Shown: positions 1-40,669 of the stretch, one piece after another | How positions within the stretch are numbered: position 1 is the stretch's first letter | Layout: every line of letters begins with the position of its first letter | DNA from: a virus | IMG/VR virus record: IMGVR_UViG_3300042868_008932 | Coordinates: 1-40,669 of that record | Direction: 5' to 3' (one strand) | Length of the DNA: 40,669 nucleotides | Position numbers and translations under genes: made by a program | Notes under the pieces: generated by a model | What the model was told of the DNA's origin: nothing | The model's input: only the letters and a program-made list of their open reading frames with translations | Databases searched by the model: none

Positions 1-127
1 GCGTTGTTGTATTAACCAATCCAGTTACCGTAGCAGATGCCGAAGGGGCAATCGTATTTATTTGGGCAGTCTTCCATTGTGCAGGACTCGTAGTATTATC
101 ATAGTAAAGAGTATCGTTTAGGCTTGG
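1..127. repeat. 127-bp terminal direct repeat, left copy
   Basis: It is identical to 40543-40669. A length of 127 equals a k-mer size commonly used by short-read assemblers, so this is most likely the assembly overlap of a circular contig and not a biological terminal repeat. The fibre reading frame passes through it without a break, which supports circular closure. Confidence 0.95.
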
Positions 128-1186
128 TGTTTGAGCCTGAACATCGTGAATCTCTTTTAACTCAAAGCCATTCTGGACCTTTACGAAAATCTCTCCGTTC
201 GATGCATTCTTCCTGGTAACAATCCCGATGAATACTAAATGGTCTGGGGCATATGGTTTATTTACTAACCCATATATTAGGTCACCATTCACTCCAAGCC
301 ATACCGGGTCTCCTGCTGCTCCTGCCGTTGATGTATCAAGGCCGGCCAGAAGACCTTCTGTAATTACATTAACCAAGGCATTCGTAGCACCAGAGGCATC
401 AATCAGGCCCATAGTCTTTGAACTTGTGGCCTCCGAAGTATTACTTGCCTTCCTTACAAGCATATTGGTTCCATTGGCACCATATACATAAACTGCTTGC
501 CCCTTATTTATTGCCTCATCCAGTTTAACCTGATGCTGAACCGTTGATGTATAGGCAGCTGCCGGGATGGCCCAAGTATAATCCCCTCTAAGGAAATTGC
601 CACTTGAAGGACTTCCAGTTGCAGAAAGCATTCCGATATCTACTGCACCATTGGCAATTGTGGCCGTAACAGATCCAGTTCCAGAAGCAGTTACATCTCC
701 GGTTAATGCCGTGATGCCTCCACCAGTTGAACCGGAAATCGGAAAGTATCCAACGATTCTCCAGTTTCCACTTCCCTCACTCAGTATAAGACAAGCATCC
801 CCTGCTGCCGTGGTTTTGTTGGCAGATCCTGGGATTATAAGACTGGTAGCATTATAGGTCAAAATATAGGCATCGTCAAACACAAGGACAAACCTTGTCC
901 CTGCCTGAAGATTACCGAAGCTATTTATGGTTGTTGGTGACCCAGAGATATGGACAAAGTTACCATCGGCCAAAGCCAGATTAGTAGTTGATCCTGCGGT
1001 AACCGAAGTACTATCGGACTCATATATTACATTCTGTAAGGACGATGCATCCTTCTGGGTAACGAAGGAATCAATACCATTGGTAATCCAGTCCCTTAAA
1101 TCCTGGGGGGAAATAAGTTGACTGGTATTATTCGGGAAAAGGCTTAAGCTATCGTTAGCTAATTGGGTCCTGGTTCTATTCGCCAT
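1..1186 (-). CDS. tail fibre protein, N-terminal part (gene split by the linear ends)
   Basis: An ATG at 1186 opens a frame that runs off the left edge without a stop. Because bases 1-127 recur at 40543-40669, the frame continues at 40542 and stops at 39869, giving one 619-residue protein. This part starts MANRTRTQLANDS and is rich in Gly, Ser, Thr and Asn. It contains TALTGDVTASGTG and LVNVITEGL-type stretches like those in phage fibre and receptor-binding proteins. The start overlaps the preceding tail gene (stop at 1176) by 11 bp, which suggests translational coupling. Its role is probably host recognition at the tail tip. Fibre is inferred from composition, length and place; the continuity of the frame is seen directly. 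Confidence 0.75.
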   Translation of the reverse strand, partial: MANRTRTQLANDSLSLFPNNTSQLISPQDLRDWITNGIDSFVTQKDASSLQNVIYESDSTSVTAGSTTNLALADGNFVHISGSPTTINSFGNLQAGTRFVLVFDDAYILTYNATSLIIPGSANKTTAAGDACLILSEGSGNWRIVGYFPISGSTGGGITALTGDVTASGTGSVTATIANGAVDIGMLSATGSPSSGNFLRGDYTWAIPAAAYTSTVQHQVKLDEAINKGQAVYVYGANGTNMLVRKASNTSEATSSKTMGLIDASGATNALVNVITEGLLAGLDTSTAGAAGDPVWLGVNGDLIYGLVNKPYAPDHLVFIGIVTRKNASNGEIFVKVQNGFELKEIHDVQAQTPSLNDTLYYDNTTSPAQWKTAQINTIAPSASATVTGLVNTTT

Positions 1187-3632
1187 TATCGTATCCGGTG
1201 TCAAACCCGGTAGTAAAGGCCCCACCTAACAATGCATCTTGTGCAGACATCAGTAGGGTAAACTTTGTAGTACCACCGGAAGAGTCTTCAGGTTGATTTG
1301 AGGCATCCAGAATAAAACCCTGAATATCCAAACTTCCTGATTTGAGCCTTACTTTCCGGTATTGCTCATCCTGGCTCAAAGTTAAGAAATCACAAAGACT
1401 TTGTGGGTAATTAAACTCCACCGAGATAGGCTTGAATAAAACATAATTATGGTCTGGGTCCAGAGCCAAGGCATCAATATCTATATTCTCAGCAACCACT
1501 TCGTCAGAGGTAAACTGGATGCAAGGTTCATCTGAACTGCTAATCGCACTTGAATAGCTTGTCTGGTATTCACCGACTTGATACTGAAGCTTTGGATCTA
1601 TCAGACCATAGGTATGCATACCAAGAACCTTCCACCATCTTCCGGCCACCCTTACTGGGGAATGGAAGATATTGTAGATGTTATCCAATGGACTGCTTGA
1701 GTAAGTTATTAGACTGCTTGGCATACTCACGGTTCCAGGATTGAATGTAACTGAACCAGTTTCCCCAGGAATGCGGAAACAAGTATTCTCTACATCCTCT
1801 ATCTCCAGAGTATTTCTATTGAGCCATATCAGGAATAGGTTGTAATCATTAGGTCTGTCGGAAGATCCACCGCCATTACTGATGGTACTTAGCCTACGGC
1901 TAAACTCAATGGCATACCCTTCGGCAATGATGTTACTCCTGATATCCAGATTGGCCGTAGAACCTTCATTCATTGCTCGGTTGGCCACGAAGTAGTTCCG
2001 GTCTGTATGGATGGCCCAGGCTCCAGAGATTTGTATGTTCTTCCAGTTCGGATTGTAGCCAAGTGTAATATTGTTTATCAACTTGTCAACCTTGGCCATC
2101 TGGGTTACCTCACCGACATTCTCAAAGGTCTGGCTTATCTGGTTCTGGTAGAAGTACTCCCTTGGCTCTATCCTGATTTTCCATTCAGTCCCGGTCCATT
2201 CGAAGGCCCAACCAAGGCAGAAAATCTTATCCAGTTCGTCAAATGTTTCTTTGAAGGATGTCTTCAGCTTGGTAAGATCATCTGGATTTTCGGTGCCAAC
2301 ATTACACCCGATGCTTATTTGCTCAATAGTTCTGGCATTACGGATTTTAAGACCATTGGTCAGGAAGTTATTCCAATAGCATCCACCTCCTGATTCGCTG
2401 AATACATCAGAAAGAAGTTTGTCATCACTTCCAGTAAGGATATAAATCTGCCTCTTGAGCCATTGCTCTATGGTTAACCCATTGCATAAAGAGGCAAAGT
2501 CACCAGTATTAATCTCGGAAACTGAAAGGCATACATTATTCCATACAACCTTCCATTCAGCCTCGTACCATTGGTTTGTCAATGGGGCCGGAAGTATTAC
2601 CAGGTCATCTCTTTTTAAAGTACCATTAACTCCTATCTCCATTGAGATAAAAGCTTTATAATCTGGCTGAAGAGTAAATGTCCCAGTAAAGTCCCAGGTG
2701 TTTGTAGTAAATGTAGGATAGGCTTGCCCAATCCCAGGACTGCTTACTAAAGCCGTACTGCCAATTAGTATGGAATAAATAAAATTGTCTGCACTATCAT
2801 ATACCGAAAGGATTACATCGGCATTAGAATCAGCACTAATGACTAATGGGTTTGGAATCCAAGCTATGCCACCCCAGGCACCTTGCTTTAGGTCCTCAAA
2901 GGAAAAGTATGTATCTCCGTGGAATGCAAAATCATATGTTCTTGCGTACCCTGCATTGTTTTTCATAAAAGGGGCACCGTAGGACCAAAGCAATCCAGTA
3001 GGATCAAAGGTTGTCCCTACTGGAGAAACAAAGTCGCTATTGTCAAAGTATGTAGGTGCAATTGTAGAATATTTAGCAATGTCCCAACCATACTTTGGAC
3101 CTACAAAACTATATTCCCAACTTAGAAGAACCGTGCTATCAACTTCTTTCTGGGAGGCAGCGGCAGCCAGATATAAATCCTGCTTGTGTAACCTTACATT
3201 CTTATAAGTCAAAGGATCTATGGCATTCCCATTAAGGTCCTTTAATGTGGTAAGGTCAATTTCCACATCCTGCCTGGCCTTGAATTGTTCCCGGAAGTTA
3301 TCGTCAATAATGCCAACGGTTATCTCCCAGGAATCCGTGTCACACACATTATGTTCCTCGTAAACTGAGAGATTCAGGAAACCATCGAACTGCCAAGGGT
3401 TTCCATCGTACCCGACATCCGAAATAATCTGGATGGCAATCTGGGCATTGATGAAGTACTGGTCATACTGGGCCTTAATAAGCTTCGCACCTTTCTCATA
3501 GAACTTTAGTTCGGTGCTGAATGGTTGGTCTATTCCGTGGCTTTCCATCCGGATGGCCGTAAATTCTACTGCATCCCAACCTATTGGTTCTTCAACCTCG
3601 GTTCCATTAAGATAAAAACTCCATCCTGCCAT
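1176..3632 (-). CDS. tail-associated structural protein (818 aa)
   Basis: This large protein lies directly downstream of the tape measure gene and upstream of the fibre, the usual place of distal-tail or tail-hub proteins in siphoviruses. It begins MAGWSFYLNGTEVEEPIGW and is rich in Trp, Tyr and beta-strand-like segments, with no membrane segment. I recognise no catalytic motif. The ATG at 3632 lies only 4 nt after a TACTTTTG promoter box (3637-3644), which itself follows a terminator, so the message may be leaderless. Function is inferred from position and size only. Confidence 0.65.
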   Translation of the reverse strand: MAGWSFYLNGTEVEEPIGWDAVEFTAIRMESHGIDQPFSTELKFYEKGAKLIKAQYDQYFINAQIAIQIISDVGYDGNPWQFDGFLNLSVYEEHNVCDTDSWEITVGIIDDNFREQFKARQDVEIDLTTLKDLNGNAIDPLTYKNVRLHKQDLYLAAAASQKEVDSTVLLSWEYSFVGPKYGWDIAKYSTIAPTYFDNSDFVSPVGTTFDPTGLLWSYGAPFMKNNAGYARTYDFAFHGDTYFSFEDLKQGAWGGIAWIPNPLVISADSNADVILSVYDSADNFIYSILIGSTALVSSPGIGQAYPTFTTNTWDFTGTFTLQPDYKAFISMEIGVNGTLKRDDLVILPAPLTNQWYEAEWKVVWNNVCLSVSEINTGDFASLCNGLTIEQWLKRQIYILTGSDDKLLSDVFSESGGGCYWNNFLTNGLKIRNARTIEQISIGCNVGTENPDDLTKLKTSFKETFDELDKIFCLGWAFEWTGTEWKIRIEPREYFYQNQISQTFENVGEVTQMAKVDKLINNITLGYNPNWKNIQISGAWAIHTDRNYFVANRAMNEGSTANLDIRSNIIAEGYAIEFSRRLSTISNGGGSSDRPNDYNLFLIWLNRNTLEIEDVENTCFRIPGETGSVTFNPGTVSMPSSLITYSSSPLDNIYNIFHSPVRVAGRWWKVLGMHTYGLIDPKLQYQVGEYQTSYSSAISSSDEPCIQFTSDEVVAENIDIDALALDPDHNYVLFKPISVEFNYPQSLCDFLTLSQDEQYRKVRLKSGSLDIQGFILDASNQPEDSSGGTTKFTLLMSAQDALLGGAFTTGFDTGYDNGE

Positions 3633-3636
3633 ATCG

Positions 3637-3672
3637 CAAAAGTATAAAAAAAAGACCCTGAAAATCAGGGCC
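3637..3672 (-). promoter_or_regulatory. terminator-promoter relay before the tail protein gene
   Basis: Hairpin arms at 3656-3661 and 3665-3670 are followed on the minus strand by eight T (3646-3653), a rho-independent terminator for the tape measure transcript. The T tract runs into TACTTTTG (3637-3644), which matches the Bacteroidetes -7 box TAnnTTTG. No good -33 TTG is seen at the usual spacing; TTT is there instead. Confidence 0.65.
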
Positions 3673-3692
3673 TCTTTCCAACTGTTTCTAAC

Positions 3693-6600
3693 CTAAAGTT
3701 TTGAGGGGAATTGGTTGTTCAGGATTTTACTGGTTCTCCTTGGAGTCCTAATGAATTTCTCAAATCCTCGTTCGTTCATATTTATCTGGTGGACCGGCAT
3801 TGACTCCAGGATTCCTCCAATCTTATCAAGTTTCCGGCCTATCCCGGATTCAGGATCAATTGGTCTGCCTTGGTTCATAGCATTGGCCCAGAACAATTCC
3901 TTTTTCGATAGTGCGTGGTTCGGGATAACTTGGGCACCTTTTGGAAGGTCAATCAGGGTAGCCATTGGAGGTGTATAGTAAACCTGACCATCAGTAGTTA
4001 CTACTCGTTCCGTTCCTGCCTCACCGACCAACGCAGGGCCACCTGGGTGTGGCCTTCCTTTTGTACCATCTTTGTATGGTGGTACTGGAGGCGGTTGGGA
4101 CAAGATGGCTCCGATTGCAAATGCTTGGGCAGCCAGACCTATTGCAGCCACCGGGGCAAGTACTCCAGTAGATATCCACTTAGCAATCTCTGGGGCAGTC
4201 TTAAAGATTACCTCGGCCACCGCCATTACTTGTCTTGCTTTGAATTGTTTCAACTCTATTTCGTATTCGGCTCTGGCCTTCTCTTGAGCCAACTGGGCAA
4301 GCTTCTGTTTATTACCATCGGCAAGCCGGACATCGGATTCGTACTTTTGATTAAGGGCCTCCTTCTCCCGATCCAGATTGGATATATAAAGATTACTAAG
4401 GTCATTAAATATTTGGCCCATTGCATCGGCACTTGCTTGAACAATCTCAAGCATTTTTTCTTGTTGCCTCTTTTGCCCTGCAATCTTTATTTCATATTCC
4501 TGAGAGTCAAGGTCGGCAAGCTTTGCTTTAATCATTGCAGATTCCCGGTCCCGATAATCAGCAGAAAGACCTAATGTCTTTTTCATTCGATCTTCAGCAG
4601 CAATCAGCCTATTCCTCTCAGTAGTGATATCAGCAAGAGTCCCTTGGTCAAGTATGTCTTGCCTATCATATTCGTTTTTGGCATCGGCAGCCAGTCTCCT
4701 TGTGGCTGCTCTTGAATAAATCATCTCACGGTCAAAGGCAGCCTCTTCATCAAGCTTTGCTTGCTCGTCATAATATTTATTAAGGGCCAGAAGTTGTTGG
4801 TTAAGGCTATCTGTTTTAATCTTTGTTATTTGGGCATCGTATCTTTTGATAATTTCTAACCTTTTTGCATCTCCTATTTCCTGAATGGATATAGCTTTAT
4901 TAAGTTCTAAAACTAATGCCTCGGCTTGCTTGTCTGCATTGTTCTTTATAGTATCAAGTTCATTCTGCAAATCAGTTTGCCTTGCTTGCTTCCTTTTGAA
5001 TGTAGCCTCGTCAATTTTATCCTGGCTTTTTTTCAGGTAGTCCTTTTCAATTTTCAGGGCCTCGTCTAAGGCTTTCTTACGGATATTTAACTGCTCCTGA
5101 TTATCCCTCTCATTCTCGCCTCTCCTTTTAACTGCATTGTTCTTAGCAAGTTCAAGGTCCTTAAATCTTGCATCCTCGTCAATCTTCAACATCTCGTTAT
5201 TAAACTTGACATTGTTTTCAAGCAATTTAACATCCCTTGTATAGCCTTCCCTTGTATTTGCTTTAATCCTATCGTCCTCTGCCTTTTTCAAGGCTTCTTG
5301 TTGTGCAATAAGTTTTCTGTAAAGATCCTCAAGAGCCTTGTTCTTTTTCTTAATTGACTCTTCATCAGGAAGGATTTTTGTAATCTCAGGAAGAGTCCCA
5401 TAAATTGACTTTAAGGCATCCAGAGCAGACTTAGCCTTCCGGATCGTTAGTTCATTTTTATCAATTCTATTCTCAATATCCTTTACATATCCGGTCCTTA
5501 GATATTCAGCATCAATTTTCTTTTGAGCATCCCGGTTCTCCTTCTCAAGTTTCTTAATATCGTCTTCCTGCCTTTTCATTTCAGAGACAATCTTGTCTAC
5601 CACTTGTTGTCTCTCTCTGGCAAACTGGGTTTCAATCAATAGCCTCTGAGTATTTCCGGTTGCCGTAGTATCATTTATGGTTTGTTGATACTGACTATTT
5701 AAATCGGTCAAAGTCTTAAACCTTTCCTTTGTGCCTTCAATCAGGAAATCATAGACGAACATCACTTCTTTCTGTTCTTTCTTAAATTCCTGGAAAGACT
5801 TGTCGGGAAACAATCCATTCTTAGCATAGTAGTTCCCGGCATCATTTATGCTTTCAAGTTTTTTGACAAACGAATCAAGCAATCCTACAACCGTTCCAAT
5901 TATTTTACTATCCCCAAGGCTTTCTTTCAAGCCAGTCCAGGCATTACTAAGCCTATTAACATCTTTACCAAGGGTATCTATGTATGCCCCAGATTTACCA
6001 AGTTGTCCCAAAGCCTCAAAGAATGCTGGGGCGAATTCCGTGGAAAGTAGTTTCCCTTCTTCCACCAGTTTAACAAGTTCTCCTGCCGTGATACTTATCT
6101 GGCCAGTCATCTTAGCTGCTGCAATCTGTGCTGCCTCCATTGCAATTGGCAATCGTTCTCCAATCTGGTGATAAAGTTCCTGGGCCGAGACTTTAGGTTT
6201 GGCCAACATTTGTCCAACTCCAAAGAAAATCAATTGGGCATCCTGGGCCGTTACATTCATTGCAGCCATTGCAGTTGACAATTGCCTAAACATATCCCTT
6301 TGTTGTTGGACAGATATGTTGGCACGGTTGGCAGCAGCAGAGAAAGATTTGAAACCTTCTACGGCAGCTTCCAGAGGGATACCAAATTCCTCGGCAGTTT
6401 TTTTCAGGTATTCAAAGTTGGCTGCACCTCCAATCATACTACCGGCAGTAAACTCCAAGGTCTTTCTTAGACCTTCCATTTTTATGGTAGTATCCAGAAC
6501 TGCTTTGCCGAATGCAAGTATGGCCTGAACAGAAAAGTAAGTAGCAATGTATCCACCTATCTTCTTTACAGATTCGCCCATTTGGTCAATTTCATTTCGG

Positions 6601-6806
6601 GCATTTCTTGTTCCCTGACCAATCTGGTTCCCGGCTTGTTGCCCGGCCTGACCAGTAGCATTTAACTGAGCCTGAAGTTTCTTTAAGTCATTAAGTAACT
6701 GCCTATCCTCCGCACTTAGCCTATCGAAAAGGGCCGTGGCATTGGCCAGGTCCGTGGTATCAAGGGTATACTTGATCTTAATCTCATTATTGGAAATCGT
6801 TGCCAT
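3693..6806 (-). CDS. tape measure protein (1037 aa)
   Basis: This is a tail-length ruler around which the tail tube assembles. The N-terminal 60-270 region matches the tape-measure N-terminal family of lambda-like and Bacteroidetes phages (FTAGSMIGGAANFEYLKKTA; GVGQMLAKPKVSAQELYHQI). Residues about 330-850 are highly charged, Lys/Glu/Ala-rich predicted coiled coil. Around 860-920 there is a hydrophobic stretch with Ala/Gly/Ile, as is usual for tape measures. It is the longest gene in the genome. At the usual 1.5 angstrom per residue the tail would be roughly 150 nm. The frameshifting chaperone gene lies just upstream. It has its own promoter, TTG-N17-TACTTTTG at 6823-6850. Confidence 0.93.
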   Translation of the reverse strand: MATISNNEIKIKYTLDTTDLANATALFDRLSAEDRQLLNDLKKLQAQLNATGQAGQQAGNQIGQGTRNARNEIDQMGESVKKIGGYIATYFSVQAILAFGKAVLDTTIKMEGLRKTLEFTAGSMIGGAANFEYLKKTAEEFGIPLEAAVEGFKSFSAAANRANISVQQQRDMFRQLSTAMAAMNVTAQDAQLIFFGVGQMLAKPKVSAQELYHQIGERLPIAMEAAQIAAAKMTGQISITAGELVKLVEEGKLLSTEFAPAFFEALGQLGKSGAYIDTLGKDVNRLSNAWTGLKESLGDSKIIGTVVGLLDSFVKKLESINDAGNYYAKNGLFPDKSFQEFKKEQKEVMFVYDFLIEGTKERFKTLTDLNSQYQQTINDTTATGNTQRLLIETQFARERQQVVDKIVSEMKRQEDDIKKLEKENRDAQKKIDAEYLRTGYVKDIENRIDKNELTIRKAKSALDALKSIYGTLPEITKILPDEESIKKKNKALEDLYRKLIAQQEALKKAEDDRIKANTREGYTRDVKLLENNVKFNNEMLKIDEDARFKDLELAKNNAVKRRGENERDNQEQLNIRKKALDEALKIEKDYLKKSQDKIDEATFKRKQARQTDLQNELDTIKNNADKQAEALVLELNKAISIQEIGDAKRLEIIKRYDAQITKIKTDSLNQQLLALNKYYDEQAKLDEEAAFDREMIYSRAATRRLAADAKNEYDRQDILDQGTLADITTERNRLIAAEDRMKKTLGLSADYRDRESAMIKAKLADLDSQEYEIKIAGQKRQQEKMLEIVQASADAMGQIFNDLSNLYISNLDREKEALNQKYESDVRLADGNKQKLAQLAQEKARAEYEIELKQFKARQVMAVAEVIFKTAPEIAKWISTGVLAPVAAIGLAAQAFAIGAILSQPPPVPPYKDGTKGRPHPGGPALVGEAGTERVVTTDGQVYYTPPMATLIDLPKGAQVIPNHALSKKELFWANAMNQGRPIDPESGIGRKLDKIGGILESMPVHQINMNERGFEKFIRTPRRTSKILNNQFPSKL

Positions 6807-6822
6807 TTCAAATCAGTTTTGG

Positions 6823-6860
6823 CAAAAGTACATAAAAAAAACCCCTGCAATCTGCAAGGG
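6823..6860 (-). promoter_or_regulatory. terminator-promoter relay before the tape measure gene
   Basis: Minus-strand hairpin arms at 6842-6849 and 6853-6860, with a 3-nt loop, are followed by about eight T, so this ends the chaperone transcript. It leads directly into TACTTTTG (6823-6830). The -33 TTG lies inside the hairpin at N17. The tape measure ATG is at 6806. The same -7 sequence is used at 3637-3644. Confidence 0.7.
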
Positions 6861-6885
6861 CCTTTCCACACTCTTTATGAATAAC

Positions 6886-7697
6886 CTATTTCCTAAGTTG
6901 GGCCTTACTCCGACTTATTTCCTTTCTCCTCTCCATCATCCAATGGTTGTAGAAGAGGTAGTATTCGTAAACTGGCCTTTCGACCATAAATTTATATCGT
7001 TCAGGATTTCCATCTGCGACTGCAATTCCTTCTTCATATCGTTGTCTGAATTGTCCATTGACATAATTGAAATAATATGTGTCAGGTCTTTCAATCTTGC
7101 CATTGTTTCCCCTTGCAAATAGGTCGGGAAACTCTGTGCTAACTCTCTCCCAGAGGGCATTAAAGTGTACTCCGGGAGCCGTAAAAAAAAATCGGGTACA
7201 TCGTTATTGGCCATCCAATGCTTTATCTTGTCCTGGTTGTACGGATACTGGTAGTCCAATGGATTTTCCTTCTCGTCAAAGTATAGCACGGATGCCAGTT
7301 TTAACTGCCGGGTCAGGCTGAAGGACATATCCAATTGTTCCTTTAACCTATGGGCCAACACCCCGATTTCGAAAATCTTCTTATCGTGCTTCCGTTTTTC
7401 ATCGGTTACTACCGAAATTAAAGAATTTACCCAAGCTTTTAGCTGGTCTGGGTTGATTTGCCAAAGTTCCTCGGTCAGGATATCCCTTGCTGCCACCGCC
7501 CTTTGGAAGGGGATGTTGACATCAGAATTAAACTTGAAGTAGTTTACCCCACCAGACTCAAAGACAAACTCTATCTGGTCCCACCGTTCTTTCGGTGCCA
7601 GACCTTGATACATAGGTTTTCCTGATGGATCTACTTTTGGAGAATCGACCTTAGTCTTTTTAAGAAAAGGTGGTTTAGTCCTAAACCAATTAAGCAT
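6886..7697 (-). CDS. tail assembly chaperone, -1 frameshift fusion (270 aa)
   Basis: Residues 1-171 are read as in the short form, then a -1 slip on T_TTT_TTT (minus strand, 7191-7185) moves reading into a frame that stays open for 99 codons to a TAG at 6886. The -1 frame has a stop codon just upstream of the slip site and no ATG before the last 33 residues, so it can be reached only by frameshifting. The extension looks protein-like (e.g. PERYKFMVERPVYEYYLFYN) and ends with a basic segment. A possible 5-bp stem (7174-7178 with 7147-7151) begins four nt past the slip site. This mirrors lambda G-GT: the fusion should bind the tape measure. A T9 assembly error is the main alternative. Confidence 0.7.
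6936..7697 (-). CDS. tail assembly chaperone, unshifted form (253 aa)
   Basis: This is the zero-frame product of the gene immediately upstream of the tape measure, the position of lambda gpG-type tail chaperones. It starts MLNWFRTKPPFLKKT and has a soluble, helical, charged composition with DEKENPLDYQYPYNQ near residue 140-155. At residues 170-171 it crosses a T9 run (7183-7191) that forms a T_TTT_TTT slippery heptamer, after which the -1 frame stays open. It overlaps the upstream membrane-protein gene by 67 bp. The family is not recognised from sequence alone; the chaperone role is inferred from position plus the frameshift. Confidence 0.75.
   Translation of the reverse strand: MLNWFRTKPPFLKKTKVDSPKVDPSGKPMYQGLAPKERWDQIEFVFESGGVNYFKFNSDVNIPFQRAVAARDILTEELWQINPDQLKAWVNSLISVVTDEKRKHDKKIFEIGVLAHRLKEQLDMSFSLTRQLKLASVLYFDEKENPLDYQYPYNQDKIKHWMANNDVPDFFLRLPEYTLMPSGRELAQSFPTYLQGETMARLKDLTHIISIMSMDNSDNDMKKELQSQMEILNDINLWSKGQFTNTTSSTTIG
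7183..7191 (-). promoter_or_regulatory. slippery site for programmed -1 frameshift
   Basis: Nine T on the minus strand give codons GAT TTT TTT TTA in frame 0 and TTT TTT TTT ACG in the -1 frame. It is the ideal X_XXY_YYZ heptamer made only of T. It is directly followed by ACGG and a possible CTCCC/GGGAG hairpin. Confidence 0.7.
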
Positions 7698-7951
7698 AGA
7701 GAAAATGGATATTCAAAAATGAAGTAAGAAACAAAAAGCCATTGCCAAGCACCAGAGCAGTATACACACTCACCGAGTGGTTTCGCTATCGTCTCTGGTA
7801 GGTTTTGGAGCCACAATAAATACGATTTTCCAATCGGATGATCGTCCAGGAGATGATTCAGGAACCAAGACAAACAAGCCATCAGGAATGTTGCTATCAT
7901 CAGGCATAATAATACAACAACCCCTTCTACCCTTTCCGCAGGAAACATCAT
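7631..7951 (-). CDS. small membrane protein with CxxC motif, DUF1360-like
   Basis: This is a 106-residue protein with an N-terminal hydrophobic segment (about residues 9-30) and a second hydrophobic region (about 70-95). Between them is CVYCSGAW, which resembles the CPFCxGxW motif of DUF1360-type membrane proteins. It lies between the terminase region and the tail chaperone, overlapping the chaperone start by 67 bp. The role is unknown. Membrane location is inferred from hydrophobicity. Confidence 0.65.
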   Translation of the reverse strand: MMFPAERVEGVVVLLCLMIATFLMACLSWFLNHLLDDHPIGKSYLLWLQNLPETIAKPLGECVYCSGAWQWLFVSYFIFEYPFSLCLIGLGLNHLFLKRLRSILQK

Positions 7952-7954
7952 ACA

Positions 7955-8323
7955 TTATTGGAAAATATCTAAAGTACAAACCGTATTATCATTGGTACCT
8001 GGGGCCATATCCCATTGGACTCCGGTGGCATACTGGCCGTTCCAGGAAAAGCCAATAACCTCAAAGGTTGATGGGTCAATAAACTGGAGAGTGTAAGGGC
8101 CACCATAGGAGTTGAACCAGTTCGGTGGAAGTTCATCCAGAGGAATGTCAATAAGGCCATCCTCTACTACAATGCTCAGTTCAAATGAGGCATTATTGTT
8201 CTTGGTCATCCTAACCCGGATAACCGGATCAATGTAGTCATTAGGGACTTCGACCCAAAACTCCGTGCAACAACCTATGATGGGTTGGCAGATGACCATA
8301 TTATTCTTGCAACAATTTGCCAT
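7955..8323 (-). CDS. hypothetical virion-region protein (122 aa)
   Basis: The best start is the ATG at 8323 (MANCCKNNMVICQPIIGCC), which overlaps the terminase stop by 23 bp; longer readings from upstream non-ATG codons lie wholly inside the terminase gene. The N-terminus holds five Cys within 17 residues, and the rest is beta-rich (PPNWFNSYGGPYTLQFIDPS). It lies between terminase and the membrane protein and is probably co-transcribed with both. I do not recognise a family. A small structural or connector protein would fit the place. Confidence 0.6.
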   Translation of the reverse strand: MANCCKNNMVICQPIIGCCTEFWVEVPNDYIDPVIRVRMTKNNNASFELSIVVEDGLIDIPLDELPPNWFNSYGGPYTLQFIDPSTFEVIGFSWNGQYATGVQWDMAPGTNDNTVCTLDIFQ

Positions 8324-9641
8324 TGAATTTCTGAATGTTGTATTCGCTTGCAATTTCATAAAAATTCGCAAAAGAAAAATATCTCCAAGCATCCAATGCG
8401 TGGGACTTGTCTGGATTCTTCTGCTTCCAGGTATCAAGGCTAATCCTCCGGTCTACCTTGGCCTCCTTAAAATCGGCTATCAGAGCCTGATTGGATTCGG
8501 AGCCAATCTGGATCTTACACTTCCTGAATATGAGGGTATCCACAATCCTGGTATTAAGGTGACTTGGGGATGCTCGCATTATCTGCAAATTCATATCCGG
8601 TAGGTTCATAAAGTTGGCAATAAGCTGGTATGCCGACATATTCTGGGTAGTGAAGGCAGACCTTGCTTGTCCTGCCGGGTCACCATTAACCACATAGCGC
8701 ATTCCAGGAAATTCCTGCTTAATCATATTGCACAAATCCCCCAGGTCTCCGTGCCGGTAGGTCTTGATGACATTTATGGTTCCATAGTACTTATGGCCAG
8801 GAGCATTCTTCGAAAACTGGATGGCCACACAAGTATTGGTAATGTTAAAGTCAAAGGTTAGGTATAGTGGGTAATCTGGATGGGCCTTCAGGAATCCTTC
8901 CACAATATGTTCCTTCGGGTCGAAGTATTGGACATACAATGTCTCCCTATCCCAGACTCCCCAGTTGCCATTGGCATATACATCCCAGTAAGTATAATCC
9001 ACATCCCGAAGGGCCTCCATCCTGAGAGGATATTCCTTGTCCAGAAAACGATAGCAATCCTTGTAGGTCGAATGTAGGATCAGGATTTTCTCCTTCTCAA
9101 TCTCAGGTGGTTTGTCGAAGAACCGTTCCTTAATCCAATGGCTATCGGATACCGGGTTAAAGGTCAGGAAGAACCTCTTCTGGTGCTTGGATATACCACG
9201 GAGACGAAGGGTAACCTGGATGAAGTCCTCCTTGGTTAACTCGGTTGCCTCTTCCACCCAGATATACTTGGCTTGGGCAAGTGACTTGAGTTTCTCAGGG
9301 TTATCCACACCCATAAAGATTATCTTATTCGACCTGGACCTAAACTCAAAGATTCCATCATAGGCGGTAATCAAGTCACCGAGTCCCCACTCGTAAATCT
9401 TATTCTTAAAGTCCATATAGACCGAAGTCCTGATGGTGGCTGCTACCTTACGAAGAACAACGAATGTCTCATTCTCATTCTCATCGTGGTTAAGCAGTTC
9501 ACTCAGGTAGAACTGGATCATTGTCTGGGACTTTCCAGACCCGGCACCACCATAAAGTATATTATAAACCTTTGGCCTTGTGATGGCCGGAAGATATTTA
9601 TTATTCCAAAGTTCTGAGTTACTCAGGTCGAGAGTCGGCAT
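8301..9641 (-). CDS. terL: terminase large subunit
   Basis: This is the packaging motor that cuts and pumps DNA into the prohead. The ATPase domain has Walker A GGAGSGKS (residues 31-38), Walker B YIWVEEA (126-132) and the coupling motif LTFNP (159-163). The RNase-H-like nuclease domain carries acidic residues D264 (LTFDFN), D321 (NGDPAG) and D417 (SHALDAWRYF). At 446 residues it is of normal length for the PBSX-type terminase family. The start overlaps the upstream 103-residue gene by 23 bp. The block is transcribed with ThyX and small genes. Confidence 0.95.
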   Translation of the reverse strand: MPTLDLSNSELWNNKYLPAITRPKVYNILYGGAGSGKSQTMIQFYLSELLNHDENENETFVVLRKVAATIRTSVYMDFKNKIYEWGLGDLITAYDGIFEFRSRSNKIIFMGVDNPEKLKSLAQAKYIWVEEATELTKEDFIQVTLRLRGISKHQKRFFLTFNPVSDSHWIKERFFDKPPEIEKEKILILHSTYKDCYRFLDKEYPLRMEALRDVDYTYWDVYANGNWGVWDRETLYVQYFDPKEHIVEGFLKAHPDYPLYLTFDFNITNTCVAIQFSKNAPGHKYYGTINVIKTYRHGDLGDLCNMIKQEFPGMRYVVNGDPAGQARSAFTTQNMSAYQLIANFMNLPDMNLQIMRASPSHLNTRIVDTLIFRKCKIQIGSESNQALIADFKEAKVDRRISLDTWKQKNPDKSHALDAWRYFSFANFYEIASEYNIQKFNGKLLQE

Positions 9642-9930
9642 TCAGCAAATCCTGGTAAAGGGTCTGTGTATCAATGTCCGCAAAGGTCTTCACAATCCTT
9701 CGGATTTCCTCGCCACATTTTTGCATCATATTTCCACGATCCTCAAAGTCCAGATTCTCTCTTTCCTGAAGTTCCCAGGCTTTATCTATCAGGGCCGTGG
9801 AGAAGATTTTAATAGCAGACCTAAACCCATCGGTAGTAAACTTCATCGGGGTTGCTTCTATGGCTTCGTGTTGCCAAAGTTTCATTTCAATTTCCTCCAG
9901 AATGGGACTGAGTCTTTCACCTATTGTCAT
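9619..9930 (-). CDS. hypothetical protein upstream of terminase (103 aa)
   Basis: This small helical, charged protein starts MTIGERLSPILEEIEMKLWQ. It overlaps ThyX (by 14 bp) and terL (by 23 bp), so it belongs to the same operon. No motif is recognised. Its place next to terL would suit a small terminase subunit, but the DUF5681 protein at 11694-12095 is the better candidate for that role. Confidence 0.6.
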   Translation of the reverse strand: MTIGERLSPILEEIEMKLWQHEAIEATPMKFTTDGFRSAIKIFSTALIDKAWELQERENLDFEDRGNMMQKCGEEIRRIVKTFADIDTQTLYQDLLNADSRPE

Positions 9931-10552
9931 TTTGTATGGCTTTTAATGTTGCTTCGAATGGATTGCCTTCAATCTTGGAAACCAGTTTGACCATCTGCCT
10001 TGCAATGTCCCGGATTTCCACTTGTGCGTGAGGTGAGTCTCTCAGGTTTATAAAGTTGGCAAAGGATCTGATGTTAAACATTACATCCGACTGGATCTGG
10101 CTATTATAAGTCTTAAAGTATCGTGCAGTTTCCTTGGCCCTTTTCCTGCCAAGCTTCGGAGTCAGTTCCTTTAAGGCATCGTGATAAAACTGGTTCCCGG
10201 CCAGAGTATAAACCTCAAGTCTTACTTGCCAAGCAATCGGCCAGTCTTCAGGGATGTAGTACTTGTCTTCCTTCAGTTCCTTGTACCTCGCAGACTCAGC
10301 ATTCAAACTGGACATCCGGTGTTTCAGCAAATGGATATGGGAGGCAATGTCGCAATCCACAAGGAAGTGGACCATACCTTTTTCGAACGGAGTCTGGTGG
10401 CCATTCTTCCAGAGCATCTCAATAAGACCTGGAATCCTGCTTCTCTTTTCGTCAGTAAGGTCTCTGGAAGTACTGGTCCAAGCGGAACAAGCTATAATCT
10501 CGTCAGATCCATAGTGGCCAATAAGTTCTACGGTATTCATAGTTCCATTCAT
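9917..10552 (-). CDS. thyX: flavin-dependent thymidylate synthase ThyX
   Basis: It makes dTMP from dUMP using FAD, NADPH and methylenetetrahydrofolate. The ThyX signature is present as KHRMSSLNAESARY (residues 77-90), with Lys in place of the usual first Arg of RHR. GHQTPFEKG (51-59) and the C-terminal INLRDSPHAQVEIRDIA block are also typical. At 211 residues it is of normal length. The ATG at 10552 overlaps the upstream stop as ATGA; a second in-frame ATG four codons on is possible. It lies in the operon leading to terminase and would boost dTTP supply during replication. Confidence 0.93.
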   Translation of the reverse strand: MNGTMNTVELIGHYGSDEIIACSAWTSTSRDLTDEKRSRIPGLIEMLWKNGHQTPFEKGMVHFLVDCDIASHIHLLKHRMSSLNAESARYKELKEDKYYIPEDWPIAWQVRLEVYTLAGNQFYHDALKELTPKLGRKRAKETARYFKTYNSQIQSDVMFNIRSFANFINLRDSPHAQVEIRDIARQMVKLVSKIEGNPFEATLKAIQNDNR

Positions 10553-10779
10553 ACTACCAGTTCATCCAGGTTAATCCCATAGCTTTCAAAGATGGCATTC
10601 AGGTGTTTCTCAAAGTCAATGCCATCAATGGTCTTCCCATTCTCCGAAGTATCCAAGGCCCTATGCATTAAAACTTTAATATCAAACAGAGCCAAGGCCA
10701 TCTGTAAGGATTTCAGGCACCGAAGATGGGCCATTTCGTCTGCCGGATCTTCCAGGTCAAAGTATATTCTTGCTTTCAT
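10549..10779 (-). CDS. hypothetical protein (76 aa) upstream of thyX
   Basis: It starts MKARIYFDLEDPADEMAHLR and is small, acidic and helical. It is translationally coupled to thyX through an ATGA overlap. The family, which I cannot name, looks like the short conserved phage genes found beside nucleotide-metabolism genes. No motif is identified. Confidence 0.6.
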   Translation of the reverse strand: MKARIYFDLEDPADEMAHLRCLKSLQMALALFDIKVLMHRALDTSENGKTIDGIDFEKHLNAIFESYGINLDELVV

Positions 10780-10794
10780 TGGTTTATAGGTTTC

Positions 10795-10980
10795 TTATTC
10801 TTCATCGTTATACCACACTCCATCGGTCACCGGGATGAAATGGTCGCAATTGCCTTCATCGTCAGGCTCAAAATCGTGGTAGACTTGCCTAAACTCGCTG
10901 GGTGGGGCAGTAAACCGGTAGCATTGTTCGGCCAACGGACACATATAGTTTTTACAAAGTGAAATATCAGGCATCTTCAA
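10795..10980 (-). CDS. hypothetical Cys-rich small protein (61 aa)
   Basis: It begins MKMPDISLCKNYMCPLAEQC, with four Cys overall in a C-x4-C-x5-C plus distal C arrangement that could bind a metal. The C-terminus is acidic. It overlaps the DUF3310 gene by 14 bp. No function is known; it is probably part of the early or middle operon. Confidence 0.6.
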   Translation of the reverse strand: MKMPDISLCKNYMCPLAEQCYRFTAPPSEFRQVYHDFEPDDEGNCDHFIPVTDGVWYNDEE

Positions 10981-11236
10981 TTCGTCTTTTAATTGCTCTA
11001 TCTAAATACCAAGCTGCTTTCTGTAGGTCTTCCATATGTTTCCACTCGCCTTTCTTCCCGGCTCTGGAAATATACTTCAGGACATTACCCAGATTGAAAT
11101 CCAGGTCCCAAGCTTCAATCACCTTTATGGCCTCGTAAGGATTTTCCTTTCCACCATAATGCTTTGGATGGTCAACTTGGTCTGTATGGAATGCATTCCA
11201 TTCCTCCTCGGTCATACTTTGTCTAAGGTTTCCCAT
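10967..11236 (-). CDS. DUF3310 domain protein
   Basis: An 89-residue protein with the DUF3310 pattern: HPKHYGGKENPYEAIKVIE, then LGNVLKYISRAGKKGEW and a final AAWYLDRAIKRR helix. Such proteins are common in phage genomes, sometimes described as nucleotide-kinase-like, but no activity is established. The gene lies in the operon between small genes and thyX. Confidence 0.85.
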   Translation of the reverse strand: MGNLRQSMTEEEWNAFHTDQVDHPKHYGGKENPYEAIKVIEAWDLDFNLGNVLKYISRAGKKGEWKHMEDLQKAAWYLDRAIKRRIEDA

Positions 11237-11256
11237 TTGCTTTTCATTTGCTTTTT

Positions 11257-11499
11257 TTATGAATTACCCTTTTTAGTTTCCATAACCCTCTCTATTCGGT
11301 CCACAAGAGTTTTTAGGTCGTCAAGGGAATCAATGCTCCAGCACTTTGTCTTCAGCACCATAAAGAAGGCCCCATTGTAATCAATGCCCAAGTCTGAATG
11401 ACATTGTATTTCCAGAGTTTCATAATCACGATTTTTATTCACGCAATTTGCCTCTTGGCTGAAATAAAATGTCATTCTATCAAGTTCAGGCTTTTCCAT
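11257..11499 (-). CDS. hypothetical protein (80 aa)
   Basis: I chose the ATG at 11499 (MEKPELDRMTFYF). A GTG at 11538 would add 13 residues but deepen the overlap with the upstream gene from 14 to 53 bp. The protein is mixed alpha/beta with SIDSLDDLKTLVDRIERVM at the end. No recognised family. Confidence 0.55.
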   Translation of the reverse strand: MEKPELDRMTFYFSQEANCVNKNRDYETLEIQCHSDLGIDYNGAFFMVLKTKCWSIDSLDDLKTLVDRIERVMETKKGNS

Positions 11500-11701
11500 A
11501 GGTTTCGTTGTAATATTGTTCTCCACTGATAAATTCACCTAATTCATTTGTTGAACAATCTTCATTGGCTAATATTATCTGCTCCTTCTCCATTGCTTTG
11601 GCTTGCTGAAATATTTCTTCTTTATGCCATATAAAGCAATCTTGCCACTCAGGGGAATTAACCTTTTCAATTAGCCATTCTAATGCCGTTTGCTTACTCA
11701 T
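11486..11701 (-). CDS. small phage protein with EWL...EGEQYYNETY-type pattern (71 aa)
   Basis: It starts MSKQTALEWLIEKVNSPEWQ and ends with GEQYYNETYGKA. Many short phage proteins share a helical EWL N-terminus, an AKxMEKEQI core and this C-terminal tail, but their role is unknown. It overlaps the DUF5681 gene by 8 bp. The recurring tail makes it a genuine gene despite its size. Confidence 0.7.
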   Translation of the reverse strand: MSKQTALEWLIEKVNSPEWQDCFIWHKEEIFQQAKAMEKEQIILANEDCSTNELGEFISGEQYYNETYGKA

Positions 11702-12095
11702 CGTCTTCGTCTTCTTCTTGTCTTTTAAGCTTTATGGCCTCTGGACTCTCCGGCAACTGGTGGGTATGAGGGTTGCCAATTTCCAGTACTTCCTCGGCAG
11801 GAGGCAATGGCATAATCACCTGAGTGAAGGTTGTCATAATGTCGGTTTCCTGCTTTGGCTTTCCATAGGCACGATCCAAAAGCAACTCCGCTGCCCTGGT
11901 ATCTCCCTTCAATGCCTTGGCCCGGATGGCCATCAGTACTACCTCCATTGCCGACTTGCCATCCTTAGTATCACCTAAGACACTAATTAATAACTCTTTA
12001 AGGTCTGGAAGTTTCTTTGGCCTACCCTTTGGATTACCAGATTGACCCTTCTTCCATTGATAATTTTTTATCCTTTCAACATCACCTCTTGCCAT
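11694..12095 (-). CDS. DUF5681 protein, candidate small terminase / DNA-binding
   Basis: The N-terminal KKGQSGNPKGRPKKLPDL (about residues 14-31) is the DUF5681 signature, a basic Gly/Pro-rich DNA-binding-like segment. A helical middle (LLDRAYGKPKQE) and an acidic C-terminus follow. Such proteins often lie upstream of terminase genes and are suspected to act as small terminase subunits or DNA adaptors. Here it lies in the operon that leads to terL. The domain call is strong, the packaging role is an inference. Confidence 0.8.
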   Translation of the reverse strand: MARGDVERIKNYQWKKGQSGNPKGRPKKLPDLKELLISVLGDTKDGKSAMEVVLMAIRAKALKGDTRAAELLLDRAYGKPKQETDIMTTFTQVIMPLPPAEEVLEIGNPHTHQLPESPEAIKLKRQEEDEDDE

Positions 12096-12139
12096 TGCGT
12101 ATTTTTTGCTTAAAAATTAGGTTGCAAGTAACTGCCATT

Positions 12140-12862
12140 TTAGAAAATTAAAACCCCATTCCTTTTCAATTCGGTCTGTGGGTACTTTTTGAACCATTCA
12201 TCCACGATTTCTGTGGCCAGTCTGGCCGTGGTTACTACCCCACAATACCGGATATTCAGTTCATTAGAAGCAATAAGACCTTCGGCCCCCATTGCAGAAT
12301 AATCCAGAAAAGTTTCAGTAAAACCCATATCGGCAGAGGTAAAGGCTGGCTTGTCTCCATCCAGAACCGAGGCAATATGATTTTCATCACTTCCATCACC
12401 AATCAAAATCCGATGGACTCCGGCAAACTCAATAATATCTCCTTTCTTAAAATCCTCGTCCACCTCCCTCGTTTCAACAAATGGAATTTCTTTTTCATTA
12501 TCTGCAAACAATGGAACATCCAGTCCCCACTCATCCAGAGGACAGTCATCCCAGTTGTTGGCAAGATCATCCCAGTCCCACTCACCGAAGCTTGCATTGT
12601 CCTTTATGACAAACTCCTTCTGCCTTGCCTCATCCCAGTCAACCATAACCACCGGGACCTGCTTCCAACCGGCCTCCTTCATAGCTTTAAGGCGCATATT
12701 GCCTCCCAGGACTACCATATCCTTGTTCACCACAATGGGCCTTACATCGGCCATCTCTGGGAAATCCTTCAGACTTTTAACCAGTTTGAAGAACTTCTCA
12801 TCCCGGATTACCCTTGGGTTTGACTGGTTTGTCTTCACTTTACCTATTGCGACCTTCTCCAT
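12140..12862 (-). CDS. ParB-like domain fused to a collapsed DNA methylase (pseudo-enzyme)
   Basis: The ParB/Srx-like domain spans residues about 1-75 with the VVLGGNMRLKA motif (50-60), followed by DNASFGEWDWDDL and WGLDVP, as in ParB-methylase fusion proteins. After HRILIGDGSDENHIASVLDG (150-169) one expects the catalytic motif DPPY, but SADMGF stands there. About 10 residues later comes YSAMGAEGLIAS in place of the SAM-binding FxGxG motif, then RYCGVV...TELKRNG like the family's C-terminus. So both ends are kept and the central methylase body (some 200 residues) is missing, giving only 240 residues. Start is the ATG at 12862; a 255-residue reading would begin inside the promoter (12876-12907). 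Confidence 0.8.
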   Translation of the reverse strand: MEKVAIGKVKTNQSNPRVIRDEKFFKLVKSLKDFPEMADVRPIVVNKDMVVLGGNMRLKAMKEAGWKQVPVVMVDWDEARQKEFVIKDNASFGEWDWDDLANNWDDCPLDEWGLDVPLFADNEKEIPFVETREVDEDFKKGDIIEFAGVHRILIGDGSDENHIASVLDGDKPAFTSADMGFTETFLDYSAMGAEGLIASNELNIRYCGVVTTARLATEIVDEWFKKYPQTELKRNGVLIF

Positions 12863-12875
12863 ATTTCTTTTTTTG

Positions 12876-12907
12876 CAAAGAAAATTACAAGTACTCCTAA
12901 TTTCCAA
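12876..12907 (-). promoter_or_regulatory. promoter for the ParB-like gene
   Basis: Minus strand TTG (12905-12907), N21, then TTTCTTTG (12876-12883), one mismatch to TAnnTTTG. The ATG at 12862 follows after 13 nt. It lies just downstream of the terminator at 12918-12944, another terminator-promoter relay. Confidence 0.5.
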
Positions 12908-12917
12908 GGTTCAGGAC

Positions 12918-12944
12918 AAAAAAAAGACCGGCCATTGGCCAGTC
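12918..12944 (-). terminator. rho-independent terminator (second of a tandem pair)
   Basis: Minus-strand stem GACTGGCC/GGCCGGTC (12937-12944 and 12926-12933) with loop AAT, followed by eight T. It lies upstream of the ParB-like gene and downstream of a possible promoter at 12976-12983 with no ORF between. Confidence 0.75.
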
Positions 12945-12975
12945 CCTTTTCGTATTTTTTCTAAACACCAAAGCA

Positions 12976-12983
12976 CAAATGTA
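12976..12983 (-). promoter_or_regulatory. possible -7 box of a short non-coding transcript
   Basis: TACATTTG on the minus strand is a full match to the -7 consensus. At N19 upstream is TTC instead of TTG. Transcription from here would meet the terminator at 12944-12918 after about 50 nt, with no start codon between. Confidence 0.35.
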
Positions 12984-13005
12984 TAAAAACTTGCAAATAT
13001 TGGAA

Positions 13006-13033
13006 CAAAAAAAAGGTTAGCCATTGACCAACC
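13006..13033 (-). terminator. rho-independent terminator (first of a tandem pair)
   Basis: Minus-strand stem GGTTGGTC/GGCTAACC (13026-13033 and 13015-13022) with loop AAT and two G-U pairs, followed by eight T. It ends the 13-14 kb minus-strand gene cluster. Loop and stem core resemble the terminator at 12918-12944. Confidence 0.75.
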
Positions 13034-13061
13034 CCTTTCGAACCTTTAAACAAAAGAAAAA

Positions 13062-13295
13062 TCAGATTCTTGTAAACTTCTTAGCCTGGCTCTTCACACT
13101 CTTCTTCCCTACACACCCCCAGGCTTGTCTGGACAAATCATTTGGGCAAGGACCCTTCTTACACTTCTTAATCCCGCTGGATCTGGCACAATAAGCATCT
13201 CCTTTCTTCGTCCCAGGAGCAATGGAATAACCCTTGGCACCGAACTTAACCGTACGGCCTCCAGACTTTACCGAATATTTCTTAGCAACTGCCAT
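13062..13295 (-). CDS. basic Cys-containing hypothetical protein (77 aa)
   Basis: It starts MAVAKKYSVKSGGRTVKFGA and is very rich in Lys, Gly and Ser. It has four Cys (YCARSSGIKKCKKGPCPN...WGC) that could form a zinc site. A nucleic-acid-binding role would fit its charge but is a guess. It is the last gene of the 14.2-13.1 kb cluster, followed by a terminator. Confidence 0.6.
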   Translation of the reverse strand: MAVAKKYSVKSGGRTVKFGAKGYSIAPGTKKGDAYCARSSGIKKCKKGPCPNDLSRQAWGCVGKKSVKSQAKKFTRI

Positions 13296-13324
13296 TTTAC
13301 AATTTGTGACCTAAATGGTTTACA

Positions 13325-13453
13325 CTATCTGCCTTGGCCTTTATATTTTTTGACATTACCAGACTTTGGCCCATTGGATTTCCGGTGCTTACCTTCTCTC
13401 CTCTTGCCAAAGACAACCTTCGTGGTTCCCGATGTCCCCTTAGTCTTTTTCAT
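13325..13453 (-). CDS. small basic protein (42 aa)
   Basis: An ATG at 13453 and TAG at 13325 encode 42 residues with about one third Lys/Arg: it starts MKKTKGTSGTTKVVFGKRR and ends KYKGQGR. Similar tiny RREGKxxKSKGPK...KYxGQGR proteins recur in Bacteroidetes phages, as far as I recall. It fills the gap between the methyltransferase (stop at 13456) and the 77-residue gene and runs in the same direction. Role unknown. Confidence 0.65.
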   Translation of the reverse strand: MKKTKGTSGTTKVVFGKRREGKHRKSNGPKSGNVKKYKGQGR

Positions 13454-13455
13454 AC

Positions 13456-14034
13456 TCAAATATACCTATGAAAATCATTCTTACCACCTTTCTGATGGAC
13501 CCAGGATCCATATCTGGCAACCTTGTCCTTACCAAACACATCATCCACGGCCTTCTTCACACCTGGCCAATCTGGATAATCGTGGCCAGACAAAACACCT
13601 CCAGGTTTTACCTTGCAATACCAAGCCTTTATGTCTGCCAATACATTCTCGTAATCGTGAGAAGCATCTATAAACACAAAATCCAGACTCTCATCCTCAA
13701 AGGTCTCAGCAGCTTCAAGGCTCGTTGTCCTGAACGGTATAATCACACTACTCAATGGCTCAATGTTGTGCAGAAACTCCTGGTATAACCCATCGTCATT
13801 CAGGATATTCATACCCTGATGCTCATCAGATCCTTTCCAGGTATCCACGCATACCACATCAATCTGCTTACCAGAATTCATTACCTCAACCCCAAGGTAT
13901 ACACTTGACCTTCCTCGCCAACATCCTACCTCAACGAACCTACTGCCCGATGGGAAATACTTTACGGCACCTTTGTAGATCCTTGGATAACTGAACCAGT
14001 CCTCCCCGATACTCTGGTAGTAATGCTTTATCAT
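13456..14034 (-). CDS. class I SAM-dependent methyltransferase (Methyltransf_24-like)
   Basis: A Rossmann-type methyltransferase of 192 residues. Motif I is FVEVGCWRG (residues 33-41), an acidic residue follows at VCVDTW (D64), and FVFIDASHDYENVLADI plus VKPGGVLSGHDY match the Methyltransf_24 family, which often modifies sugars or small molecules. The start overlaps the upstream gene (ATGA). The substrate is unknown. A role in modifying surface or virion glycans, along with the GT25 gene at 29 kb, is only a suggestion. Confidence 0.85.
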   Translation of the reverse strand: MIKHYYQSIGEDWFSYPRIYKGAVKYFPSGSRFVEVGCWRGRSSVYLGVEVMNSGKQIDVVCVDTWKGSDEHQGMNILNDDGLYQEFLHNIEPLSSVIIPFRTTSLEAAETFEDESLDFVFIDASHDYENVLADIKAWYCKVKPGGVLSGHDYPDWPGVKKAVDDVFGKDKVARYGSWVHQKGGKNDFHRYI

Positions 14035-14198
14035 TTCTTCATTGTCTTACGGCCCTTCTTCCTACCAGTTGCTGCCTTCGCCTTTCTGGCTACCGACAAG
14101 GCAATGGCTACCGCTTGCCTCTGGGGCCTTCCGGCCTTCATCTCCATCCGAATGTTTGACCCAACGGTCTTCCTGGAATATCCTTTCTTCAATGGCAT
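14031..14198 (-). CDS. DUF6496-like small basic protein (55 aa)
   Basis: The conserved part MPLKKGYSRKTVGSNIRMEM starts at the ATG at 14198, with RPQRQAVAIALSVARKAK next and a basic tail. This resembles DUF6496 proteins (KGYSxKTIGxNI, KPQKQAVAIAL). A longer reading from 14276 adds 26 residues unlike the family, so I reject it. Function unknown; it is the first gene of the small cluster down to 13.06 kb. Confidence 0.75.
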   Translation of the reverse strand: MPLKKGYSRKTVGSNIRMEMKAGRPQRQAVAIALSVARKAKAATGRKKGRKTMKK

Positions 14199-14927
14199 AT
14201 CTGTAATAGTTTGTTTTATTGGCTCAAAGTAAACACTTTTTTCAAAAAGCCTACTTTTACCAAACCCATTGTTCATTTTTAAAAAATGGGGTACCCCGGT
14301 CCACCTCTGGAAAACTTTCAGAAATGGGCCTACAATCGTTTCATTTTTTCAAATGGTATATTGAGTCAACTTTGGATAGAAAATCGATTACAGAGCGATT
14401 ATGGAAGAAATAAGGCCATCCAGAGTCCGATTGTCAATTCGTTTTTACAACCATCCGATTTTTCATTTGGTACGAGATGGGGGGAGGGGGCCCCTTCTGC
14501 CTGGTCCTTATTGGTAGGTAGGGTACCCTTGCATTCTGGGCCCAAAGAATAGTATTTTTCCTTGTTGCTTAACATAATACAAATTATACAACAGTTGAAA
14601 ATAGGACTTTCGGCCATATTGGGACCTACTTTTTAGCTTTGGTTTTTTGGGGTATGGGCACAAAAAGAAAAACCCGATTTACTTTTTCCCTTTGGCCCGA
14701 TCTTAATTTCCTTTCCTGATTACTGGTTTTACCTTCTTTCCTTCCTTCCTTCCCTTTTACCGGGCCTTCCTTCGTTCCTTGTTTGGCTTCCTTCGTTCCT
14801 TGTTTGCCTTCGTTCGTTCCTTCTTTTCGCTTTGGTATTCCTTTGGTCCTTTGGTCCTTTGGTCCTTTACTACCTTCATTTCCTTTTGTCCTTTGGTATT
14901 CCTTTTTTCCTTTGGGCCTTTGCTATT

Positions 14928-14952
14928 CTTTGGTATTACATTCCTTAGAATG
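14928..14952. repeat. 25-bp direct repeat, copy 1
   Basis: Identical to 15014-15038, 86 bp away. It contains the dyad CATTCcttaGAATG and starts with CTTTGGTATT. Confidence 0.9.
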
Positions 14953-15013
14953 ATTTAACCTTTGGTAAATATGTATTCCTTTCGTTTCAATGTATTACTA
15001 AGGTCCTTTGGTC

Positions 15014-15066
15014 CTTTGGTATTACATTCCTTAGAATGCGATACATTGGAACAATGAATACCAAAG
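15014..15066. repeat. second 25-bp repeat copy within a possible three-way junction
   Basis: Outer arms CTTTGGTATT (15014-15023) and AATACCAAAG (15057-15066) pair perfectly over 10 bp. Inside are two further hairpins, CATTCcttaGAATG (15025-15038) and CATTGgaaCAATG (15044-15056). The first 25 bases repeat 14928-14952. It could form a cruciform in DNA or a structured RNA. Confidence 0.7.
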
Positions 15067-15154
15067 AACAAAGGTATACCATAGGTAAAAAAGGGAAGGT
15101 TTTAAACCGGCCAAAAAAAATTTGAAATAGTTTTTACGGATCCGGTAATAAGTA

Positions 15155-15395
15155 AAGCCAAGGAAGCCCGGTAACCAGGAAGCCAAGGAAGCCAAGGAAA
15201 CCCGGTAACCAGGTGACCAGGTGACCAGGTGACCAGGAAGCCAGGTGACCAGGAAGCCAGGTGACCAGGAAGCCAGGTGACCAGGTAACCAGGTGACCAG
15301 GAAGCCAGGTGACCAGGTAACCAGGTGACCAGGAGACCAGGAAGCCAGGTGACCAGGAAGCAAGGAAGCCAGGAAGCCAGGAAGCCAGGTGACGG
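15155..15395. repeat. tandem array of about 30 degenerate 8-bp units
   Basis: Units are mainly TGACCAGG, AAGCCAGG and TAACCAGG, with a few 9-bp AAGCCAAGG units at the left end. Each standard unit carries CCAGG, and the TGA/TAA units create GGTNACC palindromes. All frames of the minus strand are open here because the 24-bp period avoids stops, giving LVTWSPGHLVTWLPG-like false proteins. It is directly followed by two terminators. Confidence 0.92.
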
Positions 15396-15403
15396 CCTGA
15401 AAT

Positions 15404-15430
15404 CAAAAAGCCCGGGCGAAATACCGGGCC
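15404..15430 (-). terminator. rho-independent terminator, distal of a pair
   Basis: Minus-strand stem GCCCGG/CCGGGC (15424-15429 and 15410-15415) with an 8-nt loop, then TTTTT. It backs up the terminator at 15433-15456 after the GP88 gene. Confidence 0.75.
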
Positions 15431-15432
15431 AT

Positions 15433-15456
15433 AAAAAAAGGCCCGTGTAGGGCCTT
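15433..15456 (-). terminator. rho-independent terminator after the GP88 gene
   Basis: Arms AAGGCCC (15438-15444) and GGGCCTT (15450-15456) with loop GTGTA. On the minus strand the hairpin is followed by seven T. It lies 32 bp past the stop of the gene at 15488-16300. Confidence 0.8.
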
Positions 15457-15487
15457 CTTTGTTTGTCTGTTTACTGGTTTAAACTTA

Positions 15488-16300
15488 TTACCGTACTACA
15501 AAACCGGTGGTATCTTTTATGGCCTTACCTTTCGCCTTAAGGCCCAAAATTACGGCCTTGTTGGTCATCATTTCAATATCCGATAGGTCACCGTCAACAA
15601 CCGGGAAACCCTCAAAGGTCTCAGGCAAAGGTTTTTTCCGATCGAAAACCACGGCCACATTAACACCTAAGGCCAAAGCTTGCATACATTCGGCCCAATT
15701 GTTTTCAGATCGGGAAAAGGTAAGGAAATATTTTCCGGCCTTCATTGCTTCTTGATATTTCAGGACCTTGCCAATCAATTTTGTATAATCGTAAAAAACT
15801 AAGTTATCCAAGGCTAAAAGGTCCTTTCCAATCTGGTTTTTCACAATTGCGAAAAAATCTAAGTCACTTGTGCCGTTTAAACGAATAGCTACCTTATAGT
15901 TTCCTTTTACGGCCTTCCGGCTAATTTCGCTAAGTTCTAAAAATAGCATTTCACAAAATGCCTTTCTATCGGCAAAGTAAAAATCTGTTTTGCGGACACG
16001 GGCCGCAATATTTGAGGACCAACTCATACGGTAAGTAGTGACTAAGCAGCCAATTGTGCAGCCTTTCGAAGCCTTAGTGCATACGGTTTTGCCAAATGAA
16101 TTCTGATTGGCCGGGCTTAAGTACATTATAAAAGACTTAAGTTCGTTCTTTGCCGTTTTTGCATTGCTCTTTCCCTCTGAAAGTAACTTTTTCACGGCCT
16201 GAATTTCCTTTACTTCCTTATTAGCATTTAAGGACTGGTGAAATTCGTTCAGGTAGTTTGCAAGGTCCTGCACGGTTTGTGTTTCTTTTAATGCAATCAT
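15488..16300 (-). CDS. GP88 family protein (270 aa)
   Basis: It shows the pattern of the phage gene-product-88 family: Cys-containing VCTKASKGCTIGCL (about residues 73-86), ARVRKTDFYFADRKAF (100-115), then AIRLNGTSDLDF and a Rossmann-like C-terminal half (NVAVVFDRKKPLP, FPVVDGDLSD). The family is widespread in phages and plasmids, with no proven activity. A leader CTAAAACACAAAAAAAATG precedes the ATG, shared with the genes starting at 16559 and 17666. It is last in a minus-strand transcript ended by two terminators. Confidence 0.8.
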   Translation of the reverse strand: MIALKETQTVQDLANYLNEFHQSLNANKEVKEIQAVKKLLSEGKSNAKTAKNELKSFIMYLSPANQNSFGKTVCTKASKGCTIGCLVTTYRMSWSSNIAARVRKTDFYFADRKAFCEMLFLELSEISRKAVKGNYKVAIRLNGTSDLDFFAIVKNQIGKDLLALDNLVFYDYTKLIGKVLKYQEAMKAGKYFLTFSRSENNWAECMQALALGVNVAVVFDRKKPLPETFEGFPVVDGDLSDIEMMTNKAVILGLKAKGKAIKDTTGFVVR

Positions 16301-16337
16301 TTTTTTTGTGTTTTAGAAATTTGAAAAATTGAGAAAA

Positions 16338-16559
16338 TTATTTTGTCGGATCTATCAGGTTTAAAATGCCCTTATAAGTTTCAACCAGTAGGCCAAAAGC
16401 TGAACAAATAAACCCGCAAATAAACATTGCATAGGCAAACATATTGCCTGAATGCATTAAAGGGTTTGTGCAATTGCAAGTTTTAAAAGAATGCGATAAA
16501 TCGCACATAAAAAAGCCACAAAGCAAAAGGCCGAAAATGTAGAGAATTGAATTTTTCAT
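16338..16559 (-). CDS. small membrane protein with N-terminal signal/anchor (73 aa)
   Basis: The start is the ATG at 16559 (MKNSILYIFGLLLCGFFMC), placed right after a conserved AAAACACAAAAAAAAAATG leader and promoter; a longer reading from 16649 would begin upstream of the promoter and is rejected. Two hydrophobic segments (residues 4-18 and about 41-60) flank a Cys-containing loop (KTCNCTNP). The first could be a lipoprotein-like signal (LLCGFFMC). Function unknown. Confidence 0.65.
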   Translation of the reverse strand: MKNSILYIFGLLLCGFFMCDLSHSFKTCNCTNPLMHSGNMFAYAMFICGFICSAFGLLVETYKGILNLIDPTK

Positions 16560-16638
16560 TTTTTTTTTGTGTTTTAGGTCCGGCCGAATTGCCGAACGGC
16601 CACAAAGATAAAATACTGATTTCAATTTGTGCAAATTT
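16560..16638 (-). promoter_or_regulatory. promoter P2 with hairpin leader
   Basis: Minus strand TTG (16632-16634), N21, TATCTTTG (16603-16610). The leader contains GGCCGTTCGGCAATTCGGCC, able to form a hairpin, then CCTAAAACACAAAAA before the ATG. The layout is the same as P1 at 17667-17736. Confidence 0.75.
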
Positions 16639-16887
16639 ATTTTCAGCAATTGGGCAAAAAAATATTTTCCTGATTTTTGTCAATTTTCTTGCAATTGTGG
16701 CCGGAATTTGGCTTTTCACGCATACACACACACCTACACCCACACACCCACACACACCCAGGCGCATTTTCGCCCAAGCTACTCTCTTTCAGGACAAAAA
16801 TTCTGAATCCAGGTTCCAGACCGAGCTACTCATCTTCAGCCAAAAAAAAGCCAGATCAAATGTCCGGCCTTGGTTTGTTGGTTTGCC
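16639..16887. other. intergenic region with CA tract and paired 26-bp motif, copy A
   Basis: It holds a (CA/CCCA)-rich tract at about 16723-16760 and two related motifs AGCTACTC...TTCAGG...AAAAA starting 47 bp apart (16776 and 16823). The same pair, with the same 47-bp spacing, is at 17884 and 17931. No supported gene is seen. Confidence 0.7.
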
Positions 16888-17379
16888 TTACTTGTTTTTT
16901 GGCGCAAAAGGATAAACCTTCAAAAGGTACTTGTCAATATAACCTTCCAGAATGTCCCAGGTTAACCCTTGGTCCGCTGATTGATAGTGGCAAGCTGCTT
17001 GCAAAATGTCACTTTTCTCATCCTCAGTAAGCTTCAGGCCCTTATATTTCTGTGCTTGGTCGCCATCTGTAATAAGCCAGAAAACATCTTCCGGGTCCCA
17101 ATAGATACTGGTTAATTGCATTCTTTCGGCCTTTTGAACCTTTGCCTTCAATTCGGCATTTTCGGCCTTAAGGGCCTTCAATTCTTCCTGAATTTCGTTC
17201 AAACTGGTAACCTGATCTACCGGATCTGTAGTTTTCCAGGTGTCCACAATTTGCTCATTTGTGGAATTATCCACATAAATGGTCCAGTTGCCTATGGTAA
17301 TGTAGCAAGCTTTTGGTCCAGAAACACGGACATTAACACCTTCAAATTTTAAGGTCGAATACTGATTTTCTGCTTTCAT
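16888..17379 (-). CDS. hypothetical protein with central coiled coil (163 aa)
   Basis: The N-terminal half is beta-like (NVRVSGPKACYITIGNWTIY). Residues about 60-90 form a heptad-rich coiled coil (NEIQEELKALKAENAELKAK), and the C-terminal part is acidic and helical (DVFWLITDGDQAQKYKGLKL). It is the second gene after promoter P1, 29 bp downstream of the previous stop. No family is recognised; oligomerisation through the coil is likely. Confidence 0.65.
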   Translation of the reverse strand: MKAENQYSTLKFEGVNVRVSGPKACYITIGNWTIYVDNSTNEQIVDTWKTTDPVDQVTSLNEIQEELKALKAENAELKAKVQKAERMQLTSIYWDPEDVFWLITDGDQAQKYKGLKLTEDEKSDILQAACHYQSADQGLTWDILEGYIDKYLLKVYPFAPKNK

Positions 17380-17408
17380 TTTCGTAATGTTTATAAGGTT
17401 AGTAAAAA

Positions 17409-17666
17409 TTAAAATCCTTTGCGAAGAACGGCCGTAGAATTATCGTAGTGTAATTTCCCGGTGTATTGACTGAATTGGCACCGTGTTTCTCCCTTTAATT
17501 CCTGGTAAGCTGATTTAAGGGCCGTTCTGGCCTCTTTTACAGAATCATACTTTACAAGGATCTGGCCGAATGATAGGTACTTTTGCGACGCACCTATAGT
17601 AAGTAATGAGGCCGAAAGGGTATGGTTACCATTAATGCCACCGGAAATAAGAATTGAAGCTTTCAT
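17409..17666 (-). CDS. hypothetical protein (85 aa)
   Basis: It starts MKASILISGGINGNHTLSAS at 17666 behind promoter P1 and the AAAACACAAAAAAAATG leader. Composition is mixed with several Ser/Thr and Tyr and no membrane segment. No domain is recognised. Well supported as a gene by its promoter and by co-transcription with 16888-17379. Confidence 0.65.
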   Translation of the reverse strand: MKASILISGGINGNHTLSASLLTIGASQKYLSFGQILVKYDSVKEARTALKSAYQELKGETRCQFSQYTGKLHYDNSTAVLRKGF

Positions 17667-17736
17667 TTTTTTTGTGTTTTAGGTTGGCCTCGTTGCCAAC
17701 GGCACAAAGGTAATATCGCAATTTCATTAACTGCAA
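17667..17736 (-). promoter_or_regulatory. promoter P1 with hairpin leader
   Basis: Minus strand TTG (17734-17736), N21, TACCTTTG (17705-17712). The leader has CGTTGgCAACG and GTTGGC...GCCAAC inverted repeats, followed by CCTAAAACACAAAAAA before the ATG. Spacing and leader end are the same as P2. Confidence 0.78.
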
Positions 17737-17933
17737 ATTTTTGGAAATAATTTTTGAAATATTTTTTTCGGGGCCTTCCAGGATCCACCAGGCACCAGAT
17801 CAGGACCAGAACCAACCAGGGCACCGGCCACCAGGGCACCAGGACCTGATCTAGACTTGGTGCTAACCAGGGGCCATCGGCCAAAGCTACTCTCCTTCAG
17901 GCCAAAAAATTGGCAGACTCCATCCCGGACGAG
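17737..17933. other. intergenic region with CCAGG-rich tract and paired motif, copy B
   Basis: A CACCAGG-rich tract (about 17782-17850) contains two ACCAGGGCACC repeats and outer inverted arms AGATCAGG/CCTGATCT. Motif pair B starts at 17884 and 17931; the second overlaps the 3' end of the next gene. An apparent 73-residue minus-strand frame here is low-complexity and not supported. Confidence 0.65.
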
Positions 17934-18173
17934 CTACTCTTCTTCGGTCCAAAATTCCTTGGGCAATGGATCCTTCTTACCATCGGCACCGAAGTTTGAA
18001 TCATAATAGTGGCCACCAGGTAGCAAAGGACCTTTGTTGTAGTTAAGACCGTTGTTCTGTCCAGCCTCGTATGCCTTTATTATTTGCTTTCTTTCCAAGG
18101 CCAGGAAATGATCCACATATCCTTTCCTGATATCACCTTCGATAAACTTTACTAATTCTTGTAGGGCAGTCAT
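17934..18173 (-). CDS. small phage protein (79 aa)
   Basis: It starts MTALQELVKFIEGDIRKGYV. LERKQIIKAYEAGQNNGLNY followed by GGHYYDSNFG resembles the many short phage proteins with an I-x-AYExG-x(n)-G core. The end FWTEEE followed by TAG forms part of motif pair B. Its start overlaps the upstream stop by 4 bp (ATGA). Role unknown. Confidence 0.7.
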   Translation of the reverse strand: MTALQELVKFIEGDIRKGYVDHFLALERKQIIKAYEAGQNNGLNYNKGPLLPGGHYYDSNFGADGKKDPLPKEFWTEEE

Positions 18174-18379
18174 TCTTCCAATTCTGCGTGAAGTACATTA
18201 TCAACCAGTACCGGCCTGAAGGCCACAATTGTATCCAGAGCCGTGAAGTTTACCTCGTCCACATCCCACCAAGGGGCCAAAGGGAATATGGTGGTATAGA
18301 ATATAGGCCAGAATCCTTCCCGGTATTCAATGATCCATTTACCGGACTTAAGCTTCTGTAGTGTCCCTATTCTCGGCAT
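18170..18379 (-). CDS. hypothetical protein (69 aa)
   Basis: It starts MPRIGTLQKLKSGKWIIEYR and is Trp-rich (three within residues 15-38), probably beta-structured. It lies between the RHH gene (32-bp overlap) and 17934-18173 (4-bp overlap), so the three form an operon. No family is recognised. Confidence 0.6.
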   Translation of the reverse strand: MPRIGTLQKLKSGKWIIEYREGFWPIFYTTIFPLAPWWDVDEVNFTALDTIVAFRPVLVDNVLHAELEE

Positions 18380-18518
18380 TCTCTTTGGCTTCCAGGTACA
18401 TAATAATTGCTTCCCTCAGTACATCCACTACCCTACGGCCTTTGCAATATTCCATAAAGCGAAGGTAGACTGACTCGGTAAGCCGGAACGAAAGTTGTTC
18501 CCCATATTTCTCTTTCAT
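18348..18518 (-). CDS. ribbon-helix-helix-like regulator (56 aa)
   Basis: From the ATG at 18518 (MKEKYGEQLSFRLTESVYLR) the sequence fits a CopG/Arc-type fold: a beta strand QLSFRL, then helix SVYLRFMEYCKG and helix VVDVLREAIIMYLEAK. A longer reading from a TTG at 18548 would start inside the promoter box and is rejected. First gene of its operon and divergent from the endolysin gene, it could control one or both promoters. Confidence 0.7.
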   Translation of the reverse strand: MKEKYGEQLSFRLTESVYLRFMEYCKGRRVVDVLREAIIMYLEAKENAENRDTTEA

Positions 18519-18538
18519 CTCTGTTTCTAAATTTTTTG

Positions 18539-18568
18539 CAAATATCAAAATGGTATCTTTTACTGCAA
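18539..18568 (-). promoter_or_regulatory. promoter of the RHH operon
   Basis: Minus strand TTG (18566-18568), N19, GATATTTG (18539-18546), one mismatch to TAnnTTTG. The ATG at 18518 follows after 20 nt. Confidence 0.6.
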
Positions 18569-18590
18569 GTTTTTATTTTATTTTCCCTTA

Positions 18591-18598
18591 TACATTTG
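18591..18598 (+). promoter_or_regulatory. -7 box of the lysis cassette promoter
   Basis: TACATTTG lies 7 bp before the endolysin ATG at 18606. No TTG is found at the usual -33 distance, so it may need an activator. Confidence 0.5.
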
Positions 18599-18605
18599 TG
18601 TCACT

Positions 18606-18965
18606 ATGGAACTGAAACATTTCCAATTGTCCGAATTTGACTCCCCTGATAAACCAGGTTCTGGAGCCAATATGAAGCCTGAATTTCTCCAGAGAATTGA
18701 TAATGCCAGAGCCTTGGCCGGCATTCCTTTTAAGATAAACTCCGGGTTTAGAACCAAGGCCCATAATGCTCAGGTAAAGGGTGTAAAGGACAGTTCACAT
18801 TGCTATGGGTATGCAGCGGACATCCATTGTATTGACCTAAGAAAAAGACTCATAATGGTCAAGGCACTACTATCGGCAGGATTTACCAGGATCGGTATAT
18901 CAGATGGTTTTATCCATTGCGATTGCGACCCGACAAAGGACAAAGAGTGTATATGGCTCTACTAA
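18606..18965 (+). CDS. endolysin, peptidase M15-type (119 aa)
   Basis: This is a zinc carboxypeptidase/endopeptidase of the M15 (Hedgehog/DD-peptidase fold) group that cleaves cell-wall peptides. Motifs: INSGFRT (44-50), SSHCYGYAADIHC (63-75) with probable zinc ligands H65 and D72, and FIHCDCD (102-108) with H104. It has normal length for phage single-domain M15 endolysins, and no signal peptide, so it probably needs the holin encoded at 19569-19787. First gene of the plus-strand lysis cassette; the next gene overlaps it by 13 bp. Confidence 0.9.
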   Translation: MELKHFQLSEFDSPDKPGSGANMKPEFLQRIDNARALAGIPFKINSGFRTKAHNAQVKGVKDSSHCYGYAADIHCIDLRKRLIMVKALLSAGFTRIGISDGFIHCDCDPTKDKECIWLY

Positions 18966-19258
18966 AAGACGAACTATTGAGAGAGAATTTCCTCAACTTT
19001 ATGGGGGACATACCGGCCTATGCATTTATAGCCTACGCAAACTTCCTTCAGGTCCTTCCTTCGGAATACCCGGACTGGGAGTTTTTCCTATTAAAGCACG
19101 GATGGCTAATGTTGCTTTTCTTCAGGCTAATGATTGCCTTGTACGATCTGGTTGTCCGGTTGAATGGCAATTACTTCCTGGTGGATGTGGATGGCAAACC
19201 AAGGAAACGGTCTTTAATGTCCATTATTTCAAACCTCTTTAAAGAACTGGTAAAATGA
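18953..19258 (+). CDS. hypothetical lysis-cassette protein with one hydrophobic segment (101 aa)
   Basis: The ATG at 18953 (MALLKDELLRENFLNF) gives a 13-bp overlap with the endolysin; an ATG at 18917 would add 12 unlikely residues. A hydrophobic stretch WLMLLFFRLMIALYDLVV lies at about residues 52-69, and the C-terminus is basic. It sits between endolysin and the spanin-like gene, overlapping the latter by 4 bp. An accessory lysis role is suggested by place only. Confidence 0.6.
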   Translation: MALLKDELLRENFLNFMGDIPAYAFIAYANFLQVLPSEYPDWEFFLLKHGWLMLLFFRLMIALYDLVVRLNGNYFLVDVDGKPRKRSLMSIISNLFKELVK

Positions 19259-19566
19259 GATTTCAGGATATGCTTTCGTATGCAGCTGCTCTGGCTACCC
19301 TGGTGGTTGGCCTGAACTTTTTTATGTACCGAATGGATGCCAATGAGCGGATGTCCCAGATAGACTCAACGAGCAAAGCTACTCTCCTTCGGGCAAAAAT
19401 TATCCAGAGCCAGATTGATTCTCTTCAGGCTAACGATGCCATCTTTGCCAAAAGTATTCTGTACCTTGATTCGTGTCAAGTAACCAAAACGCACAAAGCG
19501 GACAGAGCAGAGAAGAGGGGAAGGTTTCTGGGAGGACTAATCAAAGGGTTGTTTCCGGGTCTGTAG
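19255..19566 (+). CDS. Rz-like inner-membrane spanin candidate (103 aa)
   Basis: An N-terminal membrane segment (YAAALATLVVGLNFFMY, about residues 8-24) is followed by a helical, coiled-coil-like region (30-60) and a basic tail rich in Lys/Arg. This is the topology of i-spanins, and it lies inside the lysis cassette. The segment encoding SKATLLRAKI carries the AGCTACTCTCCTTC repeat also found in the intergenic regions at 16.8 and 17.9 kb. Spanin is an inference. Confidence 0.55.
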   Translation: MRFQDMLSYAAALATLVVGLNFFMYRMDANERMSQIDSTSKATLLRAKIIQSQIDSLQANDAIFAKSILYLDSCQVTKTHKADRAEKRGRFLGGLIKGLFPGL

Positions 19567-19568
19567 GT

Positions 19569-19787
19569 ATGTTCTCCAAAAGGATGCAAGTGTATGCCTA
19601 CACGGCTACCACTACCATCCTGGTGGGTTTGCTTATTATGGTTGGTTGGCTTTACAAGTCCGACCGAGTTTCTCCTGGGGATACCATCCTGATGTTTATA
19701 CTGGCTCAGATCCTTGGTGCCTGGGTTGGCCTTACAAACAAAATCTTTAGGATTACCACTATTGGAAGTGAGAAGAATCCTGAATAG
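19569..19787 (+). CDS. holin candidate (72 aa, two membrane segments)
   Basis: The ATG at 19569 (MFSKRMQVYAYTATTTILVG) starts two bases after the previous stop. Two hydrophobic helices (about residues 9-28 and 38-58) with a short charged loop (YKSDRVSPGD) and a polar C-terminus match class II holins. A reading from 19473 would overlap the spanin-like gene heavily and is rejected. It ends the lysis cassette, followed by the terminator at 19827-19860. Confidence 0.75.
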   Translation: MFSKRMQVYAYTATTTILVGLLIMVGWLYKSDRVSPGDTILMFILAQILGAWVGLTNKIFRITTIGSEKNPE

Positions 19788-19826
19788 TTTTGTGCCGTAG
19801 TCATAAATGCTTTTTTTGGTTTTATG

Positions 19827-19860
19827 CCCCAGTCACTTGCTCTTAGGACTGGGGTTTTTT
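19827..19860 (+). terminator. terminator after the lysis cassette
   Basis: Stem CCCCAGTC/GACTGGGG (19827-19834 and 19847-19854) with a 12-nt loop, then six T. It runs straight into the promoter at 19865-19872. Confidence 0.88.
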
Positions 19861-19864
19861 ATTT

Positions 19865-19872
19865 TATATTTG
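19865..19872 (+). promoter_or_regulatory. -7 box before the 345-aa virion-type gene
   Basis: TATATTTG is a perfect TAnnTTTG and lies 14 bp before the ATG at 19887, directly after a terminator T tract. This is a plus-strand terminator-promoter relay. Confidence 0.65.
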
Positions 19873-19886
19873 CCAAAATATCAATT

Positions 19887-20924
19887 ATGAACTGCTTAGA
19901 AAACTATGTTGGTCTATTGGGGTGTACTTCTGAGGCTCCACTATCCGGCCTTTACATCAACGATTACCCAGGAATGAATATGGAACTTCTGGAGAAGATT
20001 TCGTCTCCAGAACAAGCTTCATACGCAGGACTTTGGCAGTCCATCCAATCCGTAGCTTACCAGAGGATTCGCAGAGATGTCCAGACTGCTCTGTTTAAAT
20101 CTGCCGAGGCCCAGATGGACCAAGTCTTATTCCAGACATCTAAGCAGTTTGTAAACCAATGGCAGTCGGTAGATCCATTACCGATGTCTCCGCAGTATCG
20201 TGGGACCTTCTGCTCCATCAATGGTAGCAAGTATCTCGGTATCCGAATAAAGCAACTTTATGTCTATAATGCCACCGGTGCCATCGTCACTTCGGTGCCT
20301 TGGAAGATCATCCAGACTCAGGATGGAAAGCTTCTTGACTCTGGTACCTACGATATGGTTCCAGGTATGAACTATGTTCCCATCAACCAGGTTTATTACT
20401 CCGACTTTGATAAGGTTAATATTCTGGCAGTAGTTGACTGCACGGATCTGGATACCCTTCAGGGTTTCTTTGTTGACTATGGTTGGCAACAGATGGACAT
20501 TGAATGTGCTTCCAGGTTCTCAATGCTCTGGAGGAACGGTTGGTCTATCTTCCCGGTAACTGCCCCTCTGGATTATGTCTCCGGCACCGAATGGACATCA
20601 TCTTTCAACCAGTCTGGGGTTTATATGGATGCCCAGTTGCTTTGTTCATTAGATAGCTTTATCTGCCATCAGAAAGAGTTTCTTCTGGATTCCTGGGCCA
20701 ACATTCTTTGCTACTATGTCCTCTGGAATAAACTGGCATCACCAAGAGCCAACTACTTTGCACAAGGCCAGAGGGAATACACTCAGGCTTCAATGAACCA
20801 ATACATTGCTGACTATACCGATAGCCTTCAGATATGGGCAAGACAACTGAACCTGAGAGGCGAAGGTCTTTGCTTTAATTGCGAAGCTGCCGGGTTAATT
20901 CAGCAGGGAGTCCAGCGACCATAG
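19887..20924 (+). CDS. putative virion structural protein (345 aa)
   Basis: The start at 19887 (MNCLENYVGLLGCTSEAPLS) follows a promoter box; an upstream start at 19824 would translate through the terminator and is rejected. The opening, with SGLYINDYPGMNMELLEKIS next, resembles a group of Bacteroidetes phage proteins I associate with virions, but I cannot name the family. The rest is rich in Tyr, Trp and Gln with scattered Cys. It lies apart from the main structural block and on the other strand, which makes the role uncertain. Confidence 0.6.
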   Translation: MNCLENYVGLLGCTSEAPLSGLYINDYPGMNMELLEKISSPEQASYAGLWQSIQSVAYQRIRRDVQTALFKSAEAQMDQVLFQTSKQFVNQWQSVDPLPMSPQYRGTFCSINGSKYLGIRIKQLYVYNATGAIVTSVPWKIIQTQDGKLLDSGTYDMVPGMNYVPINQVYYSDFDKVNILAVVDCTDLDTLQGFFVDYGWQQMDIECASRFSMLWRNGWSIFPVTAPLDYVSGTEWTSSFNQSGVYMDAQLLCSLDSFICHQKEFLLDSWANILCYYVLWNKLASPRANYFAQGQREYTQASMNQYIADYTDSLQIWARQLNLRGEGLCFNCEAAGLIQQGVQRP

Positions 20925-20929
20925 TTGCA

Positions 20930-21190
20930 CTAATTGAAAACAATAAGTGTGAATGCGTAAACCACAAAAGCACCAAGCATATATCCGGTGCCCATTGTAA
21001 GGGCAAGCAAAATCCGTTCCTTCCAGGTTTTAGTCTCTACCATATAGCCGGTAAATGGTAGGCTTAGGAACGGACCTACGAATGCCCATAACAACATAAA
21101 CGCAGAACCATCAGAAACGGTTCGGATGTAGCAAGTAGAGGCTATTTCCAGAACAAAAGCTGAAAGGCCAACAATTAAATATTTTTTCAT
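20930..21190 (-). CDS. membrane protein, three hydrophobic segments (86 aa)
   Basis: From the ATG at 21190 (MKKYLIVGLSAFVLEIAST) there are hydrophobic helices at about residues 4-20, 30-50 and 65-85. A reading from 21220 would enter the repeat region upstream and is rejected. It converges tail-to-tail with the 345-residue gene, with only 5 bp between. Function unknown; a superinfection or membrane-modifying role is possible but not shown. Confidence 0.65.
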   Translation of the reverse strand: MKKYLIVGLSAFVLEIASTCYIRTVSDGSAFMLLWAFVGPFLSLPFTGYMVETKTWKERILLALTMGTGYMLGAFVVYAFTLIVFN

Positions 21191-21316
21191 AATGCGCAAA
21201 TCCACGGCAATTAGTGTCAATTGCCTACACTTTTTCGTAGGGAAAATCTGTCGGGAATGGCATTAATTGTCGGGAATCTGTCGCAAATGTTGCCGATAAT
21301 TGCGACAAGAGGGTTA
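21191..21316. promoter_or_regulatory. iteron-like repeat cluster
   Basis: Four copies of YTGTCGSRAAT: 21248-21258, 21267-21277, 21278-21288 (the last two directly abutting) and an inverted copy at 21299-21309. Nearby is the inverted repeat GGCAATT/AATTGCC (about 21202-21223). No gene is present. It could be an operator or a replication-initiator binding site. Confidence 0.65.
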
Positions 21317-21799
21317 TTATAAATCCGGCCACGGCCTTAGTTTATGGGAAGGTACTGCATAGCACTTTCCCTTACCAAGGTCCTTTATGTTTTCATCCTG
21401 CACCAGTTCTGATTTCCTGATCCATCCTGGAAAATATACCCGGCTTTTCTCCAGAATTGCCAGTACATAAATGTCCACATCTGGATTGGCTTCCAGTTTG
21501 GATACTATGTGAGATGCAGCGAACCTGGTTGTCTTAATGTCAATCCGGGTATTGTTTATCTTAAAGTCATACGACCCAATTCTGTTGGCCGTGCATAGGC
21601 TCATAAAGCAGTTCTTCCATTTTGAAAAGGCATACTCACCTATGGCTCCATCCATATCCAGGTCACCTACATCCCGGTTCCGTTCAAAGGCTGAATTTGG
21701 CACCTTGCCGTTCAGGTTTGCGTGTCTCCTTAAAAGGCCAAAATGCTTAATGGCTATCATTTCATTTTCTGTAAGGTCTATGTAATCTTTACAATCCAT
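21317..21799 (-). CDS. PD-(D/E)XK-like nuclease candidate (160 aa)
   Basis: The pattern of a PD-(D/E)XK fold is present: helix with E55 (GAIGEYAFSKWK), then SYDFKINNTRIDIKTTRF with acidic residues at D78 and D87 and the catalytic K89 in DIK, followed by a strand DIYVLAILE. The C-terminus has YFPGWIRKSEL, seen in some phage nucleases and restriction-like proteins. It lies in the replication block and may process phage or host DNA. Catalytic assignment rests on motif reading only. Confidence 0.65.
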   Translation of the reverse strand: MDCKDYIDLTENEMIAIKHFGLLRRHANLNGKVPNSAFERNRDVGDLDMDGAIGEYAFSKWKNCFMSLCTANRIGSYDFKINNTRIDIKTTRFAASHIVSKLEANPDVDIYVLAILEKSRVYFPGWIRKSELVQDENIKDLGKGKCYAVPSHKLRPWPDL

Positions 21800-21812
21800 A
21801 TCCCTTTCAGGT

Positions 21813-21989
21813 TTATCGTTGGGTCATTTTATGCCTTCGAACAAAATCAATAACCAGAGACCGAAGGACTACCGAAAGCTTCCGGTCTCCAACGGCCTCC
21901 AGAAGGGCATCCTTTTCCACCTCGGTAAGGTAGATGGATACCTTGTTCATTTTTTTCTCCGGGGCAACCTTATAAGTTTCTTTTGGCAT
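21813..21989 (-). CDS. small DNA-binding-like protein (58 aa)
   Basis: From the ATG at 21989 (MPKETYKVAPEKKMNKVSI) a strand KVSIYL is followed by two helices (EVEKDALLEAVG and LSVVLRSLVIDFVRR), as in ribbon-helix-helix proteins. A 101-residue reading from 22118 lies mostly inside the upstream gene. It overlaps the gene at 21970-22158 by 20 bp. Repressor role inferred. Confidence 0.6.
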   Translation of the reverse strand: MPKETYKVAPEKKMNKVSIYLTEVEKDALLEAVGDRKLSVVLRSLVIDFVRRHKMTQR

Positions 21990-22158
21990 TGCGTATATCC
22001 AGATAGTATTTGATTGACTTGTGGAAATCCAGGATGGCCTTGTTCTCCTTTCTGGTTGCCCTTGTCTGTGCAAAATTACTTTTATATTCTGCTCTTTGGA
22101 TAATTCTTTCCAAGGCATCCATCAGTTCGTTATACGGTTGTATGTCCTGGTTCTCCAT
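21970..22158 (-). CDS. hypothetical protein (62 aa)
   Basis: It starts MENQDIQPYNELMDALERII and is helical and charged throughout, with no recognised motif. It overlaps its upstream neighbour by 29 bp and its downstream neighbour by 20 bp, so it is part of the replication operon. Confidence 0.55.
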   Translation of the reverse strand: MENQDIQPYNELMDALERIIQRAEYKSNFAQTRATRKENKAILDFHKSIKYYLDIRNAKRNL

Positions 22159-22954
22159 TTTTTGAGTCGAATATGTCCATCAGTTCTTCGGTGTTAGCAG
22201 TTTTCAGGAAATCCATTATCAATTTCCTTTTGGCCATATACACGGCCCTTTTGTGAATTGGGTTTTCGGCCCACATTTCAAACCGGATCTTCCGCTTGTC
22301 TTCCAGTTCATCGTAATACCTCTGGAATTCCCTGACCTTAGTCCTGCTTGCCTTGTCTGTCATAAACTCAAAAGGCACATTATTGATAAGTTTGAAAACC
22401 TCGTATTGATAGGCATCGTTCTTGGCATCCGTAGAAGGCCGTAACACATCCCATTTTTCAAGCTTCTCGTAATATAGGTCCATCATATGGTCACACTCAT
22501 TTGGGGCCGTTATAAAGCGGTAAAACGATTTTCTCATAATTGCTACTTTCATCTCTTCTGTCACTTCAAATTCTTTGTATGCCGGGGGCGGTGGTGGTGG
22601 TGATTTCATCTTGTCCTGGTGGTGCAACCTAAACTCCTTGTACCATTGGAAAATATTACTGGCCGATAGGGTATGTAATTGGTTGTCCAGTTTGATATGG
22701 CCAAAGGCTCCCATCTTAATTGCCTCGGCAATGTCATCAATATGGGCGGTAGGGTAAACCTTCTTAATTTCATCTATGGCCTCCACGGCATTGCGCTTTG
22801 CTGACTGAGCCTCCACGGATATTCCCATTACCACGGCATTGCGAACTATCTCTTCGAAGATCCGCAGGACAACGGCCTGACGATTGTTTGCCAGTTCGTG
22901 ACTAAGCCTTCCCGGCAATGCAGAATTGTAGGGTACGAGGTTCATAACTTTCAT
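22130..22954 (-). CDS. replication-associated protein downstream of DUF6291 (274 aa)
   Basis: Overlaps the DUF6291 gene by 4 bp. The N-terminal half has AIKMGAFGHIKLDNQLHTLS (about 83-102), resembling AIKLGAFGxxGDYFGLN proteins that follow DUF6291 genes in Bacteroidetes phages and prophages. A Pro-rich linker (SPPPPPPAYKEF, about 118-129) separates it from a helical, Tyr/Arg/Lys-rich C-terminal half. A helicase-loader or initiator-partner role would fit, but this is inference. Confidence 0.65.
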   Translation of the reverse strand: MKVMNLVPYNSALPGRLSHELANNRQAVVLRIFEEIVRNAVVMGISVEAQSAKRNAVEAIDEIKKVYPTAHIDDIAEAIKMGAFGHIKLDNQLHTLSASNIFQWYKEFRLHHQDKMKSPPPPPPAYKEFEVTEEMKVAIMRKSFYRFITAPNECDHMMDLYYEKLEKWDVLRPSTDAKNDAYQYEVFKLINNVPFEFMTDKASRTKVREFQRYYDELEDKRKIRFEMWAENPIHKRAVYMAKRKLIMDFLKTANTEELMDIFDSKNGEPGHTTV

Positions 22955-23673
22955 ATGTTTTCATCGTTTAAGATTGACTCCACTCCTTTCAGGTATTCCA
23001 CTTGTCTGGATTCCCAGGATCCTTTCTTCGGGCCTTGACCAAAAGGGAAACTTTCTTTTGCGGAACTTTCTTTGAAGGGATTTAAGGTTTTTTGTAGGGT
23101 GTCATTCCAAGTTCCAATTGCTGCCTTCCAGTTCTTCATTGGATTCTTGCCTACCTTCCATCCATTGGATTCGTAGAATGAATGGAATTTCTCAGCAAAC
23201 TGGTTTACCAGGTTTAGGTCGGCCATTGGTTGCTTTGATTGAACATAAAGACAAATATCCTGAATTGAAGGCTTTATAAATTTTTTTTTAGGGACTTCCG
23301 CAGGAAGGACCAATAATGAAACATTTTCATTTACATCCTTATCCTCATCAACATTTACATCCTCATTTACATATACATCCTCATATACATTAGCTTCAGG
23401 TTTGCTCTGCCTCTGCTTAGTCTTTGCTTCTGGTTTGCTTCGCTTTTGCTTACCTTTTGCTTTACATCCGCTTTCCCATTTCTTCCTATTTGCCTGAAGA
23501 TTAGGCTTTATGAGTGTCCAAATAGTTTTAGAAATACCTGATATCTCAGGCTCATTTCCATCAAAACCATACTCGCAAATCGCCTTCAAAACCTCTACTT
23601 GGTTATGCTCTGGCAGTTCTTTTATCGCCTCATAAAAACTACGATAAAAGACCATTGAATCTCTTGTTTTCAT
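22951..23673 (-). CDS. DUF6291 replication-initiator-like protein (240 aa)
   Basis: The N-terminal 65 residues fit DUF6291 (MVFYRSFYEAIKELPEHNQ, VLKAICEYGFDG, IWTLIKPNLQANRKKWESG). A basic repeat (KQKRSKPEAKTKQRQSKPEA) and an Asp/Val/Asn repeat (NEDVNVDEDKDVNENV) form a linker, followed by a DnaD-like C-terminal domain with FHSFYESNGWKVGKNPMKNW. This layout is typical of Bacteroidetes phage and element replication proteins. The start overlaps the stop of a 31-codon leader ORF. Confidence 0.8.
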   Translation of the reverse strand: MKTRDSMVFYRSFYEAIKELPEHNQVEVLKAICEYGFDGNEPEISGISKTIWTLIKPNLQANRKKWESGCKAKGKQKRSKPEAKTKQRQSKPEANVYEDVYVNEDVNVDEDKDVNENVSLLVLPAEVPKKKFIKPSIQDICLYVQSKQPMADLNLVNQFAEKFHSFYESNGWKVGKNPMKNWKAAIGTWNDTLQKTLNPFKESSAKESFPFGQGPKKGSWESRQVEYLKGVESILNDENI

Positions 23674-23765
23674 AAAAGTAAAAACCCCATTCGGTTTTCC
23701 TTGCTACGACCAGCCAAAAGTAGGGCTGACAAGTACTTACCGAATGGGGCCTTTAATGTCTTCAT
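23670..23765 (-). CDS. 31-residue leader ORF coupled to the DUF6291 gene
   Basis: The ATG at 23765 opens a 31-codon frame (MKTLKAPFGKYLSALLLAG at its start) ending in TGA, whose bases overlap the DUF6291 ATG (TTATGA). The two 11-bp arms of the hairpin at 23685-23749 fall within its first and last codons. It could be a leader peptide or a small protein; it is too short to judge alone. Confidence 0.45.
   Translation of the reverse strand: MKTLKAPFGKYLSALLLAGRSKENRMGFLLL
23680..23749 (-). terminator. attenuator-like hairpin before the DUF6291 gene
   Basis: A perfect 11-bp stem CCCCATTCGGT/ACCGAATGGGG (arms 23739-23749 and 23685-23695, minus orientation) is followed by TTTTTACTTTT and then the ATG. 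Inside the 43-nt loop is a second hairpin CAGCC/GGCTG (23711-23728). A T run after the stem suggests transcription termination that could be regulated. Confidence 0.65.
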
Positions 23766-23814
23766 AACTTTTTATTTACCGGGGTCGTAATCCGGGCCTT
23801 TCGGCAATACAAAT

Positions 23815-24114
23815 TTAATCAGCTTTTTCGTCAAAGCTATTGATATGGTCGAAAAATTTCTCACACTCATCCTTAGGCATATCGAAGATCTGCCAGACCA
23901 GGTTTATAATCATTGAATTGATTTCATCCTCGGCCTGAACCATCTCAGGACTTAGTTCCTTATGAAGAAACTTTTCGAACTGGGTGGCATTCTGGAGTAA
24001 GCGGTTAAAGTGAAGCTTCACATCGTGCCGGAGAACCTTGTCACTATGCTTAATCACATAGCCAGTTTCCAGGACTCCCTTTACGAAACATACGAACTTG
24101 GTAAAATCACTCAT
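23815..24114 (-). CDS. hypothetical protein (99 aa)
   Basis: The ATG at 24114 (MSDFTKFVCFVKGVLETGY) overlaps the upstream stop (ATGA). It is helical and acidic at the end (DMPKDECEKFFDHINSFDE). A longer reading from 24171 overlaps the coiled-coil gene and is rejected. No family is recognised. It precedes the leader ORF in the replication block. Confidence 0.6.
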   Translation of the reverse strand: MSDFTKFVCFVKGVLETGYVIKHSDKVLRHDVKLHFNRLLQNATQFEKFLHKELSPEMVQAEDEINSMIINLVWQIFDMPKDECEKFFDHINSFDEKAD

Positions 24115-24449
24115 AGGGCCTGACGAATAATAAGGGCAAACAATCCGGCACCGAAAAAGGCTAATACCCAAGCAACGGTCTTGTAAAAGGTAACTTCTCT
24201 TTCAGCCTCGTCACATTCATTCCTGAGAAATGTCACCTCATTACAGATGGCATCCAGGTTGGCACTTGTGCTTTCAACCCGATGTTCCATCCCGGTGACC
24301 CTCTCGTTCATTTTCTCCATTATCTGTTCGTGGATCTTCTTCAGGTTGTCTCTTTCCTCCCGGAAATAGTCCCTTGACCTTCGCATATTATCCAGGTCTC
24401 TCCGCAGAATCAGTACTTCGTCTGGTGTCTCTTCAGATTTGTTAGTCAT
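24111..24449 (-). CDS. coiled-coil protein with C-terminal membrane anchor (112 aa)
   Basis: The ATG at 24449 (MTNKSEETPDEVLILRRDL) is preferred over a TTG at 24476. Residues about 12-85 are a charged coiled coil (MRRSRDYFREERDNLKKIHE). Residues about 92-108 (VAWVLAFFGAGLFALII) form a membrane anchor followed by a short tail. Topology suggests a tail-anchored, elongated oligomer in the cell membrane. Function unknown. Confidence 0.65.
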   Translation of the reverse strand: MTNKSEETPDEVLILRRDLDNMRRSRDYFREERDNLKKIHEQIMEKMNERVTGMEHRVESTSANLDAICNEVTFLRNECDEAEREVTFYKTVAWVLAFFGAGLFALIIRQAL

Positions 24450-24505
24450 ATTTTTTGGTTTATAAATTTTCAGCAAATGAAATAGGGTATTCCGATTTGT
24501 GCAAA

Positions 24506-24880
24506 TTATTTTTCAGCCAGATACCAATCTATAATGGATATGCAATGATCCAGAGACCAGGAAACCACACACATCCAATCGTTGGCCTCCAGACCTTGTA
24601 TGTATTCCTTCTGGTTATCCGATGGCTTATTGTATCCTACCTTCAGTTCAATTGCCAGTCCTGCAAAACCTCTGGCCTTGGTGAAAATAAGGCAATCTGG
24701 TACTCCAGACTTTACTCCCATTGCCTTTAGCTTGGTTGCCTCAATGATATTCCTTGTCCCTCCATTGGGTGGATGGCACCATAGGACCTTCCGGGAATCC
24801 AGATATTTAGCCACGGATTTCTGAAGGTTATCTTCGGTGCCTTTATACTTGGCAAATCCTGGTTCCTTAATTTTTTGCAT
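24506..24880 (-). CDS. VRR-NUC nuclease (124 aa)
   Basis: A small VRR-NUC protein of the PD-(D/E)XK superfamily, which cuts DNA junctions or flaps. Visible motifs: TEDNLQ with E16, PPNGG (37-41), GVKSGVPDCLIF with D62, AIELK with E78 and K80, and DNQKEYIQGL with Q90. The start at 24880 is preferred; the alternative at 24907 lies within the divergent promoter region. First gene of the minus-strand replication block and divergent from the 24922 gene. Confidence 0.88.
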   Translation of the reverse strand: MQKIKEPGFAKYKGTEDNLQKSVAKYLDSRKVLWCHPPNGGTRNIIEATKLKAMGVKSGVPDCLIFTKARGFAGLAIELKVGYNKPSDNQKEYIQGLEANDWMCVVSWSLDHCISIIDWYLAEK

Positions 24881-24904
24881 TATTAGAAATTGTAAATATT
24901 TTTG
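24875..24904 (+). promoter_or_regulatory. promoter of the 24922 gene
   Basis: TTG (24875-24877), exactly N19, TATTTTTG (24897-24904), a full match to the Bacteroidetes consensus. The ATG at 24922 follows after 17 bp. It overlaps the start of the VRR-NUC gene, so the two directions may interfere. Confidence 0.75.
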
Positions 24905-24921
24905 CACAAATTATAAAACAA

Positions 24922-25284
24922 ATGAAGGAAGAAAAACTCAAAATGGTTTGGTTCTGTGATAAGTATGGGTTGCCCCTGCACAAGCTTCACAGACATCTGG
25001 ATCGTTTCCAAACCATAGAGGTTGAAGGATACAAAAAGCCGTGGATTATTGATAATGCTGAGAACCAACTGGAGGCCCAGAAACTTATCCTGACCAGACA
25101 GACAAAGCCAAAAAAGAACCGTTTGCCTCTGGGGGAATTTTGCAAGAAATATGGTATTGAGCCTACCCGGCTGAAGGCCAGATGGACTTGCATTATTAAG
25201 GAAATGGTTAATGGTGAAATCTATATTGCCGAGACCAGGAATAACCTTCGCCACGCAGGAATCCTCTCAGAATCAACGAAATAA
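24922..25284 (+). CDS. duplicated-domain putative DNA-binding protein (120 aa)
   Basis: Two related units are visible: WFCDKYGLPLHKLHRHLDRF...GYKKPWIIDNAEN (about 10-49) and GEFCKKYGIEPTRLKARW...GEIYIAETRNN (about 71-108). Each has a C-x-KYG-L/I helix-turn-helix-like start and a wing-like end, as in excisionase or MerR-type domains. The basic linker KPKKNR lies between. A transcription regulator of the early region is the best guess. It has its own strong promoter. Confidence 0.65.
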   Translation: MKEEKLKMVWFCDKYGLPLHKLHRHLDRFQTIEVEGYKKPWIIDNAENQLEAQKLILTRQTKPKKNRLPLGEFCKKYGIEPTRLKARWTCIIKEMVNGEIYIAETRNNLRHAGILSESTK

Positions 25285-25303
25285 AAATTATTATTATTTT
25301 TTC

Positions 25304-25336
25304 TTGCAAATAATGAAATCAATTCTGTTACATTTG
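25304..25336 (+). promoter_or_regulatory. promoter of the SSB-like/Gp157 operon
   Basis: TTG (25304-25306), N22, TACATTTG (25329-25336). The ATG at 25361 follows after 24 bp with no Shine-Dalgarno sequence. Confidence 0.7.
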
Positions 25337-25360
25337 TCCCCACAAAACCAATAATTATTT

Positions 25361-26014
25361 ATGGCTATTACCGCAACAACTAAGGCAGCAGGAGAAAGGT
25401 TTCTCGCCCCTGCCGGTACCTTCGTAGCAAGATGCTACAAGATGATCCACCTCGGCACGATCCAGGATGAATACAATGGCGAAAGCCGTTGGGTTAACAA
25501 AGTGATGGTTGAGTGGGAACTTCCTACAGAGACCAGAGTATTCTCTCCTGAGAAGGGAGAACAACCAATCGTGGTGTCTAAGGAATTTGCATTGTCAATG
25601 CATCCAAAGGCTACCCTTCGTGCCTTTCTTACTTCCTGGAGAGGCAAAGGCTTCTCAGAAGATGAGGCAGTTAATTTTGATGTGACCAAGCTTGTTGGTG
25701 CTACTTGCCAATTGAGTATTGTTCACGAACCAAGGAAGAATCAACCCGGTGAATTTTTTGCCAAGATCAGTTCTGTGTCTTCTTTGATGAAAGGCTTTAA
25801 GGCCCCAGAGCAAATTAATCCTTCGTTTGTATTTGAACTGGATGCCTTCAGTCAGGAGAAGTTTGACTCCCTCCCAGACTGGATCAAGGCCAAGATTATG
25901 ACCAGTAAGGAATACCAGGCAATTAAGTCCCCTCAAACGGCCCATCAGGAGACCGTTCAGAAGGCCGTAGAAGCTTGGGTGGACAATGATCAGGAAGAAG
26001 AGTTACCATTCTAA
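25361..26014 (+). CDS. putative single-stranded DNA-binding protein (217 aa)
   Basis: The main domain (about 12-150) is beta-rich and OB-like (AGTFVARCYKMIHLGTIQDE; VGATCQLSIVHEP). The protein ends in an acidic tail DNDQEEELPF, like the DDDIPF tip of bacterial SSB that recruits partner proteins. It is co-transcribed with Gp157, 12 bp upstream of it, a pairing common with recombination/ssDNA genes. The SSB role is inferred from the tail and neighbourhood, as I cannot name the family for certain. Confidence 0.65.
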   Translation: MAITATTKAAGERFLAPAGTFVARCYKMIHLGTIQDEYNGESRWVNKVMVEWELPTETRVFSPEKGEQPIVVSKEFALSMHPKATLRAFLTSWRGKGFSEDEAVNFDVTKLVGATCQLSIVHEPRKNQPGEFFAKISSVSSLMKGFKAPEQINPSFVFELDAFSQEKFDSLPDWIKAKIMTSKEYQAIKSPQTAHQETVQKAVEAWVDNDQEEELPF

Positions 26015-26026
26015 TACGAGTCGATT

Positions 26027-26530
26027 ATGAACCTCTGGGAACTAACTCAAGAAGAACTTTCCTTCATCGCATTGATGGAGGAAACTGGTGGCGAAGTCAC
26101 CGATGAAATACTGGAAGAACTGAATATCCGCAGGGATAACTTCGAAGCCAAGGCTGAGTCTTACACCAAGCTGATCCTGAAGCTTGAGGCTGATGTGGCC
26201 AATGCTTCGACAGAATTGAAAAGGATTCAGGCCCTGAAAAAGACCAAGGAGAATACCGTTGATAGGCTAAAGGAAACCCTGAAGAATGCCGTTATGGTAT
26301 TTGGCCGGGAAGATGCCAAGACTGGTAAGAAACGATACGAGACTCCGCTATTCAAACTATCCCTGCGCCATACTAAGGCCGTGGATATTACTTGCGACCT
26401 GGAAGTACCAGATGAGTACTGGGTTGTTAAGAAAGAGATTTCTAAGTCAATGCTTTCCGAGGCTATGAAAGATGGGGCCAAAATCCCAGGAGCCGAATGG
26501 AAGGAGAACATTGGCCTTCAGATTAAGTAA
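26027..26530 (+). CDS. Siphovirus Gp157 family protein (167 aa)
   Basis: The Gp157 pattern is clear: NLWELTQEELSFIALMEETG at the start, a coiled coil with LEADVANASTELKRIQALKK, and then the YETPLFKLSLRHTKAVDI ... DEYWVVKKEISKSMLSEAMK beta/alpha end with GAEWKENIGLQIK. Members are linked to phage resistance and replication in streptococcal phages, but mechanism is unknown. Length is normal. The terminator at 26562-26590 ends the operon. Confidence 0.9.
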   Translation: MNLWELTQEELSFIALMEETGGEVTDEILEELNIRRDNFEAKAESYTKLILKLEADVANASTELKRIQALKKTKENTVDRLKETLKNAVMVFGREDAKTGKKRYETPLFKLSLRHTKAVDITCDLEVPDEYWVVKKEISKSMLSEAMKDGAKIPGAEWKENIGLQIK

Positions 26531-26561
26531 GCATTTTTTTTGTGTTTTGAACAATAAAAAA

Positions 26562-26590
26562 AGGGAGGTTTTTGGCCTCCCTCTTTTTTT
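26562..26590. terminator. bidirectional terminator between Gp157 and capsid genes
   Basis: Stem AGGGAGG/CCTCCCT (26562-26568 and 26576-26582), loop TTTTTGG, with A-rich sequence on the left and T-rich sequence on the right. It serves both converging transcripts. Confidence 0.85.
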
Positions 26591-26604
26591 ACACCCAGTT
26601 GGGT

Positions 26605-27744
26605 TTATGCGCTTGTGGTAAACTCAGCTTCAAACACACCATTGATGTGGAAGTTGTCATCAGAAGCCTTAAACAGACTGGTTGGTGAAGCGAATACATC
26701 GAAATAACACTCCATCCACACCTTCCAAAGTTCCTCACACTCATCCGGGGCAATTCTTATGTCGCACCGTACATTTGGCATACCTGGGATTGGCATAGTG
26801 AACCTCTTCATTACCCCGATGTCTCCGAAAGAACCTACATACTGGAGGAACGGAGTGTACACAAGTGAACCTGGGGCAAACACGATTGCAGAATCCTCGG
26901 AAGTCAAAGGACCAGTTGGCAGGATGTTTGGATCGAAGTAAAACTCAGCAATTCCGGTGTTGCTACGAACGGTTGAATAATCAAGGCCGTTAGCAGCTTG
27001 TCCGAAATAACGAGAGTCATTCATCCATACTCGCTGAAGGGCACCGGCACCGCCAACGATGATAGGGGCACCATTGAAACCTGAATTCATATAGTTCTGC
27101 TTCATTGTGAAGAGACCTTTAGGAACCAGGGAACCAGTTGCTCCATCTTCAACCACATAGGTCTCAGAAGCAATTGTACCACCTTGACCATACCAGGCAC
27201 CGAAGGCACCAGAGATGGATGCAATAAGGTCTTGGTTCATTGCCTGAACAAGAGCATTACCGGCAAGTTGGAAATCGTTGAACATTTCACGAACAACAGA
27301 CAAGGCACCACCGGCACGGCCGATACCATTTGCCCTTTGGACGATTTGATTAGGGTCTGTGCTACCAGTTAGGGACACAAGATCCGAGTAAGCTGCACAA
27401 TATACACGAAGTTGCTCCTCAGTCATTGAGAAGGAAACTCCACGATATTGGGTTACTTGAAACGGAATTTCCAGGTACGGAAGTGGGTCACCGAAATCGC
27501 AGGATTTTGTGGTAACGGTATCATCAGCAGTAAGTCGCTGCTTATAAACGATACGCACATCCTTAGAATGTCCAGTACCATCATTATTGGCCTGACGAAT
27601 AATCGTCCCGGTGGCCAAGTTTGATGGATCATTCAGGGCAGCAAGGGTACCACCGTGGATGTTGACATTAGCGGAATTATTGATAAGGTTGTCCGAAAGC
27701 GAAGTCAAAATCGCTGGACAGATGTTTTCTGATGCAACTGACAT
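26605..27744 (-). CDS. major capsid protein candidate (379 aa)
   Basis: Length, composition and position right after a scaffold-like gene suit an HK97-fold capsid. It begins MSVASENICPAILTSLSDNL and has a long Gly/Ala/Asn/Pro-rich body with few Lys (FYFDPNILPTGPLTSEDSA; IPGMPNVRCDIRIAPDECEE). No membrane or enzyme motif. The start lies 7 bp past the scaffold-type gene. It is the last gene of the structural block, ended by the bidirectional terminator. Assignment rests on context. Confidence 0.7.
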   Translation of the reverse strand: MSVASENICPAILTSLSDNLINNSANVNIHGGTLAALNDPSNLATGTIIRQANNDGTGHSKDVRIVYKQRLTADDTVTTKSCDFGDPLPYLEIPFQVTQYRGVSFSMTEEQLRVYCAAYSDLVSLTGSTDPNQIVQRANGIGRAGGALSVVREMFNDFQLAGNALVQAMNQDLIASISGAFGAWYGQGGTIASETYVVEDGATGSLVPKGLFTMKQNYMNSGFNGAPIIVGGAGALQRVWMNDSRYFGQAANGLDYSTVRSNTGIAEFYFDPNILPTGPLTSEDSAIVFAPGSLVYTPFLQYVGSFGDIGVMKRFTMPIPGMPNVRCDIRIAPDECEELWKVWMECYFDVFASPTSLFKASDDNFHINGVFEAEFTTSA

Positions 27745-27751
27745 TTTAGTA

Positions 27752-28657
27752 TCAAGAGTTTTTATAGTTGGCTGCTATGTTGGATATATCAGCCAAGGCC
27801 CCACGAATGGAAGCCGGGATTTGGGTACCTTGCGTTTGAGGGATATTAAACGCAGAAGGAGGGGTTGTGCCTTGCTCAAATGAAGGAATAGTGCCACCTA
27901 CACCCTTTTCTTTGAGTAATTTGTTCTCCTGCAAAACTAACACAGAAAGGTCATTGTAGGTAAATTCTTTTCCATTTACCACCAACGGCAATGACTCGTC
28001 TCTGGAGTTGACCAGTTTGGCCACATTCCGCTCCGGGTCATAAATAATCCTTCCATCCAGTTGCTGAAGTTTTCTATCCAGTACGGCCTGATAAGCAGGA
28101 ATCCTCGCAGCTTCCGGCACATTATCATTCCATTGAATACCGTTTAATTGTGTCTGTTCCCAGAGTTGCTTCATTTTAGAAATGTACTTCTCTGCAATCA
28201 GGGACTTTTCCACTTCGACTTTCTGCACGGCTTCATCAACTCTGGCCTGAGCCTCGGCAATCTTACGCATATACTCATCGGATACATCCTTGTTGGTATT
28301 TTGCTTTGCCTTCTCTTCCAGGTCCTTCAGCTTCTTGAAAGCCAGTTTTACCTTGTCACCACTATTCTTGGTGACCTTTAGTTCATCTATAGACTGCTGA
28401 TCCAGTCCGTAGTTCTTGGCCAGATTGACAATCTCCTCATCGTACCCCATCATATAGTTTTTAATGAAGTGGGTCTTCAGGTCCAGATTGCTTTTAGCCA
28501 AGTCAAAATCATAAAGATTTGAATTGAACTTTTGTTCTACCGCTTCTGGGACCATAATGTCTCCCAGAGTAGATGCTGAAATCATTAGCTGAAATTCAGG
28601 ATCCTGGTCAACACCGGCCCTTTTAGCCTGGGCAATTAGAAATTCTCTTATGTTCAT
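27752..28657 (-). CDS. scaffolding protein candidate (301 aa)
   Basis: A helical, charged protein with a long central coiled coil (about 95-165, e.g. KDVSDEYMRKIAEAQARVDE) and a Pro/Gly/Thr-rich disordered C-terminus (GTTPPSAFNIPQTQGTQIP). It lies immediately upstream of the capsid gene, as scaffolds usually do. No protease motif is visible. Its ATG overlaps the upstream stop by 4 bp. Confidence 0.6.
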   Translation of the reverse strand: MNIREFLIAQAKRAGVDQDPEFQLMISASTLGDIMVPEAVEQKFNSNLYDFDLAKSNLDLKTHFIKNYMMGYDEEIVNLAKNYGLDQQSIDELKVTKNSGDKVKLAFKKLKDLEEKAKQNTNKDVSDEYMRKIAEAQARVDEAVQKVEVEKSLIAEKYISKMKQLWEQTQLNGIQWNDNVPEAARIPAYQAVLDRKLQQLDGRIIYDPERNVAKLVNSRDESLPLVVNGKEFTYNDLSVLVLQENKLLKEKGVGGTIPSFEQGTTPPSAFNIPQTQGTQIPASIRGALADISNIAANYKNS

Positions 28658-29115
28658 AGGGAGTCATTAAATTCTGTTGGTTCCGGCTTATCGGTTTCCT
28701 CTTCCATTGGCTCTTCAGAAACCTCAATCTTTTTCTTCTTCTTCTTCGGGGCCTCCATAAGTTCTGCGGATTCCAAGCTTCCACCAGATACCTCAGACTT
28801 TAGTTCAGCCTCAATCTCTGCACGAAGGGCATCCTTCAGTTTGGCCCGGAGGATTGGATCAGACAAGCTTCCCTCGTTGATGGAGTTTTCTTTGTATGGC
28901 TCTTGTCCAATTGGACGAATACGGCTCCAGGAAAAGGACCGTTTGTTGATTGGCTTCTGTAGTTCACGAAGGGCCAGTTCGCCATTTACGAATAGTTTAA
29001 TGGCTACATCCTGGGCACCAGTCTTTGGGTCAATTTCCCAACGAACTACTTGTACCCTGGCTTTCTTTCCTTTCTCGGATACCGCTTTGCGGATATAATC
29101 AAGTCCATCTGTCAT
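28654..29115 (-). CDS. hypothetical head-region protein (153 aa)
   Basis: N-terminal part is alpha/beta (VQVVRWEIDPKTGAQDVAIK), and the C-terminal 50 residues are disordered and very charged, with a KKKKKK run followed by Glu-rich sequence. It is coupled to the scaffold candidate by a 4-bp overlap. It may be a head accessory protein, but I recognise no family. Confidence 0.6.
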   Translation of the reverse strand: MTDGLDYIRKAVSEKGKKARVQVVRWEIDPKTGAQDVAIKLFVNGELALRELQKPINKRSFSWSRIRPIGQEPYKENSINEGSLSDPILRAKLKDALRAEIEAELKSEVSGGSLESAELMEAPKKKKKKIEVSEEPMEEETDKPEPTEFNDSL

Positions 29116-29126
29116 TGTTGTATAAT

Positions 29127-29795
29127 TTATGAAGTATGAAAAATTTGTGATTTCATTCCACTACCCTTGTTATCCTGAGTGGCAATTTCGCCCCACTTAA
29201 ATCCGTAGGATCTAATATCGGTCTGCATAGATGAGTAATGCCAATCCAATCCGTGGGTCTGGATTTTGGTATAATCCTCGGCAATACTGGCACCATTTAG
29301 ACTCAGGATGTATGCGTGGCATAGCCACATTCCATCACCCTTGTAGAAATGGTTTAGTCCCGGATATTCTACCTTTTCCAGAGTCTGGTTGACTGGCCTT
29401 TTGTAGTAAGTCCAGGATAGGTTCAGCATATCAAATGGAGGCATAGAGTCCCAGTTATTTACTAAGGTATGCAATTTGCTTGAGTTGAACCTGACATCAT
29501 CCTCCAGGTATAGGACATTCTCCCACTTGTTCATCAGTTGCATCATCATAATGGCCCTATGCGAAGCATAGCAACCCTTCTCCGATACTGACAATGGTAG
29601 GCCCTTCTCCCCGACTGATTTTTTAGGATGGACCGAATGGTTTACGAAATTGCCATCTACACCACGGAGCCTGATTGGCTCATCTCCATTTTTATCCAGA
29701 AGATTAATCTCCTTAAAATGGGCCAACAGATTCCTATTTCGGATGATTGCCTTATCCAAATTGATATAGACAATTTTATCTACTGGAATTTTCAA
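29127..29795 (-). CDS. glycosyltransferase family 25-like protein (222 aa)
   Basis: GT25 signature elements are present: KIVYINLDKAIIRNRNL at the start (nucleotide-sugar fold), EKGCYASHRAIMMM (72-85) and VLYLEDDV (94-101), with the metal-binding acidic group. GT25 enzymes move galactose or glucose onto LPS or proteins. Being embedded in the head-gene block with its own promoter, it may glycosylate a capsid or tail protein or alter the host surface. Substrate unknown. Confidence 0.85.
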   Translation of the reverse strand: MKIPVDKIVYINLDKAIIRNRNLLAHFKEINLLDKNGDEPIRLRGVDGNFVNHSVHPKKSVGEKGLPLSVSEKGCYASHRAIMMMQLMNKWENVLYLEDDVRFNSSKLHTLVNNWDSMPPFDMLNLSWTYYKRPVNQTLEKVEYPGLNHFYKGDGMWLCHAYILSLNGASIAEDYTKIQTHGLDWHYSSMQTDIRSYGFKWGEIATQDNKGSGMKSQIFHTS

Positions 29796-29814
29796 GTAAG
29801 TGGAATATTTTTTG

Positions 29815-29844
29815 CAAATCTAATTTGAATATTTGCATTTACAA
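29815..29844 (-). promoter_or_regulatory. promoter of the GT25 gene
   Basis: Minus strand TTG (29842-29844), N19, TAGATTTG (29815-29822), a perfect consensus. The GT25 ATG is at 29795. The box lies within the upstream region of the divergent DUF4417 gene. Confidence 0.78.
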
Positions 29845-29850
29845 ATTCAG

Positions 29851-30555
29851 ATGGATACACGAAGTTCAGACAATTGGGCAAAGAAGCCAGGTGGGTGGGA
29901 TTCACTCAATACAGAACTACTTAGGTCGGACGATGACTGGCCTGAAATAAATTGCAGAAATGCTAATGTCAACTACATCGTTAATGTAAATGACCGAAAA
30001 AAAATATCCGAAGGATGCACGATATCTACCTTCCTGGACGATTACCATCTGGAGAGGCTCTGGAACCAACCAGAAAGATATGGCCGTAGATTCCTGAATA
30101 TGAATGTAGCCAATGTAATGTCCCCAGACTTTTCTCTGCTCATCGGGATGCCATTGGCTATGCTGATGTGGAATACCTTTAGGAGCCGGTTGGTAGGTAA
30201 TGCTTGGCAGGAGATGGGACTTAATGTAATACCTACGGTAACCTGGTCAGATGAAAAGTCCTTCCCATTCTGCTTTAAAGGGATTGCCAAAGGATCGGTA
30301 GTGGCCATCTCTGATGTTGGCATCCAGAATAACGAGGAACGATATTACTTCGACCTTGGCTATCATCGAATGATTGAGGCCATAGAGCCTAAACAAATCT
30401 TGTTTATGTCAGGTAAAAAAAATAGACATTTGTACGAACATCCAGATGTAGTATTTCTGGATTCATTTTTCACTAAACGAAAAAAACAATGGGAGGCCGA
30501 GGCAAAAAAAGAAACAAACGGAATACCTACTATGGGCAATCAGGAGGAGCAGTAA
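29851..30555 (+). CDS. DUF4417 protein (234 aa)
   Basis: The ATG at 29851 (MDTRSSDNWAKKPGGWDS) is used; a TTG at 29833 is less likely. It matches DUF4417: STFLDDYHLERLWNQPERYG, MSPDFSLLIGMPLAMLMWN, WQEMGLNVIPTVTWSDEKSF and FCFKGIAKGSVVAISDVG. The family occurs in phages and mobile elements of many hosts without known function. A short gene overlaps its 3' end in another frame. Confidence 0.85.
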   Translation: MDTRSSDNWAKKPGGWDSLNTELLRSDDDWPEINCRNANVNYIVNVNDRKKISEGCTISTFLDDYHLERLWNQPERYGRRFLNMNVANVMSPDFSLLIGMPLAMLMWNTFRSRLVGNAWQEMGLNVIPTVTWSDEKSFPFCFKGIAKGSVVAISDVGIQNNEERYYFDLGYHRMIEAIEPKQILFMSGKKNRHLYEHPDVVFLDSFFTKRKKQWEAEAKKETNGIPTMGNQEEQ

Positions 30556-30617
30556 CTACCCCACAAGGGCAACCGCAACCAATCCAGAGTCCTGGGGCAC
30601 CGGATCAGCAGGGTTGA
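30489..30617 (+). CDS. small Gly/Gln/Pro-rich protein, out of frame with DUF4417 (42 aa)
   Basis: The ATG at 30489 begins MGGRGKKRNKRNTYYGQSGG and ends with a Pro/Gln-rich tail (QPQPIQSPGAPDQQG) at TGA 30617. It overlaps the last 67 bp of the DUF4417 gene in the +1 frame and continues into the gap up to the convergent gene. Small MGGRG-start proteins occur in other phages, as far as I recall. Support is modest. Confidence 0.4.
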   Translation: MGGRGKKRNKRNTYYGQSGGAVTTPQGQPQPIQSPGAPDQQG

Positions 30618-31084
30618 CAAGTAATCTTCTCTACCACATCAATATCCACGGTAAAGAATGTTGTTTCGAAATTCCTTTCCGGTAGGCCGAAGTATTGAAG
30701 AGCCACGGCCTTGGAGTCAAAATCAGATCCACCATAGGTCATATGGCTTATGGTATTCACTAATGTGGCAATGGCAAACTCAGCACCGGGATGTTTGCTA
30801 TTAACCACCAGTTTGAAACTGACATTCCGGGTCAGGATATTCTTCCTACCCCCTGCCGGCTGAGGGTTTGCCGTGGCATTCTGCCGGACAAAGAATAGAA
30901 CCACATCATACCCATCGTCCACAGAGCAAAATACCTTGTCGGCTATGGATATGAAATTACCGGCAGAGTTTTCCTGAAGACTTTCTGTGGCCTCTCCATA
31001 GTTCTTAAGGCTCATACCATAATATCCTCCCAGAACCTGGCAGAACTTCTGTAGCGAATTTTCAACGGTGAATGTCTGGTTCAT
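30605..31084 (-). CDS. tail-terminator/connector candidate (159 aa)
   Basis: The next gene after the tail-completion-type protein (4-bp overlap). It is beta-rich with VSFKLVVNSKHPGAEFAIAT and TTFFTVDIDVVEKITCQPC at the end. Size and position between connector and head genes fit a head-tail or tail-terminator protein, but no motif proves it. Confidence 0.55.
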   Translation of the reverse strand: MNQTFTVENSLQKFCQVLGGYYGMSLKNYGEATESLQENSAGNFISIADKVFCSVDDGYDVVLFFVRQNATANPQPAGGRKNILTRNVSFKLVVNSKHPGAEFAIATLVNTISHMTYGGSDFDSKAVALQYFGLPERNFETTFFTVDIDVVEKITCQPC

Positions 31085-31587
31085 CTTTCTAAGTATTTTA
31101 TGGCATTGGAATTTATTGAAATCAGAGCATTCCTTTCCTCATTCTGGCTTAGTGAAAATATCTCACCAAATCTGGCTTCGTGGTACCCGGCTCTTTCTCT
31201 CATCTTCGGAGAGACAAAGGTAACTCCGTAAGACCGTTGGTCTACTGGCTTTGGTCTCCAGGATCCAAACATATCTCCAGATAGGTTTAGGTCCATATGG
31301 TTAGTCTGCCTTTTGACACTCTCACGAAACTCCTTATAACCTCCTGGATAGCTTTTCCATTTACCTTTACCCCTGATTCCAGATGGTCTTGCAAATGGTT
31401 TTGTGCTATATGGTGGCAACGCAGATCCATCTGACTTTACACCAGTTTGTTCTACCCTATCCTTTACTTCCCCTGCTGAATCAATAGCAGCTTGCCGGAG
31501 GACCTTTGCAGGAATCCCAGCATCTATGAAGTTCTTCTTCTGTTGGTTAAAGAACTGATTGAAAGTATCATAGACATTATTTGCCAT
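31081..31587 (-). CDS. head-tail connector / tail completion protein candidate (168 aa)
   Basis: The pattern PPYSTKPFARPSGIRGKG ... GGYKEFRESVKRQTNHMDLNL-S-GDMFGSW ... AGYHEARFGEIFSLS resembles phage virion-morphogenesis/tail-completion proteins of the gpS/HK97-gp10 type. It is basic and lies between the minor head protein (across the plus-strand island) and the 159-residue gene. Confidence 0.65.
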   Translation of the reverse strand: MANNVYDTFNQFFNQQKKNFIDAGIPAKVLRQAAIDSAGEVKDRVEQTGVKSDGSALPPYSTKPFARPSGIRGKGKWKSYPGGYKEFRESVKRQTNHMDLNLSGDMFGSWRPKPVDQRSYGVTFVSPKMRERAGYHEARFGEIFSLSQNEERNALISINSNAIKYLER

Positions 31588-31593
31588 ATTTAT

Positions 31594-31625
31594 TTGCAGA
31601 TATTGGAATCATTACTTTACATTTG
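31594..31625 (+). promoter_or_regulatory. promoter of the methyltransferase operon
   Basis: TTG (31594-31596), N21, TACATTTG (31618-31625). The ATG at 31647 follows after 21 bp. Its TTTGCAGA -33 region resembles that at 34461-34468. Confidence 0.75.
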
Positions 31626-31646
31626 CCGAAACCAAAAAACAAATTT

Positions 31647-31970
31647 ATGATTTTATTCCCAACAAATCCTCAACTGATGGCCTATGACTTTAGTGGCCTA
31701 TTTGTTGAATTGACAATTGAGGAGATGGCTCCGGTAGCTATTTCCCTTGAATCAGATGGTGGCATAGTCCAATTGTTTAAATTCCAGTTAAGTTTCGAAC
31801 TTAGTCCCAATTATAGCTTGACTTATATGACCAATGATCGTAAGATTAAACTTACGATACCGTTGACATCTGACGAGTATTTCCACAACCTTGATTTCTT
31901 TGGTGGGAACTGGGTTGAGTATAGTTCGTCTACTATTTTTAAATTGGATGGCAAAAAATTCAAACTATGA
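31647..31970 (+). CDS. hypothetical protein (107 aa)
   Basis: The ATG at 31647 (MILFPTNPQLMAYDFSGLFV) follows a good promoter; an earlier start at 31581 lies upstream of it. The protein is beta-rich with FQLSFELSPNYSLTYMTNDR and ends EYSSSTIFKLDGKKFKL. It is coupled by ATGA to the next small gene. No family is recognised. Confidence 0.6.
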   Translation: MILFPTNPQLMAYDFSGLFVELTIEEMAPVAISLESDGGIVQLFKFQLSFELSPNYSLTYMTNDRKIKLTIPLTSDEYFHNLDFFGGNWVEYSSSTIFKLDGKKFKL

Positions 31971-32092
31971 GACTTGGATCAAACGATGTAGACCGGGTAA
32001 TAAAGGAGACCATAGCCAATATCTTCCTTTACTCCCTTTATGCCTTCTTCTTTGGCTTACTGGCCTTTAAACTTTGGATGAAAATCAGATGA
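31967..32092 (+). CDS. small single-pass membrane protein (41 aa)
   Basis: ATG at 31967 overlaps the previous stop, and the TGA at 32092 overlaps the methyltransferase ATG, so it is tightly coupled to both. It starts MRLGSNDVDRVIKETIANIF and contains one membrane segment (about residues 19-36, IFLYSLYAFFFGLLAFKL) followed by a basic end. Function unknown. Confidence 0.6.
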   Translation: MRLGSNDVDRVIKETIANIFLYSLYAFFFGLLAFKLWMKIR

Positions 32093-33579
32093 AATACGGA
32101 TCTGTATGTTCAGGAATCGAAGCAGCTTCGGTAGCCTGGGAAAGCCTTGGATGGGAGGCACAATGGTACTCAGAAATTGAGCATTTCCCATCAGCAGTAT
32201 TATCACACCGATTCCCAACGGTGCCAAACTTGGGAGATATGACTAAAATTCACGAAACAGAAACATTCAATGATACAACTATCGATCTTCTCGTCGGAGG
32301 TACCCCCTGCCAATCCTTCTCAGTCGCTGGCCTTCGAAAAGGGCTTGCTGATCCACGAGGAAACCTTATGCTTACCTTTCTCTCTTTGGCTGAAAGAAAA
32401 AAGCCAAGGTGGATTGTCTGGGAAAATGTCCCCGGTGTGTTGTCAAGTAACGGAGGAAGGGATTTTGGAACCTTCCTCGCTGCGTTGGGGCAACTCGGGT
32501 ATGGGTTTGCCTACCGAATTCTTGACGCTCAGTACTTCGGAGTCGCACAAAGGCGCAGAAGAGTCTTTGTTGTCGGATACCTTGGAGACTGGAGACCTTG
32601 CGCCTCGGTATTATTTGAGCAAGATTGCTTGTCAGGGCATTCTAAGAAGAGCAGAGAAAAGAGGAAAGCAACTTCCTCAGATGCTCAAGGAGGCTCTGGA
32701 GTCGGTAGTCAATGGTGGGATGGTGGACAAACTTCAGGGACATTAACAAAACAGAATGCCAATGGTGCCCAAAGGATGCCTGATAAGGATAACTTTGGGG
32801 CGGTTCTTGAACCGGTCACTCACGCATTCAAAGTTCGTGGAGGAGTCGAAGAAAACTCCGGTGAACAAGGTGGTACTCCTGGGAAGAAAGCAGGAAAGGG
32901 ATACCTTGGTTCAGACGAACTTGCGTTTACCATTGGGGCAACCCAGGATCAACAGATAGCGCAACCAATTGCCTATTCCTTTGATAGTCTTGCTTCCAAT
33001 AGTATGAAGTCAAGCAATCCTAATTCAGGATGCCGTGAGGTGGAGACAAGCAGCACAATTGATACTACAATACCAACCCCTTCAAAGAATCAAGGAGGGA
33101 TTGCTATAGCGCAACCAATTGCCTATGAGAATCACGCACAAGACTCAAGGGTAAGGGAGATTGGAGATACCTGCACTACCGTTACTTCCAATTATGGTAT
33201 GGGTGGTGGTAATGTCCCACTTTTGGGGCAACCTCCAACAATAATTGACAGGGCAGCTTTCAACCAGGGGCAGAATGCTCAATATGACATTAAGATTGAG
33301 GAAGGTCAAACAATGCCATCTCTTGTTGCAAGAGGCCCACACGGAGTAGGACAACCAAAGCCACCAACAATGGCCATCCGCAGACTTACTCCAAGAGAAT
33401 GCGAAAGGCTTCAAGGCTTTCCTGATGATTGGACTCTTATCCCATACCGGAATAAGTCAGCAGACCAATGCCCTGATGGGCCAAGGTACAAGGCTTGCGG
33501 AAACTCAATGGCAGTCCCGGTAATGAGATGGATTGGCCAAAGGATTGAGATGGTTGAGAAACTTATCTCATCCCAGTAA
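32089..33579 (+). CDS. C5 cytosine DNA methyltransferase (496 aa)
   Basis: It methylates cytosine at C5 in a specific site. Motifs: I SVCSGIEAASVAW (5-17), IV GGTPCQSFS with catalytic Cys74, VI ENV (112-114), VIII QRRRRVF (154-160), then a long variable target-recognition region, IX RRLTPRECERLQGFPDDW and X GNSMAVPVMRW near the C-terminus. All key residues are kept, so it should be active, probably guarding phage DNA from restriction. A 21-bp direct repeat (32956-32976 and 33106-33126) encodes AQPIAY twice. A second gene overlaps it in another frame at 32270-32746. Confidence 0.93.
   Translation: MKYGSVCSGIEAASVAWESLGWEAQWYSEIEHFPSAVLSHRFPTVPNLGDMTKIHETETFNDTTIDLLVGGTPCQSFSVAGLRKGLADPRGNLMLTFLSLAERKKPRWIVWENVPGVLSSNGGRDFGTFLAALGQLGYGFAYRILDAQYFGVAQRRRRVFVVGYLGDWRPCASVLFEQDCLSGHSKKSREKRKATSSDAQGGSGVGSQWWDGGQTSGTLTKQNANGAQRMPDKDNFGAVLEPVTHAFKVRGGVEENSGEQGGTPGKKAGKGYLGSDELAFTIGATQDQQIAQPIAYSFDSLASNSMKSSNPNSGCREVETSSTIDTTIPTPSKNQGGIAIAQPIAYENHAQDSRVREIGDTCTTVTSNYGMGGGNVPLLGQPPTIIDRAAFNQGQNAQYDIKIEEGQTMPSLVARGPHGVGQPKPPTMAIRRLTPRECERLQGFPDDWTLIPYRNKSADQCPDGPRYKACGNSMAVPVMRWIGQRIEMVEKLISSQ
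32270..32746 (+). CDS. overprinted gene inside the C5 methyltransferase (158 aa)
   Basis: It is read in the +1 frame relative to the methyltransferase from ATG 32270 to a stop at 32746. The protein has LSGKMSPVCCQVTEEGILEP (about 49-68), RWGNSGMGLPTEFLTLSTSE (about 72-91), and LSDTLETGDLAPRYYLSKIA then CQGILRRAEKRGKQLP. From memory, this NSGM...LTLSTSE...LETG...RYYLS..AC.GILRRAEKRGK...LP series is shared by many phage proteins annotated as hypothetical. Shadow frames do not normally carry such an ordered motif series. Function unknown. Confidence 0.62.
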   Translation: MIQLSIFSSEVPPANPSQSLAFEKGLLIHEETLCLPFSLWLKEKSQGGLSGKMSPVCCQVTEEGILEPSSLRWGNSGMGLPTEFLTLSTSESHKGAEESLLSDTLETGDLAPRYYLSKIACQGILRRAEKRGKQLPQMLKEALESVVNGGMVDKLQGH

Positions 33580-34426
33580 TCCCTTGCTCCTCGCCTTGCT
33601 GATAGGCAATGTCAGAGGCCGGCCATAACTGATGCCGGCAATTGTACCCACCACAATATGAGAAAATGGTCTGCTTGTTGGTCCCTGGCATCCTACCTTG
33701 CCATTGACCTAAGTCAGGCCATTTTTCTACTTCTGCCTTTTTGAATATCCTTCCGGCTCTGGCAGCACAGAAGGCTCTGGTATCTCCAATGATTGTCCCA
33801 GAGTAACGGTAGTAATTAATGTCCAGATCCTCTGATATGGTCTGTAGATATTCCCGATTGAATACCATTACGGAATCATTGGTAACCTGAGTAATGTACC
33901 TTTCCAGGAATGGTTTCTCAGCTTCGGTGCCTTGGATAAACTGGGCCAAGGTCTTTCTAAGTTGACCTTTATCACCTACACCGGATATGTTGGCCTTTAG
34001 CACCTCCCTGATGGCATTGGAGAAGTTGTCCTTTATTCCTGCTCCCAGAAGGTTGTTCTTAGTAATGTCCACATTGGTTCTCAGGATTGCCTCGTATAGA
34101 TCCTGCTTTCTGGTATAGTTGTCCAGAATCTCACCCATAAAATCATCGGATAGATTGGCCAGTTCAGCATACCCATCCAGTAGGGACTTTACGGATGTTT
34201 GATACAATTGGTTTGCCACCAAGGCATCTCCAATCTGCCTCTTGAGGGAAATGATTTCCCGGAGACTCTTGGCCCTATCGTCTGGATCTAAACTTAACCC
34301 GGCAACAATATCTATCACCTGGTCGGATAATTGGCTGAATACCTTTGGCAATGCTGATGCCATATCCTTTTCCAGTTTGGCCTGAAGGGCCTCTATCTGC
34401 TTGATTATCTTTTCCTGCTGGGTCAT
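33563..34426 (-). CDS. minor head protein, Mu F-like (287 aa)
   Basis: The C-terminal region YYRYSGTIIGDTRAFCAARA ... SYCGGYNCRHQLWP matches the Mu gpF-like head morphogenesis domain (DTR-FC ... GGYNCRH). The N-terminal two thirds are helical. It lies directly downstream of the portal apart from a small plus-strand gene, the usual portal-minor head order. Its 3' end overlaps the convergent methyltransferase by 17 bp. A TAACTTTG box lies about 7 nt before the ATG. Confidence 0.85.
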   Translation of the reverse strand: MTQQEKIIKQIEALQAKLEKDMASALPKVFSQLSDQVIDIVAGLSLDPDDRAKSLREIISLKRQIGDALVANQLYQTSVKSLLDGYAELANLSDDFMGEILDNYTRKQDLYEAILRTNVDITKNNLLGAGIKDNFSNAIREVLKANISGVGDKGQLRKTLAQFIQGTEAEKPFLERYITQVTNDSVMVFNREYLQTISEDLDINYYRYSGTIIGDTRAFCAARAGRIFKKAEVEKWPDLGQWQGRMPGTNKQTIFSYCGGYNCRHQLWPASDIAYQQGEEQGITGMR

Positions 34427-34461
34427 TGCCCAAAGTTACCAAAATATTTTACTACAATTAT

Positions 34462-34493
34462 TTGCAGAATATGAAACGATTGTTTTAGATTTG
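34462..34493 (+). promoter_or_regulatory. promoter of the 62-residue gene
   Basis: TTG (34462-34464), N21, TAGATTTG (34486-34493). The ATG at 34517 follows after 23 bp. It lies between divergent genes. Confidence 0.75.
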
Positions 34494-34516
34494 CAGGACA
34501 CAAAACCAATAAACAT

Positions 34517-34705
34517 ATGCCTACCTACGAAGTTCTTTTGTCCATCACCGTTTCTCAGGAAGAAGTTGATAATGGATTCGATGTCCGTGAGTTTCTTGAT
34601 TTCCAGGAAGCTGAGGATGTCCAGGATGTCAAAGTGAAGATTGCAAATATTGCGACTCCGCACTTTACGATTCAGCAACTTATTGACCTTGGGATTATAT
34701 CTTAA
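34517..34705 (+). CDS. small acidic protein (62 aa)
   Basis: It starts MPTYEVLLSITVSQEEVDNG, has many Asp/Glu, and ends TIQQLIDLGIIS. It has a full promoter and a terminator, so it is a one-gene transcript placed between portal and minor head genes on the opposite strand. Small acidic phage proteins often inhibit host DNA-binding enzymes, but nothing here shows that. Family unknown. Confidence 0.65.
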   Translation: MPTYEVLLSITVSQEEVDNGFDVREFLDFQEAEDVQDVKVKIANIATPHFTIQQLIDLGIIS

Positions 34706-34726
34706 TCCTTCACCACTAAAACAAAG

Positions 34727-34750
34727 AAGGGCCTCTCGGCCCTTTTTTTA
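34727..34750. terminator. bidirectional terminator
   Basis: Stem AAGGGCC/GGCCCTT (34727-34733 and 34738-34744) with loop TCTC, then T run on the plus strand. It ends the 62-residue gene and probably the portal side as well. Confidence 0.85.
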
Positions 34751-36592
34751 TTGCTCAATGTCTATATCCTCGTCCCTGATTTGAACTGGTGGCTCTTGTG
34801 GCATTATTGGCACGATGGAAGCATTAATCTTTACCATCTTCTCTCTTGCCAACCTTTCCACATCTGCCCTTTGTTCCATTATTGGCTTCTGGAACCAGAC
34901 TGGATCTTCCTGGCTTAACTGGCTTACGAAGGCCGGTAGGTTAACAGAAAGCACATAGTCTTCCTTGGAGCAACCATTCGTTTCTGCCAGTAGGGACTTT
35001 TCATCAGAAGTCTTGAACGGCAATGGATCAAGCATATTGATAATCTTCAGGAATACCAATTGGTTGCTATTCTCGCCATAAAGCTTCTCGGTGTAATCCA
35101 GTTCAATTCCGTGGACGATGATTGGGTTGTATGAATTACTCCGGGCAACAGATAGCATATCTGAAATCATCCCGGCCGTAAGTACATCAAACTCGGTAGG
35201 CACCGTAATGGAAGGCAGAGCATTCTGGACATTATCGTCCGTAATCAGGCTCAGAGAAAAGAGGTTGTTGTACCTCTGGTACATTATGTGGTAGCAAGCC
35301 ATCCGGTATACTTTAGCCAGATGGACACACACCGAATAGCAGAAGGTATTTAGTTCCTTCCTATCGTACTGCTTGGCAATCCCTGATTGCTCTGCCGGAA
35401 TCTGGCCGAGAATCTCCAGACCGATGGCCTTGAATCCTTGGAATTCCTTGTAGATAATGTCCTCCTGGAATAGCCTTACAGAATCAACTGGCCTTTCGAT
35501 ATATCCTGCCGGTGGTACTGGTGGTACAATCGGTGTAGGATTGATTGCAGATACTCGGTCAAGGTTTATCTCCATTAATCCAAACGGAGTCGTGGAGGCC
35601 CTTCCAGAGCCTTTACAATCGTTACATCCGGCCTTCTCGTTCTTGCCATTAATCCTTTCACCAGTTCCGTTACAAGTTTTACAAGGGGACATTTTCAAGG
35701 CCCATTTCTGAGGCAATGCGTGAACGGCAAACATTACATTCAAATCGTCAGTCCTGAATAGAACCTCGTTCCAAGCAGGGAGGCAAGGCTCCAGTACTGA
35801 GTCATAAATCAAATGGCCATCCTCTTCTTCGCAAATGATATTACCAGTCTTGAATGCAGGAAGGTATTGGAACTTGAATGGCATCGTGTAGACAATAAGA
35901 GGGTTAGCCTCCCGATATTGCCTTACCTGACGAAATAGAATAACACCTTCGGTGGTTACTGCCAGAAACTGGTCCCACTTCTTGCCATCTGTATCCTTCC
36001 ATTCCTCGGTTTTCCAGAGAACAAAGTTCTCCTCTTCGAAAAGAAGATCCTCTGATTCCACGATTTGTGGGTATGGCTTAGACCAATCCAAGTCCTGAAC
36101 CATATCAGGTTTCTCAATGAATTGCTTCAGTTCTGGCAATACAACCACAACCGCATTCGCATCCTGAAGGTAGGTCTTTAGGAAGACATTGAATAACCAG
36201 GTCTCAAGCTTGTAGGTCTTTGGCAGATTGTACCTGACATAATACTCTAAGGTATTAGGCTGACTATTGACTTTCTCCGCAATCCCGGTCCTTTTGTAAT
36301 CCGATTCAAATCGGATCTTAAAGTCATCTGACTGTTGGATTTTCTGGAGAAAGGTATAGACCCTGCCGGTGCAGATTTTAGTGGGAGATTGCCACCGCTC
36401 TTTGCGGTAGGCTTTCATCCAAGGTTCCTCGGAAGGATGTTGGCTACGGAGCAGTTTTTCGGGATAATCATTCTCGAAGTGATACTCCAGTACCTCGGCC
36501 TTTTCTCTGGCTTCCTTTATGTATTCACAACGGCCATCACGGATTTCATCATCCATAATGTGTTGAACAATTATCCCGATTAACTCCTCCAT
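34748..36592 (-). CDS. portal protein candidate with zinc-ribbon-like insert (614 aa)
   Basis: Size, acidic ends and position before the Mu-F-like head gene fit a portal, the dodecamer at the packaging vertex. In the middle, residues 304-330 contain CKTCNGTG and CNDCKGSG, two CxxCxGxG knuckles (Cys 304, 307, 323, 326) like those of DnaJ, forming a probable zinc site. QEDIIYKEFQGFKAIGLEIL and DRKELNTFCYSVCVHLAKVY follow. The portal role is inferred from context; the Cys motif is seen directly. Confidence 0.65.
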   Translation of the reverse strand: MEELIGIIVQHIMDDEIRDGRCEYIKEAREKAEVLEYHFENDYPEKLLRSQHPSEEPWMKAYRKERWQSPTKICTGRVYTFLQKIQQSDDFKIRFESDYKRTGIAEKVNSQPNTLEYYVRYNLPKTYKLETWLFNVFLKTYLQDANAVVVVLPELKQFIEKPDMVQDLDWSKPYPQIVESEDLLFEEENFVLWKTEEWKDTDGKKWDQFLAVTTEGVILFRQVRQYREANPLIVYTMPFKFQYLPAFKTGNIICEEEDGHLIYDSVLEPCLPAWNEVLFRTDDLNVMFAVHALPQKWALKMSPCKTCNGTGERINGKNEKAGCNDCKGSGRASTTPFGLMEINLDRVSAINPTPIVPPVPPAGYIERPVDSVRLFQEDIIYKEFQGFKAIGLEILGQIPAEQSGIAKQYDRKELNTFCYSVCVHLAKVYRMACYHIMYQRYNNLFSLSLITDDNVQNALPSITVPTEFDVLTAGMISDMLSVARSNSYNPIIVHGIELDYTEKLYGENSNQLVFLKIINMLDPLPFKTSDEKSLLAETNGCSKEDYVLSVNLPAFVSQLSQEDPVWFQKPIMEQRADVERLAREKMVKINASIVPIMPQEPPVQIRDEDIDIEQ

Positions 36593-36603
36593 CTTAGTTC
36601 AGA

Positions 36604-37467
36604 TTAGTCTACTATGATAGTAAAATCCAAAGTGCCAAATACGCAACCGGCTTCGTTGGTAACAACGGCAACCAGATTGTAAGTACCAGAAGGAGTAGAA
36701 GAAGTTTCGATGTCACCAGAAGAATCAATTGTCATTCCGGCAGGAACCTCCTCTGTACCATCCTGAAGACTCCAAACCAAAGTACCTTCAACCAAAGGAT
36801 TGTCATAGTTTAGAACGGCAGTCCATCCAGTTGTGGTAGTTCCAGTAGCAACCGCAGAAGGGAAGTTTGTATTAGGAACTGCTCCAGAAGGACCTTCGAT
36901 GATAAAGAACAGACCTTCCAGGTATGTATCGGTATCGAAAGTGTATGGAAGTGGATTAACCTTGGAAATCCAGGTAACCACAACCTCGGCTTGCATATAG
37001 GTATTAAGTTCCCCGGTGATTACTGGGTCACCAATAACGGTTACATACGATCCAGAAGCATCCCAAATACGGCCAGGAGTGAAGTAGTAGAAATCATAAC
37101 CCTGTGATGCTGAGAGGATTTCGTTATAAAATTGGACATTTCCAATAGTTACTCCTTGCATATCCATATAGTTTAGGGTATGCGTTTTTGCAAGGGTCTT
37201 CGTATTCTGCATACCACGGCCAGTAGTAGTCGCAGTATCAGGTTTTGGCTTATCACCAGATGTATTGAAGATCAGGTATGCATCACCTTCCAGGTATTTC
37301 TGCATTAATGCATCCATCCATTCGGTAGCATTTGACTTTTCAAGGGGAGTAAGAGCAGCCGACTTTTTTACATAAGCAACGGCAATGATTTTATTCTGAA
37401 ATTCCGGGTCGCAGTTGTAATTCTGGTAACAACCGATGGTCGGGCAAGTAAGTGAGTAAACTGACAT
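36604..37467 (-). CDS. major tail protein candidate with Ig-like C-terminus (287 aa)
   Basis: The body (1-200) is Thr/Asn/Tyr-rich and beta-like. Residues about 205-287 resemble a bacterial Ig-like domain (LVWSLQDGTEEVPAGMTIDS; GTYNLVAVVTNEAGCVFGTL), often found on tail tube or capsid surface proteins. It lies between the portal and a large tail protein, 10 bp after the latter's stop. Tail tube is the favoured role. Confidence 0.55.
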   Translation of the reverse strand: MSVYSLTCPTIGCYQNYNCDPEFQNKIIAVAYVKKSAALTPLEKSNATEWMDALMQKYLEGDAYLIFNTSGDKPKPDTATTTGRGMQNTKTLAKTHTLNYMDMQGVTIGNVQFYNEILSASQGYDFYYFTPGRIWDASGSYVTVIGDPVITGELNTYMQAEVVVTWISKVNPLPYTFDTDTYLEGLFFIIEGPSGAVPNTNFPSAVATGTTTTGWTAVLNYDNPLVEGTLVWSLQDGTEEVPAGMTIDSSGDIETSSTPSGTYNLVAVVTNEAGCVFGTLDFTIIVD

Positions 37468-37477
37468 TGTTGTTTGA

Positions 37478-39658
37478 TTAACAAGTTAGACAACTTGAGT
37501 TTCTGGGTTGAAAACCCTGCTTTAGTGCCTGAAACTTCATCTGGGACAAAGTCTCAAAAGAGGATTGGGTGGTGAAATCTTGAATGGTGGCAACATCAAT
37601 ATCACCTTTGACAAATATACTTTGGTTGTTCCACACCAGGTTTGGGTGACGAGTGGCATCGGTCAGGGCCAATTGGGTGTCCAAGTCAAAGAAATCAGTA
37701 TGCAAATCTATAGATAAATCTTGTTTGTTCTGGGGTCTTTTATGTACCCCATTACTTTGGCGGTAAAGGCTTTCCTCAATTACTGGCTTATGGCCTCCAC
37801 CATTTATTCCAAGTCTTACCCTCTGCTTCCAATTATTATAATACTCAAAACTCTGGGCAATCGTATTTGTATTTCCCCAGTATTCAAGCATCGTGGAAAA
37901 GCAGTCAGCAGTATCAATTTTAATAATGTTGCTCAGAGAGTAAAGGTAACTCCCTGACTCCTCTGTATCCTGATATAGACCAAGTCGGTAGCAACCATTG
38001 GCTACTGCCGGAATAGTGCAGGAAGCATTAAAGTCCTTATTGGAAGTAACCTGGTATCCACCACTTATCTTCTCAAACTCTGGATAATCAAATGGAGCCT
38101 CATCTATCAACCGGATCTGAAAATTCACATTATAGTCCCCGATTACGCACGGCAATAACGAAGACTCAAATGTCACCGTTACCGTATCATCAGGATTAAT
38201 TACGCAGGACAAGGTATACCCGGTGATGCTTAGTGTATTTATGTAAGCTGCGAATTCTGATGCCGTAGTTAAGAATGCAAGAGGAATATCTTGAAGACTA
38301 CTATAAGCTAAAGTCGAAGCTTCCTGATTAAATGCGTAAAGTCCAAAGGTATATAATGGAGGATCTGATACCTCGGCATTTATATCAAGCCTTAAACTAT
38401 TAAATTCAAACTCGGTGTATTCTCGTCTGTAGACATAGGACACACAACACCCAGTCAAGGCATCTATAGCATCTCCAATCTTCTGTACAAATCCTCCATC
38501 CTCTTGGAATAGGCCAATCTTTACAGATTCCAAACCAGTCAGGTTTGCATCTACTTTATTTACATTAAACTGCCAAGTATCTCCAGGCTTGGCCGGCATT
38601 GGGTAAAACTCTGGACTCACATAGCAGGAGTCCACAAAGTCACAAAAGTCAAAATCGTAATAAGCACTAAAGTACAAATATGAACTGCCACTATCCGTAT
38701 TGTATGGAAGAGGTGTAGTATCTGAATATGCCGTAAGGAAATTGGATGATCCAGGAGAACCACCAACCCTGACAAACCTTTGCCATAGCCATTCTCCATC
38801 CAGTCTACCGACCATTGTGTAGGCATTGTTTGTCACAGACTCAACGCAATTGATTTGGATACGATCATAGGTCGCAGAAACATAGGACCAAGTCTTTGTC
38901 CATCCATCAGGCATACCCAAGGAATTATAGGTATCCTGGATGGTCAGGTAATTCGTATCAATTAAGCTTGTCTGAATAATCCTTTCCAGAAAGGTGACAA
39001 TATATGTCTCCTCACCAGTCTGGGCAGGAAGAGTAAACCTTTTGGCATTCTGCATAGGGTTTGCCAATACTGGGACTCTGGTTGGTTCGCCATTGCTATT
39101 AATCGTCCAGTTCTTCCCTCTGGCCAAACCGCTTGTGGCAATGTTTGTCCCAGAGTTGTATGAATAGGTCAAAGGGAAAATGGCAGATCCATATTGGTCC
39201 GCTATTATTATTGAATTGGCCACTTCAGCTTCCACCGGGATAGGCGAAGCATCAAAGGTCCCTGAATAAGCACCAACGGTATAACTTAGTAATGCAGCAC
39301 CTACTACCAGTTGGGTTGTAGGATTAAAGAAGCCATTGATGGTTATAATCTGACTTGAGTCAACTGCCGATAGGTCGGCATTGAATATATTGATATTGTA
39401 TTCGTAGTTTGGGCTATCGGCAATCTTCTGGATGGTAACCTCAAAGTCCCCGAAGTTCGGGAAGGCATTGTATGTACTTACAAATACCTTAACACCGGAA
39501 TACAACTGGTTAATCGTGAGTCCAGGCCAGTACCCTGATAGCCAAGATCCAAGGGCCACATAAAGGTCATTTTGCAGATTGCTGACAATTTGATTGTCTG
39601 GGTAAAACCCTGCATTCCAAGCAGTTTTAAACCGATAAAATGGATGTGGATTAGGCAT
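37478..39658 (-). CDS. large structural protein, tail-associated (726 aa)
   Basis: It starts MPNPHPFYRFKTAWNAGFYP and is long, rich in Tyr, Asn, Thr and Asp with many short beta segments and several Cys. No enzyme motif is visible. It follows the fibre and a 72-residue gene (8-bp overlap) in the same operon, so a tail-fibre partner or adhesin-like role is likely. I do not recognise the family. Confidence 0.6.
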   Translation of the reverse strand: MPNPHPFYRFKTAWNAGFYPDNQIVSNLQNDLYVALGSWLSGYWPGLTINQLYSGVKVFVSTYNAFPNFGDFEVTIQKIADSPNYEYNINIFNADLSAVDSSQIITINGFFNPTTQLVVGAALLSYTVGAYSGTFDASPIPVEAEVANSIIIADQYGSAIFPLTYSYNSGTNIATSGLARGKNWTINSNGEPTRVPVLANPMQNAKRFTLPAQTGEETYIVTFLERIIQTSLIDTNYLTIQDTYNSLGMPDGWTKTWSYVSATYDRIQINCVESVTNNAYTMVGRLDGEWLWQRFVRVGGSPGSSNFLTAYSDTTPLPYNTDSGSSYLYFSAYYDFDFCDFVDSCYVSPEFYPMPAKPGDTWQFNVNKVDANLTGLESVKIGLFQEDGGFVQKIGDAIDALTGCCVSYVYRREYTEFEFNSLRLDINAEVSDPPLYTFGLYAFNQEASTLAYSSLQDIPLAFLTTASEFAAYINTLSITGYTLSCVINPDDTVTVTFESSLLPCVIGDYNVNFQIRLIDEAPFDYPEFEKISGGYQVTSNKDFNASCTIPAVANGCYRLGLYQDTEESGSYLYSLSNIIKIDTADCFSTMLEYWGNTNTIAQSFEYYNNWKQRVRLGINGGGHKPVIEESLYRQSNGVHKRPQNKQDLSIDLHTDFFDLDTQLALTDATRHPNLVWNNQSIFVKGDIDVATIQDFTTQSSFETLSQMKFQALKQGFQPRNSSCLTC

Positions 39659-39869
39659 TAGGATTCAATGTATCATAAATCATCTGTGCCGAAGTCTGAA
39701 GGACTCCGTTGATGGTTGTTTCATTGGCAATGAATGTTGCAAAAAAACTATACTCATCATTTTGCAAGTGCATATTTATTTGATTCTCACTTACAATATC
39801 AAACAGAGAAGCCGAATAAACTAAATCCCTGAAAGTTACTAAGCCATCTAAAAACAAAAGTTCAACCAT
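39651..39869 (-). CDS. small hypothetical protein after the tail fibre (72 aa)
   Basis: The ATG at 39869 overlaps the fibre stop as TAATG, and its stop overlaps the next gene by 8 bp, so it is translationally coupled on both sides. It starts MVELLFLDGLVTFRDLVYSA and is acidic with NDEYSFFATFIANETTINGV in the second half. A fibre assembly or chaperone role is conceivable, but only from position. Confidence 0.6.
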   Translation of the reverse strand: MVELLFLDGLVTFRDLVYSASLFDIVSENQINMHLQNDEYSFFATFIANETTINGVLQTSAQMIYDTLNPNA

Positions 39870-40669
39870 TATAGTGGGGTTATTGACATATTTTGAACGG
39901 TTACCGTTTTGGAAGAGCCGGTTGCGCTAATTATTAAATATTGAGCAATAGACCAATCTGTTGGCAAAGTTACCGGAGGAGTACCAGTTCCATATCCAGT
40001 TGGAGTCAGTAAAGACCATCTGGTAGTATTATTTGGACTTCCAGAATTTATTGTCAAAAATCCTGACACATTACTTTGTAAAATTGACCCTGCTAATGTA
40101 GCGGTGTATAATTGCAATGCGCCACTTAAATTATTTGCAGAGTTAATTTTAAAAAAAATATTAACACCAACTCCTGATGACGGATATGACAACATTGAAT
40201 TGAACATAAGACCCTGACCTGCCGAAAAGGTGTTGGCAGGGATTAAGATACTTGTTACAATGGTTTCAGTTGCAGTTGGGGTTAGTGTTACCGCAGTAAA
40301 ATTTCTTAGATATTGAAGGATTGTTCCTCCTCCATTGTTTACCCAAGATAAATTACCTGAACCATCGGTCTGAATAACATATCCTGCTACCCCTGCGGTT
40401 GTTGGCAATGTCAAATCATAATCAGAACCTATTGCTTGAGCCTTTATCCCTATGGAATTACTACCACTCCCCGAAGGTTCTTTAATCCTGATTTCTCCTG
40501 CACTTGTACCATTTCCAAAAGTTTTAATCCCTGCAAATTCCTGCGTTGTTGTATTAACCAATCCAGTTACCGTAGCAGATGCCGAAGGGGCAATCGTATT
40601 TATTTGGGCAGTCTTCCATTGTGCAGGACTCGTAGTATTATCATAGTAAAGAGTATCGTTTAGGCTTGG
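39869..40669 (-). CDS. tail fibre protein, C-terminal part (continuation of the gene at 1-1186)
   Basis: This is the downstream half of the junction-spanning fibre gene; 40543-40669 is the duplicated end. Codon phase agrees: position 40561 here equals position 19 in the first copy, in the same frame as the ATG at 1186. An internal ATG at 40561 looks like a start only in the linear record. The protein continues with IKTFGNGTSAGEIRI and a SDYDLTLPTTAG motif, both typical of fibre repeats, then a beta-rich tail ending MSITPL. Its stop overlaps the next gene's start in a TAATG arrangement at 39869. Confidence is high that it is one gene, moderate on the fibre role. Confidence 0.75.
   Translation of the reverse strand, partial: PSLNDTLYYDNTTSPAQWKTAQINTIAPSASATVTGLVNTTTQEFAGIKTFGNGTSAGEIRIKEPSGSGSNSIGIKAQAIGSDYDLTLPTTAGVAGYVIQTDGSGNLSWVNNGGGTILQYLRNFTAVTLTPTATETIVTSILIPANTFSAGQGLMFNSMLSYPSSGVGVNIFFKINSANNLSGALQLYTATLAGSILQSNVSGFLTINSGSPNNTTRWSLLTPTGYGTGTPPVTLPTDWSIAQYLIISATGSSKTVTVQNMSITPL
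40543..40669. repeat. 127-bp terminal direct repeat, right copy
   Basis: Exact second copy of bases 1-127. Removing one copy gives a circle of 40,542 bp. It lies inside the tail fibre coding sequence. Confidence 0.95.

Follow-up and report, generated by a model that had tools for sequence, protein, structure and literature searches.

A ParB-methylase fusion without its enzyme body, maintained by selection beside the terminase genes of a phage lineage

The ParB-short gene of IMG/VR virus record IMGVR_UViG_3300042868_008932 (40,669 bases; the whole record was analysed and is called the window here) probably encodes a maintained pseudo-methyltransferase of the ParB-Tls locus, in which a basic ParB_N domain would handle DNA and an acidic mini-domain would dock partners. 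The protein goes back, by a single descent, to a ParB-N6/N4-methyltransferase fusion whose central body was lost in frame, the lost body corresponding to the variable part of related full-length proteins. A first-pass annotation had already described a maintained pseudo-enzyme and not a decaying gene, which is borne out by the methylase-derived C-terminal end, the existence of other copies and C-domain omega values of 0-0.12. The features concerned are as follows.

8301..9641, minus strand: TerL, terminase large subunit (PF04466, E 6.8e-44)
11694..12095, minus strand: DUF5681 protein, the constant next gene (PF18932, E 4.9e-18; synteny)
12140..12862, minus strand: ParB-short gene, 240 aa, ParB_N domain plus vestigial methyltransferase C-domain
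12143..12457, minus strand: C-domain, residues 136-240, two N6/N4 methyltransferase ends joined, compact half-Rossmann fold
12224..12244, minus strand: CGVVTTA at the YGMELDP position of relatives (alignment), acidic motif II residue lost
12281..12298, minus strand: S189-AMGAE at the position of FxGxGS, the SAM-binding motif I (alignment), preceding D187 kept
12320..12331, minus strand: D178-M-G-F181 at the DPPY position of full-length relatives (alignment), the missing body of 114-172 aa beginning just after
12458..12589, minus strand: acidic linker, residues 92-135, where the model is partly of low confidence
12590..12862, minus strand: ParB_N domain, residues 1-91 (PF02195, E 1e-6), GGNMRxxA box intact, pI 9.6
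12918..12944, minus strand: hairpin GACTGGCC-AAT-GGCCGGTC plus T8, between the promoter-like box and the start codon
12976..13009, minus strand: promoter-like box TTTG-N22-TANNTTTG, Bacteroidota-type
13062..13295, minus strand: highly conserved 77-aa gene ahead of ParB-short, 93-97% identical between the closer short-form phages

The 240-residue minus-strand frame opens with an ATG at 12862, and both the reading frame and the N-terminal ParB motif are intact, as first described. PF02195 matches residues 2-89 with 29.1 bits against a curated cut-off of 26.3, the GxxR box is present, and GGNMR is invariant. In a Pfam scan with E values up to 1, PF02195 was the only match to ParB-short and no ParB helix-turn-helix was found; TIGR00180 reached 18.3 bits, below its cut-off of 58.45. 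The best phrog was phrog_498 'DNA methyltransferase' (E 8e-28), with a match confined to residues 1-176 that ends just ahead of the expected DPPY site. PF01555 matched neither ParB-short nor anything else in the window record and matches the full-length relative L012 with an E of 3.8e-28; no full copy of a ParB-methylase was found elsewhere in the window. Across the short forms the C-domain is acidic (pI 4.5-5.7) and ParB_N basic (pI 9.0-9.6). Since the C-domain is acidic and the target-recognition region has been lost, any DNA binding must come from ParB_N, and a DNA-binding C-domain is disfavoured by its pI.

Relatives fetched by ParB-short were either short forms (about 240 aa), full-length ParB-methylases (about 360-430 aa) or ParB proteins with other tails. 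From 49 full-length proteins, the stretch preceding DPPY and the stretch following FxGxG were each compared, profile against profile, with the matching segments of the short forms, giving P values of 5e-14 for the N-ends and 4e-7 for the C-ends, with crossed pairs near zero. Both ends of a ParB-methylase fusion are thus recognisable, as had been claimed: the N-end scored 62.4 and the C-end 36.5, against maxima of 15.7 and 16.7, respectively, in 200 column shuffles. A profile built from the short C-ends only and run over the 4042 ORFs of all fetched loci recovered the short forms first and then methylase C-ends (best E 2e-5; one match is a 94-aa fragment). Beyond the short forms the matches were almost exclusively methylase C-ends, and down to an E of about 0.25 all of them were methylase C-ends in register. 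Chance resemblance of the C-end is ruled out by the shuffles and this ORF-wide search, and an unrelated C-terminal domain by the profile comparison, the alignment and the structure matches. Elsewhere, a C-domain query against phage records gave one weak partial match (E 0.2, a Streptococcus phage DNA methyltransferase), and a whole-protein query against plasmids matched four records, mostly methyltransferases plus a ParB-domain protein. No near-identical phage record was found, and two scans of bacterial genome contigs with short peptide patterns returned no relatives.

In a MAFFT alignment, short and full-length forms run together without a gap from FxGxG through the final NG. The reported replacement of DPPY and FxGxG is upheld: TDPPY aligns with ADMGF, FxGxGS with S189-AMGAE, and the acidic residue of motif II with V210. 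All three motif elements are absent from every short form in which the region is present, the DPPY site reading ADMGF, AEMSF, ASMPF, TEMPY, SEMPY, KEMPY or GSPAF. The loss between the ends is in frame as first proposed; the proposed size of about 200 residues was too large, the missing body measuring 114-172 residues (median 145). Likewise, the C-terminal 90 residues, first read as a methylase end, are indeed methylase-derived, with a recognisable C-end of only about 60 residues; residues 136-181 represent the other methylase end. Short and full-length forms alike have a nearly invariant GD..E and HR in the first hairpin, a nearly invariant D in motif I and a nearly invariant terminal NG, residues that are presumably structural rather than catalytic. 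Of the attributes of an N6/N4 methyltransferase, ParB-short therefore retains the common descent of the two ends and lacks the catalytic motif, the SAM-binding motif, the acidic motif II residue and a PF01555 match.

Among full-length ParB-methylases (L009, L012, L014, L016-L018, L020-L023 and L030), the ends are 83-86% identical (medians) and the bodies have a median identity of 19%, as if the specificity body were exchanged by recombination between conserved ends. Such an exchange could explain the origin of a body-less form.

The structural models agree with this derivation. In the AlphaFold2 model of the whole protein (mean pLDDT 73.5), an alpha/beta C-domain stands apart from a ParB/Srx domain. 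VIA-align placed residues 1-91 onto CTP-bound Myxococcus ParB (Z 13.4) and residues 149-233 onto the M1.HpyAVI and TTHA0409 methylases (Z 5.0-5.5), with 72-80 matched residues scattered across the entire methylase chain, for example residues 1-232 of 5hek. Modelled alone, the C-domain was compact (pLDDT 82.7, pTM 0.74), and its top VIA matches were eight beta-class amino-methyltransferases (Z 4.3-5.2), the best matches taking in about 75-80 residues distributed along the full methyltransferase chain; Foldseek alone gave no significant match to the C-domain, the best hit being to the same beta-class methylases at E 0.9. In these models the retained segments correspond to that portion of the sheet on which methylases bear DPPY, motif I and motif II. 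Taken alone, Z values of about 5 are modest, and because full-length methylases were included in the input alignments, the structures are consistent with the sequence result, not independent of it.

The same short form was found in related phages, in 12 further complete copies (L002-L008, L045, L087, L088, L091 and L103) and in partial ones (L011/L093, L092, L099 and L100). All 13 complete copies are free of internal stops, and the window protein shares 55-81% amino-acid identity with the others. In a ParB_N tree the short forms make up one group (support 82/87), arising by a single change in 81% of bootstrap trees, and methylase and ParB-only states switch at least 5 times by well-supported branches. 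Nei-Gojobori estimates for five close pairs of short forms gave C-domain omega values in the range quoted above, similar to those of the ParB domain: dN was 0 at a dS of 0.36 for L003/L007, and omega was 0.03 for L002/L004, 0.09 for L045/L091, 0.08 for L008/L088 and 0.12 for L008/L087. The short form is therefore a single lineage under strong purifying selection, and the dN/dS check suggested at first shows a constrained C-domain in a form that is neither unique nor drifting. TerL identity to the window is 78-95% within the short lineage, 65-71% for the next relatives, among them a ParB clade with a QFNSEE tail, and about 58-60% for methylase-bearing phages. As the QFNSEE-tail clade is nearer by TerL than the methylase-bearing phages, the ancestral state is not directly observed at the nearest node.

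The proximity to the terminase operon that was noted at first is supported. In every locus extending far enough, ParB-short lies directly before DUF5681 with TerL downstream, and a variable set of small genes lies between DUF5681 and TerL; ParB-short is separated from the DUF5681 frame by 27-54 nt where the frames do not overlap. The DUF5681 protein is possibly the small terminase subunit, for which a sub-threshold phrog match (E 0.21) was obtained. It is 129-135 aa long in the short lineage versus mostly 98-122 aa in the other phages compared (except L042 and L050). With ParB upstream of TerL, this place is the known ParB-Tls locus, whose earlier description in the literature includes a proposed role of ParB in guiding the modification machinery while DNA is being packaged (PMC6536676).

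Across the TerL family, a ParB_N gene is found here again and again, each time with a different set of partners, and a few loci are without it. The partner may be a fused N6/N4 methylase, of which several body types occur, or a methylase of a second type, or DUF4417; alternatively, ParB carries a tail of about 50 aa and is followed by Mom, a TAGT glycosyltransferase, a C5 methylase, FkbM plus Tet_JBP, or an ABC-GNAT protein. In the ParB-only phages, the type of tail matches the type of modification gene directly downstream, for each of these five kinds (L036 2700-4093, L168 1395-2710, L056 4207-5800, L131 2547-4615 and L121 495-2074), the stop of one gene overlapping the start of the next or lying right beside it; a tail and its enzyme may be exchanged together, as a single cassette in which the tail would serve as a docking module. 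In the short lineage, a modification enzyme is neither fused to ParB nor found between ParB and TerL: none known was recognised between DUF5681 and TerL by homology or by reading, with a profile scan covering part of the small genes. The slot is also empty in the QFNSEE-tail clade, so two lineages have kept ParB with no enzyme in the slot.

On this basis, the basic ParB_N domain, with its ParB/sulfiredoxin fold and GxxR pocket, would bind nucleotide and handle DNA, and the half of the Rossmann sheet left over from the methylase would form a compact acidic mini-domain unable to methylate. The DNA-binding adaptor suggested at first is thus a plausible role. This mini-domain may be a docking or dimerisation platform for partners from the packaging module, and DUF5681 and TerL are named as candidates because they are the constant neighbours. 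A further-reaching version, which we put forward as a possibility short of probable, is that a single in-frame step emptied a DNA methyltransferase and turned it into a non-enzymatic packaging adaptor, the core task of ParB at this locus being packaging-related and modification enzymes its optional cargo.

Other methylases are present in these genomes. The window encodes a C5 cytosine DNA methylase at 32089-33546, within 32074-33579, on the plus strand (PF00145, E 1e-58) and a conserved Methyltransf_24 protein at 13456-14034, and L103 carries a stand-alone N6/N4 DNA methylase at 1569-2366 on the minus strand, about 1.4 kb upstream of its short ParB gene. A DNA methyltransferase is encoded elsewhere in both near-complete short-form genomes (2/2), which leaves room for a role together with modification, and the C5 and N6/N4 enzymes make a trans-acting methylase the main alternative partner of the mini-domain. 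It is accordingly conceivable, if rather unlikely, that ParB-short is the DNA-loading subunit of a modification enzyme acting in trans (such as one of these three proteins), with the dead mini-domain as its docking site. Such a role would fit a locus where ParB otherwise has a modification enzyme fused to it or encoded after it, where the tail tracks the next enzyme and for which the literature proposal cited above was made. The enzymes encoded elsewhere, however, differ in type (C5 versus N6/N4) despite the conserved C-domain and lie outside the ParB operon, and phage DNA methylases are so common that finding one in each of two genomes carries little weight.

By analogy, ParB_N could itself be the active part, as an NTP-regulated nicking nuclease or an anti-restriction factor that the C-domain merely stabilises. 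Phage and plasmid ParB domains have been reported to nick DNA, including that of the Bacillus cereus adenine-methylase fusion Bce_0392 (PMC5512222), and the ParB box is intact in the short forms; the selection on the C-domain in close pairs is nevertheless stronger than a mere stabiliser needs, and we consider this reading improbable. More improbable still is a half-Rossmann domain with a newly gained small-molecule or nucleotide-binding function: lineage-specific conserved residues (LDYS, RY.G and W.KK.P) do stand in place of the old motifs, yet no ligand-binding family was matched and no recognisable pocket motif occurs among them. A decaying gene caught early, which the lost catalytic motifs might suggest, is contradicted by the selection test and by 13 complete, stop-free copies at the identities given above, and can practically be dismissed. 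We thus retain the maintained pseudo-methyltransferase with a docking mini-domain as the probable explanation.

Upstream of the gene, the promoter that was first called intact is weakly supported: the box is present, but it is not conserved in relatives, whereas the hairpin between it and the gene is conserved in the nearest of them. In the window, two hairpins with T-runs flank the box (12918-13033); close relatives conserve these hairpins, with changes that keep the base pairs, and they may constitute an attenuator or a tandem terminator. Across the whole window, TTTG-N18-22-TANNTTTG boxes occur 7 times versus 1.45 expected, a count reached in 0/100 shuffles, and this excess suggests a Bacteroidota host. 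Further upstream, at 15031-15406, overlapping ORFs of a short repeated peptide (GHLASWSPG / LVTWLPG type) mark a tandem-repeat stretch that is likely non-coding.

According to a 2025 paper (PMC12783734), what exactly the ParB domains that are linked to DNA methyltransferases do is still unknown. The two roles come apart in a lineage that has deleted the enzyme body but retains ParB and the methylase ends under selection, and this lineage offers a natural mutant for probing a non-modifying function. As the dead protein is kept intact by selection, the ParB protein of these environmental phages, whose hosts are probably Bacteroidota, appears to have a job other than DNA methylation. The C-domain, an enzyme fold cut to half and yet selected, also illustrates a structural route to pseudo-enzymes.

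The ParB-Tls locus and the ParB-methylase fusions are already known, and the body-less ParB-methylase is a new variant there. With the phage ParB-N6/N4 methyltransferase fusions (phrog_498), placed at the ParB-Tls locus by Iyer et al. 2013 as cited in PMC6536676, ParB-short shares the ParB_N domain, both methylase ends and the position before DUF5681 and TerL; unlike them, it has no DPPY, FxGxG or motif II acid, its body of about 145 aa is absent and its slot is empty. ParB proteins with a small tail and a separate modification gene (Mom, TAGT, C5-MTase or Tet_JBP) occupy the same place and likewise have a ParB_N without a catalytic domain of its own, whereas their tails of about 50 aa are not methylase-derived and the modification gene follows directly downstream. 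The CTP-binding chromosomal ParB proteins of M. xanthus (7bnr) and B. subtilis (6sdk) share the N-domain fold (Z ~13); in contrast to these, no helix-turn-helix or C-terminal dimer domain was found in ParB-short, and the canonical C-motif 2 is not recognisable by eye. Finally, half of the Rossmann sheet is held in common with the beta-class amino-methyltransferases M1.HpyAVI and TTHA0409 over the 72-80 matched residues, while the remainder of the sheet is missing from ParB-short, as are the target-recognition region and every catalytic motif of those enzymes.

Follow-up and report, generated by a model that had tools for sequence, protein, structure and literature searches.

Among the C5-cytosine DNA methyltransferases (MTases) built from two polypeptides, M.EcoHK31I (YGGCCR) has its beta chain nested in the +1 frame of the gene for the alpha chain. 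The original M.EcoHK31I paper, going by its title as PMC3404938 cites it, reports that methylation in vitro needs two proteins, and PMC3404938 describes the larger subunit as holding motifs I-VIII and X and the smaller subunit as holding motif IX. In M.AquI, alpha and beta are two chains of one C5-MTase, the beta chain containing, according to PMC3404938, a portion of the variable region together with motifs IX-X. A second gene lying out of frame in a phage methylase gene is likewise found in ShiLan (PMC11855218), but that element is a mobile HNH insertion and is unrelated to the conserved nested gene described below. No report of this conserved nested gene in phage MTases was found in the openly licensed literature. 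Long, ancient and fully nested gene pairs on the same strand are rare outside small viruses.

The window analysed here, a viral DNA stretch of 40,669 nucleotides (IMG/VR record IMGVR_UViG_3300042868_008932), contains on the plus strand a C5-MTase gene at 32074-33579, identified from the list of open reading frames and by a Pfam search (PF00145, E=1.7e-58, MTase residues 6-491). It encodes 501 aa when read from the TTG at 32074, the more likely start being the ATG at 32089 (MKYGSVCSGIEAAS). The enzyme is complete, with motifs I, IV, VI, VIII, IX and X all present and a linker of about 200 aa separating motifs VIII and IX. Motif IV (PCQ with the catalytic Cys, 32305-32313), motif VI (ENV, 32422-32430) and motif VIII (QRRRR, 32548-32562) correspond to invariant alignment columns and are located under the nested gene. 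Motif IX (RRLTPRECERLQGFP, 33379-33423) was assigned from the sequence and by comparison with loci L399 and L371, and motif X (YKACGNSMAVPVMRWIGQRI, 33487-33546) from the sequence and the PF00145 match; both lie in the enzyme frame. Nearby, a plus-strand gene at 29833-30555 encodes a DUF4417/phage nuclease-family protein (PF14386, E=1.5e-45; phrog_940) and shares its strand with the MTase, while the neighbouring structural genes are on the opposite strand. A portal-like protein is encoded on the minus strand at 34748-36592 (phrog_7376, E=3e-7), and residues 304-332 of this product give a weak match, below the curated cut-off, to the DnaJ CXXCXGXG zinc-binding domain (E=4e-4).

In the +1 frame of the MTase gene a second open reading frame extends from an ATG over 32270-32746 of the plus strand, covering the DNA of MTase motifs IV-VIII and terminating near the start of the linker; its product is a candidate beta-like accessory subunit. 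A preliminary description had proposed that an ordered motif series (NSGM, LTLSTSE, LETG, RYYLS, GILRRAEKRGK, LP) is encoded here, and the 158-residue frame with all of these motifs is indeed present in the translation, such that conserved signals occur in both frames, MTase motifs IV-VIII in one and the nested series in the other. When synonymous codons of the MTase in the window alone were shuffled, the span stayed stop-free in 1.1% of the shuffles and an equally long +1 run arose in 6%, and hence openness is weak evidence from a single sequence and the case rests on comparison. Taken with the comparative results, it is nearly certain that the C5-MTase gene is dual-coding.

A tblastn search with the 158-aa protein retrieved 135 phage records, with matches mostly inside annotated MTases. 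The nested frame occupies the same +1 frame of the MTase in 120/120 loci, comprising the window and 119 fetched loci that were picked by a match to the nested protein. Selection of loci by the MTase frame alone gave a nested ORF in 77/77 cases, and relatives of phage P1 dmt carried it in 80/80; the MTase-chosen contigs overlap the nested-chosen set and the sets are thus not independent, though the MTase criterion ignored the nested frame. All 80 of the 80 reference-genome loci, from Pseudomonadota, Verrucomicrobiota, Planctomycetota, Nitrospirota and Actinomycetota, are likewise +1-nested in an MTase, and Bacillota phages also carry the nested ORF, so that its carriers are phages, prophages and plasmids across these six phyla. 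The tallies reach more than 130 annotated phage records, more than 500 reference-genome sites that were confirmed and about 530 records from plasmids, with annotation almost absent. These results bear out the proposal of a widespread dual-coding locus tied to DNA modification, as homologues are widespread and nearly always nested in C5-MTase genes. In phage P1 (NC_005856.1) the nested +1 gene of dmt lies at 66728-67201 (2737-3210 of locus L039), encodes 157 aa beginning with MQLTT, is unannotated in the P1 record and is under purifying selection across P1-like phages. A sample of about 1,290 genomes, drawn from four groups, contained no convincing copy of the domain away from a C5-MTase, and weak genome matches (L374, L378, L379, L380 and L382) were judged to be due to chance, given their low scores and the lack of a nearby MTase.

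Synonymous sites of the MTase are strongly suppressed in this span, as the preliminary description had anticipated. At conserved residues of 61 MTases (<85% identical), the ratio of observed same-codon use to the saturation expectation is 1.5-3.0 over 32263-32727, as compared to about 1.0-1.15 before and immediately after the ORF, and it stays close to 1.1 over motifs IX-X despite their strong conservation. The constraint sets in at the nested start codon, and loci selected by the MTase frame repeat this ORF-confined pattern. In the +1 geometry each third position of an MTase codon is a second position of a nested codon, and changes can be sorted by the frame in which they are silent. Using uncorrected relative rates, changes silent only in the MTase drop from 0.72-0.81 outside to 0.26-0.27 in the nested C-terminal domain, while those silent in both frames show no such drop (1.2 inside versus 1.05-1.35 outside, and 1.2-1.4 in the MTase-chosen loci). 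Since the both-frame-silent sites are free, the constraint acts on a second protein and RNA structure is excluded as its main cause. In agreement, dNN/dNS in the C-domain is 0.39 in MTase-chosen loci as compared to 0.92-0.99 in parts of the gene serving as controls, 0.34 (bootstrap 0.26-0.42) versus 1.09 (0.91-1.25) in the clade of the window (31 sequences), and 0.41-0.53 versus 0.91-1.02 in the P1 group. The EcoHK31I-type pair independently exhibits the two-frame signature, as does the P1 dmt group, and purifying selection is acting in both frames. The C-domain is also retained where the MTase diverges, with MTase identity of 0.25-0.48 and a same-codon ratio of 2.5-3.0. In the nested N-terminal third, MTase-silent change is lowered to 0.53 versus about 0.73, yet there is no dNN/dNS signal, and this part is therefore less constrained as a protein.

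The most conserved portion of the nested protein is this C-terminal domain (32516-32713, plus strand), whose near-invariant columns read LTLSTSE...LSDTLETG...RYYLSxxACxGILRRAEKRGKxLPxxLxxAL in the window and have dNN/dNS values of 0.34-0.39; in alignments of 114-119 sequences near-invariant residues gather in LSxxLE...LSxxACxGILRRAxxRGKxLPxxLxxAL. Its end is predicted by AlphaFold2 as a two-helix hairpin (32621-32713, plus strand; nested residues 118-131 and 137-148) with block mean pLDDT of 86-96, and confidence is low everywhere else in the nested protein (114 sequences), the N-terminal half being variable and, from this model, probably disordered. Searched alone, the nested protein matched no Pfam or NCBIfam model, including no methyltransferase model, and no relative was found in the PDB, where the best hit (E=1.6) is unrelated.

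A codon-shuffle control, in which the MTase protein was kept, its codons were shuffled and the nested-frame profile was rescored, gave 222 bits for the window versus a null of 35 +/- 16, i.e. 11 SD above, and 137 bits versus 13 +/- 9 for P1. Divergent members also score far above their nulls, such as the MTases of a Brochothrix phage (L397; 73 bits versus 5 +/- 4), an Akkermansia phage (155 versus 22) and an E. coli plasmid (67 versus 6). At the same time, the nested signal is absent, i.e. at null, in the phage C5-MTases L395 (Gordonia), L396 (Citrobacter) and L398 (EcoRII-type). With such controls at null and divergent members far above it, the nested gene characterises a sizeable but delimited section of the C5-MTases.

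The closest known relative of the nested protein is the nested beta of M.EcoHK31I. An E. coli chromosomal locus (L399) encodes an alpha of 309 aa, a beta of 176 aa nested in its +1 frame and a convergent restriction endonuclease (REase), and its beta scores 75 bits with the family profile, where codon shuffling gives 10 +/- 6.5 (Z=10). The EcoHK31I chains likewise have 309/176 aa. Codon 12 of the L399 REase is AGA, matching the EcoHK31I table of PMC6456624, whereas codon 20 of its alpha is GGA and PMC6456624 gives the MTase no rare codon. L399 may be equated with the EcoHK31I type by size, layout and one codon, and it carries a recognisable copy of the domain. Both L399 and the second EcoHK31I-type locus L371 (alpha/beta of 302/182 aa) possess the homologous beta domain SGM...E...LSQVLE...RAKERGxxLPxxL, common to the family of the window. 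M.EcoHK31I differs, however, in that motif IX is in beta and missing from alpha, whereas in the window the nested ORF ends at 32746, ahead of motif IX, which stays in the enzyme frame. Because motif IX is not in the nested product, the ORF of the window should not be classed as the beta chain of a split MTase. M.AquI is split, unlike the MTase of the window.

Four architectures of the domain can be distinguished. In the great majority, including the window and P1, only the domain is nested and motif IX remains in the enzyme frame; 266 non-identical loci, a count that includes L371, have the C-terminal part in the MTase ORF. The EcoHK31I-type loci L371 and L399 encode the domain followed by motif IX in the nested frame, with motif X in the enzyme frame. 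In L292, L303 and L339 the domain, the linker and motifs IX-X are all in the nested frame, resembling the M.AquI chains in having motifs IX-X in a second frame, and L283, whose contig contains a run of Ns, probably shares this architecture. Finally, L372 and L406/L429 encode a complete MTase whose C-terminus continues in frame into the domain, without an overlapping copy. The preliminary description had allowed for homologues being restricted to MTase shadow frames, which these in-frame fusions in two genomes show not to be so. These architectures and the lack of a convincing copy away from C5-MTases in the genomes sampled form the pattern expected of an MTase accessory subunit. Viruses yielded no relative of the L372 fusion, nor was one seen within the L372 family, and an AlphaFold model of the fused L372 protein yielded no confident docking. 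L372 lies beside genes for a putative XRE-type regulator, assigned by our own reading, and an ICEA-like protein. In L429 (1471-5629) the domain-fused C5-MTase is followed by McrB-like and McrC-like genes, which L406/L429 carry by our own reading of the ORFs, and it is possible that this locus represents an MTase-McrBC restriction system.

Several other explanations of the nested frame were weighed. That it is a spurious shadow ORF, thrown up by MTase conservation and codon bias, draws some support from a stop-free span that is only mildly unusual in the window alone and from motifs like QRRRR, which impose some +1-frame similarity; this reading was rejected as exceedingly improbable, since codon shuffles lose the signal and control MTases are at null, the ends of the synonymous constraint match those of the ORF, the two-frame rates differ, and the C-domain keeps its sequence in places where the MTase does not. 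Nucleotide conservation beyond what the MTase needs would also be expected of an RNA or DNA element such as a structure, packaging or regulatory signal, but both-frame-synonymous changes are unsuppressed in the span, dNN/dNS is below 1 and no Rfam family matches, and this explanation was rejected on the both-frame-silent rates with scarcely any probability left to it. If ribosomes translating the MTase shifted into the +1 frame, the product would be a shortened MTase with a different C-terminus, and such frameshifting would suit the shared strand and the +1 frame. This route is made very improbable by the onset of constraint at a conserved start codon, where the nested N-terminus (32270-32298, plus strand) reads MxQ(L/S)xF or, as also given, MxQ(L/S)TF across homologues and marks an internal start. 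The open +1 frame usually begins just a few codons ahead of this start, which is ATG, TTG or rarely GTG, and the stop usually follows within about 20 residues of the C-domain. Shine-Dalgarno-like sites of at least 5 bases precede the start in 43% of 134 non-redundant loci versus 22% of codon-shuffled ones, i.e. about twice as often; they lie mostly 7-8 nt upstream, many homologues have AGGAG or GGAG, and in L371 AAAAGGAGAAAGAA precedes the GTG start. Upstream of the nested start of the window itself no clear Shine-Dalgarno sequence is present.

A real nested gene that merely shares MTase DNA while having its own job, such as a regulator or a counter-defence or host-takeover protein, would account for a product that is nested intact where alpha keeps motif IX (the window, P1 and most loci), and so is not just a carrier of a missing motif, and for the variable and probably disordered N-terminal half. 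This reading is nevertheless unlikely, as the domain is never away from a C5-MTase in the collections searched, its sole non-overlapping copies (L372 and L406) are in-frame MTase fusions, its frame continues into MTase C-halves in L292, L303 and L339, and the beta of EcoHK31I is known to act in methylation (PMC3404938). Preferred is the reading that the gene is dual-coding, that the second product is made by internal initiation and that it is a nested accessory subunit akin to EcoHK31I beta, to which we assign a probability of about 0.76.

On the accessory-subunit reading, ribosomes would initiate inside the MTase gene in the +1 frame and produce a second protein of about 100-160 aa, a homologue of the N-terminal domain of EcoHK31I-type nested beta chains, with a variable N-terminal half and, at its C-terminal end, a conserved basic hairpin of two predicted helices. 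This protein would bind alpha, probably via the basic hairpin, and alpha may require it to fold, bind DNA or be active; translation, physical association and a requirement for activity are what we infer. In EcoHK31I-type enzymes beta would additionally supply motif IX. Because the domain is kept where alpha has motif IX, it must itself serve the enzyme or the phage. The position of motif IX in the enzyme frame of the window means that alpha could in principle work alone, which counts against a subunit, as do the lack of a Shine-Dalgarno sequence in the window, the many C5-MTases without the ORF (L395, L396, L398) and the low AlphaFold confidence outside the hairpin with no docking. On balance, the nested product is probably an accessory subunit of the MTase that annotation has missed. 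The preliminary description was correct in linking the locus to DNA modification, but the role it had called unknown need not remain so, since the EcoHK31I-type nested beta falls in the family.

The nested beta of EcoHK31I was already known; the novelty appears to lie in its membership of a widespread family of overlapping genes, in the absence of motif IX from the commonest form of this family, and in the presence of the gene, unannotated, in P1 dmt and in many phages and prophages. If this is true, the EcoHK31I beta joins a large family, and phage MTases assayed as single cloned ORFs either still held a second subunit or lost it by recoding; codon-optimised synthetic MTases would lose the second gene and could seem inactive. 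P1 offers a clean laboratory test. It is somewhat favoured, at a lower level of confidence, that a large C5-MTase subfamily including P1 Dmt consists of two-subunit enzymes whose second chain escaped notice because it is encoded within the gene for the first, that the nested gene is ancient and older than the spread of these MTases across several phyla, and that EcoHK31I beta is a derived form which captured motif IX by a change of frame.

The 139-aa family phrog_16143, labelled DNA methyltransferase, is matched by the nested protein of the window at E=0.0012 only and by its relatives L034, L036, L037 and L361 at 1e-7 to 1e-10, and by sequence it is probably the nested family under a name borrowed from the overlapping MTase gene. 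Along with this match, the annotation of the C-domain as hypothetical protein gp104 in Mycobacterium phage Thibault agrees with the mention, in the preliminary description, of short phage proteins called hypothetical. In Thibault (gp103-gp104; L368, 1845-2677) an HNH gene within the MTase gene, resembling the out-of-frame HNH insertions of PMC11855218, breaks the nested frame, and the nested C-domain persists as gp104 despite this insertion. In Bifidobacterium moukalabense DSM 27321 a single contig has an MTase copy at either end (L347 and L349), and both copies shift frame inside the catalytic domain with the nested C-domain intact. In Metarhizobium album (L321, 1479-3186) an intein-like insertion (CFTAGHMVLS...VVHNC) occurs at MTase motif IV, and the nested ORF starts just downstream of it.
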